NCBI GenBank assembly: GCA_902782665.1
Contig: CACZOA010000011.1
Location: 1 to 64,000 of the forward strand
Origin: an uncultured Bacteroidales bacterium
Lineage (GTDB): Bacteria > Bacteroidota > Bacteroidia > Bacteroidales > Paludibacteraceae
Direction of reading: 5' to 3'
DNA length: 64,000 nucleotides
Shown: piece by piece, positions 1-64,000 of the stretch
Layout of the letters: each line of letters opens with the position of its first letter
How positions within the stretch are numbered: the stretch's first letter is position 1
Made by a program: the position numbers and the translations under genes
The notes under the pieces: model-generated
Databases searched by the model: none
The model's input: the letters and a program-made list of their open reading frames with translations, nothing else
Told to the model about the DNA's origin: nothing

Positions 1-554
1 ATAGACCGAATGTGGATGAAAAACTACGTGATGAACTTTGGAAGCGTTATGAGTCGGAAGGGATCAGCAATATGCTTGGTGAGTTGAAGATTCTTGACCC
101 TGAATATTATGAAGAGGTGGATCCTCATAATTATAAGCGTATCATACACGCTCTTGAAATCTGTCTGGAAACAGGAAAACCATATACAGAAATCCGTAAG
201 CAGGAAAAGAAGCAGCGTCCGTTTGACATTGTGAAGATCGGTCTCACCTTGCCTCGTGAAGAGATGTACGACAGAATCAATCGTCGCACTCATGTGATGA
301 TTGAAGACGGTGCAGAAGCTGAAGCCCGCAACGTCTACCAATACCGTCATCTTAATAGCCTCAACACTGTAGGTTTCAAGGAGTTGTTCGCTTACATAGG
401 AGGTGAATATTCGTTGGAGAAAGCGATTGAGGAGATTCAGAAAAACACACGTCGATACGCTAAGAAACAGATGACTTGGTGGAAGCGTGACCAGGAAATC
501 AACTGGTTTTCTCCTTTTGAAAAAGATAAAATTTTTGAATTTTTAGGAATATGA
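1..554 (+). CDS. miaA: tRNA dimethylallyltransferase, C-terminal part
   Basis: MiaA transfers a dimethylallyl group to the N6 of adenosine 37 in tRNAs reading codons that begin with U. Only about the last 184 residues are present. The frame is open to the left edge (it reads R-P-N-V-D-E-K from base 3), so the GTG at 12 is not the true start and roughly 120 residues with the P-loop lie outside. Family signatures visible are DPHNYKRIIHALE near the start of the visible part and the C-terminal RRYAKKQMTWWKRD. The stop overlaps the start of tatD in an ATGA, which implies translational coupling. Identification is firm; the 5' truncation is due to the window. Confidence 0.95.
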   Translation, partial: RPNVDEKLRDELWKRYESEGISNMLGELKILDPEYYEEVDPHNYKRIIHALEICLETGKPYTEIRKQEKKQRPFDIVKIGLTLPREEMYDRINRRTHVMIEDGAEAEARNVYQYRHLNSLNTVGFKELFAYIGGEYSLEKAIEEIQKNTRRYAKKQMTWWKRDQEINWFSPFEKDKIFEFLGI

Positions 555-1321
555 TAATCGATACCCACTCTCATATTTATATGGATGAAGACTACGCTGA
601 CGACAAAGCAGAGGTAGTCGAGCGATTGAAAACAGCTGGTGTTGGCAAGGTGATTTTGCCTAATGTGGATTTGAGCACGATTCCGCAGATGCATGCGTTG
701 GCCGACACTGACACAGATCTGTTCTCGTGTGCGATGGGACTTCACCCTACTGAAGTGAAAGAGGATTGGCAGAATGTGTTGGATGAGATGTTCACTTACC
801 TACCCCAACGCAAATATTGCGCTTTGGGAGAAATAGGCATCGACCTTTATTGGGAAGACGATTTCAGAGATATCCAGATTAAAGCTTTTGAGCAGCAGGT
901 CGACGTTGCGATTCAAAACAATCTGCCTATCATAATCCATCAGCGTAAGGCTCTCGACGAATGTACTGCGTCGCTAAAGAAATTCGACAAATCCAAACTG
1001 CATGGCGTATTCCATTGTTTCACAGGCAATATCCATGAAGCGGAACAGATGATGAAGCTTGGTGATTTTGTGTTGGGAATCGGTGGCGTCGTTACATTTA
1101 AGAATGCTGGTGTTGCCGCTGCTGTCAAGGATATTCCGTTAGACAGGATCGTGTTGGAGACAGACTCTCCTTATCTTGCCCCAGTGCCTAAACGTGGTCA
1201 ACGTAATGAGACTGCGTTCATCACATATACCGCTGCAAAAGTGGCGGAAATCAAAGAGATGGATGTCGACGCTGTTGCAGAAGCAACGTCGAAGAATGCA
1301 ATGGAGATGTTTGGATTATAA
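551..1321 (+). CDS. tatD: TatD family metal-dependent hydrolase (DNase)
   Basis: A 256-residue TIM-barrel hydrolase of the TatD family, whose members act as cytoplasmic metal-dependent 3'-5' DNases. Metal-binding motifs are in the expected order: IDTHSHIY at residues 3-10 (HxH), GEIGID around 96-101, IIIHQRKA around 129-136, FHCFTG around 154-159 and LETDSPYLAP around 202-211. Length is normal for the family. It starts inside the miaA stop (4-base overlap). It converges with the next gene at a distance of only six bases, and no clear terminator hairpin lies between them. Confidence 0.95.
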   Translation: MIIDTHSHIYMDEDYADDKAEVVERLKTAGVGKVILPNVDLSTIPQMHALADTDTDLFSCAMGLHPTEVKEDWQNVLDEMFTYLPQRKYCALGEIGIDLYWEDDFRDIQIKAFEQQVDVAIQNNLPIIIHQRKALDECTASLKKFDKSKLHGVFHCFTGNIHEAEQMMKLGDFVLGIGGVVTFKNAGVAAAVKDIPLDRIVLETDSPYLAPVPKRGQRNETAFITYTAAKVAEIKEMDVDAVAEATSKNAMEMFGL

Positions 1322-1327
1322 CATCTC

Positions 1328-3886
1328 CTATTTTACCATCACCATCTTTCCGTTCACAATATATACTCCCCTGTTCACAGGAACGCAAACTTTCATTCCT
1401 GCCTGCATATAGAATTTTTTGACTATGCGTCCGCTGATATCGTAGATGTGGATCCACTCCCCTTTGTCTGTTGATTCAACAGCAATTCCTTCATTGACAC
1501 TGTAGACTATCAACGATGAATTGTCAGCGTCATAATTTTCTGTCTCCGACAAATCTCCAGCCAGAGCTTTCACTTCCTGACGAGACAGAATCACCCATCT
1601 CTGTTTTGACGCAGAGTTTTGGTGGTCGAACACAGAGGCTGTAACACCATTATATGATGAAGTCAAAGAATTTGGTTTGTTTGTTCCATTTTCGAATGTC
1701 AGCCAATATGATTTTAGATTGAAGTCGTTTGTGACCACATTCTGTCGAGATCCCAACATCTGGATTCCGAAATTATCATTGCTTGACAACTGTACATTGG
1801 ATCTGTTGAAAGACAGGTCTTTTTCAGATTCTACGTTTTTAAACTCATAATATTGTGTTGACGGATTGAATTTCACGATCCAAGCATACGAATTATCTTT
1901 CAGCACCGTCTTCCAATCATTCTTCGCCAATTGTAAAGCATCCCCATTCGATTTGAGCATCGAATTGACATCATCTGCAGAAAGAATATAGTAGTATTCG
2001 TTATCATCCTGAATGAATGTGTAAGCAGGCGACGCGAAGGCTCCCGACACAGGAGGCAGGTTGTCTTCTCCCAACGCTTGTACGATAAGTGCATTCGCAT
2101 AATATAACATACGTGTGCCGTCATCTTCATGGGCTCCGTTGATACCGTATGGCCAGAAATGGGTCTTATCTCCTTTCAGATGAGCATTGTTGTCATTTTC
2201 CAGGAACGCCAAAATCTGGTCAGTTCGTTCGCCAAGCCAGAATCCTGTGCTTGTATTCTCTCTGTAGATGCTGCTGTTGTACCATGTATCAGTTGTTCCC
2301 ACTCCTACTGCGTGAGCCATCTCGTGTTGAATTGTACCTGTACGCTGATAGCTTGCGTTTGGTCCCACACGCATCCATCCTCCGTAGCTGCAATCAGCGG
2401 TCTGGGTGCTTGCTCCATAGTTCACAGTCATGTTTATACCTTTGATGCTTGTCAGGTTGTTCCATATATCCACCGCATCTTTCACAGCTGAATTTATACG
2501 TCCGTTTTCCTCTGCTGAGCCACCATTGTTGTAAGTCCATGTGATTTCACCCATTGGCAAAGTGCATATTTTTATTGTCTTTCCATACCCCACCACATCT
2601 TGGTTGGTGATCGCATACGGACGGATGTAATAGAATGTTGAAGGAGTCATTCCTTCAATCACATAGATATTTCCATTGTTGCTGAATGATTTTGTAGATC
2701 GGTTATCTCTAATTGTTGGGTTGTTTTTCTTTCCCCAACAGAAACCTTTTTCTACAATTCCGTCACCGGAAAAAGAGGCTCTTCCAAATGCCATTGTCGC
2801 TCCACGCGCATGACGAGGATCGGTTGTCACAGTCGGAACCGGACCTGATGCATGGCTTGTCTTATAATACAGTATCAACTCCTCCATCTTTGAGATTGTC
2901 TCATTGACATCGGCTATAGAATATGAGTCTTCCGCATACACTTTATTCGCCTTTTTCAAAGCCTCCGCAATTTCAGCGTCGTCTTGGGCTGCTGGTTCTG
3001 CTTCAGCGATCAAATCAGCAAGTTGAATATATAAGTCGACGGAAGTCTGAGCTGCTTCTGTAGCCTTACGTAGGTTGGAGACTATTGTGGAAAGATTCTG
3101 GGCAGACGGTGATGAGATCCATAATTCAGCCTCGTCTGTAGCGCTCTTCAGATTTTTGTAGTGAGTGGCATTCATCCTCATATCCAACAATCCGTATGCG
3201 GCATCCACTCGTTTTGACAATTCAGCGGAAAGATATTCTGTCGATTCAGATCCGACAACATAAAGTTTCACATAATCAGACACTACCTTAGCTGAGTTAG
3301 CCGAACCGTTTGCCACAGCCTTGAAACCGATCTGTATACGTCCCGTCGTCTCCTTGGAAAGAGAGAAAGAGACCTCATCAATTTTCCATTGGTCAGACGG
3401 GAATGAAGACATCGATGATATCTTTGCGTTGCCATTTTCTGGAATCCAGCCGAGCAAACTATAGCCATTATTGGAATTGCTGCCATTAAAATAGGCTGTT
3501 TGGAGCTTATAATCTCCTGCTGGCAGAGTCACAGTCTGATAAAATTTCATCTCTTGGTCCCATCCTGTGCTTAACGCAAGACATCCACCTTTTGAATTAT
3601 CATATCCAGCAGACGGAACTTTTCCATAAGTGTTGAAAGTCTTGGATGTACCGAATTCATAGATTCCACAAACAGTATAATCCACACTGAAATCTTTGTT
3701 CCATCCATAAATAGGCAGGATCTCCTGAGCCACATTTCCCTCTTCTGAAATATGGTAATCGAAATGAGACTCATCGTCAAAACCTGCATTTTGCAGATAT
3801 AAATCGGAAACATCTATGTCTGCCCAAGCGAGCGACGATAATGTAGAAAGAGCTAATATGGAAAGGCAACGTTTTTTCATGGCCAT
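1328..3886 (-). CDS. Secreted zincin-like protein with T9SS-type C-terminal tail
   Basis: About 852 residues from the ATG at 3886 (an ATG at 3880 is an alternative). An upstream in-frame extension to 3979 is unlikely because a TAAATTTG -7-like element (3908-3915, minus) lies inside it. Visible parts in order: signal peptide (1-22), a carbohydrate-binding-like beta domain (about 25-215), an alpha-helical segment (about 220-340), a fibronectin-like stretch (about 350-445), and a peptidase-like region with HEMAH at 521-525. A domain at about 650-800 with QRWVILSR at its end resembles ricin-type trefoils. The last ~65 residues (IYDISGRIVKK...GVYIVNGKMVMVK) resemble a T9SS sorting domain. The zinc motif lacks the third metzincin His (HEMAHAVGVGT), so activity is not assured. 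Substrate unknown. Confidence 0.75.
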   Translation of the reverse strand: MAMKKRCLSILALSTLSSLAWADIDVSDLYLQNAGFDDESHFDYHISEEGNVAQEILPIYGWNKDFSVDYTVCGIYEFGTSKTFNTYGKVPSAGYDNSKGGCLALSTGWDQEMKFYQTVTLPAGDYKLQTAYFNGSNSNNGYSLLGWIPENGNAKISSMSSFPSDQWKIDEVSFSLSKETTGRIQIGFKAVANGSANSAKVVSDYVKLYVVGSESTEYLSAELSKRVDAAYGLLDMRMNATHYKNLKSATDEAELWISSPSAQNLSTIVSNLRKATEAAQTSVDLYIQLADLIAEAEPAAQDDAEIAEALKKANKVYAEDSYSIADVNETISKMEELILYYKTSHASGPVPTVTTDPRHARGATMAFGRASFSGDGIVEKGFCWGKKNNPTIRDNRSTKSFSNNGNIYVIEGMTPSTFYYIRPYAITNQDVVGYGKTIKICTLPMGEITWTYNNGGSAEENGRINSAVKDAVDIWNNLTSIKGINMTVNYGASTQTADCSYGGWMRVGPNASYQRTGTIQHEMAHAVGVGTTDTWYNSSIYRENTSTGFWLGERTDQILAFLENDNNAHLKGDKTHFWPYGINGAHEDDGTRMLYYANALIVQALGEDNLPPVSGAFASPAYTFIQDDNEYYYILSADDVNSMLKSNGDALQLAKNDWKTVLKDNSYAWIVKFNPSTQYYEFKNVESEKDLSFNRSNVQLSSNDNFGIQMLGSRQNVVTNDFNLKSYWLTFENGTNKPNSLTSSYNGVTASVFDHQNSASKQRWVILSRQEVKALAGDLSETENYDADNSSLIVYSVNEGIAVESTDKGEWIHIYDISGRIVKKFYMQAGMKVCVPVNRGVYIVNGKMVMVK

Positions 3887-3907
3887 AATGTGTATGTGTT
3901 TATGTTT

Positions 3908-3915
3908 CAAATTTA
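3908..3915 (-). promoter_or_regulatory. Bacteroidota -7 element for the zincin-like gene
   Basis: TAAATTTG on the minus strand matches the TAnnTTTG consensus and lies 21 bases before the chosen ATG at 3886. No good -33 TTTG at the usual spacing was seen, so this is a partial promoter match. Confidence 0.45.
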
Positions 3916-3991
3916 TGTGGCAAATATAAAAATGTTTTGGAAAAATAATGATACTTTTGTTTAAGATTACTAAACACATAGATAAATTTTT

Positions 3992-4873
3992 ATGCTACGA
4001 TATTTCTTATCAGTGATATTATTGTTTTATACTACCCTATCATTCGCAGATGTGAACATTTACGATTTTTTGGAAGGTGTTTGGTGTACAGGAGAAATTT
4101 ATTCGAGTACTCTGTATCCTGATGAAGAAAGAGATGAAGACGGAAATGTCATAACAGACGAAGACGGAAATGTTAAATATCATACTGTCGGAGATTACAG
4201 AACATATTATCGTTTAGTTAAAGACAGAGAGATTTTGGAATTTGAATATTTGAGATTCGGAAACGATAGTGGAGAACTAGAAGATGATGCGACTCCAGAA
4301 CACATATACAATTATCAATTTATTGCAATCAATGATAAGAATATAGAATCGTTTTCGAATGAATTTTTGTTAAGCGAAATCGAGGATGAATATTCAAATA
4401 CTGTGGTCCTATTTAAGAAAAATTATAATAAATACGATAGAGTTTATCGTGACAATTTTATTATTTCTAATGTACTTTATGGAAATGGACATTGGAGCTT
4501 ATCAAAGGATAATTATAAAGAGGATTTCAAAAAAATTTACCCTTCTGAACTTCCATATTATTTCTGGAAATCACTCTATGAATATTCTATCAAGTCAAGA
4601 GAAGACTATTTCGCTACTTTTTTCAACAAAAAGGTTGGTGTATATATAAAAGAAGATACAGTAGAATCTGCAACTTCAGAAGAAGACAAAAAGTCACAAG
4701 TCTATTTTGTAGAGATACGTGATGTAAATGAAAACAACACATACTATAATGTTGTGCCTCTTGGCAAAAGTGATATAGGAGACGGTGATGGTTGGATTCC
4801 AGCGAGAGATATTGTATTGGTTTCCGATATGATCCTTAATATAAAGCCAACAAATAAGCAGATAGAGAAATGA
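3992..4873 (+). CDS. Secreted protein of a local four-copy family, copy 1
   Basis: 293 residues, family not recognised. A signal peptide (MLRYFLSVILLFYTTLSFA) is followed by an acidic insert with a tandem DEDGNV repeat at about residues 46-58. Shared with the next gene are GDYRTYYRLVKD, the (I/M)EDxxSN segment, the (S/T)K(R/K)(E/D)DYF...GKKxGV block, and a C-terminal PLGKSDIGDGDGWIP block. The last block looks like a small beta domain but no fold is claimed. Its stop overlaps the start of the next gene in ATGA, so the two are an operon. A TACTTTTG element at 3952-3959 could be its -7 box. Function unknown; the protein is presumably periplasmic or surface located. Confidence 0.7.
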   Translation: MLRYFLSVILLFYTTLSFADVNIYDFLEGVWCTGEIYSSTLYPDEERDEDGNVITDEDGNVKYHTVGDYRTYYRLVKDREILEFEYLRFGNDSGELEDDATPEHIYNYQFIAINDKNIESFSNEFLLSEIEDEYSNTVVLFKKNYNKYDRVYRDNFIISNVLYGNGHWSLSKDNYKEDFKKIYPSELPYYFWKSLYEYSIKSREDYFATFFNKKVGVYIKEDTVESATSEEDKKSQVYFVEIRDVNENNTYYNVVPLGKSDIGDGDGWIPARDIVLVSDMILNIKPTNKQIEK

Positions 4874-5739
4874 AACGAATTCTAATCATAATAACATTAT
4901 TGATTAACAACATTTTTGTTTTTTCTCAACAAATGAGCATATGCGATAGTATGCAAGGTTTGTGGATGATAGAAGACGAGTATAAATTACTGTATGATTC
5001 CGCTTCTGCCGCAAATATCAAAAGCAATGTTTATGAGACGTTGGGAGATTACCGAACTTATTACATCTTAGTGAAAGATGATCATATGTTGGTGATGAAT
5101 TTCTTGAGATTCATACGAAATGCAGAAAAGAAGGAGTTTGATTATCAGCAAGAGAATACAGCATGTTATCAATTTATGTTTGTCAAAGACTCATATCTAA
5201 AGGATGATACCATTCCTGGTGATTTTTTGTTTAGAGGTGAAATGGAAGATGTCAATTCTAATGCTATAATGACTTTCCGACAAGATTATAATTTAAAAAC
5301 TGACAGAATCCGACGAAACAACGTAAATGTCTCATCTATCTCTTGTACAAATGGATATTTGAATTGGTCTCTTCCTGAAGACGGTTGGGCCTACCAAGGA
5401 AACTACAAAAATGTCGAATTCGTTGAATTACCAGGCTATTTCCTTAATGAATTATTCAATTATTCCGTCGCGACAAAAAAAGATTATTTTACAAAGTATC
5501 TAGGTAAGAAAATTGGTGTGATGTTTGAAAAAAACAGAACAGAATACAAGGATTTTGATATCATTGCCGCTTCTAAATTCAGACATGTTGTTATCACAGA
5601 AGAAACTGACTCCACATATCATGTCGCACCTCTTGGCGAAAGTATGATTGAGGAAGGCTGGATAAAGAAAGAAGATGTGAAGTTGTTGAGAGATATCATT
5701 TTATATAAAGACGCGACATTGCAACGTCTTGACAAATAA
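4870..5739 (+). CDS. Secreted protein of a local four-copy family, copy 2
   Basis: 289 residues, paralogue of the upstream gene and co-translated with it (4-base overlap). Signal peptide at 1-19 ending FVFSQ. It carries SMQGLWM just after the signal, GDYRTYYILVKD, MEDVNSNAIMTFRQDYN, KKDYFTKYLGKKIGV and a C-terminal PLGESMIEEGWIKKEDVKL. The same segments appear in the damaged copy at 10976-11768 and the fragment at 9495-9653, which is how those relics were recognised. No catalytic motif is evident and no named family was recognised. Confidence 0.7.
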   Translation: MKRILIIITLLINNIFVFSQQMSICDSMQGLWMIEDEYKLLYDSASAANIKSNVYETLGDYRTYYILVKDDHMLVMNFLRFIRNAEKKEFDYQQENTACYQFMFVKDSYLKDDTIPGDFLFRGEMEDVNSNAIMTFRQDYNLKTDRIRRNNVNVSSISCTNGYLNWSLPEDGWAYQGNYKNVEFVELPGYFLNELFNYSVATKKDYFTKYLGKKIGVMFEKNRTEYKDFDIIAASKFRHVVITEETDSTYHVAPLGESMIEEGWIKKEDVKLLRDIILYKDATLQRLDK

Positions 5740-5963
5740 TTAGGAACATATAAAGAATGCTTGTGGAGACACTGAATCGCCACGTCTCAATGAATGTAAT
5801 TACGACAATATTTAACGTGAGTCCGACGAATTTTAATCTTCAAATTCGCAGTAACGAACAATCATAAAAAGAAATGCTTTTTCCACTTTATTACCTCTTT
5901 TTCTCATAAAAAGGCGTAGTCTTTCTCCATTAACTTTGTGTCTCTGTGGGTTTATTAAATTTT

Positions 5964-6030
5964 GTGTGCTCGCCTACGGCTCGCACTAAGGAGGGGGTTA
6001 GGGCGTTCCGCCCTTAACAATCCTCATTTT
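5964..6030 (+). repeat. Dispersed hairpin repeat type 1, copy A
   Basis: Contains the core GCTCGCCTACGGCTCGCAC and, 14 bases later, the hairpin GGGCG-TTC-CGCCC flanked by GTTA/TTAAC. The same order is found on the minus strand at 31994-32060 (near identical) and, more diverged, at 47467-47530. All three lie in intergenic DNA. No transposase or open frame is associated with it. Confidence 0.75.
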
Positions 6031-6116
6031 TCTCCTACTATTATTTTCGTCGAATTGACATTATTTATTATTGTACGGTCGAAAATGACTCTAAAATTGT
6101 CATTTTGTTGAAAAAT

Positions 6117-6148
6117 TTTGCATAAAAAAAAGCATTTACTTATTTTTG
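6117..6148 (+). promoter_or_regulatory. Promoter for the tail-protein/carbohydrate-binding pair
   Basis: TTTG (6117-6120), 20 bases, TATTTTTG (6141-6148). This is a good match to the Bacteroidota -33/-7 arrangement and predicts a leader of about 150 bases before the ATG at 6308. Confidence 0.55.
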
Positions 6149-6261
6149 TCGATGGCTAAATTCGTTTGTGCCGTTTTTCTGATTAAATCTAACACATTAA
6201 CAATCAATTAATCGCACAAGCCTTGTTTGTCCTTTAGAAATAGCTCTAAACATAAATTATA

Positions 6262-6278
6262 CACATGTGAATCATGTG
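6262..6278. promoter_or_regulatory. CACATG-N5-CATGTG inverted repeat in the 5' leader
   Basis: A perfect six-base inverted repeat with a five-base spacer, 30 bases before the ATG at 6308 and downstream of the predicted promoter. It could be an operator or an RNA hairpin close to the start codon. Only the symmetry is seen; the role is inferred. Confidence 0.3.
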
Positions 6279-6307
6279 CGAAAAACTTGATACTTAAAAA
6301 CTAAAAC

Positions 6308-6814
6308 ATGAAAAACGTACGATTAATTTTTCTCATGGCATTCGGACTTGTTGTCGGATGTATGGATGCCTGGGGTGAAAAAGCCTCGGCGAAAATTACG
6401 GTAGAGACGGCCGAACATACGCAGACGATTGATGTGTATGAATCTGGTAAAATGTATTTTTCAGGTGATTTTTTAGTGTTTGAGACATCTGATAATGCTG
6501 AATCAAAACAGAATCCTGTAAAAATTGATCTGAAGGAGATAAAAAAACTTTTATTCTCCCTTGGTGACGAGTCAAAAGTGGAAGATGCTTCGTATGTGTC
6601 ATCGTTTGATGTCACACCTAATCCTGCAAAGGATTTTATCATTGTCAGTGTCCCTTTTGATGAGGAACGTTCTTATTCCATTTACGACATGAGAGGTAAC
6701 ATTGTAAAGTCTGGAACTGTAAGCAATGGCGAAAAACTGAATGTGGAATCTCTTTCCTCTGGAATGTATTTGATGAATATTGGTAACGTGTATATTAAAT
6801 TTAACAAGATATGA
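6308..6814 (+). CDS. Small secreted protein with T9SS-type sorting tail (pair 1)
   Basis: 168 residues: signal peptide (about 1-24), a short domain with IDVYESGKMYFSGDFLVFET and a later IDLKEIKKLLFS, then a C-terminal sorting-like domain from about residue 98. The tail reads TPNPAKDFIIVS, YSIYDMRGNIVKSG and SLSSGMYLMNI, which are the usual blocks of T9SS type A tails. There is almost nothing between signal and tail, so it is not an enzyme. Its stop overlaps the ATG of the large carbohydrate-binding gene (ATGA). The same arrangement recurs at 21002 and 23493, which suggests these act together with the downstream partner. Function unknown. Confidence 0.75.
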   Translation: MKNVRLIFLMAFGLVVGCMDAWGEKASAKITVETAEHTQTIDVYESGKMYFSGDFLVFETSDNAESKQNPVKIDLKEIKKLLFSLGDESKVEDASYVSSFDVTPNPAKDFIIVSVPFDEERSYSIYDMRGNIVKSGTVSNGEKLNVESLSSGMYLMNIGNVYIKFNKI

Positions 6815-9435
6815 AAAGATTTTCTATTCTCTTATTTGCGTCCTTTTTGGGCCTTTTGTTGTGGGCAGAAAGATCTATCATTTTTTATTTAGGTAATGAG
6901 GTGAAAGAAAGTATCAAGATTTCAGATGTTGATACTGTGCGTTTTAAGGATGGAAAGATCTTGGTTGAAGGAAAAAACAAAAAATCATATGATATTTCCG
7001 CTGTCGACAGTGCCACATTCGGCTCTAGTGCTGGAGACACAGTGTTTATCACATACCAAAACAACTCTGTTGTAATTGAGAACCCATACGGTGAAGATGC
7101 AATTGAGACGCAGACGAATGATGCTCACGTCTCATTGATTTCTCATGTCGGTAAGAAAGGTGTGGTTTATTATTTGTCAGGCTCATCGTCGGATGGTGTG
7201 TTTGAATTAACTCCAGACAAGTCGTATACATTGGTGTTTGACAATCTTTCTCTTTCCGGACAGCAATCCCCTATCGTTCTCAACAAAGCTTTGAATGACG
7301 AGTCTTATGCGGCGACTGTTCATTTGATTGGAAAGTCTGAGTTGTCTGATGGCTCAGGAAATAATTTGAAATCAGCCATTTATACAAAATCCAAACTTAA
7401 GATTAGTCAGGATAGTTTGGCAAGTGAAGGTGTGTTGACTATAAAAGGAAAGAAACAACATGCCATTAATTCTGCTAAAAGAGTTGAGATCTATAGTGGA
7501 AATGTGATTATTGATCAGGCTGAAGGCGACGGAATTAACGCAGATGGTTTGGAATTGTATGGAGGAAAATTGTCTATTAATGATACTAAGGGTGATGCCG
7601 TTGATTGCAGTGAGTTGATCTATATCGAGGATGGTGAATTATCATTTAACGTCTCTTCTGATGACAAAAAAGGTTTGAAGTGTGATAGTGTCATAGAGAT
7701 CAAAGGCGGAAAAATCACTGCGGATGTGACAGGTAAAGGATCCAAGGCTCTAAAAGCAAAGAAGACGGTGCAGATTATTGGTGGAGAATTGTCTGTTTCT
7801 CTTGATGCAAAAGAGCCATTTGCCGGCACAGACAATGATTATGGCTACAACGCAGCAGTTGCTTGTGACGGAGATATCGAGATTGGAGGAACTAGCAATC
7901 TACAGGTTAAAGGATCCGGCGTCGCTGCCAAAGCTATTAATTCAGACGCGAATGTGACTATCAGCGGTGGAATTTGTACGATCGACCTTACTGGTAGCTA
8001 TTACGATGAGAAAGTCAACCACGACACTGTTTCTTGTATGGGTATCAAGTGTGATGGCAATGTGACGATTTCTGGAGGAAAGAACACAATAAAGATCGGT
8101 TCTGATGCAAAACTTGCGAAGGGAATCAAGGCAGATGGTGATTTGACTATCACAGACGGTGAGTTGACTATTGATGTGAAAGGTGGATATTTCATCACTA
8201 AAGATGGTGGCTCTGGCGGACAATCACAAGGCGGACAGTCGCAAGGAGGATGGAATCAGGGTGGCTGGAACCAAGGAGGTTGGAATTGGAACATGGGTGG
8301 AAGCACAAAACCTGATTATGAATATGCAACGTCGAAGGCTATCAAGGTGAAAGGCGACGTTACTATTATAGGAGGCGACAACAAACTTTCAGCTTCGTCG
8401 GGTAAAGGTCTGATCTGTGACGGAAACATCACATTGGGACGTGAAAACGGAAGTGAAAGTGATTATGTCCTATCTATCAGTGCTGGAACTCGTGATGGTG
8501 AGAAATATGTCATTCCGGGAAATACTATTGAGATGGAAAGAACAAAGTACCATGGATATCCTAGAGGAATCAAAGCCGAGAAATCTATTGTGATTAACAG
8601 TGGTACAATTGACATCTATGCTTTCGACACTGGTATTTTGGCTCCAGAGGTTAAGATCAATGGTGGAGACATAGAGGTGGATGCACCATACGATCAGGGA
8701 GTTTTCGGAAAACAGAAACTTGAAATCTTGGGTGGAGATTTGAGAGTGTTGTCGTCATACGAAGCTTTGTCTGGAGCTATCATCAGATTAGGCGGAGACA
8801 GTAAGACGTACGTTATAGCTGACGACGATGCATGGAACGCTACAGATGGCAACGAAAGTTCAAAAAGTGTACATATCTATGTGGAGGGCGGTCTTCACTA
8901 TGCTCAGTGTATGGGTGACGGATTGGATTCAAACGGAGATATGATCATCTCAGGTGGTATCACAGTTGTGGCGCAGAGCCATTCACTCAACTCTCCATTG
9001 GATACTGATACAGGATGGAAACATCAAGGTGGATTTGTATTTGCTGTGGGAGGAAACGGAATGTTCAACGAGTCTATTCCAGTAGAGTCGCAAGGACATA
9101 TCTACAGCAGTGACATCTCATTGGCTAAGGAACAATATATTTTAGTGGCAAATGATGCCGGACAGGTATTGGCCGCTATTAAGATGCCGTTAGAATCAAC
9201 CACAAGCAGTAAGAAGAGTGGCGCTGTATGTGCTTACAACTCTGACGTGAAGAATTATAAGTTCTATGTCGGAAATAACTTCAGCGGTCCTATGGAATAT
9301 TTTGATGGACGTTTCGGTATGTATACACCAGCACAAAACTTCAGCATCAATGGTTTCACAAGCTATCAAGTCAGCACACAGACTGGTAATGGTAGTGCCT
9401 TCGGTGGTGGAGGCGGTGGCGGATTCCAGTGGTAA
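6811..9435 (+). CDS. Secreted beta-helix carbohydrate-binding protein (Cthe_2159-like)
   Basis: 874 residues. Signal peptide (1-19), then a short module with VDTVRFKDGKI and YDISAVDSATF seen at the N-terminus of other secreted proteins here, then a long run of turn repeats of the type ITIxGGxxxI / AIKCDGDVTI (about 130-780). The repeats are typical of the right-handed beta-helix family containing Clostridium thermocellum Cthe_2159 (PF14262), which binds polygalacturonate. A low-complexity Gly/Gln/Asn/Trp linker lies at about 465-500, and the protein ends in a Gly run and FQW. No sorting tail of its own is evident; the tail is carried by the overlapping upstream gene. Role inferred: binding pectin at the cell surface. 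Confidence 0.75.
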   Translation: MKRFSILLFASFLGLLLWAERSIIFYLGNEVKESIKISDVDTVRFKDGKILVEGKNKKSYDISAVDSATFGSSAGDTVFITYQNNSVVIENPYGEDAIETQTNDAHVSLISHVGKKGVVYYLSGSSSDGVFELTPDKSYTLVFDNLSLSGQQSPIVLNKALNDESYAATVHLIGKSELSDGSGNNLKSAIYTKSKLKISQDSLASEGVLTIKGKKQHAINSAKRVEIYSGNVIIDQAEGDGINADGLELYGGKLSINDTKGDAVDCSELIYIEDGELSFNVSSDDKKGLKCDSVIEIKGGKITADVTGKGSKALKAKKTVQIIGGELSVSLDAKEPFAGTDNDYGYNAAVACDGDIEIGGTSNLQVKGSGVAAKAINSDANVTISGGICTIDLTGSYYDEKVNHDTVSCMGIKCDGNVTISGGKNTIKIGSDAKLAKGIKADGDLTITDGELTIDVKGGYFITKDGGSGGQSQGGQSQGGWNQGGWNQGGWNWNMGGSTKPDYEYATSKAIKVKGDVTIIGGDNKLSASSGKGLICDGNITLGRENGSESDYVLSISAGTRDGEKYVIPGNTIEMERTKYHGYPRGIKAEKSIVINSGTIDIYAFDTGILAPEVKINGGDIEVDAPYDQGVFGKQKLEILGGDLRVLSSYEALSGAIIRLGGDSKTYVIADDDAWNATDGNESSKSVHIYVEGGLHYAQCMGDGLDSNGDMIISGGITVVAQSHSLNSPLDTDTGWKHQGGFVFAVGGNGMFNESIPVESQGHIYSSDISLAKEQYILVANDAGQVLAAIKMPLESTTSSKKSGAVCAYNSDVKNYKFYVGNNFSGPMEYFDGRFGMYTPAQNFSINGFTSYQVSTQTGNGSAFGGGGGGGFQW

Positions 9436-9447
9436 AAAGATTTTGAT

Positions 9448-9482
9448 AAATGAAGGGAAGACGGTTGGTTTTCCCTTCATTT
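9448..9482 (+). terminator. Terminator after the carbohydrate-binding gene
   Basis: Perfect 12-base stem AAATGAAGGGAA / TTCCCTTCATTT with an 11-base loop, followed by a T-rich run, 13 bases after the stop codon. Confidence 0.85.
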
Positions 9483-9494
9483 TATTTTTTTCGA

Positions 9495-9653
9495 CGCTAC
9501 AGCATCTAAACCAGCATCTAAAAAAGACGTGTTTTGATTACAGACGAAAATGAATCATCCTATTATGTGAAACCGCTTGGAAGCAGTGAAGTCAAAGAAG
9601 GTTGGGTAAATAAGAATGACTTGAGTTTGTTGAGGATTATGGTAAGAAAGTGA
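9495..9653 (+). pseudogene. C-terminal fragment of the local secreted family, copy 3
   Basis: The frame ending at the TGA 9651-9653 reads ITDENESSYYVKPLG, then SSEVKEGWVNKNDLSLL. This nearly duplicates the C-terminus of the damaged copy at 11.7 kb and resembles the ends of the genes at 3992 and 4870. There is no start codon or N-terminal part. The preceding ASKKDV residues are in a different frame, so even this fragment is frame-broken. It is a relic of a duplication. Confidence 0.7.
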
Positions 9654-9782
9654 TGGCGTCATCTTTGTATGTGGATTCTCATATTCTCAGGTGGAATGCA
9701 AAATTTCCGGCGACAACACTTACAACAATCGTATAGAAATTTCTGGGTTGATGGGTTAAAGGTTAGTGATTATAGAATGATA

Positions 9783-9817
9783 AAAACGCCATTACGGGTT
9801 ATCCGCAATGGCGTTTT
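9783..9817 (-). terminator. Terminator of the CE1-like esterase gene
   Basis: Perfect 11-base stem AAAACGCCATT / AATGGCGTTTT with a 13-base loop. It ends in a T-run on the minus strand, 22 bases beyond the esterase stop codon. Confidence 0.8.
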
Positions 9818-9839
9818 ATATTTTCAAACAAGACCAATC

Positions 9840-10850
9840 TTATTTTGCTGGGAAAATATGATTGATGAAGTTATACATGTGAGGACCTACACTGTCAGGA
9901 CCATGTCCTGTACCGTTGATCTTATGCCATACGTGATCCACTCCGTTAGTAGTCAGGATGTTGTGGTACGACTCTGGGAAATTGCCGACGGTAGTGTCGT
10001 TAGTTCCTCCAGAAATCAACAGGATATAAGGTAATGGTTTGCCATCAGGAATTTTGAAATCAGCTTCGTTTGGAATTGTTCCTGGATGATTCATATATAT
10101 ATCCTGACCAGGAGTGATACCAGGGGCTGGACATGCTCCACCTACGTATCCGAAGATATCAGTGTTTTGTGTACCGATGTACAAAGCCTCACGTCCTCCC
10201 ATAGAGAAACCAGTGATAGCCATGTTCTCACGTCCTTCTGCCACAGAATAATTTTCTTTCAACCAAGGGATCAAGTCGTTCTTGATATCCTCTTGGAATG
10301 CGTCATAAGCTTTTGTCACCTCCAAATTGATACCTGACGGACTATTCATCGTCTTGCTTGTGAACATCTGAGGATAGACCACAATCATTTCCCTGATTTT
10401 TCCTTTTCCGAGAGCATCAGCGATTGTCTCGCTCACTGTAAAACCATTTGTCAAGTCATTCTCACTTCCCATGATTCCGTGAAGCACAAACAAAACCGGA
10501 TACTTCTTGCTTGGATCATAGTTGTCTGGAACTTGTACATTGACGCCCTTCTCTTTGTTGGCAGTAGTTGAAAAATAGGTCTTATGTTCAGTCTTACCAT
10601 AAGATCCACTTACGCTAGGGGCTCTCTCAACCAAATCATCACGCAATTGTTGCATGGTAACCTTAGGATCCATCTCTTCATTCGGATTCTCATTAGATTG
10701 AGGTTTGTTGAAAGTGATGCTGTCAACAGATGCAATTTCATACTCCACAAAACTTCCGTCTTTCTTGCAGACGTAAATCTTTTGGTCTTGCGCGGTCGCA
10801 GATGCCATTATAGACATCAAAGCCAAAATTGTAAAAAATCTCTTTTTCAT
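9840..10850 (-). CDS. Secreted CE1-type esterase
   Basis: 336 residues. Signal peptide (1-20), then the short module VCKKDGSFVEYEIASVDSIT (27-46) shared with other secreted proteins here, then an esterase D / carbohydrate esterase family 1-like alpha/beta hydrolase. Catalytic features are the nucleophile elbow GFSMGG (Ser216), a HG oxyanion motif at 124-125, a candidate acid Asp285 and His316 in NGTGHG. Such enzymes remove feruloyl or acetyl groups from plant cell-wall polysaccharides, which fits the neighbouring pectin-related genes. The exact substrate cannot be read from sequence. No T9SS tail is visible. It is monocistronic with its own terminator. Confidence 0.85.
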   Translation of the reverse strand: MKKRFFTILALMSIMASATAQDQKIYVCKKDGSFVEYEIASVDSITFNKPQSNENPNEEMDPKVTMQQLRDDLVERAPSVSGSYGKTEHKTYFSTTANKEKGVNVQVPDNYDPSKKYPVLFVLHGIMGSENDLTNGFTVSETIADALGKGKIREMIVVYPQMFTSKTMNSPSGINLEVTKAYDAFQEDIKNDLIPWLKENYSVAEGRENMAITGFSMGGREALYIGTQNTDIFGYVGGACPAPGITPGQDIYMNHPGTIPNEADFKIPDGKPLPYILLISGGTNDTTVGNFPESYHNILTTNGVDHVWHKINGTGHGPDSVGPHMYNFINHIFPAK

Positions 10851-10975
10851 GTTATATTGAGTTAATTAGAGTTTAATCCTTATTCAAATATATTCAATTG
10901 TGAATAAAAATGGAAAGAATTGACACGTTTTTTATTAAAAAACTAATTTTGTAGTGTTTGTATAAAGAAGATATC

Positions 10976-11768
10976 ATGAAACATTTTTTATTCATAATAA
11001 TGCTATTGCTGAACTTCTCTACCTTTTTGCACAAGAGAATAATCATGATTATATGCAGGGAGTGTGGAATGCTGGAGCAAAATGTATAAAAAATCCTCCT
11101 ATACATTGCGAAACTAAATTTGTTTTGATTCATGAAGATGAAATATTTAGTTTTCATTTTTCAAAAGAATATAACTGGAAATATGTTAAAGGTGGTGCTT
11201 GGAAATTATTTGGAGTAAAAGAATACGGTGAAGGTAAAATGTGGGTAGAGAAATATCAGTTTTTGCTGATAAAAGACGAATATCAGAATGGAGAATTCCC
11301 TGATAATTTTGTACGTGAAGAGGTTGAGGATGTAAATTCAAATGTTTTGGCTCTATTTCGTCATGATCGTAGTGAGCTTGATTTAAGAGAAGATAGAATC
11401 TCAGGTTATAGACCAGTTATATATAATATAAAAAAATGTTCTAATGATTCTATACATTTGGATTGGTATGATAGTTTTCATGGAAACGGTAGACAAATAG
11501 ATCTAAAGCGATTAGATAATGATTCCCTACCCTCTTATCTATCCGACGGAATATTTAATGATTCTCTCACTTCCAAAAGGGATTATTTCCATGAGTTTTT
11601 AGGCAAAACAGTTGGTGTGATAAAGAGAGTGAAGCCGACAAAGATACGACATCTAAAAAAGGACGCATTTGTATTACAGACGAAAATGAATCATCCTATT
11701 ATGTGAAACCGCTTGGAAAAAGTGAAGTCAAAGAAGGTTGGGTGAATAAGAAAGATGTGAAGTTGTAG
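10976..11768 (+). pseudogene. Frameshifted copy of the local secreted family, copy 4
   Basis: The signal peptide starts at ATG 10976 (MKHFLFIIMLLLNFS). Between about 11025 and 11040 the frame must change to reach FAQENNHDYMQGVWNAG, the match to SMQGLW of the intact paralogue. The middle frame (from 11053 as an open frame of 217 codons) contains VEDVNSNVLALF and KRDYFHEFLGKTVGV. Near 11615-11630 a second frame change is needed to reach TSKKGRICITDENESSYYV and PLGKSEVKEGWVNKKDVKL, ending at TAG 11766-11768. Two independent frame breaks relative to intact paralogues argue for a decayed gene rather than programmed recoding. Assembly errors cannot be excluded. Confidence 0.75.
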
Positions 11769-11787
11769 AGGGAGATGATAGGAAGAT

Positions 11788-11817
11788 AATAGAGACGGAA
11801 AACTTTCCGTCTCTATT
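11788..11817. terminator. Bidirectional terminator between the broken gene and the efflux operon
   Basis: Perfect stem AATAGAGACGGAAA / TTTCCGTCTCTATT with a minimal loop, flanked by A/T tracts on both sides. It lies 6 bases from the tolC-like stop on the minus strand and 20 bases from the relic's stop on the plus strand. Confidence 0.85.
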
Positions 11818-11823
11818 ACATTT

Positions 11824-13140
11824 TTATTTCTTCTCTCCAAGCTTTCCGATAGCTTTGAGATATTCCGATTCTGAGATCTTATATTGTGTTTTCGCTTCAA
11901 TAAGATTACATTCAGCTTGTTGCCATTGGCTTTGAGCATCGAGTAAATCAGTCAAAGTACAATAGTTTCCATCATACTTCTCCCGCATAATACGGAGATT
12001 TTCGGTAGCTTGCTCGTAGCCAAGTTGAGCAGTCTCGATCAGACTGTATCCAGACATGACATTCTGTACAGCCTGTCTGGCTTGGATAGTCAGCAGTCTA
12101 GTGTTACGCTGTAGATCAAGTTCAGCGTTTTCAACTTCCAATTTTGCTTTTTTTACAGAGTTGCAAGATTTTCCCCAATTCCATATCGGCACACTTAACG
12201 ACAAAGCTCCATACCAGAATGATTGATCGAAAGATTGCGTGTATGGGATCATCATCCCTTGATATTCGGTCACACCTTCCATCTTCATATTGCCCATGTA
12301 ATTCCAACCACCAACCAATGCCAAAGTTGGAAGAAGCTCTCCTTTTGCTAATTTCACCTGTTTCTCCCTTGCCTTTATTCCCATTTGCATAAGTTGCACC
12401 TCAGGGCAATCATTTACATTGTCGTCCAAAGATCCAGGAGATTCAATATTTATTTCTGTATCAGCAGGCAAAACCTGAGTCTCAAAATCCTCACCTATCA
12501 CATTGCAAAGCATGAGTCTGCATAATTCAGCACCGTTTTTTGCTTTCTGAAGATTATATTTAATCTCACTCAATTTAGCATTTACACGTAATTGGTCAGC
12601 CTTTGTGGCAAGTTCCGCCTCCACACTGTTCGCCACTGATTTGTCAACTCCATCGATATATTCCACATAACTCTCCAACATTTTTATCTTTTGCAAGACA
12701 GCGACATATCCCCAGTAAGTCTGATCTGCTTCGAGTAACACCTCTTGCCTACTCTTTCTCTGCTGTTGTTGTGAAATATCCAAGCCGATTTCAGCAAGGT
12801 CATTGCCATTTTTCACTCGTCCGCCGGCATATAGTACCTGCTGTAAGGAGAATCCTGCCATCCACATTCCATGCATCAATAGTTTAGTGCCTGACAAATC
12901 CAGATCCTTGGTATAGATTGCCGTCGCACTTCCGTCCACCGTCGGCAGATAAGAAGAGAAAGCAATCTTCTTGTCTAATTCAGATTGTTTGACAAGATTA
13001 TCACTCTTCCTGATATTTTCGTTTGTCGCCAATGCTCTATTCCTGCATTCCTCAAGAGAAAGGAACAAAGTGTCGTTTTGTGCCATAGCTGATTCTACGC
13101 ATAGACAGCATGAAATGGCGAAATATATTATTTTCTTCAT
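11824..13140 (-). CDS. TolC family outer membrane efflux protein
   Basis: 438 residues with a signal peptide (1-20, ending SAMAQ), followed by the long alternating helical and strand pattern of outer membrane efflux proteins. Duplicated features are visible, e.g. RNRALATNENIRKSDN near the N-terminus and SGYSLIETAQLGYEQATENL in the second half. It would form the outer-membrane channel of the RND pump encoded by the two preceding genes on the same strand. The start is 4 bases after the RND gene stop, so it is co-transcribed and likely translationally coupled. Substrate unknown. Confidence 0.9.
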   Translation of the reverse strand: MKKIIYFAISCCLCVESAMAQNDTLFLSLEECRNRALATNENIRKSDNLVKQSELDKKIAFSSYLPTVDGSATAIYTKDLDLSGTKLLMHGMWMAGFSLQQVLYAGGRVKNGNDLAEIGLDISQQQQRKSRQEVLLEADQTYWGYVAVLQKIKMLESYVEYIDGVDKSVANSVEAELATKADQLRVNAKLSEIKYNLQKAKNGAELCRLMLCNVIGEDFETQVLPADTEINIESPGSLDDNVNDCPEVQLMQMGIKAREKQVKLAKGELLPTLALVGGWNYMGNMKMEGVTEYQGMMIPYTQSFDQSFWYGALSLSVPIWNWGKSCNSVKKAKLEVENAELDLQRNTRLLTIQARQAVQNVMSGYSLIETAQLGYEQATENLRIMREKYDGNYCTLTDLLDAQSQWQQAECNLIEAKTQYKISESEYLKAIGKLGEKK

Positions 13141-13144
13141 TTTT

Positions 13145-16100
13145 TTAATTATTTGATAATACAGTTTCTTCCTTCGGACGACGGATTCGATATACTACAG
13201 TGTAGAACAAAGGGACAAGAATCAAGGTGACGATAGTGCCGACGAAGAGACCGCCCATAATACAGATGGCCATAGAGTTGTACATCGTATCGGTAAGCAA
13301 AGGAGCCATACCAAGAATAGTTGTCAGCGAAGCCATCATCACAGGACGAATACGACTTACTGTCGCGTTTATCACGGCATCGTATGGATGTTGGTTCTCT
13401 TTGCGTAGTCGGTTTATCTCATCCACCAACACAATCGCATTTTTCACCATCATACCAATTAATCCGAAAAGTCCGATGATAGCCATGAATGTGAATGGCA
13501 TACTGAATGTCAACAATAATGGAGATACTCCACAGATGATGAATGGGATACAGGTGATAATCACGAAAATAGATTTCCAGGAGTTGAATAGCAACAATAG
13601 TATTCCGAAAATGATGAAGAATGTGATAGGGATAAAGTCAAGCAGGGCTGTGACGGCTTCATCTGAAGTATCCAACTCACCTACCCATGTCAAGGTGTAT
13701 CCGTCAGGAAGAGGGATCGCCTCTACGTCGGCTTTTATATCATCCATCACTTTAGCGACAGTTGCGTCGTAAATATCTTCGTTAGGATCACATTCAGCTT
13801 CAATGGCACGTTGTCCGTTCACTCGGTACACCACGGAGTTGTCCCACTGCATATCGACATTATTTACAACACTGCCAAGAGGTGTTGATCTGACCATTTT
13901 TCTCGTCAGTTCCGACTGATTGGTTGCTCCAGTCATCAAACCTGCCACAGCATTCATGTCGAGATGGATGTTCATCATGCTCCAAACAGGGATATTGCTC
14001 AGATCCTGAATTTTTGAACCATCAGCTTCACGCATCTGCAATTGCACCACAACTTGCTTGTCTTTATCATTAATGACTCCACATGGCATACCATCTGTAG
14101 CGGCAAGCAGCGCATTTCCGACATCTCCTCTCTGGACAGAACTTCGTAATGCGTCTTGCTGTACATAGTCGGCGATGATTGTCTTAGTCATTGGTTTCCA
14201 GTTGTTCTGCACAGTGTATGGATCAACATATTTTGATTTACGCATAATATCCTCAGCTTTAGCAGAAAGATCACGCAAAACGGCTGGATCCGGACCTTGG
14301 AACATAGCTTCGATCTTATGCGACGTTGCGATTGAGAAATTATACTTACGCAAACGAATATATGCGTCTGGATACATACTTCTTAATTCATCACGCAGGC
14401 AAGGAAGTAGTTTTTTCACAGTCTCAAAATCCTTGCAGTCTACAATAAGTTCTCCGTCAGAATCTCCACTCGCTCCCATTGGTCTTACCAGACAATAACG
14501 AGCAGGAGCTGTGCCCTGACACGCTTCAACATTTTCAATTTCTGGCTTGTTTTTTAGGTAGTTTGATATTTCCAAAAGATCATGCTTCACACGATCCGGA
14601 CCCGCTTCTGCAGGAAGTGAGTATTCGATCACAAACTGTTTGTAGTCAAAGTCGGGGAAGAACAGATTTTTCACATTCATCATTCCCCATCCGGAAAAAG
14701 CAAGACATACAGCTGCCACTGAAACTGAAACGATCTTATGGTCAACAAGTTTTGTAACCACTTTCTTTAGAACACGATTGATTTTTTTGTTTTCATCGTT
14801 GTCCTGTTTCTCTTTTTCTGTAAGTTCTTTAGACAAAAGATATTTTGAGAACACTGGAATCTGCACCAATGCCAATACCCAGGAAACAAGCAGACTGACA
14901 CAAAGAACAAGGAACATATCACCTGCATATTCGCCAGTCGAACCAGGTGAGAGGTATATACACATGAATGTTGACGCACCGATCACCGTCGCTCCAAGAA
15001 GAGGATACATCGTACGGTTTCCAATTTTATAAAGATATTTGCTTTCTGGCAGACCTCTTTTTCTATCTACAAGAATGCCATCTTGAATCACAATCGCATT
15101 GTCGACCAGCATACCCATAGCGATGACAAATGTGCCAAGCGAGATTCGATGAAGTGTTGTGCCCATCATAAGCAAGATCGGGAATGACAATGCTATAGTC
15201 AAAACCAATCCCATACCGATATTCAAACCTGATTTGAATCCCATGACATACATCAGCACGAAGATGACGATCAACACAGATTCCAATAGATTGACCATAA
15301 AACCAGACACTGCTTCATTTACTTTGTCTGGCTGGAAGAACACTTTCTGTGTGTCCATTCCTACAGGGATATTTTCCATCACCTCCTTTAGCTTGTCATC
15401 GACAGCCGCACCTACTTTGGGTACATTCGCGTCATTGCTCAAAGAGACACATATAGCCAAAGCCTGTTTGCCATCCGCCCAAAATCCACGTGTCTGCGGC
15501 TCCACATAAGAACGTTCTACACGTGCTATATCACCAAGACGAACAATACCACCGCCAACAGTGGAAATCTGAAGATTGCGAATATCGTTTTCATCTTTTA
15601 TCGCATCATTGACTGAGACCATTAAACGTTGGTCGCCAGTCTCATAATTACCGGCATTGACCACCGCACCCGCACTTTGCAACTGCATCATAATCTGAGT
15701 CGGTATGAGTCCGTTTTGTGCTATTTTGTCTGGTTCCATAATGATGTTGATCACTTCGCGTTGTGTGCCTCCGATAGTGATTCGTTTCACGCCTTTTACC
15801 TTCAACAGTTCACGACGGATATACTTGGCGTACTTTTCCAACTCGTCATAAGAATATCCCTCTCCGGAAAAGCTATAAAAGATTCCATACACATCCATCA
15901 TATCATCCAACACGATTGGATCAATACAATCCTGAGGAAGCATGGCTTTATTGTCGTTCACCTTTCTTCGTAAGAGATCGAAATACTGCTCCAAATCGGA
16001 ATTTTTTGTGGCAAGATCATATTCCACTGTTATTTGTGCCATATTTTGCACACATGTACTCTTTATTCTACGCACTTGGGGCAAAGTCCTGAGTACATCC

Positions 16101-16303
16101 TCCATTGGTTGTGCCACTTTCAATTCCACTTCGTGTGCTGATGCTCCTTGGCAAGGAATGATGACCATTGCTTGCTTTACCGCCACAGCAGGATCTTCAA
16201 GTTTTGGCATCTGGTTGAAAGCAATGATGCCAGCCAAAAGAATACCTACAATGAAACTCCAGAACAATGTCGGGCGTTCCATGAAATATCTAGTAATTCT
16301 CAT
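13145..16303 (-). CDS. RND family efflux transporter, inner membrane subunit
   Basis: 1052 residues, the normal size of AcrB/MexB-like pumps, with a membrane segment at 9-29, two large periplasmic loops and two clusters of membrane helices. In the proton-relay helix the usual paired Asp is Asp-Asn here (GMLVDNAIVIQDG); the relay Lys in the second half is present (GMMVKNAIVLVDEINRL). The first loop has RRIKSTCVQNMAQITVEYD. It acts with the membrane fusion protein upstream (4-base overlap at 16300-16303) and the TolC protein downstream. Likely multidrug or metabolite export driven by protons. The sequence does not reveal the substrate. Confidence 0.9.
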   Translation of the reverse strand: MRITRYFMERPTLFWSFIVGILLAGIIAFNQMPKLEDPAVAVKQAMVIIPCQGASAHEVELKVAQPMEDVLRTLPQVRRIKSTCVQNMAQITVEYDLATKNSDLEQYFDLLRRKVNDNKAMLPQDCIDPIVLDDMMDVYGIFYSFSGEGYSYDELEKYAKYIRRELLKVKGVKRITIGGTQREVINIIMEPDKIAQNGLIPTQIMMQLQSAGAVVNAGNYETGDQRLMVSVNDAIKDENDIRNLQISTVGGGIVRLGDIARVERSYVEPQTRGFWADGKQALAICVSLSNDANVPKVGAAVDDKLKEVMENIPVGMDTQKVFFQPDKVNEAVSGFMVNLLESVLIVIFVLMYVMGFKSGLNIGMGLVLTIALSFPILLMMGTTLHRISLGTFVIAMGMLVDNAIVIQDGILVDRKRGLPESKYLYKIGNRTMYPLLGATVIGASTFMCIYLSPGSTGEYAGDMFLVLCVSLLVSWVLALVQIPVFSKYLLSKELTEKEKQDNDENKKINRVLKKVVTKLVDHKIVSVSVAAVCLAFSGWGMMNVKNLFFPDFDYKQFVIEYSLPAEAGPDRVKHDLLEISNYLKNKPEIENVEACQGTAPARYCLVRPMGASGDSDGELIVDCKDFETVKKLLPCLRDELRSMYPDAYIRLRKYNFSIATSHKIEAMFQGPDPAVLRDLSAKAEDIMRKSKYVDPYTVQNNWKPMTKTIIADYVQQDALRSSVQRGDVGNALLAATDGMPCGVINDKDKQVVVQLQMREADGSKIQDLSNIPVWSMMNIHLDMNAVAGLMTGATNQSELTRKMVRSTPLGSVVNNVDMQWDNSVVYRVNGQRAIEAECDPNEDIYDATVAKVMDDIKADVEAIPLPDGYTLTWVGELDTSDEAVTALLDFIPITFFIIFGILLLLFNSWKSIFVIITCIPFIICGVSPLLLTFSMPFTFMAIIGLFGLIGMMVKNAIVLVDEINRLRKENQHPYDAVINATVSRIRPVMMASLTTILGMAPLLTDTMYNSMAICIMGGLFVGTIVTLILVPLFYTVVYRIRRPKEETVLSNN

Positions 16304-17364
16304 AGTACGTCTCCAATATTAGAATCTGATTTCTCCCCTACTACTCGTACTTTCTCACCGTCTATCAAACGTGATGCTCCTGCTTTGACAATCTGTTCTG
16401 AGCCGTTCAATCCTGATTTAATCGCCACACGTCCTTCCGGTTTCATACCATCAAGTTCGATAGCTCTGCGAACGACTGTGCTATCTTCAGGGTTGTATAC
16501 CATCACAAAATTTTCGCCTGACTCATTAACTACACTTGCCATAGGGACAGTTAGACAATCACAAGATTTTTTATTGTCGAGACTCACCTTCACTTCTACA
16601 TTTTGTCCACTCACCGTCTTCTTGGTCCTATCCACAATGGCAAGATGCATCTTATACAATTGGCTTGCATCTGCTTTAGGTGTGATGCTGATGATTTGAA
16701 GCTTGACTGGTTTCCCTTCAGAGAAACGGCCAGAACAAGTGATTGATTTTATCTTATCTTTCTCCATGTATAGCGACGCGGGAATATTGCATACAACCTC
16801 CATCTGTTTTGTATCAAGGATTGTGAAGATTGGTGTTCCTGCATTCACCATCTCAGATGCTTCAAAATTCACACTCTGCACATAACCGTTTGTCGGAGCG
16901 TAAAGATTTGTATAAGAAAGCTTGTTCTTATATCCTTGAAGCGCGACGGAAAGTTGAGCCAATCCGCTTGATGCTTTGTCATAGTCATTTCCGGAGATAC
17001 TGTTACTCTGTTTTAGTTTGGATAGTCGGTCCACCTCTCGTTTAAGTTGATCATATTGAATCTGTGTGGCTTCAAGTTCTAGCTTGACATCTTTATCGTC
17101 AAGCATGGCAATTAGTTGTCCTGCCTTTACATAATCCCCCTCTTTAACGGCAATGTGGGAAATTTGGCCAGGCACTTTAAAACCGACGCTGATTTCTCGG
17201 GACTCCTCAATAGATCCTGCCATAGTTTTTACTTCTTCTAGTGAACCACACTGTGGCTCTGTAAGGATTACACTGTGGATTGTCTTTTTTTCAGCACCGT
17301 CTCTACCACAAGAGACCATAAGGGCAGATACAAAAGCGACACCCAATAATGTTCTAAATTTCAT
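16300..17364 (-). CDS. RND efflux membrane fusion (periplasmic adaptor) lipoprotein
   Basis: 354 residues. N-terminal lipobox ALMVSC with the modified Cys at 19. The lipoyl-type half motifs VGFKVPGQISHIAVKEGDYV and LYAPTNGYVQSVNFEASEMV flank a coiled-coil hairpin, followed by beta-barrel and membrane-proximal domains, as in AcrA/MexA. First gene of a three-gene minus-strand operon (adaptor, pump, channel). The 179 bases to the divergent AraC gene hold the promoter. Confidence 0.9.
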   Translation of the reverse strand: MKFRTLLGVAFVSALMVSCGRDGAEKKTIHSVILTEPQCGSLEEVKTMAGSIEESREISVGFKVPGQISHIAVKEGDYVKAGQLIAMLDDKDVKLELEATQIQYDQLKREVDRLSKLKQSNSISGNDYDKASSGLAQLSVALQGYKNKLSYTNLYAPTNGYVQSVNFEASEMVNAGTPIFTILDTKQMEVVCNIPASLYMEKDKIKSITCSGRFSEGKPVKLQIISITPKADASQLYKMHLAIVDRTKKTVSGQNVEVKVSLDNKKSCDCLTVPMASVVNESGENFVMVYNPEDSTVVRRAIELDGMKPEGRVAIKSGLNGSEQIVKAGASRLIDGEKVRVVGEKSDSNIGDVL

Positions 17365-17543
17365 ATTGCTTTGATGTTTATTTGTTTTTCATTACAAAAC
17401 TATAATCAAAAAGTCGCTATATTGTCTTATGAATCTCTACATGAATGTTCTATTTGTAATATGTTTGGTCGATATTGAAATATTGAATATTGATTACGAC
17501 GAATAGAACATCGTATTTGTCGGAGATTAATTACTTTTGTGAC

Positions 17544-18422
17544 ATGAAAACATTCAATACATTAGAAAGGGATCATTATGGTGTGACACTTTATGGAAAT
17601 AGGGATGTTAATATTTTCTATTCCATAAGGGATTTTAATTTTTCCGAAAACAACTCATTTCTTCTTGATGGCTTCACAATAATATTGATCAGAAGCGGAC
17701 ATGCGACGACAAATATAGGTGGCAAGCAGTATGAACTTAATAAAGGCAGCATCTTTATTTCGTCTCCACTCAATATTGCACAAAATGTGATGTCAAGTGT
17801 TGATTTTGATGTCGCAGGGCTATTCATTTCATCTGCTTTTGGAAAAAAACTTGCGATTGAAACCAATGCCGACATTGTTTCGTTCTATATTGATCGTATG
17901 TATAGGTTTCAGGCAATCAATGAAACAGATCAAGATTTATTTATCAAATATCTTGAAACTATAGCTCTACTTCTGAAGGATGAAAACAAACCTGATTTTG
18001 AGAAGATTCTTTATCCTCTTTTCCAATCATTTTGCCTGTTTATAAATACAATAGCAAAAGAAGAAAATGATTTTGAGGTACAGCAAACAGGAAGCAATTC
18101 AGCGGAGATATTGGTGAAACATTTCATCTATATGCTTTCTAATCAACATTCTAAATTTCTTAGTGTGGCAGAATACGCAGACAAACTACATATAACATCC
18201 AAATATTTATCTACAATTTGCAGATGTGTTACAAACAAAACTCCAAGTCAAATAATAAATGAGTATATAATAAGAGAAGTCAAAGCCCGACTGACAAATC
18301 CCAATCTTTCAATAAAGGAGATTTCCAATATCGTCGGTTTTGCCAACCCTTCCCATTTCGGTGTATTCATAAAAAGAAATACCGGAAAGACAGCACAAGA
18401 GTTGAGAGAAGAATTGATATGA
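17544..18422 (+). CDS. AraC family transcriptional regulator
   Basis: 292 residues from ATG 17544. The frame is open upstream to 17490, but a TACTTTTG element at 17532-17539 and the family's usual length favour this start. The N-terminal half is a cupin-like sensing domain (LNKGSIFISSPLNIAQNV). The C-terminal ~100 residues hold two helix-turn-helix motifs ending in ISNIVGFANPSHFGVFIKRN, the classical AraC signature. It is divergent from the efflux operon, so it is the likely local regulator, perhaps activating the pump in response to its substrate. Other targets cannot be excluded. Confidence 0.9.
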   Translation: MKTFNTLERDHYGVTLYGNRDVNIFYSIRDFNFSENNSFLLDGFTIILIRSGHATTNIGGKQYELNKGSIFISSPLNIAQNVMSSVDFDVAGLFISSAFGKKLAIETNADIVSFYIDRMYRFQAINETDQDLFIKYLETIALLLKDENKPDFEKILYPLFQSFCLFINTIAKEENDFEVQQTGSNSAEILVKHFIYMLSNQHSKFLSVAEYADKLHITSKYLSTICRCVTNKTPSQIINEYIIREVKARLTNPNLSIKEISNIVGFANPSHFGVFIKRNTGKTAQELREELI

Positions 18423-18613
18423 CGTGATATCGCAAACCCAAAGGCGAAATTTCATCAAAGAATTCTGTGTTTTTTTCTATGTCAGCTTTTATTCGTACAG
18501 GGTTAGATTCTGTGTCATCATAAATCAAACGTTGCCTCAAAATTAAAATTCAAACAGGTTATTAATCTGAAAATAAATGTTAAATTTGTATCGGTAAACT
18601 AACAAACTCTAAT

Positions 18614-19204
18614 ATGAAAAGACACTATTTTATTCTTCTAATTATCGTGGCATTGTCCATGATGCTTGCTTTCTATTTTTTTAATGGAACAAGTTCAGAT
18701 TCTGCGTCAGAATCATCTTCAGCTACAGTTTATGACTTCACAGTGATTGACAATCAAGGAAAAGAGGTCTCATTATCACGCTACAAAGGCAAAGTGCTTT
18801 TGATTGTGAATACTGCTACACGTTGTGGCCACACACCGCAATATGAGGAGTTGCAGCACCTTTATTCCGTCTACAAAGATCAAGGATTTGAGATTTTGGA
18901 CTTTCCGTGCAATCAATTTGCCGAACAGGCACCAGAGTCGGATGAAGAGATACAAAGTTTCTGTACTCTAAATTATCATACTGAATTTCCTCGATTTCAT
19001 AAGATCGACGTGAATGGCGAAAATAAAATTCCACTTTATGATTTTCTTGAGCATGCGAATGTGACAGACGATACAGCGGATGTGAGTATCGGTTGGAATT
19101 TCACCAAGTTTTTGGTCGGGAAAGACGGAAAGGTTATACGTCGTTTTGAAACAGACCAAAGAAAAGATATGATAGAGCCTGTTATTATTGAGGCGTTACA
19201 ATAA
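18614..19204 (+). CDS. Glutathione peroxidase family thiol peroxidase
   Basis: 196 residues with an N-terminal membrane anchor or uncleaved signal (5-25), then a thioredoxin-fold peroxidase. Active-site features: the Cys in NTATRCGHTPQYEEL (about residue 74), Gln in FPCNQF and Trp in GWNFTKFLV. The usual GGQEP after FPCNQF is AEQAPES. It would reduce hydroperoxides, most likely with thioredoxin as in other non-selenium bacterial members. The N-terminal segment places it in the periplasm or membrane. A TAAATTTG -7-like element lies at 18581-18588. A weak hairpin at 19223-19256 follows the gene. Confidence 0.9.
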   Translation: MKRHYFILLIIVALSMMLAFYFFNGTSSDSASESSSATVYDFTVIDNQGKEVSLSRYKGKVLLIVNTATRCGHTPQYEELQHLYSVYKDQGFEILDFPCNQFAEQAPESDEEIQSFCTLNYHTEFPRFHKIDVNGENKIPLYDFLEHANVTDDTADVSIGWNFTKFLVGKDGKVIRRFETDQRKDMIEPVIIEALQ

Positions 19205-19222
19205 AAGAAAAAGGAAAAAAGA

Positions 19223-19256
19223 GGGTGCTTCAAAATTATAAAATAGTGGAGCACCC
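19223..19256. terminator. Weak hairpin between converging genes
   Basis: GGGTGCT (19223-19229) pairs with AGCACCC (19250-19256) across a 20-base loop, between the peroxidase gene and the converging small membrane protein gene. There is no strong T-run, so termination is only probable. Confidence 0.4.
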
Positions 19257-19314
19257 GCTTTGTTATTAAAACTCTTTATTATTCATAGGAATGATAAATT
19301 CCAATTGGTTGCTT

Positions 19315-19515
19315 TTATGAATTTGAATTCAGCATTTTTCTACGTTCTTCCCTATCCTGCGATTGAACACAAGTCACTCCACGTTTACGCATCTCCTTAT
19401 TGCCACTTACATGACTGTTAGGAAACTTACCATTTTTAGTAAAGAAGATTTTGACACCAAACAGAAGGATGGCGACACCGAGAAACGCTATTGCAATAAG
19501 GATAGTCTTAATCAT
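19315..19515 (-). CDS. Small conserved Bacteroidota membrane protein
   Basis: 66 residues from ATG 19515 (an in-frame extension to 19599 overlaps the LRR relic and is not supported). One membrane helix (MIKTILIAIAFLGVAILLFG) is followed by a short basic cytoplasmic tail: FPNSHVSGNKEMRKRGV then TCVQSQDREER. From memory, this tail pattern (FPNxHVxGNKxMRxxGIxCxQSQDREA) is conserved across Bacteroidota as an uncharacterised small protein. The single conserved Cys is part of that motif. Function unknown. Confidence 0.75.
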   Translation of the reverse strand: MIKTILIAIAFLGVAILLFGVKIFFTKNGKFPNSHVSGNKEMRKRGVTCVQSQDREERRKMLNSNS

Positions 19516-19595
19516 ATTGTATCTATTGAATTGTTTTGCAAAATTAAGAAAATAAGTGTTTGATTGTGCGATTCTACAAAAAGATCTACAACATT

Positions 19596-20651
19596 TCATT
19601 TCTCAATTACCACCTCCTTGAATTTAGAAAATATAGGATGATGTCTGTATGCATAGCCAGTTCCTACAGGAACATATAACACACATTTCGATAAATCACA
19701 ATCGTCAAATGCATCAGATTTTGTTTCCACTTCTTTGATTTTTTCTAACAATGAATTTCAGTCAGACCACCACAGCCCTCAAAAGGGATAATTTGGAATC
19801 GGAATTGAAGTCAGACCGCTACAGCCTTCAAAAGCACGGATTCCAATGCTCGTCACCGAGTCCGGAATCTTAATTGAAGTCAGACTGCTACAACCTTCAA
19901 AAGCACAGATTCCAATGCTTATCACCGAGTCCGGAATCACAATTGAAGTCAGACCGCTACAGCCGGAAAATGTACCTGTTCCAATACTCGTCACCGAGTC
20001 TGGAATCACAATTGAAGTCAGACCGCTACAGCCGGAAAAAGCCCATTCTCCAATACTCGTCACCGAGTCTGGAATCATAATTGAAGTCAGACCGCTACAA
20101 CGGGAAAAAGCACCTATACCAATGCTTGTCACCGAATCCGGAATTGAAAAACATCCACATATTCCTTCTGGCACTGAAATTATTTCTGTCTTACTCTTGT
20201 TATACAACACTCCACTTTCTGAAGTATAATTAAGATTCTTTTCTGATACATTTATATTAGTTAAACTTGAACAGCCTCTAAAATCCCATTCTCCAATACT
20301 CATCACCGAGTTTGGAATCTCAATTGAAGTCAGACCGCTACAGCCCTCAAAAGCATGCCATCCAATGCTCGCCACCGAGTCAGGGATCTCAATTGAAGTC
20401 AGACCGCTACAGTTCACAAAAGCATGATCTCCAATGCTCGTCACCGAGTCTGGAATTTCAATTGAAGTCAGGCTGTGACAGTCCTCAAAAGCATGATCTC
20501 CAATGCTCGTCACTGAGTCAGGAATTTCAATTGAAGTCAGACAACCACAGCTCTCAAAAGCCCATTCTCCAATGCTCGTCACACCATCACGGATCACATA
20601 GTGTGTTTCTGTAGATTTCTCTTTATCAAGTATATCGTATTTATCTTTCAT
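19596..20651 (-). pseudogene. BspA-type leucine-rich repeat protein, C-terminus frame-broken
   Basis: From ATG 20651 an open frame runs to 19779 with about ten copies of a ~23-residue BspA repeat (LTSIEIPDSVTSIGDHAFED type). No signal peptide is seen. The frame stops after PIPNYPF. Reading the neighbouring frames restores the expected end: IPFEGCGGLTEIHC, then, after a second shift, IKEVETKSDAFDDCDLSKC and VLYVPVGTGYAYRHHPIF, ending at TGA 19596-19598. That is the usual closing segment of this family, so two frame breaks have cut about 60 residues from the C-terminus. The truncated protein may still be made. BspA repeats mediate surface or protein binding in secreted relatives. Confidence 0.75.
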
Positions 20652-21001
20652 ATTAAATCCATTTAATAGTTTTATATTGCAAGATAATAAAACCATTTGC
20701 AAATCTTATATAAAAAATTGAAATGTTGTCTATTTCTCCATAATTCTTTGATAAATTATTCTCCATTCTCCCCTAAAATACACCTAATATTGTCGATTTT
20801 TCATGGCAGAAATCCATTTTGATATGATATTTATATCATTTTATTAATCAGACAGATAATTTATTTGTGTTACATCAATTGCTTGATATTGTTACATCTG
20901 TCATCCATGAAAAAATGTTCATCTACATTGTTTGGTATCGAAATTTCATGTTGTTTTTACTATTGCCATTACTTTTGCAAACAGAACGATTACAAAAACG
21001 C
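20652..21001. other. 350-base divergent intergenic region
   Basis: Separates the LRR gene from the second tail-protein gene. TACTTTTG at 20970-20977 is a good -7 element for the rightward gene at 21002. No other feature recognised. Confidence 0.5.
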
Positions 21002-21478
21002 ATGAATATGGAAAAACGTATATCTTCAACTATTCTTGCTACTTTTATATGTGGCTCGATGTTTGCTGGCACTTTTATCGCTGGCAATGGGGTGTCTCAC
21101 TCCACTGATGATTTGAGGAAACTTGTTTTCTCTAATGGAAAGGTTGAGACTTATTTTAATGACGGCAGCATGACAACCTACGATTTCTCTTCTCTGCAAC
21201 GTATCTATTTCACTGATATCGTTGGGAATGATGAGCCTTCTATAGTGGATGATGTCGCCGACGGTTCTCTCCTTCTCTACCCTAACCCGGCTTCGGATTT
21301 TATCAATCTAAAAGGGGTGCCAGCAGACGCGAATATCACCGTCTTCAATATAAGCGGCATGGTGATTTCAAATATGCTTGCCGACGGGGATGTTTTGAGC
21401 ATCGACGTCGCAAACTATAAATCAGGTGTTTATTTTATTAAAATCAACTCTGATGTTGTTAAATTTGTAAAAAAATAA
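21002..21478 (+). CDS. Small secreted protein with T9SS-type sorting tail (pair 2)
   Basis: 158 residues from ATG 21002 (ATG 21008 is an alternative). A longer in-frame start at 20867 is rejected because the -7 element TACTTTTG at 20970 lies inside it. Signal peptide to about residue 27, a short module with VFSNGKVETYFNDGSMTTYD and FSSLQRIYFTD, then a sorting-like tail: LLLYPNPASDFINL, ITVFNISGMVISN, YKSGVYFIKIN, ending in Lys residues. Like the genes at 6308 and 23493 it has no catalytic domain and precedes a large pectin-related protein, here a pectate lyase 94 bases downstream. Function unknown; possibly a surface anchor or export partner. Confidence 0.7.
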   Translation: MNMEKRISSTILATFICGSMFAGTFIAGNGVSHSTDDLRKLVFSNGKVETYFNDGSMTTYDFSSLQRIYFTDIVGNDEPSIVDDVADGSLLLYPNPASDFINLKGVPADANITVFNISGMVISNMLADGDVLSIDVANYKSGVYFIKINSDVVKFVKK

Positions 21479-21524
21479 AATCGTATTTCAGGCGTTCTTG
21501 TTTTCGCCAGTTAAGCGGATTTCA

Positions 21525-21544
21525 TGCGTCTGCATATAGACGCA
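21525..21544 (+). promoter_or_regulatory. Hairpin between tail protein and pectate lyase
   Basis: Perfect seven-base stem TGCGTCT / AGACGCA with a six-base loop, 29 bases before the lyase start and without a T-run. It could stabilise a processed lyase transcript or attenuate read-through; the role is a guess. Confidence 0.35.
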
Positions 21545-21572
21545 CATTATAAACTTTGAAAAAATTAAGACT

Positions 21573-23429
21573 ATGAATAATAAATATATCCTTTTCAGTT
21601 TGGCTCTTGCCTCTGGATTTTCAGCATCTATGGCAGACAGTTTCAACGTCTTCATGAAGGATGGACGTGTGATTGAGTACACTACCGATATTGTCGACAG
21701 TGTGGTTTTTGTGAAGGATGGCGAATCGATCGGTCCTGTCACTCCAAACATTCCGTCGGACACAACGGCTGTGGTTCCTTCTGAATCAACTACCCCTGGT
21801 GTTGTTGCAACACAGGGCGACATCAAGGTCCTCACTTCCGGTGGATGGCTTGAGACATGTTTCGCCACATGGTCGGCTTTTTCTGGGGCTTCAAAGTATA
21901 AGGTTTCTGTCAAGAAGGCTTCAGAAAATAATTATGTTGATGTAGACGACGCGTTGATCCGCAACTATGGCAGTTTCTTCCGTGCTGACGCCCTTGGTTT
22001 GGCGGCTGGAGACTATAATCTAAGTGTAGTTGCTGTGGATGCCAACGGCAAAGAGATCTGTAAGCCATCTGTGTTGAAGATTTCGGTAAAGGCTCACGAC
22101 CGTTCTGGTTTTGCTTTCTCCAACGGTAATGTGCCCGGTGCTTATAATGCCAATGGTACTTTGAAGAAGGATGCTCTCGTGCTTTATCTGACAGACAATA
22201 CAAAGGATAAAGTTTCTGCTGAGATTGTCACATCAAGTAATGGCACTAAAACATCAGCTCAGGGAATCCAGAATATACTTACTCTATACAAGAAAGGTTA
22301 CGACACTCGCCCACTCTGCATCCGTTTGGTGGGAAATGTGAATGATCCTGCTGTCACTGATAAGGGTGATGTGTTGATTGATCTTGGCGGTACAAAACAG
22401 ACATGTGAAGGTGTGACTGTCGAGGGTGTTGGTGAAGATGCAGTGGCAAACGGTTGGGGTGTGAGAATCAAGAATGCCAAACTTGTGGAGGTCCGAAACA
22501 TCGGAACAATGAACTGCAACTCCAGTGAGGGTGACAACATCGGTTTGCAACAGTCTTGCGAATATGTGTGGGTTCACAACTGTGATTTCTTCTACGGTGA
22601 TGCCGGAAGTGATGCGGATCAGGTGAAGGGAGACGGTGCGTTGGACTGCAAGAAGTCGACTTACATAACATTCTCATACAACCATTTCTTCGATAATGGC
22701 AAATGTAATCTGCTAGGTTTGAGCGAGGGCTCTACAGAAGGTTTCTACATCACTTACCACCACAACTGGTATGACCATTCAGACAGCCGTCACCCACGTG
22801 TACGCTACTATTCAGCCCACGTCTACAACAATTATTATGACGGAAACGCTAAGTATGGCATCGGCTCAACTCTTGGATCGAGCGTCTTCTCTGAAAACAA
22901 CTATTTCCGCTCTTGTAAATTCCCTATGCTGACATCTATGCAGGGTTCTGACCTTTATGCGGAAAACGATAAGAGCACGACTGACAATGCGACATTCAGC
23001 AAAGAGGCTGGTGGCACAATCAAGTCGTATGGCAACAAGTTTGAGGGTAAGGTGACATACGTCTCTTATAACAATACGATATCTGCGTTGAAGGGAGAGA
23101 AAGATACTCGTGGCATTAATGGAAAGAGTGATTTCGATTTCTACGAGGCATCATCACGCAATGAGAAAGTGCCTTCATCTGTCACTTCGCTTTCTGGCGG
23201 CAACACTTACAACAATTTCGACACTGACTCATCCATCATGTATTCTTACACACCAGATTCGGCTGAACAGGCTGTTGAGAATGTGAAGGCTTTCGCTGGC
23301 CGTCAGAACGGTGGCGATTTCAAATGGACATTCACTACCGCTGACGATGAAAGCTATGCTGTGAATGCCTCTTTGAAGAGTGCGTTGACAAACTATAAGA
23401 CTTCGTTGAAAAGCATACAGGGAGAATAA
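21573..23429 (+). CDS. Secreted pectate lyase, family PL1
   Basis: 618 residues. Signal peptide (1-21), the short module VFMKDGRVIEYTTDIVDSVV shared with other secreted proteins here, a fibronectin-like domain (about 85-175), then a PL1 parallel beta-helix. Family motifs: DGALDCKKSTYITFSYNHFF (about 352-371) with the Ca-binding Asp residues, and YHHNWYDHSDSRHPRVRYYS (about 395-414), which carries the catalytic-type Arg. AHVYNNYYDG follows. The enzyme would cleave polygalacturonate by beta-elimination outside the cell. No sorting tail of its own. Probably transcribed with the preceding tail protein and the next pair. Confidence 0.9.
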   Translation: MNNKYILFSLALASGFSASMADSFNVFMKDGRVIEYTTDIVDSVVFVKDGESIGPVTPNIPSDTTAVVPSESTTPGVVATQGDIKVLTSGGWLETCFATWSAFSGASKYKVSVKKASENNYVDVDDALIRNYGSFFRADALGLAAGDYNLSVVAVDANGKEICKPSVLKISVKAHDRSGFAFSNGNVPGAYNANGTLKKDALVLYLTDNTKDKVSAEIVTSSNGTKTSAQGIQNILTLYKKGYDTRPLCIRLVGNVNDPAVTDKGDVLIDLGGTKQTCEGVTVEGVGEDAVANGWGVRIKNAKLVEVRNIGTMNCNSSEGDNIGLQQSCEYVWVHNCDFFYGDAGSDADQVKGDGALDCKKSTYITFSYNHFFDNGKCNLLGLSEGSTEGFYITYHHNWYDHSDSRHPRVRYYSAHVYNNYYDGNAKYGIGSTLGSSVFSENNYFRSCKFPMLTSMQGSDLYAENDKSTTDNATFSKEAGGTIKSYGNKFEGKVTYVSYNNTISALKGEKDTRGINGKSDFDFYEASSRNEKVPSSVTSLSGGNTYNNFDTDSSIMYSYTPDSAEQAVENVKAFAGRQNGGDFKWTFTTADDESYAVNASLKSALTNYKTSLKSIQGE

Positions 23430-23492
23430 AACGAGGAGAATGATGGTTTCTAGACGTAAATAGCAAAAACAAACACTAAAATTTTTACACAT

Positions 23493-23942
23493 ATGAAATA
23501 CTTGAAAGAAATTATATTGATTGTATCCTGTCTATTGTGGTCTGGATTTGTGATGGCATCACCGGAGATAAAGGTCAATGGAGAAACTATATCAAAGTCG
23601 CCCACACAAATAAAAATCAATGGAGACAATGTGAATGTGACATTCACAGATGGCTCGACATTGTCTTTCGACATGGATGACATCGTTGTGAATCTAAATG
23701 CTCCGACAGACATCACGACTTTGCAGAACAATCTGTTTACAATCAACACTGCTGTTGGAGACAATTTGGTTGTTACTGGAGTTAAAGCAGGAAAGATGTT
23801 GTCGATATTGTCAGTCACAGGCATTTCCGTCTACTCATGCCATACAGAGTCAAACGAAACAAGAATAGACATTTCTAATCTTGCATCTGGCGTATATTTG
23901 CTCAATGTTGATGGAAAAGTTGTAAAATTCATTAAAAAATAA
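23493..23942 (+). CDS. Small secreted protein with T9SS-type sorting tail (pair 3)
   Basis: 149 residues: signal peptide (about 1-22), a short module with IKINGDNVNVTFTDGSTLSF and DMDDIVVNL, and a tail with LSILSVTGISVYS, LASGVYLLNVDG and a final VVKFIKK, which looks like a shortened T9SS type A tail. Its stop is 5 bases before the ATG of the second pectate lyase. Third instance in the window of this gene order. No catalytic residues; function unknown. Confidence 0.7.
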   Translation: MKYLKEIILIVSCLLWSGFVMASPEIKVNGETISKSPTQIKINGDNVNVTFTDGSTLSFDMDDIVVNLNAPTDITTLQNNLFTINTAVGDNLVVTGVKAGKMLSILSVTGISVYSCHTESNETRIDISNLASGVYLLNVDGKVVKFIKK

Positions 23943-23947
23943 GACGT

Positions 23948-26545
23948 ATGAAAAAGATAATTTCAGTTTTATCAATGTGGGCAATCATGCTCACATCCGT
24001 TGACGCGCAGAACAAGGTGAAGGTGTCGATGGACAACGGTGCAGCCGAAATCTATTCATCGTCTTCAGTGGAGTCGATTGATTTCAGCAACGACAATAAT
24101 TTCAGCATCTCTTTCAATAATGGAGACGAGAAAAGAAACTACAATGGCAATGCCACACAAATCAGTTTCATCAAGCAAGCTTCCATTCAGGAAGGTGGTG
24201 TGAAAATCGTTTCAGCCGACGGATGGTTTGAGTCTGGCTTTGTGATTTGGGATCCGTTTGCTGATGCGTCGTCTTATTCCGTCTACTACAAAGAAATGGG
24301 TGGAAAATATGCGAAGGTAGATTCTGAACTTATCAGAAAGTCTGGTTCGCAATACAGAGCCGACATTTTGGGTTTGAAAAAGGGAGACTATCAATTTAAG
24401 GTCGTTCCTTTGATCGGAGGCAAAGAAGCGGATGAAAAAGCTTCTGAAACTGACCTAGTGGCAGTGGGAGCTTTCGATCGTAGCGGCTATGCTCACTTCA
24501 ATTATACAGAAGGAATAGGAGCTTATAAAGATGACGGTACTCTTAAGGATGATGCGATTGTTGTCTACGTCACTGATGAGAACAAAGACAATGTGACTAT
24601 TCCTGGTTACGAGAGTGTTGGAAAAGGAATCGGATGGATTTTGAACAACAACCAGTATTCAAGTTCATCAAGCAACACCTATACAGCTGATGCGTCGAAG
24701 AAAGGTATTTTTGCAGTGACAAAGGAGCATCCTGTTGTGATCCGTTTTATTGGAAAAGTGACGAGTCCGGAGGGATTGACTGCCTATAATTCTACAGACA
24801 ATGGAGGAAGTGTGGGCGATAACGGACATTTGGCTAGAATGAAAAATGCTCAAAACCTGACTCTTGAAGGTGTTGGAGATGATGCTCAAATCTATGGTTG
24901 GGGATTCCATTTCATCTGTTCCGACAACAAGTATGGCAAAAGTTTTGAAGCAAGAAACCTGTTGTTTGACGATTATCCAGAAGATGCGATCGGTATGGAG
25001 GGTGTGCAGGCTTCATCAAGCGTGACATCTGATTTGAGTGCGTCGGTGGAGAGATGTTGGGTACATCACTGTTCGTTCAAGCAAGGTTATTGCGCTAATC
25101 CAGCGGAGAGTGATAAAAAGGAAGGCGACGGATCTTGCGATTTCAAGCGTGGTCAGTATTACACTCTAAGTTACTGCTATTTTGAGTATGGCCATAAAAC
25201 CAATCTGATTGGTGCAAGCGACGCTTCATTGCAGTTCAACATTACTTTCCACCACAATATCTGGAAGAATTGCGCTTCACGTGTGCCTCTATTGCGTAAT
25301 TCCAACTTCCACTTTTACAACAATTATGTGTTTGGTGATGTGACTGATCCTGATGCAAGTTTGAGTTATATCGCGTCTTGCCGAGCAAACTCATACCGAT
25401 TCTCTGAACATAACTATTTCGACGGATGTAAAAACGTATGCGAAACCACATCTGGAGGAGTATCAAAGAGTTATGGAGACATCTATTACGCTTGTTTCGG
25501 CACCAACAATGCTGTAATCGCAAAAACAAGAGATGAAGCAGTATCAAACAACTGTCAGTTTCAGGCGAGAAATATAAATTATAGCAAATTTGATACTGAT
25601 GCCACACTATTTTATTACGATGCTTCAAAGAAACAGACAAAAGCGTACATCACAGATGCTGTGACAGCACGTAAGGAGTGTCTGATGTATTCAGGTGTGA
25701 TGAAGCAGAAAAAGGTCACAAACACATCTATGAATGTCAATAGTGTGAATGGATCAATTGATATGAGTGGTTGCAAATACGATGTGACGATGGGCACGAC
25801 AAGCAACGGCATCACATTCACAAACTACAAATCTGGCAAATTCAAAGGTCAGGGCATCACATTCCGCATCGAAAGAAGTTGTAAGGTGACGATCTCCGCT
25901 GGTTCAGACTCTTATGGAGGACCATATCTCATGTGTGCTGACGGTACTAAAATTGGGCAGTTGAGTGGAACATCGTCATACAATATCGGTGTTGGCACAT
26001 ACTTTATCGGCTCTGGTTCAAAAGATAAGGAGAGTTCAGTGTCTTCTATCTCTTTCATTTGTATAGATGATTCTGAAGTGTCAAATAAGGTTGATTCCAA
26101 CAGTGGTGAGACAAATACTGGAGATGACAACAATAACGGAAGCCAGAGTGGAGATGGAAATGGAGACCAAAATGGAGGAAACAGTACCAATCCGAACATA
26201 GACCTCACGTCGGACCAGACTTTGACATTCGACAATGGAGCCACAGACAAGAGCGGATTCTTCACAGTGTCTGCCAATCTAAAGAGTGGAATTGCGGCAA
26301 AAACATATAACGGAGTGACTTATACGTCTGCAATCAAGATGGAGAGCAGCACTTCTGTGACATTTACAACCGCAGCATCCAAAACACTTTACATAATCAC
26401 TGACACTGCAAACGGAAGAATCAAAGTTGATGGCAACAGCATTACCGCCGATTCAGACGGAATCGTTTCTGTGAGTTTGGCACCTGGCAACCATTCAATT
26501 ACCAAGGGTGACTCACTCAATATCTATAGCCTGATTATCAAATAA
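23948..26545 (+). CDS. Secreted multidomain pectate lyase, family PL1
   Basis: 865 residues. Signal peptide (1-20), a short N-terminal module (KVSMDNGAAEIYSSSSVESI), a fibronectin-like domain (about 75-180), then a PL1 beta-helix. The helix has VERCWVHHCSF (about 366-376), GDGSCDFKRGQYYTLSYCYF (about 393-412) and FHHNIWKNCASRVPLLRNSN (about 434-453). After the helix come a beta-rich module (about 595-715), an Asn/Gly/Asp-rich linker (about 720-748) and a C-terminal beta-sandwich-like module (about 750-865) that may bind carbohydrate. It lacks a T9SS tail; the preceding small gene has one. Predicted extracellular pectin degradation. Confidence 0.88.
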   Translation: MKKIISVLSMWAIMLTSVDAQNKVKVSMDNGAAEIYSSSSVESIDFSNDNNFSISFNNGDEKRNYNGNATQISFIKQASIQEGGVKIVSADGWFESGFVIWDPFADASSYSVYYKEMGGKYAKVDSELIRKSGSQYRADILGLKKGDYQFKVVPLIGGKEADEKASETDLVAVGAFDRSGYAHFNYTEGIGAYKDDGTLKDDAIVVYVTDENKDNVTIPGYESVGKGIGWILNNNQYSSSSSNTYTADASKKGIFAVTKEHPVVIRFIGKVTSPEGLTAYNSTDNGGSVGDNGHLARMKNAQNLTLEGVGDDAQIYGWGFHFICSDNKYGKSFEARNLLFDDYPEDAIGMEGVQASSSVTSDLSASVERCWVHHCSFKQGYCANPAESDKKEGDGSCDFKRGQYYTLSYCYFEYGHKTNLIGASDASLQFNITFHHNIWKNCASRVPLLRNSNFHFYNNYVFGDVTDPDASLSYIASCRANSYRFSEHNYFDGCKNVCETTSGGVSKSYGDIYYACFGTNNAVIAKTRDEAVSNNCQFQARNINYSKFDTDATLFYYDASKKQTKAYITDAVTARKECLMYSGVMKQKKVTNTSMNVNSVNGSIDMSGCKYDVTMGTTSNGITFTNYKSGKFKGQGITFRIERSCKVTISAGSDSYGGPYLMCADGTKIGQLSGTSSYNIGVGTYFIGSGSKDKESSVSSISFICIDDSEVSNKVDSNSGETNTGDDNNNGSQSGDGNGDQNGGNSTNPNIDLTSDQTLTFDNGATDKSGFFTVSANLKSGIAAKTYNGVTYTSAIKMESSTSVTFTTAASKTLYIITDTANGRIKVDGNSITADSDGIVSVSLAPGNHSITKGDSLNIYSLIIK

Positions 26546-26570
26546 ATGTTTCACTATACTATTTGAATGT

Positions 26571-26609
26571 AAAAAACGGATAGATGCTATTGTATCTGTC
26601 CGTTTTTTT
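26571..26609 (+). terminator. Terminator of the pectate lyase operon
   Basis: Stem ACGGATAGAT / ATCTGTCCGT (one G-T pair) extended by an A6/T7 flank, 26 bases after the lyase stop. Confidence 0.85.
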
Positions 26610-26674
26610 ATTTGATCGACCATTGTCATAATGTTATTTTGCTACGATTGACAACTAAAAATCAACTAATTTAT

Positions 26675-26682
26675 TATCTTTG
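26675..26682 (+). promoter_or_regulatory. -7 element for the NlpC/P60 gene
   Basis: TATCTTTG matches the Bacteroidota -7 consensus, 71 bases before the ATG at 26753. No TTTG at ideal spacing was found. Confidence 0.45.
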
Positions 26683-26752
26683 CAATAAGAACTTATTTTA
26701 ATACGGGGAATCTGATGTTTGTCCCCTCTTTACTAATACAAGGAACTACACA

Positions 26753-27760
26753 ATGACAAAGAGAACAATTTGGCTGGTAATATTGTTGTTTATCACCAAT
26801 ATATGCTCCTTTTCTGCAAACAGATTAGATTGGAGCGAAACAAAATATAAGGACATTGACGAATGGATTAAATTTGGAAAGAAGCATCTCCGTCGCACAT
26901 ACAGAAACGGTGGTGTAGGTCCGTATGCGTTCGATTGTTCTGGTTTCACCATGTATATGTATAAAGAGTTGGGATATGCACTTCCCCACTCGTCGAGCGC
27001 TCAGTCTGACCATGGAGAAAAAATCAAAGCGACTCATATAAAGCCTGGTGATTTGGTGTTTTACTCTGGTTCTAAAGGCAGTAAAATAGGTCATGTCGGA
27101 ATTGTGATTGAGGTGACTGACGAAGATTTCTCGTTTATCCACGCGTCGCTCAAACAGGGAATTTGCATCGACAAATCCACGCATCCCTACTATAAGTCTC
27201 GCTACAAGACAGCAAGACGAATCTATGATATGTCTTCTGGTAAGTCAAAGAAAAGAGATGAAGAAGAGACGTTGCCAGAGCCAACTCCTCAGCCACAGGA
27301 GGAGGAACTAGAATTGCCAGGTCAGACTACAGATATAGACACTCCGTCAAATGACAAAACCGTCGACAATAACAATTCCGTCGACAGCAATAAACACACT
27401 GTACATAAAAAGAAGAAGAAAGAGAGTCGTCGTGAGCGTCGCAAGAGAGAAAAGGCTGAAAAGCAGCGTCTTGAGAAGCAGCGTCTTGAAAAAGAAAAAG
27501 CAGATAGAAAAAAGCAGGAGAATGCTCGCAAGAATACTAATCAGAACACTAAAAAAGAGGTGGTGAAAGAGGACAAGAAAGATTCTCTAAAAAAAGAGGA
27601 GCAGCCTGTAGTAACAAAGAAGACTCACATCGTGGAGAAAGGAGAGACGATGTACAGAATATCAAAAATGGCAGGTCTGACTGTTGATGAACTAAAAGAG
27701 TTGAACGGTTTGACTTCCAACGATTTGAAGATCGGACAAGTGCTGATTATAGAAAAATGA
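26753..27760 (+). CDS. NlpC/P60 peptidoglycan hydrolase with C-terminal LysM
   Basis: 335 residues. Signal peptide (1-21), NlpC/P60 cysteine peptidase domain (about 30-160) with catalytic Cys62 in FDCSGF, His114 in IGHVGIV and a third polar residue at His130 in FIHAS. A Pro/Glu linker is followed by an unusually long, highly charged Lys/Arg/Glu segment (about 215-275), probably helical. One LysM domain (HIVEKGETMYRISKMAGLTV to GQVLIIEK) closes the protein. It would cut peptide stems of peptidoglycan in the periplasm, positioned by LysM. Confidence 0.92.
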   Translation: MTKRTIWLVILLFITNICSFSANRLDWSETKYKDIDEWIKFGKKHLRRTYRNGGVGPYAFDCSGFTMYMYKELGYALPHSSSAQSDHGEKIKATHIKPGDLVFYSGSKGSKIGHVGIVIEVTDEDFSFIHASLKQGICIDKSTHPYYKSRYKTARRIYDMSSGKSKKRDEEETLPEPTPQPQEEELELPGQTTDIDTPSNDKTVDNNNSVDSNKHTVHKKKKKESRRERRKREKAEKQRLEKQRLEKEKADRKKQENARKNTNQNTKKEVVKEDKKDSLKKEEQPVVTKKTHIVEKGETMYRISKMAGLTVDELKELNGLTSNDLKIGQVLIIEK

Positions 27761-27830
27761 CAAAGTTTTTTTGTCCTCAAATTAAAATCTGTATCTTTAC
27801 GCCGAATCGTCTTCCTAAAAATAATCTAAT

Positions 27831-29162
27831 ATGAAAAAACACATTATTACTCTCTTTTTGTCTGCTATGAGTTGCACTTTGTCAGCTCAATCATTGGACA
27901 AATATGAGTCTGAATCGGTAAAAAATCAAGTAGTTTCAGAATGGAAGTCTAAGATGTCCAGTTTTTACGATGAGGCATATAAAGAGCATATCATCAGACG
28001 AGACGGATTGAGTTTGCCATTAGGATACATCATCAGAGGCAATGAACCGGTTGGAGGACGAAGTCTTTGGATATCCATGCATGGTGGAGGCAACGCTCCC
28101 AAAGAGACGAATGACGAGCAATGGATGAATCAGATATATCTATATGAACCACAAGGAATATACGTAGCGCCAAGAGCACCATGGGATGATTGGGACATGT
28201 GGTTCAAAGCACCTATCGACTCATTGTTTCAGGATTTGATAACCATGATGATAGTGAAGGAGAATATAAATCCCGACAAAGTATATATTTTAGGTTATTC
28301 CGCAGGAGGTGATGGAGTGTGGCGATTAGCGCCACGTCTTGCCGACCATTGGGCAGCGGCTTCCATGATGGCAGGTCATCCTGGAGACGTGGGGCTTCGT
28401 AATTTGGTCAATACTCCATTCTCCATTTGGGTCGGAGCTCTCGACTCTGCTTACGACAGAAATAAAGAGGTGAAGAAGAGAGGAGACGAAATGGATTCTT
28501 TAAGCACTACTGTTCCAGGAAAGTATATTCACCAGACAAATATCGTCGCAGGAAAAGGACATTGGATGGATCAAGCGGATACTGTAGCTATCAGTTGGAT
28601 GAATCGCTTTACACGTGATCCGCATCCAAAACAGATAATCTGGACACAAGAGGAATGTCTGCGAAAAGCATTCTACTGGGTATCTCTACCCTCTTCTGTC
28701 ACTCCTGTTCGTGGCAACACCTTTGAGGCAAATATCGACGGCAATACCATCACAATCAACAAAATGGATTATGATGAAATCACAATCTGGTTGGACGATG
28801 ATATGTTAGACCTCTCTCAACCTGTCACAATACAATACGACAACAGAACGCTTTTCAAACAGAAAGTGGAAAGAACCAAAGCTAGTATGGAGCAATCTAT
28901 ATACGAAAGAAAAGATCCATCGTTCTGTTTTCCTGCCAATGTGACTGTTTCAAAATATGGGAACGCTTCTGTAAAAGAAGTCGACAATTCTCTATTGTGG
29001 AGTGATGACATTCAGCGAATAGAAGTTTATGATTTGCTTGGACGTTCAATCTTCACAACCACACAACGTGATGAATATCTTCAATTTGCCGAAAACTTGA
29101 ACCAGTTTCATGTCGTAAAGATATACACTAGCACAATCTGTAAGGTGGAAACGAGAAAGTAG
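27831..29162 (+). CDS. Secreted alpha/beta hydrolase with T9SS-like tail
   Basis: 443 residues. Signal peptide (1-20, ending LSAQ). The hydrolase domain has the oxyanion motif HGGG (84-87), nucleophile elbow GYSAGG (Ser157), Asp205 in GALDSAY and His244 in GKGHWMD, i.e. a complete dienelactone hydrolase/esterase-type triad. The last ~60 residues (RIEVYDLLGRSIFTTTQ, FHVVKIYTSTICKV) resemble a T9SS sorting domain, so it is probably exported to the surface. Substrate unknown. A terminator was not evident downstream. Confidence 0.8.
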   Translation: MKKHIITLFLSAMSCTLSAQSLDKYESESVKNQVVSEWKSKMSSFYDEAYKEHIIRRDGLSLPLGYIIRGNEPVGGRSLWISMHGGGNAPKETNDEQWMNQIYLYEPQGIYVAPRAPWDDWDMWFKAPIDSLFQDLITMMIVKENINPDKVYILGYSAGGDGVWRLAPRLADHWAAASMMAGHPGDVGLRNLVNTPFSIWVGALDSAYDRNKEVKKRGDEMDSLSTTVPGKYIHQTNIVAGKGHWMDQADTVAISWMNRFTRDPHPKQIIWTQEECLRKAFYWVSLPSSVTPVRGNTFEANIDGNTITINKMDYDEITIWLDDDMLDLSQPVTIQYDNRTLFKQKVERTKASMEQSIYERKDPSFCFPANVTVSKYGNASVKEVDNSLLWSDDIQRIEVYDLLGRSIFTTTQRDEYLQFAENLNQFHVVKIYTSTICKVETRK

Positions 29163-29281
29163 AATGTAAAATTCTAAATGCTATATAATTCATTACAATT
29201 CGTCTAACTCACGTCAAATTATTTTTATAATTTTGCGACGAAATTGTAACAAATAAAACTGAATATTTCAATCACAATAAA

Positions 29282-30085
29282 ATGGGCAGAGATAGTGCAC
29301 TATTCAATCGTCAGACCCTACTTTTGGGAGAAGATGTGATGCAATCCATAGAAAGCAAACGTGTTATAATTTTTGGAGTTGGAGGTGTAGGCAGCTGGTG
29401 CGCTGAGAGTTTGGTGAGGAGTGGAATACGGCATCTAACCATTGTAGATAGCGACAGAGTCTGTATAACAAATGTCAACAGACAATTGCAAGCCACCACC
29501 AAAACGATAGGAATGGTGAAAGTGGACGTGCTTAAGGAACGTCTACTTGAGATCAACCCTCAGGCTAAAATAAATGCAGTCCAGGAGATTTATTCTGCTG
29601 AAAACGACCATCTCTTTCATATAGAGGAGTATGATTATATCATAGATGCGATAGATAGTTTGGAGAATAAAGCAAACTTAATTTTGAAAGCGACACAATG
29701 TGATGGCAAATTCTTTTCCGCTATGGGTGCCGCGCTAAAAATGGATCCAACTAAAATCCAAGTGTCTGAATTTTGGAAAGTTAATGGATGTCCGTTAGCA
29801 AGAGCCATCAGAAAAAAGTTCAGACATATAAACAAATATCCACGAAAGAAATTTCTTTGTGTTTATTCGCCAGAATTGCTCGAGAACAAAGGTAAAGCAT
29901 CATCATGTGGAACGAGTGCTTGTGTATGTCCCAAAGCAAAAATAGCTGCCGGCAATCCAAATCTGATAAACCATGAATGGTGTTCATCAAAAGCGCAAAT
30001 AAATGGAACTGTTGCTCACATTACAGCAATTTTTGGTTTCACTATAGCTGGGCTTGTCATACAGGATATCACGGAAAAGAAATAA
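29282..30085 (+). CDS. tcdA: tRNA threonylcarbamoyladenosine dehydratase
   Basis: 267 residues of the ThiF/E1-like superfamily. The nucleotide-binding glycine motif GVGGVGS is at 32-38. Also seen are the Asp/Arg-containing TIVDSDRVCITNVNRQLQA (about 54-72) and DYIIDAIDSLENKA. The C-terminal SSCGTSACVCPKAK is typical of the TcdA/CsdL branch. TcdA cyclises t6A37 of tRNAs in an ATP-dependent step. Length is normal. It is preceded by an AT-rich gap and appears monocistronic. Confidence 0.92.
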   Translation: MGRDSALFNRQTLLLGEDVMQSIESKRVIIFGVGGVGSWCAESLVRSGIRHLTIVDSDRVCITNVNRQLQATTKTIGMVKVDVLKERLLEINPQAKINAVQEIYSAENDHLFHIEEYDYIIDAIDSLENKANLILKATQCDGKFFSAMGAALKMDPTKIQVSEFWKVNGCPLARAIRKKFRHINKYPRKKFLCVYSPELLENKGKASSCGTSACVCPKAKIAAGNPNLINHEWCSSKAQINGTVAHITAIFGFTIAGLVIQDITEKK

Positions 30086-30260
30086 ATATTTTATAATCCT
30101 AATTTGATTCATTATATTTAATTATTTGACAGTCTCTTAGCGACAAATTGTCAAACTCGCGTTAAACAGATTTAAAAAATCTTTAGTATATTTCATTTCA
30201 CATACATAAAATTTTTATATTTGTGATGTTATTGAGAAATTAATGTGAAACTTAGATTGA

Positions 30261-31748
30261 ATGAAGATGAAAAGAATTGCACTTCCTTTTTTAATCAATA
30301 CTGTTATTGTGGTGAATGGTATTGCAGCTGACTGGAAAACAATCAGCATCGATTCTCATGTCTCTAACGTGCAGCCTATGACAGGACTGGTGTTATGGCC
30401 AGATGAAGCAGAGGATCGTTTTAAGACGTATGGCAAAAGTCATGCTTTGGAGTTCTCGTATGTGGCACCATGCAAGGTGGTGAAAGGTTGTGATGACGAT
30501 GGCACTATACAATATGATTGGAGCTATCTTGATGATCTTCTCGACGAGATCAAAAGCCGTAACCATCAGGCTGTGCTCCGTTTCTTCTACGAATATCCGG
30601 GAGAAAAGATGGTCGACAATGAACCCGGCACATCTGCCGTGCCTGCGTATATCAAGGCAAGATCCGACTATCATGATGTAAGCAAGAAGGTGAAAGGAGA
30701 CGGAATCACTCACTATGCCGATTGGAGCAACAAAGAGTTGAAACGCTTTACAAAACAGTTTTTTACAGATTTCTCAAAGAGATACGAAACAGATCCTCGT
30801 ATCGCATTTGTAGAGGTTGGTTTTGGACACTGGTCGGAATACCACATTTATGATGAGAATGGTGTGGATATTAAATTCGACGGTAATTTTCCATCGAAAG
30901 AATACCAGAAGGAGTTCTTCATGCACATCACAAAAGTGATGGCGAATATCCCTTGGGCTATCAGTATCGACGCTGCTGACGATGACTATACTCCATTTAC
31001 GAAAGACAAAGATCTTCAGAAGTTGGAGTTCGGATTGTTCGACGACTCATTCATGCATGAGGGGCATGAGAAAAGTTCAGGTGATGGTTATAACGAGTCG
31101 TGTTGGAACGCAATGGGCAAAGAGCGTTGGAAAACAGGTGTTTGTGGCGGTGAGATAAGTTATTATGAAGACAGTGATCAGGAAAAATTTACCAATCCGT
31201 CAGGTATGTACGGACATACTTGGGAGGAACAGTCGGAAAAGTATCATATCACATTTATGATTGCCAACAACAATCCGTCTGGAAAGAATTCATACAACAC
31301 GGCCTCACGTTTCAAAGAATGCAGTATGGCCACTGGCTATCATTTCGTGGTTACTGGTTGTCAGAGCGACGGTACGCAGACCAAGATCACTGTGAAGAAT
31401 ACCGGCGTCGCTCCACTCTATCGAGATGCCTATTTTGCAATCGGATCGATTCGTTCGGGCGAAACACTACGTGGTTTGTTGCCAGAAGAGTCGAAAGAGA
31501 TAATCATTGATGCCGCATTGGAAAGTGACAATAATGGAAAAGCAATCACTAATCCTGTGATTGTCAGCGACTATATCCTTGACACTCAAACTATTGAGTA
31601 CGACTGCGACATTACAATAACTGATGTGAGTGACATAGTATCGTCAGACACAAACGATGGTCAACGATATAATATCAACGGACAGAATGTTTCGGATGAT
31701 TATCGTGGATTGGTGATCATCAATGGAGAGAAGAAATTGAATAAATAA
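30261..31748 (+). CDS. Secreted DUF4832 protein with T9SS-like tail
   Basis: 495 residues (ATG 30267 is an alternative start). Signal peptide to about residue 22. The body matches the DUF4832 (TIM-barrel, glycoside hydrolase-like) family by pattern: an N-terminal GLVLWPDEAE, the strand-end FVEVGFGHWSEYHIYDENG, SIDAADDDYTP, a central WKTGVCGGEI and a C-terminal beta domain. The very end (RYNINGQNVSDDYRGLVII) is the short tail type common in rumen Bacteroidales secreted enzymes. Catalytic activity has not been defined for the family, to my knowledge. Likely acts on polysaccharide at the cell surface. Confidence 0.75.
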   Translation: MKMKRIALPFLINTVIVVNGIAADWKTISIDSHVSNVQPMTGLVLWPDEAEDRFKTYGKSHALEFSYVAPCKVVKGCDDDGTIQYDWSYLDDLLDEIKSRNHQAVLRFFYEYPGEKMVDNEPGTSAVPAYIKARSDYHDVSKKVKGDGITHYADWSNKELKRFTKQFFTDFSKRYETDPRIAFVEVGFGHWSEYHIYDENGVDIKFDGNFPSKEYQKEFFMHITKVMANIPWAISIDAADDDYTPFTKDKDLQKLEFGLFDDSFMHEGHEKSSGDGYNESCWNAMGKERWKTGVCGGEISYYEDSDQEKFTNPSGMYGHTWEEQSEKYHITFMIANNNPSGKNSYNTASRFKECSMATGYHFVVTGCQSDGTQTKITVKNTGVAPLYRDAYFAIGSIRSGETLRGLLPEESKEIIIDAALESDNNGKAITNPVIVSDYILDTQTIEYDCDITITDVSDIVSSDTNDGQRYNINGQNVSDDYRGLVIINGEKKLNK

Positions 31749-31814
31749 TTCGTTTATATCCTACACGGCATGGATTCTTTTAATAACAGAATCTTGATCG
31801 TGGAAATGGTTTTC

Positions 31815-31871
31815 AAAACAGGTCATGGTTGGCAAAACGTATATTGTTTTGGCTATCGTGGCCTGTTTTTT
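31815..31871 (+). terminator. Long terminator after the DUF4832 gene
   Basis: Imperfect long hairpin: AAACAGG at its left base pairs with CCTGTTT at its right base, with CAAAAC / GTTTTG near the apex, and ends in a T7 run. Confidence 0.8.
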
Positions 31872-31993
31872 TAATTCGTAATGCATAATTCGTAATTTTT
31901 TGGGGTGGCTGGACTTTTCGTGGAATTGTTAATTGAAAATTTTTTTCGATAACTTTGTTATCAGTAATTATGACGTTGTTATAGCTGTTGTCC

Positions 31994-32060
31994 AAAATGA
32001 GGATTGTTAAGGGCGGAATGCCCTAACCTTCTTCTCAGTGCGAGCCGTAGGCGAGCACAC
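31994..32060 (-). repeat. Dispersed hairpin repeat type 1, copy B
   Basis: Reverse-complement copy of 5964-6030: GTGTGCTCGCCTACGGCTCG through CCGCCCTTAACAATCCTCAT, differing at only a few positions. It lies upstream of the T9SS plug gene. Confidence 0.75.
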
Positions 32061-32160
32061 CGAACTAATATAAAGTTTAATTCGTAATGTTTTGGTGAAT
32101 GAAATGCAATGTCGTTCAACAAATACGCATCCATCCATTCCGTCATTATGAAAAAATCAC

Positions 32161-32168
32161 TACATTTG
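32161..32168 (+). promoter_or_regulatory. -7 element for the T9SS plug gene
   Basis: TACATTTG matches the -7 consensus 18 bases before the ATG at 32187. It decides that start over an in-frame ATG at 32109, which lies upstream of the promoter. Confidence 0.55.
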
Positions 32169-32186
32169 CAGTTATATATTCGCAAA

Positions 32187-33440
32187 ATGACAAAAAAATT
32201 ATTCATATTCCTGACATTCTTATTCTGTATCCTTTCTGATTCATTAGCAGGCTACCGTACAGAGACGTTCAATGACGCTTATAAATCATTGCAAGTGAAA
32301 GTGTATGGCATCGATATGAGTGAGCCTACAATCTTTTTGGACTCAGATGACAGGATTGAAATATCATTCGACGAGATGTCTCGCACTCCACGTGACCTTG
32401 TTTATATCGTGGAGCATTGCTCTGCACTTTGGGAATCTTCCGAACTTGACAAAATAGACTATCTTGAAGGTTTTGACCAACAAGATGTTACCGACTATGA
32501 GTATGCCCGCAATACTACTTTCGACTATACTCACTACTCTCTCCTACTGCCTAACGATGATGTGAAAATGACATTGTCGGGCAACTATGTGGTGAAGATC
32601 GCCGACAGAGAAAAACCAGACAGTGTGCTTCTCACCGCTTGTTTCAGTGTAGCAGAGAGACTTGTTGACATTAATGCTGAAGTGAAGTCAAACACTATGT
32701 ATGGCATCAACACTAAATATCAGCAGGTGAATCTGGAACTTGGATTTGATAAACTTGGGGTCACTCCGAGCGACCGTGAACTTATCGCGATAGTCCGCCA
32801 GAATGTACGTTGGGATAACGCCGCTTACCTTAACATTCCTAATTTCACCCGTGCCAACACACTGATTTGGGAAAATGACGAGAAATTGCTGTTTGATGCA
32901 GGTAACGAATGGTACAGAATTGATTTTTCCGACAAGATCAACTTCAATGGTGAAATCAGAAGAATCCAGTTCCACCGCCCTTATTATCATGTTGAGGTTT
33001 TGCCTGGATTCTACCCTTCCAAACCAGACTATGAATGGTTTGAAGACCAGGACGGACGCTATAGAATACATGGTCAAAATATAACGTCTTACTATGATAT
33101 CGACTATTCTATTGTTCATTTCGCCTACAAGACGGACTGGGAATGGCCGGACGGATTTGTCTTTGTGGCAGGAGATTTCAATCATGGTTATCTCAACGAG
33201 CGTAACCTGATGAAGTGGAACAACGAAAGAAAACAGTATGAGCTCGATATCGTACTAAAGAACGGAGGCTACAATTTCCAGTATGTGTTCCTTCCTAACG
33301 GAGAACGCAAAGCAAGCCCCGACCGACTGACTATCAGCCATTGGCAGACAGAGAATGAATATTACATCTACGTCTACTATAAACGACTTGGAGAGAGATA
33401 TTATAGACTAATCGGATCAAAGAAAATCAAGAACAAATAA
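32187..33440 (+). CDS. Type IX secretion system plug protein (DUF5103)
   Basis: 417 residues. Signal peptide (about 1-21), then a beta-sandwich protein with the DUF5103 pattern: a YIVEHCSALWESSELDKIDY segment, YLEGFDQQDVTDYEYARNT, then TFDYTHYSLLLPNDD. A C-terminal domain contains FVFVAGDFNHGYLNE. In Flavobacterium the homologous Plug seals the periplasmic side of the SprA (Sov) translocon of T9SS. Its presence fits the several sorting-tail proteins in this window. The aminotransferase gene starts one base after its stop, so the two are co-transcribed. Confidence 0.8.
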   Translation: MTKKLFIFLTFLFCILSDSLAGYRTETFNDAYKSLQVKVYGIDMSEPTIFLDSDDRIEISFDEMSRTPRDLVYIVEHCSALWESSELDKIDYLEGFDQQDVTDYEYARNTTFDYTHYSLLLPNDDVKMTLSGNYVVKIADREKPDSVLLTACFSVAERLVDINAEVKSNTMYGINTKYQQVNLELGFDKLGVTPSDRELIAIVRQNVRWDNAAYLNIPNFTRANTLIWENDEKLLFDAGNEWYRIDFSDKINFNGEIRRIQFHRPYYHVEVLPGFYPSKPDYEWFEDQDGRYRIHGQNITSYYDIDYSIVHFAYKTDWEWPDGFVFVAGDFNHGYLNERNLMKWNNERKQYELDIVLKNGGYNFQYVFLPNGERKASPDRLTISHWQTENEYYIYVYYKRLGERYYRLIGSKKIKNK

Positions 33441-33441
33441 G

Positions 33442-34590
33442 ATGGCAACAAAGGTGAATCCAAATGTAGAGAAGATGACATCGTTCATCGTAATGGATGT
33501 GTTGGAGCGTGCTAAAGAACTTCAGGAAAAAGGAGTTGACGTGATTCATTTAGAGGTAGGTGAACCAGATTTTGAACCTTCTGACGAGGTTGTTGTGGCA
33601 GGAATAAAGGCCTTTGCAGAGGGAGAAACCCACTATACTCACTCTCTTGGTGATATTGAGCTGAGACGTGAGATTGCCAAGTTCTACAAGAGCGAATACG
33701 GTGTTTCGGTTGATGAAGACAACATCGTCGTAACATCAGGATCATCCCCTGCTATCCTTATGGCTCTTCAGCTTCTTTGTGAACCGGGCAGCGAGGTGAT
33801 CATGACCAATCCCGGCTATGCCTGCTACAAAAATTTCACACTGGCTGCCAACGCTGTGCCTGTGCCGATCACTGTGAAAGCTGAAGACGGATTCCAATAT
33901 CCGATTGAGGCGTTGAAGGCTGCAATCACACCGAAGACTCGTGCCATCTTCGTCAACTCACCGATGAACCCTACCGGCACTCTCGTCTCCAAAGAGACAT
34001 ACGCGGAGATCGCCAAACTTGGTATTCCGATCATTTCCGACGAGATCTACCATGGACTTGTCTACAACGGCACTCCCGTCAGCGTGCTAGAAGTGACAGA
34101 CAATGCATTTGTGCTTAATGGTTTCTCAAAAAGATATGCGATGACGGGATTGCGTCTCGGCTATATGATCGCTCCTAAACAATATATGAAACATATCCAG
34201 ACAATGCAGCAAAACCTTGCCATCTGCGCGCCAAGCATGTCGCAGAAAGCAGGAATCGCAGCTTTGAGATATGGAGAGGATGATGTGAAGAAACGACTTG
34301 AGATCTACAATGAACGCCGTGTCTACATGATCGACCGTCTGCGTAAGATGGGGTTTGTGATTGAGACAGAGCCACAGGGAGCCTTCTACATCTTCGCCAA
34401 CGCGAAAAAATTCACCAATGACTGCTACAAATTCGCATTCGATGTGCTTGAGAATGCCCACGTCGGCATCACACCTGGTGTTGATTTCGGAACGAATGGA
34501 GAGGGATATGTGAGATTGTCGTATGCAAATTCGCTTGATAATATTAAAGTGGCATTGGACAGAATCGAAAAATACCTGAAGAAATGCTGA
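33442..34590 (+). CDS. PLP-dependent class I aminotransferase (aspartate/aromatic type)
   Basis: 382 residues, fold type I. EVGEPDFEPS (38-47), SGSSPAI (99-105), NSPMNPTG (172-179), cofactor-contacting Asp200 and Tyr203 (SDEIYHG), Schiff-base Lys230 in NGFSKRYAMTG and the substrate-carboxylate Arg in YVRLSYA near the C-terminus. It most resembles aspartate aminotransferase-like enzymes of the Igamma subgroup; exact amino-acid specificity is not readable. It directly follows the plug gene. Confidence 0.9.
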   Translation: MATKVNPNVEKMTSFIVMDVLERAKELQEKGVDVIHLEVGEPDFEPSDEVVVAGIKAFAEGETHYTHSLGDIELRREIAKFYKSEYGVSVDEDNIVVTSGSSPAILMALQLLCEPGSEVIMTNPGYACYKNFTLAANAVPVPITVKAEDGFQYPIEALKAAITPKTRAIFVNSPMNPTGTLVSKETYAEIAKLGIPIISDEIYHGLVYNGTPVSVLEVTDNAFVLNGFSKRYAMTGLRLGYMIAPKQYMKHIQTMQQNLAICAPSMSQKAGIAALRYGEDDVKKRLEIYNERRVYMIDRLRKMGFVIETEPQGAFYIFANAKKFTNDCYKFAFDVLENAHVGITPGVDFGTNGEGYVRLSYANSLDNIKVALDRIEKYLKKC

Positions 34591-34623
34591 ATTATAAATG
34601 CGAAATGCTAAATGAAGTATCAC

Positions 34624-34700
34624 CGCATCTGGAAGACGCTATTTCAGTAGCTGTAAACACCGAACGCAGTGCTGTTTGCTGATAAGAGGATACGCAGTCC
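34624..34700 (+). repeat. Structured repeat type 2, diverged copy D
   Basis: Begins 33 bases after the aminotransferase stop: GCATCTGGAAGACGCTATTT, then GTAAACACCGAACGCAGTGC. It matches the order of the better conserved copies at 36850, 36933 and 38243. A following hairpin GGCAGG-TTTGATA-CCTGCC (34703-34721) precedes the next gene. Confidence 0.6.
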
Positions 34701-34744
34701 AGGCAGGTTTGATACCTGCCACTACGATAAAAAATCAACCAATT

Positions 34745-35863
34745 ATGGCAAAAGAGTTATTCGATTCACCTAGATACGGCAAGAAAGGATTTATCAGCCA
34801 ATACGATATTTTTCTATATTTTTGGTTGATAAGTGGTATTACATTCATTTCTATAGGCGCATATATTACAAATAAATTTCATCTTGATGATGCGACATTC
34901 TTATATTTTAGCATATTTGGAGTAGTTATTGTTCCTATTGTATTTGCCTTCGGAAAATTCAAATACAGACAATACAAGAAAATACTTGAAGACCAGAAAG
35001 ATTTGTTCCATTCCAATGGTAAAACACCTTATGTCGCCCCACATGAATTTGGAATGTCCGTGTCGGATACAAACTATTCTCTCTATCTGGATCTCTCATT
35101 ACGTCTACTTTCCATCATAATGAAAGCGGATAAAGAGGAGAAAGTGCTTGAAATGGATGTTGTAAAGACATTTATTAAAAAGATGAATCCGTCGGATTTC
35201 AAAAAGACATTGGTTAAATTCAATGATTATCTGAAAGAAGATTTTGCTGTGGAAGATGTGGCGTTCGCTATGTATTGGTGGTTTGAAATTAAAGATGAAT
35301 CCCAAAAAGACGATGACAAAAGATATTATACATTAATGCAATTGTTTGAGCTTGCATATTCCGACGGCGATTTCTGCGAAGAAGAGGAATATATGTTGAG
35401 ATATATTGCATATCACATGCGTCTCACTGAAGCTGAATATGAAAAAACATTAAAAAGATACATATATAAATATCAAAAAAATAATTACGATGAATATTAC
35501 AACCAGTATATGAAAGCCCGCTATAAAAGGGTTGGCGGATACTGGTATCGCGACAGAAAAGGTCGCAAGCAATGGTATTCATTCAAAGATGATGAGCAGA
35601 CGGGAGACTATTCATCTTCGTCTGGAAACAACAACACTACTACCCCATCCATTTCAGCTGAACTGCAGAAAGCCTACGCCGTGCTTGGCATTTCCGTCGA
35701 CGCTACTCCGTCTGAAATCAAAGCATGCAAACGAAACCTTCTCCGTCTAAACCATCCGGATCTGTTTTCTACCAGAGGTCAGGAGGCTGTCTCTGCCGCA
35801 ACGTTGAAATGCCAGAAAATAAACCAGGCATACGAATTGTTGAAGGCTAATGGAAAATGCTGA
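34745..35863 (+). CDS. Membrane protein with TerB-like and DnaJ domains
   Basis: 372 residues from ATG 34745; an in-frame upstream extension to 34676 lies in repeat sequence and is rejected. Two membrane helices (about 20-75), a TerB-like helical domain (about 110-250, including LFELAYSDGDFCEEEEYMLR), a basic aromatic linker with YWYRDRKGRKQWYSF and a C-terminal J domain (about 300-370) with the essential HPD tripeptide in LNHPDLF. The architecture resembles DjlA, a membrane-anchored DnaK co-chaperone, but with different order and spacing. First gene of the repeat-separated cluster. Confidence 0.75.
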   Translation: MAKELFDSPRYGKKGFISQYDIFLYFWLISGITFISIGAYITNKFHLDDATFLYFSIFGVVIVPIVFAFGKFKYRQYKKILEDQKDLFHSNGKTPYVAPHEFGMSVSDTNYSLYLDLSLRLLSIIMKADKEEKVLEMDVVKTFIKKMNPSDFKKTLVKFNDYLKEDFAVEDVAFAMYWWFEIKDESQKDDDKRYYTLMQLFELAYSDGDFCEEEEYMLRYIAYHMRLTEAEYEKTLKRYIYKYQKNNYDEYYNQYMKARYKRVGGYWYRDRKGRKQWYSFKDDEQTGDYSSSSGNNNTTTPSISAELQKAYAVLGISVDATPSEIKACKRNLLRLNHPDLFSTRGQEAVSAATLKCQKINQAYELLKANGKC

Positions 35864-35911
35864 AAATAATTCATAATTCGTAATTGTTGAGATAATCCAT
35901 CCATGGAATTG

Positions 35912-35942
35912 AACCGTAGGGGCGATTCCTTGTGGTCGCCCA
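35912..35942. repeat. Short hairpin repeat GGGCGA/TCGCCC
   Basis: GTAGGGGCGATTCCTTGTGG followed by TCGCCC forms a six-base stem. It is flanked on both sides by imperfect copies of the AATTCGTAATGCATAATT repeat (35868-35888 and 35976-35998), so the hairpin may be the core of a small mobile or REP-like unit of about 130 bases. Confidence 0.5.
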
Positions 35943-36013
35943 TCGTTTGGCAACGAATCCCAACCATGACCGAAATAATTCGTAATGCATAATTAATTGG
36001 AAATCAGAATGTA

Positions 36014-36043
36014 TTGAATTCTGATAAATAATTCATATTTTTG
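36014..36043 (+). promoter_or_regulatory. Promoter of the DUF4304-like gene
   Basis: TTG (36014-36016), 19 bases, TATTTTTG (36036-36043). Good -33/-7 spacing, placing transcription start near 36050 and supporting ATG 36077 over the ATG at 36047. Confidence 0.5.
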
Positions 36044-36076
36044 TATATGTCATTACGAAAAGAAAATAAAATAGAA

Positions 36077-36841
36077 ATGAAGATAATCGACTTGTTAAAG
36101 ACAATAATTAATGCTGTTGGAGGGACACCCAAGTCTGAGGAAAAAGAATGTAGAATTCATTTGACCCCAAAAGAAATGTTAGAAAAAATAACAACGTTGT
36201 TGTCCGAAGACGATTTCTTCCGAGACTTCAAATTTCGGAAAAGCGATTGTTGTTTTATTTCTAAAAATGGTGGATTCAGAAAGGAAGTACATCTTGATCA
36301 TTATTGTAAATATGACGAACTTGTATTTTATCCTATTTTTGATGTCAAGTTTGATGTCTTGTTGAATTGGTTTAAGAAATACAATTTCAAAACAATTCAA
36401 GACCAAAAGGATAATCATAGTTTTGGATTCTCTAGTTGTATGTTAGGAAAAAAATCAAGCTATTATTATTTTGGTTTGGATGGGAAAGATTTTCAATCGA
36501 AATTTGATTCTTTCAAAAAAGAAATAATCGAATGCTCTAATTGGGTGTTTACAAATTATGCGACGTTAGACCTTGCCTATCAACAAAAAATAGTTCCTTT
36601 GTTGAATGGGGAAAAGGAAATGCCTGATGGAGGAATTGAGTGGGCCTTTATCGACTTGACATTATGCAGGATTGTGGCACCTCAGAATTATGATGTCCTA
36701 AAGAAAATGATTTTGGAAAGGATTGAATTCTTGCATGGTAGAAACGAACCTAATCTTGCCCACTATTACGATAAATTAGATGAAATTATCGCTTACATGG
36801 AAAGTTTAAGCGTCGAAGAATTAGAGAATTGCAAATTGTAA
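36077..36841 (+). CDS. DUF4304-like protein
   Basis: 254 residues from ATG 36077. The segment with DDFFRDFKFRKSDCCFISKN and GGFRKEVHLDHYC resembles the start of DUF4304 proteins, a family often found near contact-dependent toxin and immunity loci. No signal peptide or membrane segment, so cytoplasmic. The rest (YFGLDGKDFQSKFDSFKKEI, a C-terminal helical FLHGRNEPNLAHYYDKLDEI) fits a single globular protein. Family call is by eye and tentative; function unknown. Confidence 0.55.
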   Translation: MKIIDLLKTIINAVGGTPKSEEKECRIHLTPKEMLEKITTLLSEDDFFRDFKFRKSDCCFISKNGGFRKEVHLDHYCKYDELVFYPIFDVKFDVLLNWFKKYNFKTIQDQKDNHSFGFSSCMLGKKSSYYYFGLDGKDFQSKFDSFKKEIIECSNWVFTNYATLDLAYQQKIVPLLNGEKEMPDGGIEWAFIDLTLCRIVAPQNYDVLKKMILERIEFLHGRNEPNLAHYYDKLDEIIAYMESLSVEELENCKL

Positions 36842-36849
36842 ATCCTCTT

Positions 36850-36922
36850 CAGCGTCTGTAAGACGCTATCTCAGTAGCCGTAAACACCGAACAAAGTGGT
36901 GTTTGCGAATAAAAGAATACGA
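36850..36922 (+). repeat. Structured repeat type 2, copy E1
   Basis: Starts 9 bases after the stop of the DUF4304-like gene. First hairpin AGCGTC-TGTAA-GACGCT; second part CCGTAAACACCGAACAAAGT with GGTGTTTGCG forms a second stem (AAACACC / GGTGTTT). Confidence 0.7.
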
Positions 36923-36932
36923 AGATGAGCGT

Positions 36933-37000
36933 TGCGTCTGTAAGACGCTATCTCCATAGCCGTATGTGCCGAACGCAGTGGCACGTGCGGATGAGAGAAT
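36933..37000 (+). repeat. Structured repeat type 2, copy E2
   Basis: Tandem second copy: GCGTC-TGTAA-GACGC hairpin, then CCGTATGTGCC / GGCACGTGCGG as an 11-base stem with one G-T pair around GAACGCAGT. It immediately precedes the next gene. Confidence 0.7.
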
Positions 37001-37061
37001 GTGCGGAAGAGAGAACAAAGTGGCATGTGAGGGCAAAGCAATATATAAAAACAAATGGATA

Positions 37062-37880
37062 ATGAAAGAAGAAACGATTCTGAAAAACGAGTGGATCAAT
37101 CATTTTGGATTAACGGCCATATCCACATGGAAGTACTATAAAATCGTAGGATGTTTTCTCATCGGTTTTGAACAGATAAGGACACGTGGAGAACTCCAGC
37201 CTCATTTTATGATTTATCCTTTATGGGGAAACGATATAAAAGAATGCCTTAATGGATATTGCCTTTATCATTGCATAGAAGATTCAAAGGGATTTAGTTA
37301 CCAGATTTCAGTGTCAAAAATGTTGGCACACAAAGACGAAATGTTCCTTAATGCAGAGAAATACATGGGGTTTGATTTGACCAAGGATATCCATAAAAAT
37401 CAAATTCTCGACATTTTCAACAGATATTCAAAAGAATGGGACTCGAACCCTGTTCGTCAGAAAGCAATTATTGTGCTCAAAATTCATATGGCAGCCTACT
37501 TGAACGACAAAAAACTCTTTGACGATACTTTGTCTTCATCTTCTATGAAAACAATGGAAGAATATGCCCGCACGAAACCTCAATGGTTTGAAGAGATGTT
37601 CGGTAAATATGAATCTTGGAAAGAGGATCTTATTTCTGTATTTTTAAACAGGCAAACCATTATAGACAAAATCAATGCGAACATCGCCTCTGGGAAAATC
37701 AAGCAAAGACTTAATTTATTGTGTGAAGATGTGAATGGAGTTAAATATGAAAAGGGAAAGAATATTGATGGACATCACAAAGAGTCTGTCTCTATGCATC
37801 CTGAAATAATGACGGATCATAGAAATATTGAGTTTATGAAGAAAGAAGATTATATTAAAAATCATAGAGGACATGAGTAG
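37062..37880 (+). CDS. Hypothetical cytoplasmic protein in the repeat-separated cluster
   Basis: 272 residues from ATG 37062; the frame is open upstream to 36966, but that part lies in repeat E2. No signal peptide or membrane helix. N-terminal half is beta-rich (VGCFLIGFEQIRTRGELQPH, FMIYPLWGND), C-terminal half helical with a conserved-looking WFEEMFGKYESWKEDLISVF. A charged tail ends in a KNHRGHE motif. Not recognised as any named family. Confidence 0.55.
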   Translation: MKEETILKNEWINHFGLTAISTWKYYKIVGCFLIGFEQIRTRGELQPHFMIYPLWGNDIKECLNGYCLYHCIEDSKGFSYQISVSKMLAHKDEMFLNAEKYMGFDLTKDIHKNQILDIFNRYSKEWDSNPVRQKAIIVLKIHMAAYLNDKKLFDDTLSSSSMKTMEEYARTKPQWFEEMFGKYESWKEDLISVFLNRQTIIDKINANIASGKIKQRLNLLCEDVNGVKYEKGKNIDGHHKESVSMHPEIMTDHRNIEFMKKEDYIKNHRGHE

Positions 37881-37957
37881 AAAGAAATTTAAGATAAGTC
37901 ATCGAAAACTTTTTAAAGAAATTTGGGATAGAATGATTTGACAAATAAATAAACACA

Positions 37958-38242
37958 ATGGACAAATTCATTTTAATCGTAAGTTTGATTTATGCCATAT
38001 GGTATTTGGTGGAAGTCATATTGGAATCACAGGGCGTAGGAAGAGTTGAAACCAGAGAATACTGGCAATTTTTCTCTTTGGCATCATTATTTGTCCAAGG
38101 CATATACATGTTGATTTTGAGGACCATTTTGATTCATTTGCCAATTTCAGACACACAAAGAAATATAATTTTTACAGTTTTGCTTATTTTGTTTTTGCCT
38201 TTCTTGTGGTTTCTCTTGATTATTGCAGCATGGGGTACTTGA
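37958..38242 (+). CDS. Small membrane protein in the repeat-separated cluster
   Basis: 94 residues with three predicted membrane helices (about 3-20, 37-60, 66-91). The gene starts 77 bases after the previous stop, and repeat copy F begins one base after its own stop. No family recognised. It could be an immunity-type membrane protein, which is inferred from context only. Confidence 0.55.
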   Translation: MDKFILIVSLIYAIWYLVEVILESQGVGRVETREYWQFFSLASLFVQGIYMLILRTILIHLPISDTQRNIIFTVLLILFLPFLWFLLIIAAWGT

Positions 38243-38340
38243 TTCAGCGTCTGTAAGACGCTATCTCCATAGCCGTATGTGCCGAACGAAGTGGCACGCA
38301 CGTGCGGATAAGAAAACGAAGTGGTGTTTGCGGATAAACG
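38243..38340 (+). repeat. Structured repeat type 2, copy F
   Basis: Begins directly after the stop codon: CAGCGTCTGTAAGACGCTAT, CTCCATAGCCGTATGTGCCG, then GAACGAAGTGGCACGCACGT. Nearly identical to E2 over about 60 bases. It is followed by partial repetitions of GTGGTGTTTGCGGATAA. Confidence 0.7.
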
Positions 38341-38548
38341 TGCGGATTGGTGTTTGCGGTTAAAAAAATGTGTGGATATGAGGATATGCAGTGCGAGATG
38401 GTCCATGGTTTTGCAATATTTTTCAAAGAAACCTCAATAATTGACAAAAGAATCGTATCTTAGTCAAGATTTAATGTGATTTTGATTGATATCCCGTCGT
38501 CTACAGAGAATATATAAAAAAGAAGCTTTACTAATAAATATTACGCTT

Positions 38549-38899
38549 ATGGGAAAATTAACTGAACATTTCGGTGACTTGTCTTTAATAGATATCGTAT
38601 ACGCAGATGACGAAAAAAACTGTGCAGTCTTGGTCCTTGTTGCTGCTGGACATATTGATGGCAGTAAAGAAACTCAAACTGACCTACTTGACAAAATGGA
38701 AGGTTATCTCAACCACATTCAATCTGAAGAATTCAAGAAAGATTATCCTCAGGAAAACGTGTATATAGATGTCTGCTTTGATGATATTCCAGATGTTCTT
38801 ATCACTGATTTATTATTTGAATGTCAAAATTGGGTGAAAGAAAATGGAGCCATATTAAGACTTAAAATTGGTGACGACTATGTGCATTTTACCAATTAA
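38549..38899 (+). CDS. DUF6572-like protein
   Basis: 116 residues from ATG 38549 (the frame is open to 38486 without support). The pattern IDIVYADDEKNCAVLVLVAA, then a helix LLDKMEGYLNHIQSEEFKKD and VYIDVCFDDIP matches what I recall of DUF6572, small proteins commonly found beside SMI1/KNR4-type and other immunity-like genes. Cytoplasmic; function unknown. Confidence 0.6.
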   Translation: MGKLTEHFGDLSLIDIVYADDEKNCAVLVLVAAGHIDGSKETQTDLLDKMEGYLNHIQSEEFKKDYPQENVYIDVCFDDIPDVLITDLLFECQNWVKENGAILRLKIGDDYVHFTN

Positions 38900-38964
38900 C
38901 AGGATGTCTTGATAAACCCAAAGATGTTTACTTTATCCGTCAGCAATAACCTAAAAATATGATT

Positions 38965-40236
38965 ATGAGTTTTTTTGATAGCATTATCGACAAAATCAGA
39001 TCGATTAAAAGTAAATCGAATGACAAGATGTACAAAAGGTACTTCAAGGGAATGTCGTTGAGTATTGATTCCAAATATATTAGAATGAGTACAGAATATG
39101 AGCTGTATGATCACGGATGTCTTACTCATACAATGTGTGGAGGTATCCCAGCATTCAGATTGCCAAGAAATTGTAGCAATGAAGATTTTTTGAATAGTTT
39201 GAAAATCTGTTATGAAAGCAGCGGTGGCATATCCGAAAAAGAGTATGACGATACTGGAGGTTGGGATGCTGTAAAGAAAGAGCTGAAAATAAGAAGTCTA
39301 AAACAATATTATCTGTCTTCTGTCGGATTTTCCTTAAAATGGGAGCAAAAAGAAGACGCGAATGTTCACATAGATGTGTGGATATCTGAAGGTAAAAGCT
39401 ATCAAACCACATCCGGAGATAGTTTTTATCTGAAATACGATGAAAATTCCATTGATGAATTCGTGGTAAATCTTAGACGGATAATGGAAGAGATGTATGA
39501 AAAACATCAAGTGAAATCGAATAGTGAAATTCGCAGAATAGAAAATGAGACATACCAAGCAGAAATTAAAAATGCGTTAAGAGAATTAAAAAAACAATCC
39601 AATTCAGCCAAAAAGATTGCTTTGAAAAAATATGGTTGGAATCAAGACGGCAAAGTCGAAAAAATATGGAAAGTAGAAAGCGGATATTATTTTATTTTAG
39701 AACATTTGGATATAAGCGTTCCTGCAACTTTGTATGTCAAGCCACTTTATATAGACAATTTATGGAGGAAAATCACAGGAGAGACAGAAGAAACGGAAAC
39801 TTTAATTGAAGGTGTCAGATTGATGAATTTTCCTCTGTTTAAGGATATAAATGAGCAGAGTCATAATTGCGGGTATAGTTTGGATAAAATAAGACACTAT
39901 TCAGAAGAGGAGACAAAAAAAGTCTGGGACGACACATTCCAGCAACTTGAAGAGGCAGTGAATCGTTTTCTTCAAGAAAACCCCGACCCCGATTCCTATT
40001 TCCCTGGGGAGGACGTTTGTGAGGAAGAGTATACTCTTTTGACTTATTTACACTCCGGAGACAAACAAAAAGTTCTGAAGACGATAGCGAAGTTTAGAGA
40101 TAAAGACAAAAAAATATATTATCGGAATGAGGATCCCAAAGAAGATGAAAAATCCGACATCCACGTCTACGATGCAATGGCAAGTTGGCGGTTGGATAAC
40201 TATGATAAAATAGAAGCATGGTGCAAGAAAAATTAG
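38965..40236 (+). CDS. Hypothetical protein, 423-425 residues
   Basis: Starts at ATG 38959 or 38965. No signal peptide or membrane helix. An alpha/beta N-terminal half contains a distinctive MCGGIPAFRLPRNCSNEDFL and a VHIDVWISEGKSYQTTSGDS strand pair. A Lys-rich helical middle (KNALRELKKQSNSAKKIALK) leads to a second domain rich in Asp/Glu, ending HVYDAMASWRLDNYDKIEAW. Family not recognised. It sits in the cluster of small immunity-like genes. Confidence 0.55.
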   Translation: MSFFDSIIDKIRSIKSKSNDKMYKRYFKGMSLSIDSKYIRMSTEYELYDHGCLTHTMCGGIPAFRLPRNCSNEDFLNSLKICYESSGGISEKEYDDTGGWDAVKKELKIRSLKQYYLSSVGFSLKWEQKEDANVHIDVWISEGKSYQTTSGDSFYLKYDENSIDEFVVNLRRIMEEMYEKHQVKSNSEIRRIENETYQAEIKNALRELKKQSNSAKKIALKKYGWNQDGKVEKIWKVESGYYFILEHLDISVPATLYVKPLYIDNLWRKITGETEETETLIEGVRLMNFPLFKDINEQSHNCGYSLDKIRHYSEEETKKVWDDTFQQLEEAVNRFLQENPDPDSYFPGEDVCEEEYTLLTYLHSGDKQKVLKTIAKFRDKDKKIYYRNEDPKEDEKSDIHVYDAMASWRLDNYDKIEAWCKKN

Positions 40237-40552
40237 AATTTGCTGCTTGTTTGGGCTCAACAAACGCTTCATGTTCTGTATAATTTTACATCTTCTGCAT
40301 ATTTTTTAATGTTTTTTAAACAGAAAACAGTATTTTTATTAATTTTGGCATTGGAAAGCCACAAACAAATTTGTTTCTAGAAACTTTAACGGAGAAATAA
40401 TAGGTGAAAAACACATATATTTTTACCACGTTGTTTGTTTTCAATGTCGTTTATGACATGTTTTCCTACATCAACAATGAAGTTGCATTTTTGTGATGCG
40501 ATTTCATATGTGAAACTAAAAAATCAATTAGAAAAATTTAATTAATTTGAAA
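40237..40552. other. 316-base intergenic region upstream of the DUF1963 gene
   Basis: TAATTTTG at 40340-40347 is a -7-like element. The 14-base perfect palindrome AAACAAATTTGTTT (40363-40376) just downstream could be an operator. Nothing else recognised. Confidence 0.45.
40363..40376. promoter_or_regulatory. Perfect palindrome AAACAAATTTGTTT
   Basis: Fourteen-base dyad 15 bases downstream of a -7-like TAATTTTG. Its position fits a repressor site, but the role is inferred from symmetry alone. Confidence 0.3.
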
Positions 40553-41563
40553 ATGTCTAAATACGTTTATCTGTTTATAATTTTATTTTTTATAATTAAC
40601 ACTATATTCAATTTATGCATGTCTAAATATATTTATATATTTGTCGCTCTAGTTCTCGTATTTGGTTTTATCATCAATACAGTTCGTCATTGGGGCGATT
40701 GGAAAATCGACGACTATAAAAAAAAGCATGGGCTATTAAGTAATGAGATGGAGTTAAAAATAGCCTTAGGTAAGTTTCAATTGTCTAAATATTATGATTC
40801 CATCGCTCCTCTGATACGTTGGGGAATTGATGTGAGATTGACAGAGACAGAGGAGAGCCGACTTCTTATAGGATCCTCAAAATTTGGTGGACGTCCAGAT
40901 CTTCCTTCAGACGTGGAATGGCCGAAGGAAGGCAATGGGACACCTATGGAGTTTGTCGCTCAAATTAACCTTGAGGAGGCACGTCTGGCCGATGTGGAAG
41001 AACAGATGCCTGCACATGGAATCGTCTACCTATTCTTCAGTTTTACTTATGCGGTGGAAGATTATAGGGATCCACAATGTTTCAAGGTGATCTACGTAGA
41101 AAAGCCCGAAGGATTGTCGCGTAGAGATTTTCCAGAAGACGTGGAGAGAAAACAACCGTCTAAAAAGATTGATTTCATCGAATATCTGAGTCTTCCTACG
41201 TTTGACTGGAGTGATTTGAAGAAGATGGGAATGACAGAAGCCGAGCAGGACGCTTATTACGAGTTGTGCGGCACACATTTCCAGATTGTCATGTTGGGTC
41301 ATATCCTTACTGTTCAGGGACCTATGGAATATGATTGTGAAGACCAACGTCTGCAAAGGAACATGGGAAACCTTTTGCCAGAGAGTTGGGAGGAAAGAAA
41401 CGCGTTGTTCACTCAATTAGACAGTTGGATTCCATTCTTCTATCTTAATAATGACTGGTTGGATCCTAACGGTGATGGTTCGGATATCGCATTCTATATC
41501 CAGAAACAGGATCTGAAAAACGGTGATTTCAATAAAATGTGTCTTGTTATACAAGCAGACTGA
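40553..41563 (+). CDS. DUF1963 (YwqG-like) protein with N-terminal membrane helices
   Basis: 336 residues from ATG 40553 (a TTG two codons upstream is less likely). Two membrane helices (about 3-20 and 23-42) precede a YwqG-like domain. Its characteristic start is SSKFGGRPDLPSDVEWPKEG, followed by PMEFVAQINLEEARL and GIVYLFFSFTY, and near the end a LDSWIPFFYLNNDWLDPNGD then GSDIAFYIQ. DUF1963 proteins frequently occur among immunity genes of polymorphic toxins, but no biochemical role is established. The membrane anchor is unusual for the family. Confidence 0.8.
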   Translation: MSKYVYLFIILFFIINTIFNLCMSKYIYIFVALVLVFGFIINTVRHWGDWKIDDYKKKHGLLSNEMELKIALGKFQLSKYYDSIAPLIRWGIDVRLTETEESRLLIGSSKFGGRPDLPSDVEWPKEGNGTPMEFVAQINLEEARLADVEEQMPAHGIVYLFFSFTYAVEDYRDPQCFKVIYVEKPEGLSRRDFPEDVERKQPSKKIDFIEYLSLPTFDWSDLKKMGMTEAEQDAYYELCGTHFQIVMLGHILTVQGPMEYDCEDQRLQRNMGNLLPESWEERNALFTQLDSWIPFFYLNNDWLDPNGDGSDIAFYIQKQDLKNGDFNKMCLVIQAD

Positions 41564-41587
41564 TTAATTCATAATGCATAATGCGTA

Positions 41588-41929
41588 ATGAGTGACATGA
41601 AAGAAGAAATAAAAGATTGGTTTTTGAAATTGAAATATGGAAAAATCAAGACTCCATTTCAACATTATACCGTTTTGCTCGATGTCTATGCAGAAAAAGA
41701 GATAACAGACTACAATTCAAATGTTTGTCCGGAAGGTAATGCATGGATGAGTGTGAAAGTGTGGGCGAATGACACGGATGAAGCAGCTGACATAGCTTGT
41801 GCTCTTGCTTCAAACCTCGGTTTGGCATTAAATAAAAACAATAGTATCCAAGTATTTTCCACAAAACCAGAAATGCCTCCACAGGAAAAACCTTTTGCCT
41901 ATGACAGTAAATTCACTCCGTATAAATAA
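41588..41929 (+). CDS. Small hypothetical protein
   Basis: 113 residues, cytoplasmic, with WFLKLKYGKIKTPFQHYTVL near the N-terminus and a central AWMSVKVWANDTDEAADIAC followed by ALASNLGL. The middle resembles a small alpha/beta fold, but no family was recognised. Preceded by an ATTCATAATGCATAATGCGT repeat (41566-41585). Ends 6 bases before a terminator shared with metK. Confidence 0.55.
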   Translation: MSDMKEEIKDWFLKLKYGKIKTPFQHYTVLLDVYAEKEITDYNSNVCPEGNAWMSVKVWANDTDEAADIACALASNLGLALNKNNSIQVFSTKPEMPPQEKPFAYDSKFTPYK

Positions 41930-41935
41930 AAAGAT

Positions 41936-41964
41936 GGCCACGGTTGAGATTTTCAACCGTGGCC
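41936..41964. terminator. Bidirectional terminator between the small gene and metK
   Basis: Perfect 12-base stem GGCCACGGTTGA / TCAACCGTGGCC with a five-base loop, flanked by A-tract and TATTAA, between converging genes. Confidence 0.8.
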
Positions 41965-41985
41965 TATTAATATTGTAAGATCAGA

Positions 41986-43269
41986 TTATTTGAAAAGCTT
42001 CTTCAAATCATCCACCTTATCTGTCTTTTCCCATGTGAACAATTCCACAGTACGCTCAAAGACATTGCCATTAGCATCTTTGAATGTCTTGTCAACCTTC
42101 ACTGGTTTACGGCCTACATGTCCGTAAGCTGCAGTCTCTAAATAGATAGGCTGACGAAGTTTCAACCTCTCCTCTATCGCCTTTGGACGGAAGTCGAATA
42201 AACCGCTTTTGCTGATCTTGTCTGCCATCTCGCCGTCTGAAATGCCTGTTGTTGAAGTGCCGTAAGTGTTGATGTATAGATTCATTGGCTCAGCCACACC
42301 GATAGCGTATGCCACCTGTACCAAACACTCTTTTGCCAAACCAGCAGCAACAATGTTCTTAGCCAAGTGACGAGCTGCGTATGCTGCTGAACGGTCTACC
42401 TTACTTGGATCTTTTCCTGAGAATGCTCCACCACCGTGAGCTCCCTTGCCACCGTATGTGTCAACGATGATCTTACGACCTGTCAAACCAGTGTCTCCGT
42501 GAGGTCCACCGATCACAAACTTACCAGTTGGGTTGACAAACAACTTATAGTCGCCAGCCTTTAGAAGCTCAGCGTAAACCTTAGATTGTTTAGCCACACG
42601 AGGAAGAAGAATCTTCTCCACGTCTTCCTTGATCTTTGCGACCATCTGCTTATCCGCAGCATCCTGGTTTATACCATTGCCAGCCAACACAAACTCATCA
42701 TGCTGAGTACTGATAACAATTGCGTCGATACGCTTAGGACGATTATCATCTCCATATTCGATTGTCACCTGACTCTTTGCGTCTGGGCGTAGATACGGCA
42801 TCAATTTACCCTCTTTTCTGATTGCCGACAACTCACGAAGGATAGCGTGCGACAAATCAAGAGAGATAGGCATATAGTTTTCAGTCTCATCAGTAGCGTA
42901 ACCGAACATCATACCCTGGTCGCCGGCACCCTGCTCCTCATCCTTTCTGTCCACACCACGGTTGATATCCGGGCTCTGGCCATGGATGGCAGAAAACACA
43001 CCACATGAATTACCGTCAAACATATATTCACTCTTAGTGTAACCGATCTTGTTGATCACTTCACGAGCAACCTCCTGAAGATTAACGTAAGCACGGCTGT
43101 TAACCTCACCTGCAAGCACCACCTGACCGGTAGTGACAAGAGTCTCACATGCTACTTTCGACTCAGGATACTGAGCTAGAAAATTGTCGAGCACTGCGTC
43201 TGAAATCTGGTCAGCCACTTTGTCTGGATGACCTTCAGAAACTGATTCTGATGTAAAGAAATATCCCAT
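41986..43269 (-). CDS. metK: S-adenosylmethionine synthetase
   Basis: 427 residues. The N-terminal [20 protein letters not shown] carries the ATP-binding His. [13 protein letters not shown], the [20 protein letters not shown] segment and [20 protein letters not shown] are family signatures. It makes SAM from methionine and ATP. Length is at the upper end of the usual range, as in other Bacteroidota. A SAM-II-type riboswitch and a good promoter precede it, so expression should fall when SAM is high. Confidence 0.97.
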
Positions 43270-43414
43270 AATTCTATTATTTTATTCTATTTTTTCTGAC
43301 GACGGTGAAAATGATAGCCTGAGGCATTTGAAGACGGGTTCATGTTTAAAAACAAAAAACGCAAATACGGATGTATCTGCGATTCATAAAAAACAACTAA
43401 AAACATTGAAGAAA

Positions 43415-43467
43415 CTACCGTTTTAGCATTTTTTTATTGTGGTTGCAATCGCACAAATCCGTCCACA
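43415..43467 (-). ncRNA. SAM-II-type riboswitch in the metK leader
   Basis: On the minus strand, TGTGGACGGATTTGTGCGAT is followed by TGCAACCACAATAAAAAAAT and GCTAAAACGGTAG. This has the layout of SAM-II aptamers: P1 stem TGTGG/CCACA, a loop with GATTTGT..CGATTGCAACC, an A-rich linker and the conserved ATGCTAAAACGG, whose CGG... segment can pair back into the loop as the pseudoknot. It lies about 145 bases before the metK start and about 15 bases after the -7 box, a typical place. Recognised from the remembered SAM-II consensus, not from a covariance search. Confidence 0.8.
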
Positions 43468-43481
43468 TTTCATTTTCATTG

Positions 43482-43511
43482 CAAAATTACTAAAAAATCA
43501 GAAACTCCAAA
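43482..43511 (-). promoter_or_regulatory. metK promoter
   Basis: On the minus strand TTTG (43511-43508), 18 bases, TAATTTTG (43489-43482), a good Bacteroidota promoter directly upstream of the riboswitch. Confidence 0.65.
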
Positions 43512-43714
43512 AGAATGGTATTAAAATTATCATCGCCTATTTTGGGTAGATTTTCCCTCATTTCTTCCAATAGTGTATTTATATTCTTTTTTTATACATT
43601 TAAGTTTCATTTTGTAGAAAAAATGTAAAAAAGAAAGTGCTATTTTATATTTTTTTTCTAATTTTGCTTTATCTATTGTGAATAGAAAAAACAAAAAACT
43701 ATACATATTAAATT

Positions 43715-46700
43715 ATGGCTAAAGAAAAAAAATTCATCACTTGTGATGGTAACCAGGCAGCTGCACATATTTCATATATGTTCAGCGAATGTGCTTGTAT
43801 CTACCCAATCACACCATCGTCTACAATGGCAGAATATGTAGATGAGTGGGCTGCTGCAGGCAGAAAGAACATTTTTGGTGAGACTGTATCGGTTACAGAA
43901 ATGCAGTCAGAGGCTGGTGCTGCAGGTGCAGTACACGGATCAATCCAGGCAGGTGCGTTGACATCTACTTACACAGCTTCTCAGGGATTGCTTCTTATGA
44001 TTCCTAACATGTACAAGATTGCTGCAGAGAAGATGCCAGCAGTTTTCCATGTTTCAGCACGTACAATCGCTTCTCACACATTATGTATCTTTGGTGACCA
44101 CCAGGACGTATACGCTTGTCGTCAGACTGGTTTCGCTATGCTTGCTGAAGGTTCAGTACAGGAAGTGATGGATCTTGCAGGTGTTGCACACCTTTCAACA
44201 ATCAAGAGCCAGGTTCCATTCCTTAACTTCTTCGATGGATTCCGTACATCACACGAGATCCAGAAGATCGAGATGCTTGAGAACGACGATCTTGCTCCAC
44301 TAATCGATCAGGAGAAACTTGCTGAGTTCCGTCAGCGTGCTCTTTCACCACTTCACCCAGTAATGCGTGGTATGGCTGAGAACCCTGACACATTCTTTAC
44401 TCACCGTGAGTCTTGCAACACAATGTACAACAATGTGCCTGCAATCGTAGAGAACTACATGAAGGAGATCTCAAAGATCACTGGCCGTGAGTACAACCTA
44501 TTTGACTACTACGGAGCAAAGGATGCTGAGTACGTAATCGTTGCTATGGGTTCAGTAACAGAGTGTATCCGTGAGACAATCGACTACCTAACAAAGCAGG
44601 GTAAGAAGGTTGGTCTAGTTGCAGTTCACTTGTTCCGTCCATTCTCAACTAAGCATTTGCTTGCTGCAGTTCCTTCAACTTGTAAGGTACTTACAGTTCT
44701 TGACAGAACTAAGGAGCCAGGAGCAAACGGAGATCCTCTATATCTTGATGTATGCGAGGCTTACAACGGTGTTAAGAACGCTCCTAAGATTATCGCTGGT
44801 CGTTACGGTCTTGGATCAAACGACACTACTCCAGCCCAGATGATCTCAGTATACGAGAACGCTGCAATGAACGAGCCTAAGCACCACTTCACAGTAGGTA
44901 TCGTTGATGACGTTACATTCACATCACTTCCTAAGAAGGAGGAGATCGCTGTTTCAGGTGAGGGTATGTTCGAGGCTAAGTTCTTCGGTCTTGGTGCCGA
45001 CGGTACTGTAGGTGCTAACAAGAACTCAATCAAGATCATCGGTGACAACACAAACAAGTATTGCCAGGCTTACTTCTCATACGACTCTAAGAAGTCAGGA
45101 GGTTTCACTTGTTCACACCTTCGTTTCGGTGACAACCAGATCCGTTCTACATATTTGGTAACTACTCCTAATTTCGTAGCTTGCCACGTTCAGGCTTACT
45201 TGAAGATGTACGATGTGACTCGTGGTCTTCGTAAGAACGGTACATTCCTATTGAACACAATCTGGGATGGTGAGGAGTTGGTTAAGAACCTTCCAAACAA
45301 TGTAAAGAGATATTTCGCACAGAACAATATCACAGTTTACTACATCAACGCTACTAAGATTGCTCAGGAGATTGGTCTAGGCAACAGAACTAACACAATC
45401 CTTCAGTCAGCATTCTTCCGTATCACAGAGGTTATCCCTGTTGATCTTGCAGTAGAGCAGATGAAGAAGTTCATCGTTAAGTCTTACGGTAAGAAGGGTC
45501 AGGACGTTGTTGATAAGAACTACGCTGCAGTTGATCGCGGTGGTGAGTACAAGAAGTTGACAGTAGATGCTTCATGGGCAAATCTTGCTGACGACAAGGA
45601 GGAGGCACACAACGATCCTAAGTTCATCCACGATGTTGTACGTACAATCAACGCTCAGAACGGTGACCTTCTACCAGTTTCTGCATTCAAGGGTATTGAG
45701 TGTGGTGAGTGGCCTGCAGGTACAGCTGCTTACGAGAAGCGTGGAGTATCAACATTCGTTCCAGTTTGGAACGCAGCAGACTGTGTAGAGTGTAACAACT
45801 GTGCATATGTATGTCCTCACTCATGTATCCGTCCAATCGTTATGGATGCTAACGAGGTTAAGGGCATCAAGGGTGATGTTCGTGAGATGAAGGCACCAGC
45901 TGCTTTGAAGGGTATGAACTTCAGAATCCAGGTAGGTGTTATGGACTGTCTAGGTTGTGGTAACTGTGTAGACGTATGTCTTGGTAACAACGACGAGAAG
46001 GGTAAGAATGCTCTTAAGATGGTTCCATTCGATCCAAGTTCAGCTGCTACAGCTACTGAGGCTGCTAACTGGGATTACGCAGTTAAGAACGTTAAGTCAA
46101 AGCAGAACCTAGTTGATATCACAGCTAATGTTAAGAACAGCCAGTTGGCTACTCCATTGTTCGAGTTCTCTGGAGCATGTTCAGGTTGTGGTGAGACTCC
46201 ATACGTTAAGTTGATTTCTCAGTTGTTCGGTGAGCGTGAGATCGTAGCTAACGCAACAGGATGTTCTTCAATCTACTCTGGTTCAATTCCTTCAACTCCA
46301 TACACAACTAACGAGAAGGGTCACGGTCCAGCTTGGGCTAACTCTTTGTTCGAGGACTTCTGTGAGTTCGGTCTAGGAATGGAGCTTGCAAACGAGAAGA
46401 TGCGCGCAAGAATTGAGGCTGTAATGAATGACGCTATCGCTTCAGACTGCACACCAGCAGACGCTAAGGAGTTGTTCAAGTCATGGATCGAGAACAAGAA
46501 CGACGCTGCTAAGTCATCTGAGATCTGCGACAAGTTGTTCCCAATGATCGACGCTAACAAAGATAAGTGCAACCACTGCAAGCAGTTGTCAGAGCTTAAG
46601 GGTTACATGATCAAGAGAAGCCAGTGGATCATCGGTGGAGACGGTGCTTCATACGATATCGGTTACGGTGGTCTAGACCATGTTATCGCATCTGGTAAGA

Positions 46701-47272
46701 ATGTAAACATCCTAGTACTTGATACTGAGGTTTACTCTAACACTGGTGGTCAGTCATCTAAGGCTACTCCACTTGGTGCTATCGCTAAGTTCGCTGCATC
46801 AGGTAAGAGAGTACGTAAGAAAGACCTTGGTATGATCGCAACTACTTACGGTTATGTTTACGTTGCTCAGATCGCTATGGGAGCTAATCCTGCACAGTGC
46901 TTGAAGGCATTGAAGGAGGCAGAGGCATACGACGGTCCATCTTTGGTTATCGCTTACGCACCATGTATCAACCACGGTTTGAAGGCAGGTATGGGTAAGG
47001 CACAGGCTGAGGAGAAGAAGGCTGTTGAGTGCGGTTACTGGCACCTATGGAGATTCAACCCAGCTCTTGAGGCAGAGGGTAAGAATCCATTCACTCTTGA
47101 CTCTAAGGAGCCTGACTACACTAAGTTCCAGGATTTCTTGAAGGGTGAGAACCGTTACGCTTCAGTAATGAAGATGTACCCTTCTGAGGCTCAGGAGTTG
47201 TTCAACGCAAGCGAGGAAATGGCTAAGAAGCGTTACCAGAGCTACGTTCGTATGAGCAAAATGGAATATTAA
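43715..47272 (+). CDS. nifJ: Pyruvate:ferredoxin (flavodoxin) oxidoreductase, single chain
   Basis: 1185 residues, full length for the homodimeric enzyme. N-terminal YPITPSSTMAEYVDEW (domain I), two 4Fe-4S ferredoxin motifs CVECNNCAYVCPHSC (about 690-704) and CLGCGNCVDVC (about 747-757), the domain VI Cys pair CSGCGETPY, and the thiamine diphosphate motif GDGASYDIGYGGLDHV ending in NTGGQSSKATP. It oxidises pyruvate to acetyl-CoA, CO2 and reduced ferredoxin in anaerobic metabolism. Codon use is strongly biased (AAC, AAG, GGT, CGT), a sign of very high expression compared with its neighbours. Confidence 0.97.
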   Translation: MAKEKKFITCDGNQAAAHISYMFSECACIYPITPSSTMAEYVDEWAAAGRKNIFGETVSVTEMQSEAGAAGAVHGSIQAGALTSTYTASQGLLLMIPNMYKIAAEKMPAVFHVSARTIASHTLCIFGDHQDVYACRQTGFAMLAEGSVQEVMDLAGVAHLSTIKSQVPFLNFFDGFRTSHEIQKIEMLENDDLAPLIDQEKLAEFRQRALSPLHPVMRGMAENPDTFFTHRESCNTMYNNVPAIVENYMKEISKITGREYNLFDYYGAKDAEYVIVAMGSVTECIRETIDYLTKQGKKVGLVAVHLFRPFSTKHLLAAVPSTCKVLTVLDRTKEPGANGDPLYLDVCEAYNGVKNAPKIIAGRYGLGSNDTTPAQMISVYENAAMNEPKHHFTVGIVDDVTFTSLPKKEEIAVSGEGMFEAKFFGLGADGTVGANKNSIKIIGDNTNKYCQAYFSYDSKKSGGFTCSHLRFGDNQIRSTYLVTTPNFVACHVQAYLKMYDVTRGLRKNGTFLLNTIWDGEELVKNLPNNVKRYFAQNNITVYYINATKIAQEIGLGNRTNTILQSAFFRITEVIPVDLAVEQMKKFIVKSYGKKGQDVVDKNYAAVDRGGEYKKLTVDASWANLADDKEEAHNDPKFIHDVVRTINAQNGDLLPVSAFKGIECGEWPAGTAAYEKRGVSTFVPVWNAADCVECNNCAYVCPHSCIRPIVMDANEVKGIKGDVREMKAPAALKGMNFRIQVGVMDCLGCGNCVDVCLGNNDEKGKNALKMVPFDPSSAATATEAANWDYAVKNVKSKQNLVDITANVKNSQLATPLFEFSGACSGCGETPYVKLISQLFGEREIVANATGCSSIYSGSIPSTPYTTNEKGHGPAWANSLFEDFCEFGLGMELANEKMRARIEAVMNDAIASDCTPADAKELFKSWIENKNDAAKSSEICDKLFPMIDANKDKCNHCKQLSELKGYMIKRSQWIIGGDGASYDIGYGGLDHVIASGKNVNILVLDTEVYSNTGGQSSKATPLGAIAKFAASGKRVRKKDLGMIATTYGYVYVAQIAMGANPAQCLKALKEAEAYDGPSLVIAYAPCINHGLKAGMGKAQAEEKKAVECGYWHLWRFNPALEAEGKNPFTLDSKEPDYTKFQDFLKGENRYASVMKMYPSEAQELFNASEEMAKKRYQSYVRMSKMEY

Positions 47273-47293
47273 TAGATAATCCATTATAACAAT

Positions 47294-47326
47294 GAGAGCG
47301 GCATTTTTCAATGCCGCTCTTTTTGT
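47294..47326 (+). terminator. nifJ terminator
   Basis: Stem GAGCGGCATT / AATGCCGCTC with a TTTC loop followed by a T-run, 22 bases after the stop. Confidence 0.9.
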
Positions 47327-47466
47327 TTATTTAAATATGTATGTCTGTTAGATTTTAATATTCTGTTTCTTAAAATAGATGATTGTCAAGGGACGATGTT
47401 TTATGAATTTTGGGCCTGCCCCATTCTACCGTGCGAATTTTAAGCGAGCACTTAATAAAAATTGAT

Positions 47467-47530
47467 CCGCTCACCCTACGGGTTCGCGGAGAAAGAGAAG
47501 GTAAGGGCGTTCCGCCCTTTGGAATCCTCT
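47467..47530 (+). repeat. Dispersed hairpin repeat type 1, copy C (diverged)
   Basis: CCGCTCACCCTACGGGTTCG, a purine-rich spacer, then GTAAGGGCGTTCCGCCCTTT and GGAATCCTC. Same order as copies A and B with more changes; the GGGCG-TTC-CGCCC hairpin is intact. Confidence 0.6.
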
Positions 47531-47642
47531 ATATATGAAAGACCGTCTATTATATTTGACTCAATTAAAGTATTCTTAAATCAATGGGGATAATTTTGGG
47601 ATATGTCTGCCATATATTTGAGATTGGCAAAAATGGTTACCC

Positions 47643-48629
47643 CTACCCAAAATATTTTTTTAATACTGCCAAGGAAATCAAATCCTCTCGTTTTTTATCC
47701 ATGAATTGAGCAACATATTCATGCGCGTGCTCAATAATTGCCTTTGCTTCTTCAGGATGGTCGTGATAATATCGCACACGTTCCTCAACATCGGAGAAAT
47801 CAGATGCCACCTCCACATAATGGTAATTAGGAATCAATGTTCCCTCCATAAACCATGTCTCACAAGTGGGACGAGGCATCACTGCCAAAGAATTGGATGA
47901 CATCACCCATTTAAGATTGCTGGCGACGTCGTTTCCCTCAATAGCCATTATGAACTGATAATCAAGGTGCTCCTCGATAGTCATCTTGCCTGTCCTCCAC
48001 TCTATTGGCGAATCGGTCTTGCGTCCCACGTCTCCTACATCAAAGAGAGGATTGCCATAAAACTTCGTCATGAAATCCTTTCTTGACTGTTTTCCTGCAA
48101 TTTTTCCACGAAAAATCACTTTGAATTCTTTTTCTTCGAATTGTTTGCTATCATTCACAAAAATGAAATGACGAACCTTGTCGAGTTTTAATACAATTGA
48201 ATTGCGATTATCATCACATAATGGACGACTCTTCACAACAGACGGGATTTCTGGCACATACGTTACATCGCCAGGCTCAAATCCCCATCTTTTATCTCCG
48301 GGAAAAAAGCGTGTAAACTCGTATGTATCATGCATATACACATTCCCACCCCACACTTTTTTCCACGATTCACTTAATCGTTCCGCAGATTCTGGCAAAA
48401 CAACCGGAGAGTCAATTTGACAATAATAATCCACACGCTTCATAATATAGTCACGATCTTTTCGTGATTCAATTTGAGCAAGTAGATGTGGCAAACGATT
48501 TCGACAAAAACAACGAGGCATCAACAGCCTCATATAACAACGCAGATAGTAGGCGAATTTCATATTCTTCCCACTATTCAAAGTATAATATATCTTTCTT
48601 AACATCCGATTGTCTGTATTAGTCAACAC
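47643..48629 (-). CDS. Glycosyltransferase family 90 (CAP10-like) protein
   Basis: 328 residues (ATG 48605 is an alternative start). The C-terminal half has the CAP10/GT90 pattern: FKVIFRGKIAGKQSRKDFMT, MTIEEHLDYQFIMAIEGNDV then ASNLKWVMSSNSLAVMPRPT and ETWFMEGTLIPNYHYVEVAS. Family members add sugars to capsule, LPS or protein. Isolated from other polysaccharide genes here, so the acceptor is unknown. Likely cytoplasmic or peripheral membrane. Confidence 0.8.
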   Translation of the reverse strand: MLTNTDNRMLRKIYYTLNSGKNMKFAYYLRCYMRLLMPRCFCRNRLPHLLAQIESRKDRDYIMKRVDYYCQIDSPVVLPESAERLSESWKKVWGGNVYMHDTYEFTRFFPGDKRWGFEPGDVTYVPEIPSVVKSRPLCDDNRNSIVLKLDKVRHFIFVNDSKQFEEKEFKVIFRGKIAGKQSRKDFMTKFYGNPLFDVGDVGRKTDSPIEWRTGKMTIEEHLDYQFIMAIEGNDVASNLKWVMSSNSLAVMPRPTCETWFMEGTLIPNYHYVEVASDFSDVEERVRYYHDHPEEAKAIIEHAHEYVAQFMDKKREDLISLAVLKKYFG

Positions 48630-48783
48630 TATGCCATACAGATAATTGCACAGCGTGGCAAAATTAACAATATTTTATTTGTTTTGTTGTAGACTAATTG
48701 ATAATTTTGCAAATGAATGGAATTTCAAAATAGTTTTGAAATTTTAGTCCAGAATTTTATAAAACAACAAAATATAAAGAACA

Positions 48784-49641
48784 ATGACTATCAAAGCATT
48801 AAACGGAGGTAAGCTCCTATGCCTTATGGCAACAGTAGCAGGTGTTATGACACTTGGATCTTGTAACAAAGACGATGACGAACCAGAACCAGAACCTGCA
48901 CCAGTGGTTCCTGTAGACCCAACACCAAAGAAGGTTGTCTACCCAGACCAGTTCTCTTTCAGACTTAACAATTCAACACCAGACTCACTTAACTCAGGAG
49001 ACACAATCAAGGCAAACACATTGCTTGCTGATGGTGTTAACTCAGATAGCGTTAGCGTAGACGTGGTTCTTCGCAACAAGACAATGGTAGATCCTGCATC
49101 TGTAACATTCACAGTTTCTAACTCAATCCTAGGAAAGGTTAACGTTTCAGGTAACGCTTCTATCACAGACTCTATCTACAGCATCACATTCCCTGCTATT
49201 GAGGGTTCTTACGCTTTGTCTATCAACGGTAAGGCAAGAAACTTTACTGTTGCTGGTACAGGAAAAGCAATTACTGCTAGTTCAAGAAACTTCTCTAACA
49301 GCTATGTTGTTGTATTTACATCAGACAATGCTAAAGCTGGTGAATTTACATTTACTCCATATTCAGAAACAGAGGATGGTTCTGTATATGCTAAACTATC
49401 TGGAAATGGTAAGTTTGTTGCATTAACAGAAGATGATTACAACGGTTATCTATCTGGAAATAAAGGTCTTTTGGAAGTGGCATTGAAAGATGTTGCTGAT
49501 GAGGATTGGAAGTCAAGCATTAATAATGCAAATTATTTTGCTTATCAGTCAGGAGATAAGATCTTTTTAGGAAAGGTTTCTAATTTCGTAGGAGCATCTC
49601 TTCGTGAAGCATCTTCAATGACAGTTTCATTGACATTCTAA
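48784..49641 (+). CDS. Surface lipoprotein, highly expressed codon use
   Basis: 285 residues. Lipobox TLGSC (Cys27) followed by NKDDDEPEPEP, an acidic sequence like the Bacteroidota lipoprotein export signal for surface display, then a Pro/Val linker and a beta-rich body with no recognised family. Codons in the first ~160 positions are strongly optimised (AAC, AAG, GGT) like nifJ. After about base 49260, AAT/AAA/GAA become common, an abrupt change within one gene. A terminator follows at 49685-49710. Function unknown; possibly an abundant cell-surface protein. Confidence 0.75.
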   Translation: MTIKALNGGKLLCLMATVAGVMTLGSCNKDDDEPEPEPAPVVPVDPTPKKVVYPDQFSFRLNNSTPDSLNSGDTIKANTLLADGVNSDSVSVDVVLRNKTMVDPASVTFTVSNSILGKVNVSGNASITDSIYSITFPAIEGSYALSINGKARNFTVAGTGKAITASSRNFSNSYVVVFTSDNAKAGEFTFTPYSETEDGSVYAKLSGNGKFVALTEDDYNGYLSGNKGLLEVALKDVADEDWKSSINNANYFAYQSGDKIFLGKVSNFVGASLREASSMTVSLTF

Positions 49642-49684
49642 TGATAATGTAGTTTCAAACGAGACTACAGCATCATCAATTCAT

Positions 49685-49717
49685 AAGCCCGGCATTTATA
49701 TGTCGGGCTTTTTTTAG
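49685..49717 (+). terminator. Terminator of the surface lipoprotein gene
   Basis: Stem AAGCCCGGCAT / ATGTCGGGCTT (one G-T pair), four-base loop, followed by a T7 run. Confidence 0.9.
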
Positions 49718-49727
49718 ATATAATATT

Positions 49728-49866
49728 CTAATTTGTTGACTTCCACTCCTCAAAATAAGAATCGTAATCAAACGCTGCTAAAATTATGCGTGTGACGGCT
49801 ACATTATCTTCCATATTACATTCGTAAGTGACTGAGGAATGTGCACCTACACAGCCAGTAGATATT
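49728..49866 (-). pseudogene. Possible coding remnant
   Basis: A 45-codon open stretch ending at TAG 49728-49730 reads GCVGAHSSVTYECN, MEDNVAVTRIILAA and FDYDSYFEEWKSTN, which looks protein-like. It has no upstream start (a TAA at 49867-49869 closes it), so it may be the tail of a deleted gene. Confidence 0.25.
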
Positions 49867-49926
49867 TATAATATTCCATAAGTATTATGTTTTGTTTGTC
49901 AGAAAAATATCATGTTGAGAATGAAT

Positions 49927-50664
49927 TTATTTTAAAACCGCACGGACAGGTAATCCTTCTGTGCGATTGACATTGTAGAAAGTCCCGTGCTTTGTTTTAA
50001 GAAATTCCAAATAGTGAGCGGATATATTGGACTCTTCATTTAACGAAGAAGACCAATAGAGTCCACCGAACGCATCTCTCCAATGTTCCGAACCCTTACG
50101 AGAGCCCGCAGCTGGAAGAAAAATAGAATTTCCATTCTTGCCTGTGAATTTTGCTCCGAACACTCCGTTTTGTTCTGTCAAACTGCGGTCACAGTATCTC
50201 CAAAGTTCAGATAGTTCTTCAAATGTAGGCATGCGCCATTCAGATCCCCAATTGACGGTGGCAGCGTCATCCTCTGGAAGAAGAGTGGAAAGACTGTCAA
50301 CTATTCCGTCGTCTTCATTTATACAATATTTTCTACAGAAATACATATCCCACCCCAATTGATCTGACTTTTCTGTTTCTAACACTACTTGATTTTTTTT
50401 ATTAAACGTAATGTATTTATATGTGGTTTCGTCGTATACATCCTTAGTCTTTGTCTCACCCCAAGCGAAATAGGCTCCATATTCTTCAGGTTTTGTTGCT
50501 CCGACGTTGCACGTCGCCCACTTTGTACCGCTTGGAAGACCAAGGTCGACATATTCATGTCCACCTGCAATATTTTTGCCTTTGGTCTTCAATTTATTCT
50601 GTGCGGAACATCCAACTCCGCAGACCATTAGCAACATTATTATCTGAAGTATAAACTTCTTCAT
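49927..50664 (-). CDS. Secreted Fib_succ_major (FISUMP) domain protein
   Basis: 245 residues with a signal peptide (1-21). The rest is one Fibrobacter succinogenes major paralogous domain: YVDLGLPSGTKWATCNVGAT, EEYGAYFAWGET, WGSEWRMPTFEELSELW, GNSIFLPAAGSR, YWSSSL and a final GLPVRAVLK. The fold is formylglycine-generating-enzyme-like and is usually part of secreted or lipid-anchored proteins of unknown role. The N-terminal GVGCSAQ could also be read as a weak lipobox. Located 22 bases downstream of the next gene on the same strand. Confidence 0.88.
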   Translation of the reverse strand: MKKFILQIIMLLMVCGVGCSAQNKLKTKGKNIAGGHEYVDLGLPSGTKWATCNVGATKPEEYGAYFAWGETKTKDVYDETTYKYITFNKKNQVVLETEKSDQLGWDMYFCRKYCINEDDGIVDSLSTLLPEDDAATVNWGSEWRMPTFEELSELWRYCDRSLTEQNGVFGAKFTGKNGNSIFLPAAGSRKGSEHWRDAFGGLYWSSSLNEESNISAHYLEFLKTKHGTFYNVNRTEGLPVRAVLK

Positions 50665-50686
50665 ATTGTATATGATTTTTTAATTA

Positions 50687-51319
50687 TCAATTTCCAAAAT
50701 ATTGTATAAGCCATCCCAAATTGAACAGAAATGAATGTTCTTTGATTTTGGTTCCTTTATAATTTCCAATACTGGTTAAATCGTGATTAAAACCAGTTCC
50801 AAAATAAATTCCATTACTGAACATTATCTTAAATTGGTAAGTGCCACCAAAAATAAATGGCTTATAATCAAACGGAATGGATTTTCTTCCGGGATTAAAT
50901 GTAAAATCTGGAGCAAATGAAATGTATCCCACGTGTCCCTTCCCCTCGTCGTACGCAATCTTACCAAATATAGGAAGAGGAATAGCAATTGTTGGATTTA
51001 TGGAAATATGGTTGGATTTAAACTTTGTCTCTTTGCCATAAATATCATAGAATGTATTATTTCCTTGTGAGAAAACAATATTCAACTCAAATGGATCACT
51101 TTTTGCGCCACAGGAAATTCTAACACCAGGATTAGATTCAATCGAACAACAATCTTCTTTAAGCTTATTGATGAATGACTTATTATAATGGTCTATGTGC
51201 ACTCCACCATCCACAGATATTCCAGCCTTAGGTGGATAATAGCCTCCTGCAAACACAGATGATCCACAAAGAAGCAAGGATATTGTGATTCCTATTCTCA
51301 CAAGTTTGGCCAACTTCAT
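50687..51319 (-). CDS. Predicted outer-membrane beta-barrel-like protein
   Basis: 210 residues. Signal peptide (about 1-25, ending SVFA), then alternating amphipathic strands with aromatic girdles (GYISFAPDFTFNP, FIFGGTYQFKIMFSNGIYFG) and a C-terminal strand LFNLGWLIQYFGN ending in an aromatic-rich segment, as in small outer-membrane barrels. Two adjacent Cys occur in KEDCCSIES. No family recognised. Probably co-transcribed with the Fib_succ_major gene downstream. Confidence 0.6.
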   Translation of the reverse strand: MKLAKLVRIGITISLLLCGSSVFAGGYYPPKAGISVDGGVHIDHYNKSFINKLKEDCCSIESNPGVRISCGAKSDPFELNIVFSQGNNTFYDIYGKETKFKSNHISINPTIAIPLPIFGKIAYDEGKGHVGYISFAPDFTFNPGRKSIPFDYKPFIFGGTYQFKIMFSNGIYFGTGFNHDLTSIGNYKGTKIKEHSFLFNLGWLIQYFGN

Positions 51320-51448
51320 AATTTCTAAATTTATGATTTCTGATATTCTCTACAAATATAATTTTAATAAACGACTGTTGCCAATAATCAAGAGGAAATG
51401 AAAAACTCGGTAGATAAATTTGATTTGGTTTAAGTGTCAATAATAAAA

Positions 51449-51476
51449 AAAGAGACGCGATTCCCCGCGTCTCTTT
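51449..51476. terminator. Terminator downstream of cstA
   Basis: Perfect stem AAAGAGACGCG / CGCGTCTCTTT with a six-base loop, flanked by an A-run that becomes a T-run on the minus strand, 24 bases after the cstA stop. Confidence 0.85.
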
Positions 51477-51499
51477 ACATCAATATTTCACATCAGGAT

Positions 51500-52936
51500 T
51501 TATTTCACAATCAAATCACTTGAATCTTTTTTAGATTTCATATTCTTCAAGAAGACCATAACTGTCATGATTGTCACTACAGCTCCTGCTGTATATGAGA
51601 TCGTTTTGTCGAGATGCAAACACTCAGGAGCGATAAAGATGTATGTAGAGCAAACCATTGTCATGAAGATTGCTGGCACAAATGTCACCCACCAATAGTT
51701 TCCTCTTTTTCTCAAGTAGACGGTGATCGCCCACAATGTGAATACCGACAATGCCTGATTACACCATGCGAAATATCTCCAGATCAGATTGAATCCCTCT
51801 TTGTCGCTGACACTGTAGATCAACACAATCAAAGTGACTGCAAAGATAGGCAAACTGATTGCCAATCTGCTTTTGATTGTTTTCTGCTCTTTATTCAAGA
51901 AATCAGCAACGATCAGACGTGCACTTCTCAATGCTGTATCTCCACTAGTGATCGGTGCAAAAACGACTCCTAAAAGTGCCAATACACTACCTACTTGACC
52001 CAACCAATTCGTTGTGATATTATCCACAATCAGTGCGGCATTGTTTTCTTCCATACCATGCTCGTTGAAGAAATAGTTGGCAGCGGCAGCCCAAATAAGA
52101 GCAACAATACCCTCTGTGATCATAGCACCGTAGAAGATCGGTCTACCATGTTTCTCATTTGTCATACAACGTGCCATAAGCGGACTCTGTGTGGCATGGA
52201 ATCCACTGATAGCTCCACATGCGATGCTCACAAACATCATTGGGAACAAAGGCATCGCATCCTCTCCTGCAGGATGTGTGTTCTCCAAACCATCCCAAAT
52301 CTCTGGTAGTGCAGGATTTGTCTTGACCAACATAACCAACACTCCTACAGCCATAAAAATCAATGCGATAGCAAATAGTGGATAAACCTTTCCAATAACT
52401 TTGTCTATTGGCAACAATGTAGCCAAGATATAATAGATGAAAATGACTCCGAACCATATAGTTGGATCAAGAGATGTCAGTTTTCCTAAAATAGCCGATG
52501 GACCACTTACAAACACAGCTCCAACAAGAATCATCAAGATCACAGTGAAGACACGCATTATCTTTTTTGCGTTCATTCCAAGATGACGGCCGATAATGTC
52601 GGGCAAACTCTCTCCGCCCTCTCTCAAACTCATCATTCCTGCAAGATAATCGTGTACGGCTCCAGCGAAAATACAACCGAACACAATCCACAAGTAAGAT
52701 GCGGCACCAAACTTAGCACCCATAATGGCACCAAAAATTGGTCCGAGACCTGCGATGTTCAAAAACTGAATCATGAAGATTCGCCATGTTGGCAATGGCA
52801 TGAAATCAACTCCATCCTGCTTCTCAATAGCTGGAGTAACTCTCTTAGGATCTGGGCCAAAGACGTTCTCAACAAACTTTCCGTAAAAGAAATAGCCCAA
52901 AATAAGTGCGACAAACGCAACGTAAAAAGAACTCAT
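51500..52936 (-). CDS. cstA: Carbon starvation protein A family transporter
   Basis: 478 residues with about 13 membrane helices. N-terminal GYFFYGKFVENVFGPDPKRV, IFGAIMGAKFGAASYLWIVF, DYLAGMMSLREGGESLPDII and CGAISGFHATQSPLMARC are CstA signatures. The family imports peptides or pyruvate (E. coli CstA and BtsT). This is the short form common in anaerobes; E. coli CstA is about 700 residues. It lies between terminators and is probably monocistronic. Confidence 0.92.
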   Translation of the reverse strand: MSSFYVAFVALILGYFFYGKFVENVFGPDPKRVTPAIEKQDGVDFMPLPTWRIFMIQFLNIAGLGPIFGAIMGAKFGAASYLWIVFGCIFAGAVHDYLAGMMSLREGGESLPDIIGRHLGMNAKKIMRVFTVILMILVGAVFVSGPSAILGKLTSLDPTIWFGVIFIYYILATLLPIDKVIGKVYPLFAIALIFMAVGVLVMLVKTNPALPEIWDGLENTHPAGEDAMPLFPMMFVSIACGAISGFHATQSPLMARCMTNEKHGRPIFYGAMITEGIVALIWAAAANYFFNEHGMEENNAALIVDNITTNWLGQVGSVLALLGVVFAPITSGDTALRSARLIVADFLNKEQKTIKSRLAISLPIFAVTLIVLIYSVSDKEGFNLIWRYFAWCNQALSVFTLWAITVYLRKRGNYWWVTFVPAIFMTMVCSTYIFIAPECLHLDKTISYTAGAVVTIMTVMVFLKNMKSKKDSSDLIVK

Positions 52937-52957
52937 CTTTTTCTAAAATAAAAAACT

Positions 52958-52979
52958 TGGGTGGACTCACGTCCACCCA
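52958..52979 (-). terminator. Terminator of the mannose-1-phosphate guanylyltransferase gene
   Basis: Perfect nine-base stem TGGGTGGAC / GTCCACCCA with loop TCAC, followed on the minus strand by a T-run, 13 bases after the stop at 52993. Confidence 0.85.
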
Positions 52980-52992
52980 TATTGATTAATTG

Positions 52993-54078
52993 TTAAATAT
53001 AATCTTCTCCAAAAGCTTCTTTTGTTTCACTTACATAATCGCGGATATGCTGTTCTTCCGACTTTCTGCAAATAAGCAGAACATTATCGTCGTCTACAAC
53101 AATCATATCATCCAAACCTTCCACGATCGCGATCTTGTTTTCAGCTAGGCTGATCACATTTCCTTTTGAATTATGATATTTCACCCTACCCTTCAATGTG
53201 GCGTTCTGATTCACATCTTTTGCGTCAGACAAATCGTAAAGACTGCCCCATGTGCCAAGGTCTGACCATCCGAAATCAGCCGCTATCACATTCACATTCT
53301 GTGCTTTCTCCATGATCGCATAGTCGATCGAAAGATTCTTGCTTGTCTGATAAATCGAATCGATATATTCCTGCTCTTTTGGTGTGTTGTAATAGCTGCT
53401 GCCAGCCTTAAACTTGTTCCAAATTTCTGGTTCATGCTGCTCGAACGCATTCGAAATAGCCTTCACATTCCACAAGAACATACCTGAATTCCACAAAAAC
53501 TCGTCGCTTTCAAAGAATATCTTTGCCAACTCCAGATTTGGTTTCTCTGTGAATGTCTTCACTTTGAAGATAGAATCTGTGGATGATCCGTTCTCGATCT
53601 GAATATATCCGTATCCTGTCTCTGGACGGGATGGCTTGATACCAAGTGTCATCAACACCTCATTATTGGCAGTGAAATTCAAACCTTTCTCAATTGTGTT
53701 TAGAAATTCCTGCTCTTTCAAAACCAAATGGTCCGACGGTGCGATCACAACGTTTGCATTTGGATTAAACGACGCTATCTTGTTCATTGCGTATGCAATA
53801 CAAGGTGCTGTGTTGCGACGTGCTGGCTCCAAAAGCAACTGACGTTCTGTCAACATTGGCAACTGCTCAAGAATCAAATCTTTATATTGTACGTTAGACG
53901 CAATAAAGATATTCTCAGTAGGTATGATCTTTGCAAAACGATCAAATGTCTGCTGCAAAAGAGTTCGGCCAGTGCCAAAGAAATCTAAAAACTGTTTTGG
54001 TCTGTTCGAACGTGAGCATGGCCAAAAACGTGTGCCTGCTCCACCAGCCATAATAACTAAAAATCTGTTCTTATCCAT
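52993..54078 (-). CDS. manC: Mannose-1-phosphate guanylyltransferase
   Basis: 361 residues. The nucleotidyltransferase signature MAGGAGTRFWPCSRSNRPKQ is at 10-29 (GGxGTRxWPxSRxxxPKQ), with NTAPCIAYA and APSDH downstream and DFGWSDLGTWGSLY near the C-terminus. It forms GDP-mannose for glycan, capsule or LPS synthesis. It lacks the C-terminal isomerase domain of bifunctional ManC enzymes. It starts 6 bases after the BI-1-like gene on the same strand, so the two are co-transcribed. Confidence 0.93.
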   Translation of the reverse strand: MDKNRFLVIMAGGAGTRFWPCSRSNRPKQFLDFFGTGRTLLQQTFDRFAKIIPTENIFIASNVQYKDLILEQLPMLTERQLLLEPARRNTAPCIAYAMNKIASFNPNANVVIAPSDHLVLKEQEFLNTIEKGLNFTANNEVLMTLGIKPSRPETGYGYIQIENGSSTDSIFKVKTFTEKPNLELAKIFFESDEFLWNSGMFLWNVKAISNAFEQHEPEIWNKFKAGSSYYNTPKEQEYIDSIYQTSKNLSIDYAIMEKAQNVNVIAADFGWSDLGTWGSLYDLSDAKDVNQNATLKGRVKYHNSKGNVISLAENKIAIVEGLDDMIVVDDDNVLLICRKSEEQHIRDYVSETKEAFGEDYI

Positions 54079-54084
54079 TTTTAA

Positions 54085-54816
54085 TTAGTCTCTGCTTCGT
54101 CCTAAAATTTTCAAGATATAAAGGAATAGGTTGATGAAGTCCAAGTATAGCTCCAAAGCGCCATACACTACCCATCTCTGCTGATCTTCCTCTGCCAAAT
54201 AGTGGAAACCTCCATTCTTCAATTTCTGTGTGTCATACGCAGTCAAAACTACGAATACACCTACCATAGCATAGTTGATTATCCAATCTAAAGTAGAACT
54301 AGCCATGAACATATTCACAATTGTAGCGATGATTCCTCCAATCAAAATGAAGAATGCTATTCTTCCGATAGTAGAAAGATCTTTCTTAATCTTGTATCCA
54401 ATGAATGAACATGCTCCGAATGTACCTGCGGTTATGAAGAATGCAGTCTCAATCAATCCCAATTCATAAACTAGGAATATCGCAGACAATGTCAAACCGT
54501 TCACAATCGAATATATGACAAACAAGATATTCAATGTCTTAGCCTCAAACTTTTGAATTCCTGCACTGATTGCGATGACAAGACCAAGTTCAACCAATGC
54601 CCAAATCCAGAATGAACCAAGGAAAATGTTGCGCAATGTCTCTGAATGTGCCACTACCCAAGCAGAAGCTCCAGTCAAAAGCAATGCATAACACATCATC
54701 TTATAAACCGATGTCATATATTTTGATAGAGCTACCTTCTCATGATCAACATACTGTCCTTCAGAAGTAGAGCTATTGATCCTCTCTTCTTTTGAATAAT
54801 TTTCTAGTTCTCCCAT
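54085..54816 (-). CDS. Bax inhibitor-1/YccA family membrane protein
   Basis: 243 residues with seven predicted membrane helices after a 30-residue polar N-terminus. Family signatures include SAIFLVYELG, TAGTFGACSFIGYKIKKDLS and GVFVVLTAYDTQKLKN, which carries the Asp of the pH-sensing site, and ALELYLDFINLFLYIL at the end. YccA-like proteins modulate the FtsH protease, and BI-1 relatives form calcium-leak channels. The exact role here is unknown. Confidence 0.92.
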   Translation of the reverse strand: MGELENYSKEERINSSTSEGQYVDHEKVALSKYMTSVYKMMCYALLLTGASAWVVAHSETLRNIFLGSFWIWALVELGLVIAISAGIQKFEAKTLNILFVIYSIVNGLTLSAIFLVYELGLIETAFFITAGTFGACSFIGYKIKKDLSTIGRIAFFILIGGIIATIVNMFMASSTLDWIINYAMVGVFVVLTAYDTQKLKNGGFHYLAEEDQQRWVVYGALELYLDFINLFLYILKILGRSRD

Positions 54817-54961
54817 ATCCTTTTTGTTATTTAGTTACGCAAGTTTTATTTTTCTGCAAAAATAATCAAAAAACGCTTTCTTTGAAAATGTGAATTTGAT
54901 TTTTAGAAATTTTTAAGAAAACCCATATCCGATAGTCAATTTGCAGATGTTTTTGTTTTGA

Positions 54962-56149
54962 TTATTCGTTTGTATTAAGCTGATACTCGTTTGTACCGTG
55001 CAATTTTACATTGAATGTCATGATCTCACCCTGTCTGTCGACGGTGACTTTCACCTCATCGCCTGGGCTGAATCGCGTCAATCTGTCTTGGATCTCAGCC
55101 ACTGATTTCACTTTAGCGTTGTCGACGGCAATGATGACATCTCCGTTCTGCATTCCAGCATCTTTTGCTCCTCCATTTTGTCCGACTTCCACAACAAAGA
55201 CTCCATCCAGACGGTTGACATAGTTGGCTTTAGCAAACTCGTTTGAGATGTCTGTTATCACAATTCCAAGCAACGCTCTCTGTACAGATCCAAACTGTTT
55301 CAAGTCTGACACAATCTTTGTCATTATCGACACCGGAATCGCAAACGCATATCCTGCGAATGAGCCTGTCTGTGAGGCAATGGCGGAATTTATACCGACC
55401 AATTCTCCATTCAAGTTCACAAGCGCTCCTCCACTGTTTCCTGGATTCACTGCGGCATCTGTCTGAATGAATGATTCTATCTTCATGTCTCCAGACAAAA
55501 TATTGATATTACGTCCTTTGGCACTCACAATTCCAGCAGTCACTGTTGATGTGAGGTTAAACGGATTACCCACCGCCAACACCCACTCTCCTACTTTCAG
55601 ATTGTCGGAATTGCCAATTTCAATTGGAGAAAGATCCTCTGCTTCTATTTTAAGCAAGGCCAAATCTGTTGATGGATCCAAACCTATGATTTGTGCTTCA
55701 AACTCTCGTTTATCATTAAGAGTGACAGTCACACGGTCGGCTCCCTGCACTACGTGGTTGTTCGTCACTATGTAGCCGAGATTGTCAAGTATCACTCCCG
55801 AACCAGAGCCAACCGGTCTTGGATTTGTGTTTTGTGGCTGGCGACGTGGCTGTCCGAAGAATGAACCGAACAAATCCTCCAGAGTCACGACATTGGACTG
55901 TCTGCCTTTGGAATATGTGATGATATGGACAACTGAATTAAGCGATTTCTCTGCAGCGACAGTGAAATCAACTCCCGTCGAGACATATTTTGCTGAAGAA
56001 CTTGAAGAATTAACCGCAGTAGACTCTCTCAACAAAGCATTTGTATCGTTATCGGAAGAAAGCTTTGTATGCTCCTTGCATGACAGAAGCAATGATGAAA
56101 AAATGGCAATCGAACATGCCGTCAAAACACTCCTTTTCATACCCTTCAA
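54962..56149 (-). CDS. Deg/HtrA family periplasmic serine protease, lipoprotein
   Basis: 395 residues. Lipobox LLLSC (Cys24) instead of the usual cleavable signal, a low-complexity linker, then a trypsin-like domain with His132 (TNNHVV), Asp162 (TDLALLKIE) and Ser239 (NPGNSGGALVN), a complete triad. One PDZ domain follows (about 285-385, DGVFVVEVGQNGGAKDAGMQ and GDVIIAVDN). DegP has two PDZ domains and DegS has one. It degrades or refolds envelope proteins. Start taken at 56149; ATG at 56140 is also possible. Confidence 0.92.
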   Translation of the reverse strand: MKGMKRSVLTACSIAIFSSLLLSCKEHTKLSSDNDTNALLRESTAVNSSSSSAKYVSTGVDFTVAAEKSLNSVVHIITYSKGRQSNVVTLEDLFGSFFGQPRRQPQNTNPRPVGSGSGVILDNLGYIVTNNHVVQGADRVTVTLNDKREFEAQIIGLDPSTDLALLKIEAEDLSPIEIGNSDNLKVGEWVLAVGNPFNLTSTVTAGIVSAKGRNINILSGDMKIESFIQTDAAVNPGNSGGALVNLNGELVGINSAIASQTGSFAGYAFAIPVSIMTKIVSDLKQFGSVQRALLGIVITDISNEFAKANYVNRLDGVFVVEVGQNGGAKDAGMQNGDVIIAVDNAKVKSVAEIQDRLTRFSPGDEVKVTVDRQGEIMTFNVKLHGTNEYQLNTNE

Positions 56150-56476
56150 TTTTTTTATTACCTTTCTACAAAAATAACGAAATTAAAGCTTTTTTATTGT
56201 GTGAAAAGATGAATTTTCTCCAAACTCGTACAAATAGACATCACAATCAAACTAAATGTTAAATAACTATTTACTTTAGTTATCAAATAGAGAATTGTTA
56301 ATGGTCCGTTTTATTAATTTGAACCTATCCGCCCTCTTCAGTCCAAAGAAAAATAAGATACTATGATCTATATAACAACTTGTTTGTTCGTTTTCCGAGC
56401 ATCACCAAACATGTATGCTGTTTTCTGTTTAAACCAATAATTTGAGAATGAAAAACATGTGTACAGTACATCTGTA
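56150..56476. other. 327-base intergenic region between the protease and the GTPase operon
   Basis: AT-rich, with the protease promoter presumably near 56160-56230. No clear terminator hairpin was found downstream of the operon ending at 56477. Nothing else recognised. Confidence 0.4.
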
Positions 56477-58246
56477 TTACGCAATCACAATTCTTCTCAC
56501 AAAATCACTCTTTTTGAAAGACGGGATTGTTCCAATCACAAATTTATCCGCCTGCATATCGCATACATAATAGATATTGTCGTTGTACGAGAAGACATCA
56601 TTACGTATCGCTCCACACAAATCTGGACAAACATTCTCTTTTTCTGCCACTTCCAACGCCACTCGTCCGTCTCGCGACTGAAGTATATTGACTTTGTAAT
56701 CCATTGTTGCATAAATTGTTGCAGCAAGCATCGCACGATCCATGGCTGTCGCTTTTTTGCTGTATAGTATCTCTTCCGCAGAACGGAGTCTGCCAGATGT
56801 CAAACTGTTCTCCACTCTTTCAAATGACTCTCTGTCTTGAACAAAATCCAGTATCATCTGCATCCTCTGCACACTCGACAATCCTCGTCCGAGAGTTATA
56901 TCGTCCACAAACCAACAGATCTTTTTTATATGCAATGAATCTTTCTCTTCCTCGACGAAATATTTTGCCACATCAGCAGGATCCCCGTCGGAATTCAACA
57001 GTTCTGAATTATCATAACCAGCTGTCAATCTCAACATCTTCTCTTTGTCAAACTTCAGGCGGAGCACGCATTTGTTGTTTGCATTCAACCCTGAAATTGT
57101 CCAATCATAACTGTTGATCGCAAACAGATTGGTATTCGGATTCGGCTCGTCAGCACCGTCGTCTACTCTATTATCATCAATCTCATTCTGCTTTAGCATC
57201 GGAATCAATGGATCGTCTACTTTCCACAAATTATAATTGTATCTGCCATAAGTCTGAACGGTCAGCAAAATGCTAAAGAACTCCAGATATTTGTAGTAAA
57301 TTATAGAAAGAAAGATGCCTACTATCGAAATCACTTCAAAAATTCTTTGGGAAGTTCTCATTCCTGTGCATCTGTTGAGCAAACGTAGAAATTGTGTGAA
57401 TTTTGTATTTTTATATGTCGACTCAACATGTATTTCATACAAAATCCACCACATTAATGAGAAAACAAGTGGACTAACGACCATAATAAATGGGAAAAGT
57501 AAATCCTGATATGGGAAAATCAACACAACAGGAATATAGATGGCTGTAAAGAGCAACAATGCAAGATATACAGTCTCTTTCTTTTGTGGTTTTTTATGAG
57601 TAGCGTGCGAGCCATCTGCCACTGTTTTGTCAAGACGCTTATGTATATCGTCCTGAATAGCAAGGTATCCACACATCAGTTTACGCATCGGCAGAATCTG
57701 GTCAACTTCTTTTTTTAGCCTTCCAAACTCTCTGATTTTATAGAATTTTCTATCAGTCTTAATTTCAGACGCGTCTTCCGAGTCTTCGCCATCACTTTTT
57801 ATTAGAGCTTCCTTCTTTACCTGTTTCTCTATAACAGCTTTATAATCATGTCTGGAAAAGAATGCCAAGAACCAATTCTTTATCTCCTCAAACGATAGTT
57901 TGCCAGCACTCTCATCAACACTTTTCAATCCTACCTGACATCCTTTAAACACCTCGTCGTCTGCCACCCACGATTCTATTGGTTCAAAGTCTACAATCAC
58001 ATCATCCTCAAACTCTTTTCTGATGTGTATTTCGGCCTTATTATTTTTGATATAAATATGGCCAATCGGATTCACTGTTTCAGGGAAGAACGAATCATAA
58101 ATGGCATAGCAATCCTTCTCGCACTGTATTCGACACTTGTCGACCTGAGTTCGAGGCCAAAATTTATACCATATAAAGCAGCCCAACGCATATAGTAGCG
58201 TCGGGATCAGGATTCCACCCAATATCATCAATATTAGATCACTCAT
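56477..58246 (-). CDS. Membrane protein with degenerate transglutaminase-like domain, partner of the tubulin-like GTPase
   Basis: 589 residues. Membrane helices at about 4-28, 225-244, 249-271 and 303-328, with a soluble domain between the first two. The C-terminal ~145 residues follow the transglutaminase-like pattern: SSVQRMQMILDFVQD (457-471), AEEILYSKKATAMDRAMLAA (490-509) where relatives have GDCEDKA, GRVALEV (527-533) where they have GHVAVGV, and IYYVCDMQADKFVIGTIP (558-575) where they have a Y-x-ETT...IGxIP block. The catalytic Cys is replaced (Ala501) and the His is Arg528, so it is predicted inactive. Start overlaps the stop of the previous gene by 4 bases. Domain call is by pattern only. 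Confidence 0.65.
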   Translation of the reverse strand: MSDLILMILGGILIPTLLYALGCFIWYKFWPRTQVDKCRIQCEKDCYAIYDSFFPETVNPIGHIYIKNNKAEIHIRKEFEDDVIVDFEPIESWVADDEVFKGCQVGLKSVDESAGKLSFEEIKNWFLAFFSRHDYKAVIEKQVKKEALIKSDGEDSEDASEIKTDRKFYKIREFGRLKKEVDQILPMRKLMCGYLAIQDDIHKRLDKTVADGSHATHKKPQKKETVYLALLLFTAIYIPVVLIFPYQDLLFPFIMVVSPLVFSLMWWILYEIHVESTYKNTKFTQFLRLLNRCTGMRTSQRIFEVISIVGIFLSIIYYKYLEFFSILLTVQTYGRYNYNLWKVDDPLIPMLKQNEIDDNRVDDGADEPNPNTNLFAINSYDWTISGLNANNKCVLRLKFDKEKMLRLTAGYDNSELLNSDGDPADVAKYFVEEEKDSLHIKKICWFVDDITLGRGLSSVQRMQMILDFVQDRESFERVENSLTSGRLRSAEEILYSKKATAMDRAMLAATIYATMDYKVNILQSRDGRVALEVAEKENVCPDLCGAIRNDVFSYNDNIYYVCDMQADKFVIGTIPSFKKSDFVRRIVIA

Positions 58247-60765
58247 GCCTTGTATTCATAATTAATTCCTCCAAGTGCATCCCATGGAGTAAACTCTTCC
58301 TCTGTTGAATCTTCTATATATTGGCTAAAAATTTCATCTCTATAAGATGACGGTGCTTCTTGAATCAGATCATCTTCCTCCTCATAATTACATTTCAATC
58401 TCCAATCTATCTGATCCTCAATCTTTTGCCATGTAACAACAAACAGATATGGATCTGTATTATGCTGTTTGCAAACTAATGGATCAAGCTCATATCTGCG
58501 TGCTTCATCCATTTCAAACAATTCATGTCTGGCTTTTGCTGCAAATTCTTTATCTGCGGCACGAAGCAACATTGGCTCCTCGTCATTCGTAGTGATGAAC
58601 ATGCCATTGATTTCGGCCATTTTGTAAAGCGGACGGAATGTGATGCAGTCGCCATAATCACGATGGAAATCAGCGAAGTCTTTTGGTACATTCGGCAGAT
58701 TATCCGTGAAGCATTTCTCTATGCGACGGTGCAACATCTCGTAATCATCTGTCGCTTTTTCTGCTTCATAATCAGCGTCTTCCTTGCCAAACAAACGGTT
58801 TCCTGGAAGTGTCACAATCTCTGATATGAACTTGTCAGCAAACAATTTCTGCAGCATATCCTTGTAATCCTCTTTCGTAAGTTCTGATAGTTTACGCGTC
58901 TTACGATTCAGATAAAGCATCGGTTCAAGCAATTCTGGATTTTTTACCAATGTCTCACCTTCAAACTTTGCCTGGGTGAGATGTTGGTTGAACATTGTCT
59001 CCTTTACATCAACTGTCCACCAATCTGGTTTTTCCATTGACAATTCACGTTTCGCCTTATCAATAAGCTTCATGACATGTCGTTTCTGCTGAGAACAGAA
59101 ATCGTAAAGATCATTGTAAAGATAATCAACCTGGTCCTCATAGTCCTGACGCATATTCCTATTTACCTCAAGCAATGTGTTCGCAAGCAACATCATCTTT
59201 AATTTTTTGATATACTTACAGTTACGAACATATTTACCTATAGAGTAAAACCAAGGCGTCACAGCACCATAGATCATATAAAAAATATTAATCGCATCAT
59301 ATTCTACATATTTTCGATATTCCGGAAGATAATCTTTAATGAACTGAATAAGCAGTATGATAGTTATCACTACCGTTATACTTGTCATTAGTGTGCGCGT
59401 GAGCAATCCAAGCAATGGTGGCTCAGAATCAATCACTGCACTTATTTCCTTCACTATATCTGTATTTCTCTGTTCTGAAGATCTACCCTCGTCATATTTA
59501 AAATCCAGATAAAAATCCTGGATGAACTTTGGACATTTGACAATATCTTCCTTATCCTCTTTTGCTCGCTCCTTATACTTGCAGATCTCTTCCTGAATAG
59601 CGTCATAATACGCAAGTGTCTGAGGCAGAGTGACATCCGGATTGTATGAACTTCCAATAAAATATGAGGCAGACTCACGGATTGTGCTTGCGGCACGCTC
59701 ATAGATTGCTTCACGATTCTTCACCATCGTGTCGACGGATTTGTATCTCAACGAATACGAAATCTGCTGATGTCGTTTCACCAGTGTCGACGGAAGATGT
59801 TTCAGATATGTCTGGAAATAGTCACGAAGCAGATTGTATCTGTAGAAATCATAGATCGGATGTGGATCAGGATTCTCATAAAGTTTGTTGAAGACGTCGC
59901 ACAAATCGCAACCTGACTTTAGTTTTCCACTCACTTTCGCAACATTACGCGCTATCTCATCATCTTCTGCTATGTCATTATTAATGAAATCATAATCGAG
60001 ATCTTTGTCACGCAACATCGCTTTCAATAAATTGCGTCGGATTTCCCAAGCATACATATTATGTTGGGCATTGCCATCATAGAAGACAGATGCCGCGCCA
60101 AGTGAATAGTAGCCATTCTGTGTGGCGAGATCGTTGCCAAACACTGTGGCATCATTATCTCCACAGAAGTATACCGACAACATATATTGGAACAACAAAT
60201 CTGTCAACTCATTGGTTTGCAATTGACAATAGAATCTGTTCGCAACGTACTGATTCTCCTGATACAACACAACTCTGGCAAACTTTTTCTTTGCCATCAT
60301 AACATTGAGCTGTTCAAGAAACTTCACACATCTGCGTTTGTGCTGCAAGTCGTGAGATTGGTTGATTGACTCCTTCACACACAACATTCCCGTCTGCTCT
60401 AATCCACGATTTAGATGAGTGGAGAGAATGTCTCCGAATTTTTCATCCAGAATTGTCGGCAACAGATGGAAAATCTGCTGTGTCAGTTTTTCTTCCGCAT
60501 TACCGAGAATACAGACCTGAAGATTGATGAACGGAAATCCCTTTTCTAGGAAATAGTTCACCATACGCTGCCCTTCCCTTACCGTATAATCAATTGTCGC
60601 ATCAAAGGAATCTTTGTCTTCTATTCCTCCGACGCATCGACGATTGGCAAGGTTGGTCACACGCCAACAGTGACGCTGCTCGCGAGAAAGTTTGCGGAGA
60701 TTTTCCGCCAACCTCTTGCGAACATCTATATCCTCATTAAGATTTATTACCCAAACAGGTGTCAT
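58243..60765 (-). CDS. Large membrane-anchored partner of the tubulin-like GTPase
   Basis: 840 residues, no family recognised. The N-terminal ~450 residues are soluble and mixed alpha/beta, beginning PVWVINLNEDIDVRKRLAEN, with no P-loop or tubulin signature seen. Two membrane helices lie at about 452-476 (TRTLMTSITVVITIILLIQF) and 491-509, followed by a ~320-residue helical C-terminal domain with an acidic end. It starts in the stop codon of the GTPase gene (TGATG, one shared base) and overlaps the next gene by 4 bases, so the three are translated together. Probably links the GTPase to the inner membrane; this is inferred from order and topology. Confidence 0.7.
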   Translation of the reverse strand: MTPVWVINLNEDIDVRKRLAENLRKLSREQRHCWRVTNLANRRCVGGIEDKDSFDATIDYTVREGQRMVNYFLEKGFPFINLQVCILGNAEEKLTQQIFHLLPTILDEKFGDILSTHLNRGLEQTGMLCVKESINQSHDLQHKRRCVKFLEQLNVMMAKKKFARVVLYQENQYVANRFYCQLQTNELTDLLFQYMLSVYFCGDNDATVFGNDLATQNGYYSLGAASVFYDGNAQHNMYAWEIRRNLLKAMLRDKDLDYDFINNDIAEDDEIARNVAKVSGKLKSGCDLCDVFNKLYENPDPHPIYDFYRYNLLRDYFQTYLKHLPSTLVKRHQQISYSLRYKSVDTMVKNREAIYERAASTIRESASYFIGSSYNPDVTLPQTLAYYDAIQEEICKYKERAKEDKEDIVKCPKFIQDFYLDFKYDEGRSSEQRNTDIVKEISAVIDSEPPLLGLLTRTLMTSITVVITIILLIQFIKDYLPEYRKYVEYDAINIFYMIYGAVTPWFYSIGKYVRNCKYIKKLKMMLLANTLLEVNRNMRQDYEDQVDYLYNDLYDFCSQQKRHVMKLIDKAKRELSMEKPDWWTVDVKETMFNQHLTQAKFEGETLVKNPELLEPMLYLNRKTRKLSELTKEDYKDMLQKLFADKFISEIVTLPGNRLFGKEDADYEAEKATDDYEMLHRRIEKCFTDNLPNVPKDFADFHRDYGDCITFRPLYKMAEINGMFITTNDEEPMLLRAADKEFAAKARHELFEMDEARRYELDPLVCKQHNTDPYLFVVTWQKIEDQIDWRLKCNYEEEDDLIQEAPSSYRDEIFSQYIEDSTEEEFTPWDALGGINYEYKA

Positions 60766-63700
60766 CAGTCTTTACAAGTGAAATCCTCGAATGTCTTGAA
60801 TTTGTCGTTAAGCACACGCAACATCTCTTTCAATGTCTCCATTTCCTGGAAACTTTGTGCAGCTCGTGCATCTCTATATTTGGCATCAAGAAGTGTCTCA
60901 ACTTTCTGTTTCGCCTGATTGAAGCCTTGAACCAATATATTGTTATCCAATGCATTGACTGCCTGCATATAACGTTCAATGAAGTTGTCGTAGTGGTCGC
61001 TCAAATAACGTTTTCCAAACTCATTGCTCAACTCTGTATAGAAGAGATTGCAGTAGCATGGAGTGTATTTACGTCCCTTCTCAGCAATGTTGATCTGGAT
61101 CTTCTTGTCTCCTTGGATTTCAAGCGACAGGTCTGTAGCCCAAACTACCGAATTGCTTTTCACCTCGAATGGAGTCTGTCCATAAACACCCTCCAAATAT
61201 GATTTGTCTGGAATCACTATGAATTTCTTCATTGTAGACTCGTCATAATTACCAAGAATCATCAATTTAAGCATTGCGATAGTCGCGTTTGACGCGCCAA
61301 TTGGCAACAGACTCTTGATTTCATCCACGTCTCCACCTGTTCTTGCAAATGCCTGATGGAAATGGTAGTACTCTTTCTTATCACATTTATCGTATTCCGA
61401 CTTGATATTATGGTAAGTGCGGTAGTACTCGAAATTCATTCCTGTTTTGGCAGTTATGATGTAGAACAACTCAGAGTTGCTATGGCCAATAAACTTCTGT
61501 GAGCTTGACTCCTGGAAATTAAACACCTTCTTTGCATTGTCTCTGTTGTCTGCCACACAGAAATCTCTCTGCTCAAGCACACCGTCCATCTGGCCGATAT
61601 TGTAAGAGAAGAACAATGTTGGAGAAAGTCGTTTAGTCACCTCATCAAGCTGATCTGTAGTAAGTTCATTGATCAAATCAGGCAATTTCTTGTCGTACCA
61701 TCCATTCACAGCTGAATTTCTGCGGCACATCAATCCAAATGCCTTGTATGCGAAGTTCATAATATCGTCGATAGTCTTCTCCGCGCTACGTTCTGTGTTG
61801 ATAAAGAACTTAGATTTTAGAGTTGCCTCTCCATTCTCATCCAAAGACTCCACAATATAATTAGCGCTCTTCAAATCAGCCTCGATCTGGTTCTTCATTG
61901 TATGGAAGAAATCTGTCAAAGCCTCTGTTGTAGGCACACGTACATTGCCAGAAACAGCCTCTTTGTCTGGAGTAATCAATTTCTCATAATACTCAGCAAA
62001 CAAGTTGTCTCTCTTCCAACCGTCGCCATTAGCGAACTCGCATATATTAGGCAAGTAGACGGAAGTGATATCCTCTTTCTTTGATCTGAACGTCTCCGCA
62101 AGATTCTTGAAGCTCTGTTTTGGTCCTTTCTCGCTCAACAATGCGGTTTTTGCAGCCTCCGACAATGCTCTCAAATGACGTGCCACGACATCCAAGAAGC
62201 CATTTTCACCATAGCAGAACGACTTTATAAGTTCAAATATCTTGTTTTCAATCAGAATCTCACGTTTAAGTTCCAAGCCTCTCTTGTAGACGCTGTAAAC
62301 ATTGGCGATATCATCAGCATTATTGTTGATATGAACCATCTCAAGGAACGTTCTCTCCTCAGCCTTCTCTCTTGCTGAATCAAGATCACTCTTCTCTTTG
62401 CTGCTTGAAGATTTCTCATATTTAGTGTTCTGACGGTTCAATTCGCTCTTTGTCTGCAAATGCGACGCGAAATCAGCGATGATTGAGTCTTGAATCATAT
62501 CTTTGTCCTTGTCGTAGTGGTTGAACAAAGATGTGCACTCTTCATCCAGTCTCTCTACAGCAGCGATAGTGTTCTGAAGACCGATAGCTGTAACCATTTC
62601 CTCAACACACGACCAAATCTTTTGTTCAAGTGCCTCTTGAGTGGATTTCTGCAATGCGTCATTATCCTGGTCGTCAATCACATCAGCAAGACTCTGCGTC
62701 GTCTTCTTGACCGCTGAATTCATCTTGCCGGCATCAAACTTGTCAACTCGTTTATCGCCCTCGATTACTCCGGCACGAGATTCGGAGAAATTAGTCTTGA
62801 TTGCCTGAGTCATCTGACTGCGGATTTCGCTGAAATAGTTGTTATCTCCGTCAGGATTAAGCACATATGCATTGATAGTGTCTTTGATAAGATCCTCGAC
62901 AACCTTATTCAAATCTACTTTATTCGCCTTGTCGTTGACCGACTTTCCCAGGATACAATGTTCAAGCAAATCAGCCTGAATACGGCATTTCATATAGTCG
63001 TCAAAATCAGCACTTGGCTTCTTCAACGCTACATATCCCATCGGAAGTAAGAAATTCTTCTCTGTGCCAGGAGCCACTTCTCCATCACGGGTGTTATCCA
63101 TGAACGACTCGAAACCTCTTGCTCCAGGACCATCGTGAAGATAACAAAGAAGTTCAGCTGTATTTGAATACATACTGTCAAGATTACCGAGATTGTTTCC
63201 AGCTTCTGTCTGGAAATCAACTGGAATCAACGCTTCAAATGGTCTGTATGGTAGCGATGTATTGATACGTGAATAACGGTCGTTCAGAGCCAGACGGTGG
63301 AACAATGTGGCTGTCTCCGGTTTCTTTGACCATGCCATCTCAGCCTCCAACTCAGACATCACAGCAAAAGCATTGCGTGGATACTTCTCGTTGCGTCCAT
63401 TGTGGTCGATATACCACTGTGGCATATACATTGTAAGGATAACCTTTGGATCGGCCTCGTCGATAGTCGCCTTGTGCATCATGTTCACAAAATACAACAC
63501 ATCATTGATGATACCTGAACCAGTACCGCCCAAACTTGAACAAACGACCCAGTAGCATACTGTGTTGTTGTCGGCAGCGTTATCCTCTATCTTATTCAAA
63601 TCCTGGATATTCTTCACCAGTTTCTCACAGAACTGATCGGCAAGACGGGCGAACGCGGTACGTGATTTCAAACGGAATGCTCCAGCACCGAATTTTAAGG

Positions 63701-64000
63701 CACGATTATCCATGTGCATAGCCACTTCGTCATCACAAGCTTCAATTATTCGCTTGTTGATTTGAATCTCTTGAGCCGCTTTCGCTTTCTGATATATGAC
63801 GTATGGATTTTGTGTTCCAAGGTTTATAAGCTCGTTCGTGGAAAGCATTTTCACACGTCCGTTCTCATATTTGGTACGGTATTTCTCATTAAGGTTGTCA
63901 ATGTCTCCGGCGTCAGTGTCAATGAACATGAAACGGTAGTTGTCATTCATCACGTCAACCTTGCTACGGTTGCCACTGACATTCTGAAGGCTTTCATACA
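60765..64000 (-). CDS. FtsZ/tubulin-superfamily GTPase (Tubulin_2-like), 5' end outside window
   Basis: At least 1078 residues are visible. The frame is open through the right edge (reading YESLQNVSGNRSKVDV before the first ATG at 63953), so that ATG is internal. Counting from it: FIDTDAGD (9-16, like the T2 loop NTD of FtsZ), KFGAGAFR (87-94, like the T3 GAG loop) and SLGGTGSGI (140-148), the tubulin/FtsZ phosphate-binding signature. The T1 glycine loop must lie upstream. The remaining ~900 residues are long helical segments without recognised domains, far larger than FtsZ. It matches the large bacterial tubulin-like proteins (Pfam Tubulin_2) predicted to remodel membranes. First visible gene of a coupled operon. 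Confidence 0.85.
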   Translation of the reverse strand, partial: YESLQNVSGNRSKVDVMNDNYRFMFIDTDAGDIDNLNEKYRTKYENGRVKMLSTNELINLGTQNPYVIYQKAKAAQEIQINKRIIEACDDEVAMHMDNRALKFGAGAFRLKSRTAFARLADQFCEKLVKNIQDLNKIEDNAADNNTVCYWVVCSSLGGTGSGIINDVLYFVNMMHKATIDEADPKVILTMYMPQWYIDHNGRNEKYPRNAFAVMSELEAEMAWSKKPETATLFHRLALNDRYSRINTSLPYRPFEALIPVDFQTEAGNNLGNLDSMYSNTAELLCYLHDGPGARGFESFMDNTRDGEVAPGTEKNFLLPMGYVALKKPSADFDDYMKCRIQADLLEHCILGKSVNDKANKVDLNKVVEDLIKDTINAYVLNPDGDNNYFSEIRSQMTQAIKTNFSESRAGVIEGDKRVDKFDAGKMNSAVKKTTQSLADVIDDQDNDALQKSTQEALEQKIWSCVEEMVTAIGLQNTIAAVERLDEECTSLFNHYDKDKDMIQDSIIADFASHLQTKSELNRQNTKYEKSSSSKEKSDLDSAREKAEERTFLEMVHINNNADDIANVYSVYKRGLELKREILIENKIFELIKSFCYGENGFLDVVARHLRALSEAAKTALLSEKGPKQSFKNLAETFRSKKEDITSVYLPNICEFANGDGWKRDNLFAEYYEKLITPDKEAVSGNVRVPTTEALTDFFHTMKNQIEADLKSANYIVESLDENGEATLKSKFFINTERSAEKTIDDIMNFAYKAFGLMCRRNSAVNGWYDKKLPDLINELTTDQLDEVTKRLSPTLFFSYNIGQMDGVLEQRDFCVADNRDNAKKVFNFQESSSQKFIGHSNSELFYIITAKTGMNFEYYRTYHNIKSEYDKCDKKEYYHFHQAFARTGGDVDEIKSLLPIGASNATIAMLKLMILGNYDESTMKKFIVIPDKSYLEGVYGQTPFEVKSNSVVWATDLSLEIQGDKKIQINIAEKGRKYTPCYCNLFYTELSNEFGKRYLSDHYDNFIERYMQAVNALDNNILVQGFNQAKQKVETLLDAKYRDARAAQSFQEMETLKEMLRVLNDKFKTFEDFTCKD

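What the first reader, a model, noticed from the sequence alone, without database searches (positions are those of the whole stretch)
56477..64000. Three-gene operon built around a giant tubulin/FtsZ-like GTPase
Seen: a reading frame of over 1078 residues with the tubulin signature GGTGSG and T2/T3-like loops, followed with 1- and 4-base overlaps by two membrane proteins of unknown family. Known: Makarova and Koonin described FtsZ-like families in operons with membrane proteins and proposed membrane remodelling. Inference: this is a Bacteroidales version of such a system, with two partner families I do not recognise. It may shape membranes, build a cytoskeletal scaffold or act in defence. The GTPase gene is open at the window edge, so further operon members may lie beyond 64000.
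Basis: partly seen in the sequence, partly recalled or inferred. Interest (0 to 1): 0.88.

Follow-up and report, generated by a model that had tools for sequence, protein, structure and literature searches.

The report
Tubulin-like membrane operon with swapped modules
A bacterium of the order Bacteroidales carries a four-gene set built around a giant tubulin-like protein with an outward-facing sensor-like protein and two membrane partners; this kind of machine was predicted in 2010, but these partners, and the way their membrane parts are exchanged together between relatives, look new and hint at a sensing or defence role.

Summary
The large frame is 1102 residues (contig 60765-64073), matches Pfam Tubulin_2 (E 7e-23), and is followed with 1- and 4-base overlaps by 840- and 589-residue membrane proteins. 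An upstream gene beyond 64000 encodes a vWA protein with a membrane anchor. The four genes lie together, in this order, in 20 of 20 genomes that have the 840-aa family (150 of the bacterial family sampled); 13 of 14 outside the window's clade add an HExxH metallopeptidase-like gene.

This is a lineage-specific variant of the FtsZl1/vWA operons of Makarova and Koonin (2010). New here: the last partner's family ends in a transglutaminase-like domain, with the catalytic Cys in only 4 of 20 copies and no recognisable site in the window's clade; an unlinked intact copy accompanies the operon (15 of 21 genomes versus 2 of 129). Two separate blocks, the 840-aa protein's membrane segment and the 589-aa protein's N-terminal/membrane part, were exchanged together while flanks and the stretch between follow the genome.

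Best reading: a GTP-switched inner-membrane sensor complex, perhaps under conflict-driven selection. No function, polymerisation or GTPase activity is shown; structure predictions failed.

The parts
63513..63530 (-). GGTGSG tubulin signature (T4-like loop), residues 182-187
   Evidence: invariant in 11 of 11 aligned Z proteins; 20 of 20
63672..63689 (-). GAGAFR, T3-like loop, residues 129-134
   Evidence: 11 of 11, 20 of 20; the loop name is recalled from FtsZ, not from a call
58243..60765 (-). P840: membrane protein, 840 aa; no match over a curated cut-off
   Evidence: Pfam two weak matches below cut-off (E 0.063, 0.071), NCBIfam none, PADLOC none, PHROGs none, PDB profile none; family alignment
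59119..59512 (-). Block A: exchanged segment of P840 (about residues 418-549) containing its transmembrane segment (458-476; the script calls a second one in three relatives, so probably a hairpin)
   Evidence: first and last grouping sites and site patterns 82 vs 4 over residues 385-570; NJ bootstrap 100% for window+G117; dS 0.98 vs G019 against 0.07-0.20 in the other segments; TM calls
56477..58246 (-). P589: membrane protein, 589 aa; N-terminal TM, soluble part, further TM segments, C-terminal transglutaminase-like domain
57182..58154 (-). Block B: exchanged segment of P589 (about residues 31-355), soluble N-part plus later TM segments, ends before the TGL domain
   Evidence: first and last of the clustered grouping sites and site patterns 135 vs 9 over residues 21-390; NJ bootstrap 100%; dS 2.1 vs G019
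56480..57166 (-). Transglutaminase-like domain of P589 (residues about 361-589); catalytic Cys and His absent in this clade
   Evidence: alignment with unlinked TGL proteins that pass the DUF553 cut-off; active-site survey

Best explanation
An inner-membrane signalling complex switched by a tubulin-like GTPase. The vWA domain, outside the inner membrane, senses something in a metal-dependent way and is anchored by one helix with a tail inside the cell (topology inferred). The cytosolic tubulin-like protein binds the cytosolic parts of P840 and P589 and assembles or changes state with GTP (inferred). P840 and P589 form one membrane unit through their membrane segments (inferred from the joint exchange of these segments). 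Output goes through P589's transglutaminase-like domain, which in most copies looks like a binding module or altered enzyme, and in most relatives through a metallopeptidase-like protein predicted to sit outside the membrane; in the window's clade the unlinked, intact transglutaminase-like protein may supply the activity. The exchanged blocks suggest that the membrane unit faces changing partners or inhibitors, so I lean to sensing or conflict rather than to housekeeping membrane shaping.
Against: No biochemistry. Of four operon copies of P589 scanned against Pfam only one (L046) passes the DUF553 cut-off; L041 is below it (14.8 vs 20.5), the window copy and L045 show no DUF553 match. The operon TGL has Cys at the catalytic place in 4 of 20 copies, Ser in 9, Tyr in 1, no motif in 6, and five operon genomes of 97-100% completeness (G003, G036, G062, G091, G128) have no unlinked TGL and a Ser in the operon copy, so a TGL enzyme cannot be a general requirement. 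The window's clade (6 genomes) has no metallopeptidase gene in the operon. The unlinked TGL/operon association is confounded by kinship. P840 and P589 show no detectable homology to the papain-type partner. The sharp block exchange was seen only in the window's genus; two other genera compared (g4, g27) show at most mild mosaics.
Confidence: 0.4

Rival explanations
1. Membrane remodelling machine, as Makarova and Koonin proposed: the tubulin-like protein forms filaments on the inner membrane through P840 and P589 and bends or partitions it, with vWA linking to the outer layers.
Against: Nothing here tests filaments or membrane shape; the authors could not confidently identify the T6-H7 elements in FtsZl1 and a reviewer disputed the inference. 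Peptidase-like partners and paired block exchange are not predicted by it.
Confidence: 0.25
2. Anti-phage or other conflict system, analogous to the vWA/GTPase/tubulin conflict systems of Kaur and colleagues: sensing of infection triggers a peptidase-like output.
For: Kaur 2020 reports tubulin plus vWA in GAP1-N2 systems and, rarely, a transglutaminase-like peptidase in vWA-MoxR systems (passages and one section); patchy presence (33 of 150 family genomes have any Tubulin_2 match, 20 this type); joint exchange of divergent blocks.
Against: No GAP1-N2 in the own genome (genome 88% complete); no convincing PADLOC hit; I recognised no defence gene among the neighbours looked at, without scanning them all; no plasmid record matches Z and no relative was found in viral contigs; no phage test.
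Confidence: 0.25
3. The two-block exchange is an assembly artefact: the window contig mixes two strains.
For: The six genus loci named are all metagenome assemblies; reads cannot be checked here. The upstream flank is also broken up, matching G019 only in pieces of 78-97% identity.
Against: Both types occur in more than one assembly (type I: window, G117; type II: G019, G048, G068, G085); the window's blocks are only 86-90% identical to G117, so the donor is a third source; four junctions in under 3 kb with clean flanks would be needed, and 6.3 kb of downstream flank is 97% identical to G019.
Confidence: 0.1

Closest known systems
FtsZ-like 1 (FtsZl1) / Pfam Tubulin_2 operons (Makarova and Koonin 2010, PMC2875224)
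   Same: Large protein with N-terminal tubulin-like domain, vWA gene next to it, membrane partners; Bacteroides caccae listed in the alignment legend
   Different: The main text has no mention of protease or peptidase (0 hits), and I saw no P840, transglutaminase-like partner or block exchange in the parts read; its lists of partner families (additional files 5 and 6) could not be read, so P840 or P589 may already be listed there
GAP1-N2 GTPase-centric conflict systems with tubulin (Kaur et al. 2020, PMC7159879)
   Same: Tubulin fused to helical or coiled region, membrane vWA protein
   Different: No GAP1-N2 in the genome; none of the four operon proteins matched a GAP1, FNIII or other GTPase family in Pfam at E up to 1; those tubulin systems are reported as restricted to firmicutes and actinobacteria
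FtsZl1 operons with papain-type protease in the same bacterial family (here called class 2; L032-L037)
   Same: Secreted or membrane gene upstream (vWA-like in L033, 26.3 bits, just below the cut-off 27; no Pfam match in L036), tubulin-like protein, large partner with TM segments
   Different: Partner is 1139-1226 aa in the five complete copies, with papain Cys/His/Asn invariant in 6 of 6; not detectably homologous to P840 or P589
Canonical FtsZ and tubulin
   Same: GTP-binding loop motifs
   Different: PF00091 below cut-off, no FtsZ or tubulin C-terminal domain among the Pfam matches; the genome has two ordinary FtsZ copies

Membership tests
FtsZl1 / Tubulin_2 (PF13809) | Match to the Tubulin_2 profile over its curated cut-off | tested here: met
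   81.9 bits vs 27, profile 1-353 of 356
FtsZl1 / Tubulin_2 (PF13809) | GGGTG(S/T)G-type GTP loop | tested here: met
   GGTGSG in 20 of 20 copies; the residue before it is not G (LGGTGSG or NGGTGSG)
FtsZl1 / Tubulin_2 (PF13809) | Operon with a vWA-domain gene | tested here: met
   20 of 20 genomes; one (G048) has its vWA gene split over two contigs
FtsZl1 / Tubulin_2 (PF13809) | Coiled-coil middle and helical C-terminal domain | tested here: inconclusive
   Long helices around 480-620 only in a model of mean pLDDT 33
FtsZl1 / Tubulin_2 (PF13809) | GTP binding or hydrolysis, filament formation | not testable with these tools
   needs protein
Canonical FtsZ/tubulin | PF00091 GTPase domain over cut-off | tested here: not met
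   25.2 bits vs 33
GAP1-N2 GTPase-centric conflict system | GAP1-N2 protein | tested here: not met
   0 matches in the own genome, which is 88% complete
Transglutaminase-like (DUF553/Transglut_core), for P589 | Profile match over cut-off | tested here: not met
   Window copy: none. Of three operon relatives scanned one passes (L046 24.3 bits; L041 14.8, L045 none); unlinked copies 21.8, 23.1, 25.4 vs 20.5
Transglutaminase-like (DUF553/Transglut_core), for P589 | Catalytic Cys and His | tested here: not met
   Motif absent in the 6 copies of the window's clade; Cys in 4 of 20 overall
vWA domain, for the upstream gene | MIDAS motif DxSx(S/T) | tested here: met
   DVSGT at residue 58
vWA domain, for the upstream gene | Profile match over cut-off | tested here: inconclusive
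   Own copy 24.3 bits vs 27 (VWA_2); L041 below cut-off; L043, L046, L047 above it
Known defence system (PADLOC) | Match to a PADLOC protein model | tested here: not met
   3 of 4 proteins no match at E up to 1; vWA protein one weak match E 0.0057, 13.6 bits

The most novel reading that the evidence does not exclude
A tubulin-driven recognition machine: P840 and P589 form a membrane unit whose membrane segments and adjoining domain exist as matched, anciently diverged specificity cassettes maintained by balancing selection (against phage inhibitors, rival toxins, or as self-recognition) and moved between lineages as pairs, read out by a GTP-switched tubulin-like scaffold and a transglutaminase-like or metallopeptidase effector.
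Probability: 0.2. Interest if true: 0.85.

Novelty: new variant of a known kind. Interest (0 to 1): 0.55.

Why it matters
FtsZl1 proteins have been predicted parts of an unknown machine since 2010; the whole word FtsZl1 occurs in 4 papers of the library searched, and none of the four titles listed is an experimental study of it (listing only; many subscription journals are not held). This locus gives the machine a compact parts list, a candidate output domain, an unlinked candidate partner, and a natural experiment (matched membrane blocks) that suggests which two proteins touch. That turns 'membrane remodelling or conflict?' into a testable question.

Full report
What is there. The window is bases 1-64000 of an 84,881-base contig of a genome that is 88% complete; the six near-identical loci found by name are metagenome assemblies titled Paludibacteraceae, Bacteroidales or Candidatus Scybalocola fimicaballi. 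On the minus strand four genes lie head to tail: VWA (contig 64140-65795, 551 aa), Z (60765-64073, 1102 aa), P840 (58243-60765) and P589 (56477-58246). Spacings are 66 bases, then overlaps of 1 and 4 bases.

Z. Pfam Tubulin_2 matches residues 6-368 at E 7e-23; the general tubulin profile is also found but below its cut-off. GxGGxG near the start, GAGAFR and GGTGSG are present in 20 of 20 class-1 copies. In an alignment of 29 FtsZl1 proteins of several types the same three places are recognisable, with variation (for example GGTGCG in several class-2 proteins and GxGTxG starts in four others). The genome has two ordinary FtsZ copies in addition.

Partners. VWA has a signal-like start, a vWA domain with a MIDAS motif, one TM segment and a tail; three relatives pass the VWA_2 cut-off, while the window copy and L041 do not; one relative (L046) also passes the cut-off of the TssR vWA profile, 26.8 bits vs 25.7. 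P840 has one called TM segment (two in three relatives) and no match over a cut-off. P589 has an N-terminal TM segment, a soluble part, further TM segments and a C-terminal transglutaminase-like (TGL) domain. That last point comes from relatives: an unlinked protein of 265-277 aa (six copies; a seventh frame, in G142, is cut to 186 aa) is clearly homologous to P589's C-terminus (profile E 1e-62 to 5e-77) and passes the DUF553 cut-off in three of three copies scanned. Of four operon copies scanned, L046 passes, L041 is below the cut-off, the window copy and L045 show no DUF553 match. In 7 of 7 unlinked copies aligned the Cys, His and Glu are present. In the 20 operon copies the Cys is kept in 4 (three of these have two TGL copies, one intact), is Ser in 9 and Tyr in 1, and the motif is gone in the 6 of the window's clade. 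In 13 of 14 genomes outside that clade a fifth gene encodes an anchored metallopeptidase-like protein; all 13 have HExxH at the aligned place and the NW..EG motif after it. In G142 no such gene was found. The match to known peptidases is weak (Pfam BSP E 0.0078 in one of three copies scanned; collagenase E 0.071).

Distribution. In 150 genomes sampled from the family, P840 matches 20, full-length P589 the same 20, and VWA strongly the same 20 plus G125, where Z runs off a contig end. Tubulin_2 of any type matches 33 of 150, 32 over the cut-off. In an order sample of 393 genomes, in which I saw six members of the family listed, the class-1 proteins matched convincingly only in the own genome, while Tubulin_2 of any type matched 20, 16 over the cut-off. 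The genus has 9 genomes held, 7 with P840. From the gene maps I group the order's FtsZl1 loci into about four types; one has a large partner with a papain-type protease domain (PF00112 E 1.6e-18 in the one scanned; Cys, His, Asn invariant in 6 of 6). The gene upstream in that type is vWA-like in L033 (26.3 bits, cut-off 27) and had no Pfam match in L036. The grouping is mine and not a formal clustering.

Unlinked TGL. It is found in 15 of 21 genomes with the operon (G125 included) and 2 of 129 without, weak matches left out as told in Tried and rejected. The exceptions matter: G003, G036, G062, G091, G128 and G095 have the operon and no unlinked TGL; G063 (papain type) and G106 (a 97-residue piece at a contig end) have it without this operon. 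The association is confounded by kinship. In a 198-genome order sample only the own genome had a close match; 21 others had weak matches.

Exchanged blocks. Comparing the operon of the window with five relatives in 300-base windows, identity to G019 is 96-100% in VWA and Z and 91-99% in most of P840, but falls to 59% at P840's TM segment and 58-73% over most of the N-terminal two thirds of P589, while P840's C-terminal part between them is 89-98% and P589's end rises to 97%. G117, otherwise the most distant of the five, is the closest relative in those two blocks. Neighbour joining groups the window with G019 (and G048 where it has sequence) at 100% for VWA, Z, P840 N, P840 C and P589 C, and with G117 at 100% for both blocks. 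Sites where the window shares a base with G117 against the four others number 0 in Z, 3 in P840 1-370, 82 in P840 385-570, 1 in P840 590-835, 135 in P589 21-390, 1 in P589 420-589; sites for the genome grouping number 104, 47, 4, 33, 9, 23 (VWA left out because G048's is cut). Synonymous divergence from G019 is 0.98 and 2.1 in the blocks against 0.07-0.20 in the other segments, so this is replacement by, or retention of, old alleles and not fast protein change; dN/dS against G019 in the blocks is 0.24 and 0.14. Both blocks are of the same type in 6 of 6 genomes. Downstream, 6.3 kb are 97% identical to G019; upstream, where a paralog array lies, matches come in pieces of 78-97%. Because the stretch between the blocks follows the genome, I read this as two linked segments that must match, most simply because the membrane parts of P840 and P589 touch. 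Only two types and six genomes support this. In two other genera compared (g4, g27) no such sharp pattern was seen, only mild mosaics.

Mechanism. Shown: gene order, families, motif states, block pattern. Inferred: topology (hydropathy script, and positive residues judged by eye), that Z binds P840/P589, GTP control, the output. I favour a GTP-switched membrane sensor with conflict-driven variation over pure membrane shaping, with modest confidence.

Known work. Makarova and Koonin (PMC2875224; parts 1-3 of 5 of the text, and passages) defined FtsZl1, its vWA partner and lineage-specific TM partners and proposed membrane remodelling; their supplementary lists were not readable here. Kaur et al. 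(PMC7159879; passages and one section) describe tubulin-vWA combinations in GAP1-N2 conflict systems and rare transglutaminase-like peptidases in vWA-MoxR systems. PMC9871819 (passages) sets Tubulin_2 proteins apart from the FtsZ/tubulin family proper. PMC7824862 (passages) mentions vWA and tubulin of jumbo phages only. Searches on tubulin-like or FtsZ-like, vWA, anti-phage and Bacteroides, on transglutaminase-like, von Willebrand, MoxR and tubulin and on FtsZl1 listed no study that I recognised as experimental work on such an operon; I judged this from listings, and the library lacks many subscription journals.

Noticed in passing
G000 contig C11:67003-72559 (L002:11004-16560), beyond the window: Tandem array of six paralogous proteins with similar N-termini but different C-termini: TonB_C in one of two scanned, CarboxypepD_reg-like in the other.
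   Followed up: partly
G000 contig C11:66346-66975 (L002:10347-10976), beyond the window: L,D-transpeptidase-like gene (YkuD_2 E 1e-30) between the paralog array and the operon; a frame with the same start lies upstream of the operon in G019 too.
   Followed up: no
G000 contig C108:3022-4654: Two FtsZ genes side by side in this genome (two FtsZ_C matches in two frames).
   Followed up: no
L032-L037: A second FtsZl1 operon type in the same bacterial family couples the tubulin-like gene with a TM protein carrying a papain-type cysteine protease domain with Cys/His/Asn invariant in 6 of 6.
   Followed up: partly
L092-L095, L098, L102, L103, L039, L040: A third FtsZl1 type often has a roughly 200-aa protein with three TM segments upstream and a 200-340-aa single-TM protein, often with an early Cys-containing stretch, downstream.
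   Followed up: no
G000 contig C97:14766-15575 (L086:8767-9576): Unlinked transglutaminase-like protein with an N-terminal TM segment and Cys/His/Glu present, close relative of P589's C-terminus; the gene before it encodes a BspA-type leucine-rich repeat protein.
   Followed up: yes
phage record MT836542.1:6931-7923: An unannotated 9.8-kb phage record from human faecal samples encodes a 25% identical match to Z residues 1-361, E 2e-4.
   Followed up: no
L041 and L042 versus L106: In genus g4, G003 is closer to G062 in VWA, Z and the metallopeptidase-like protein but closer to G036 in P840 and P589, a mild hint that P840 and P589 travel together; the base-level profile was not sharp.
   Followed up: partly
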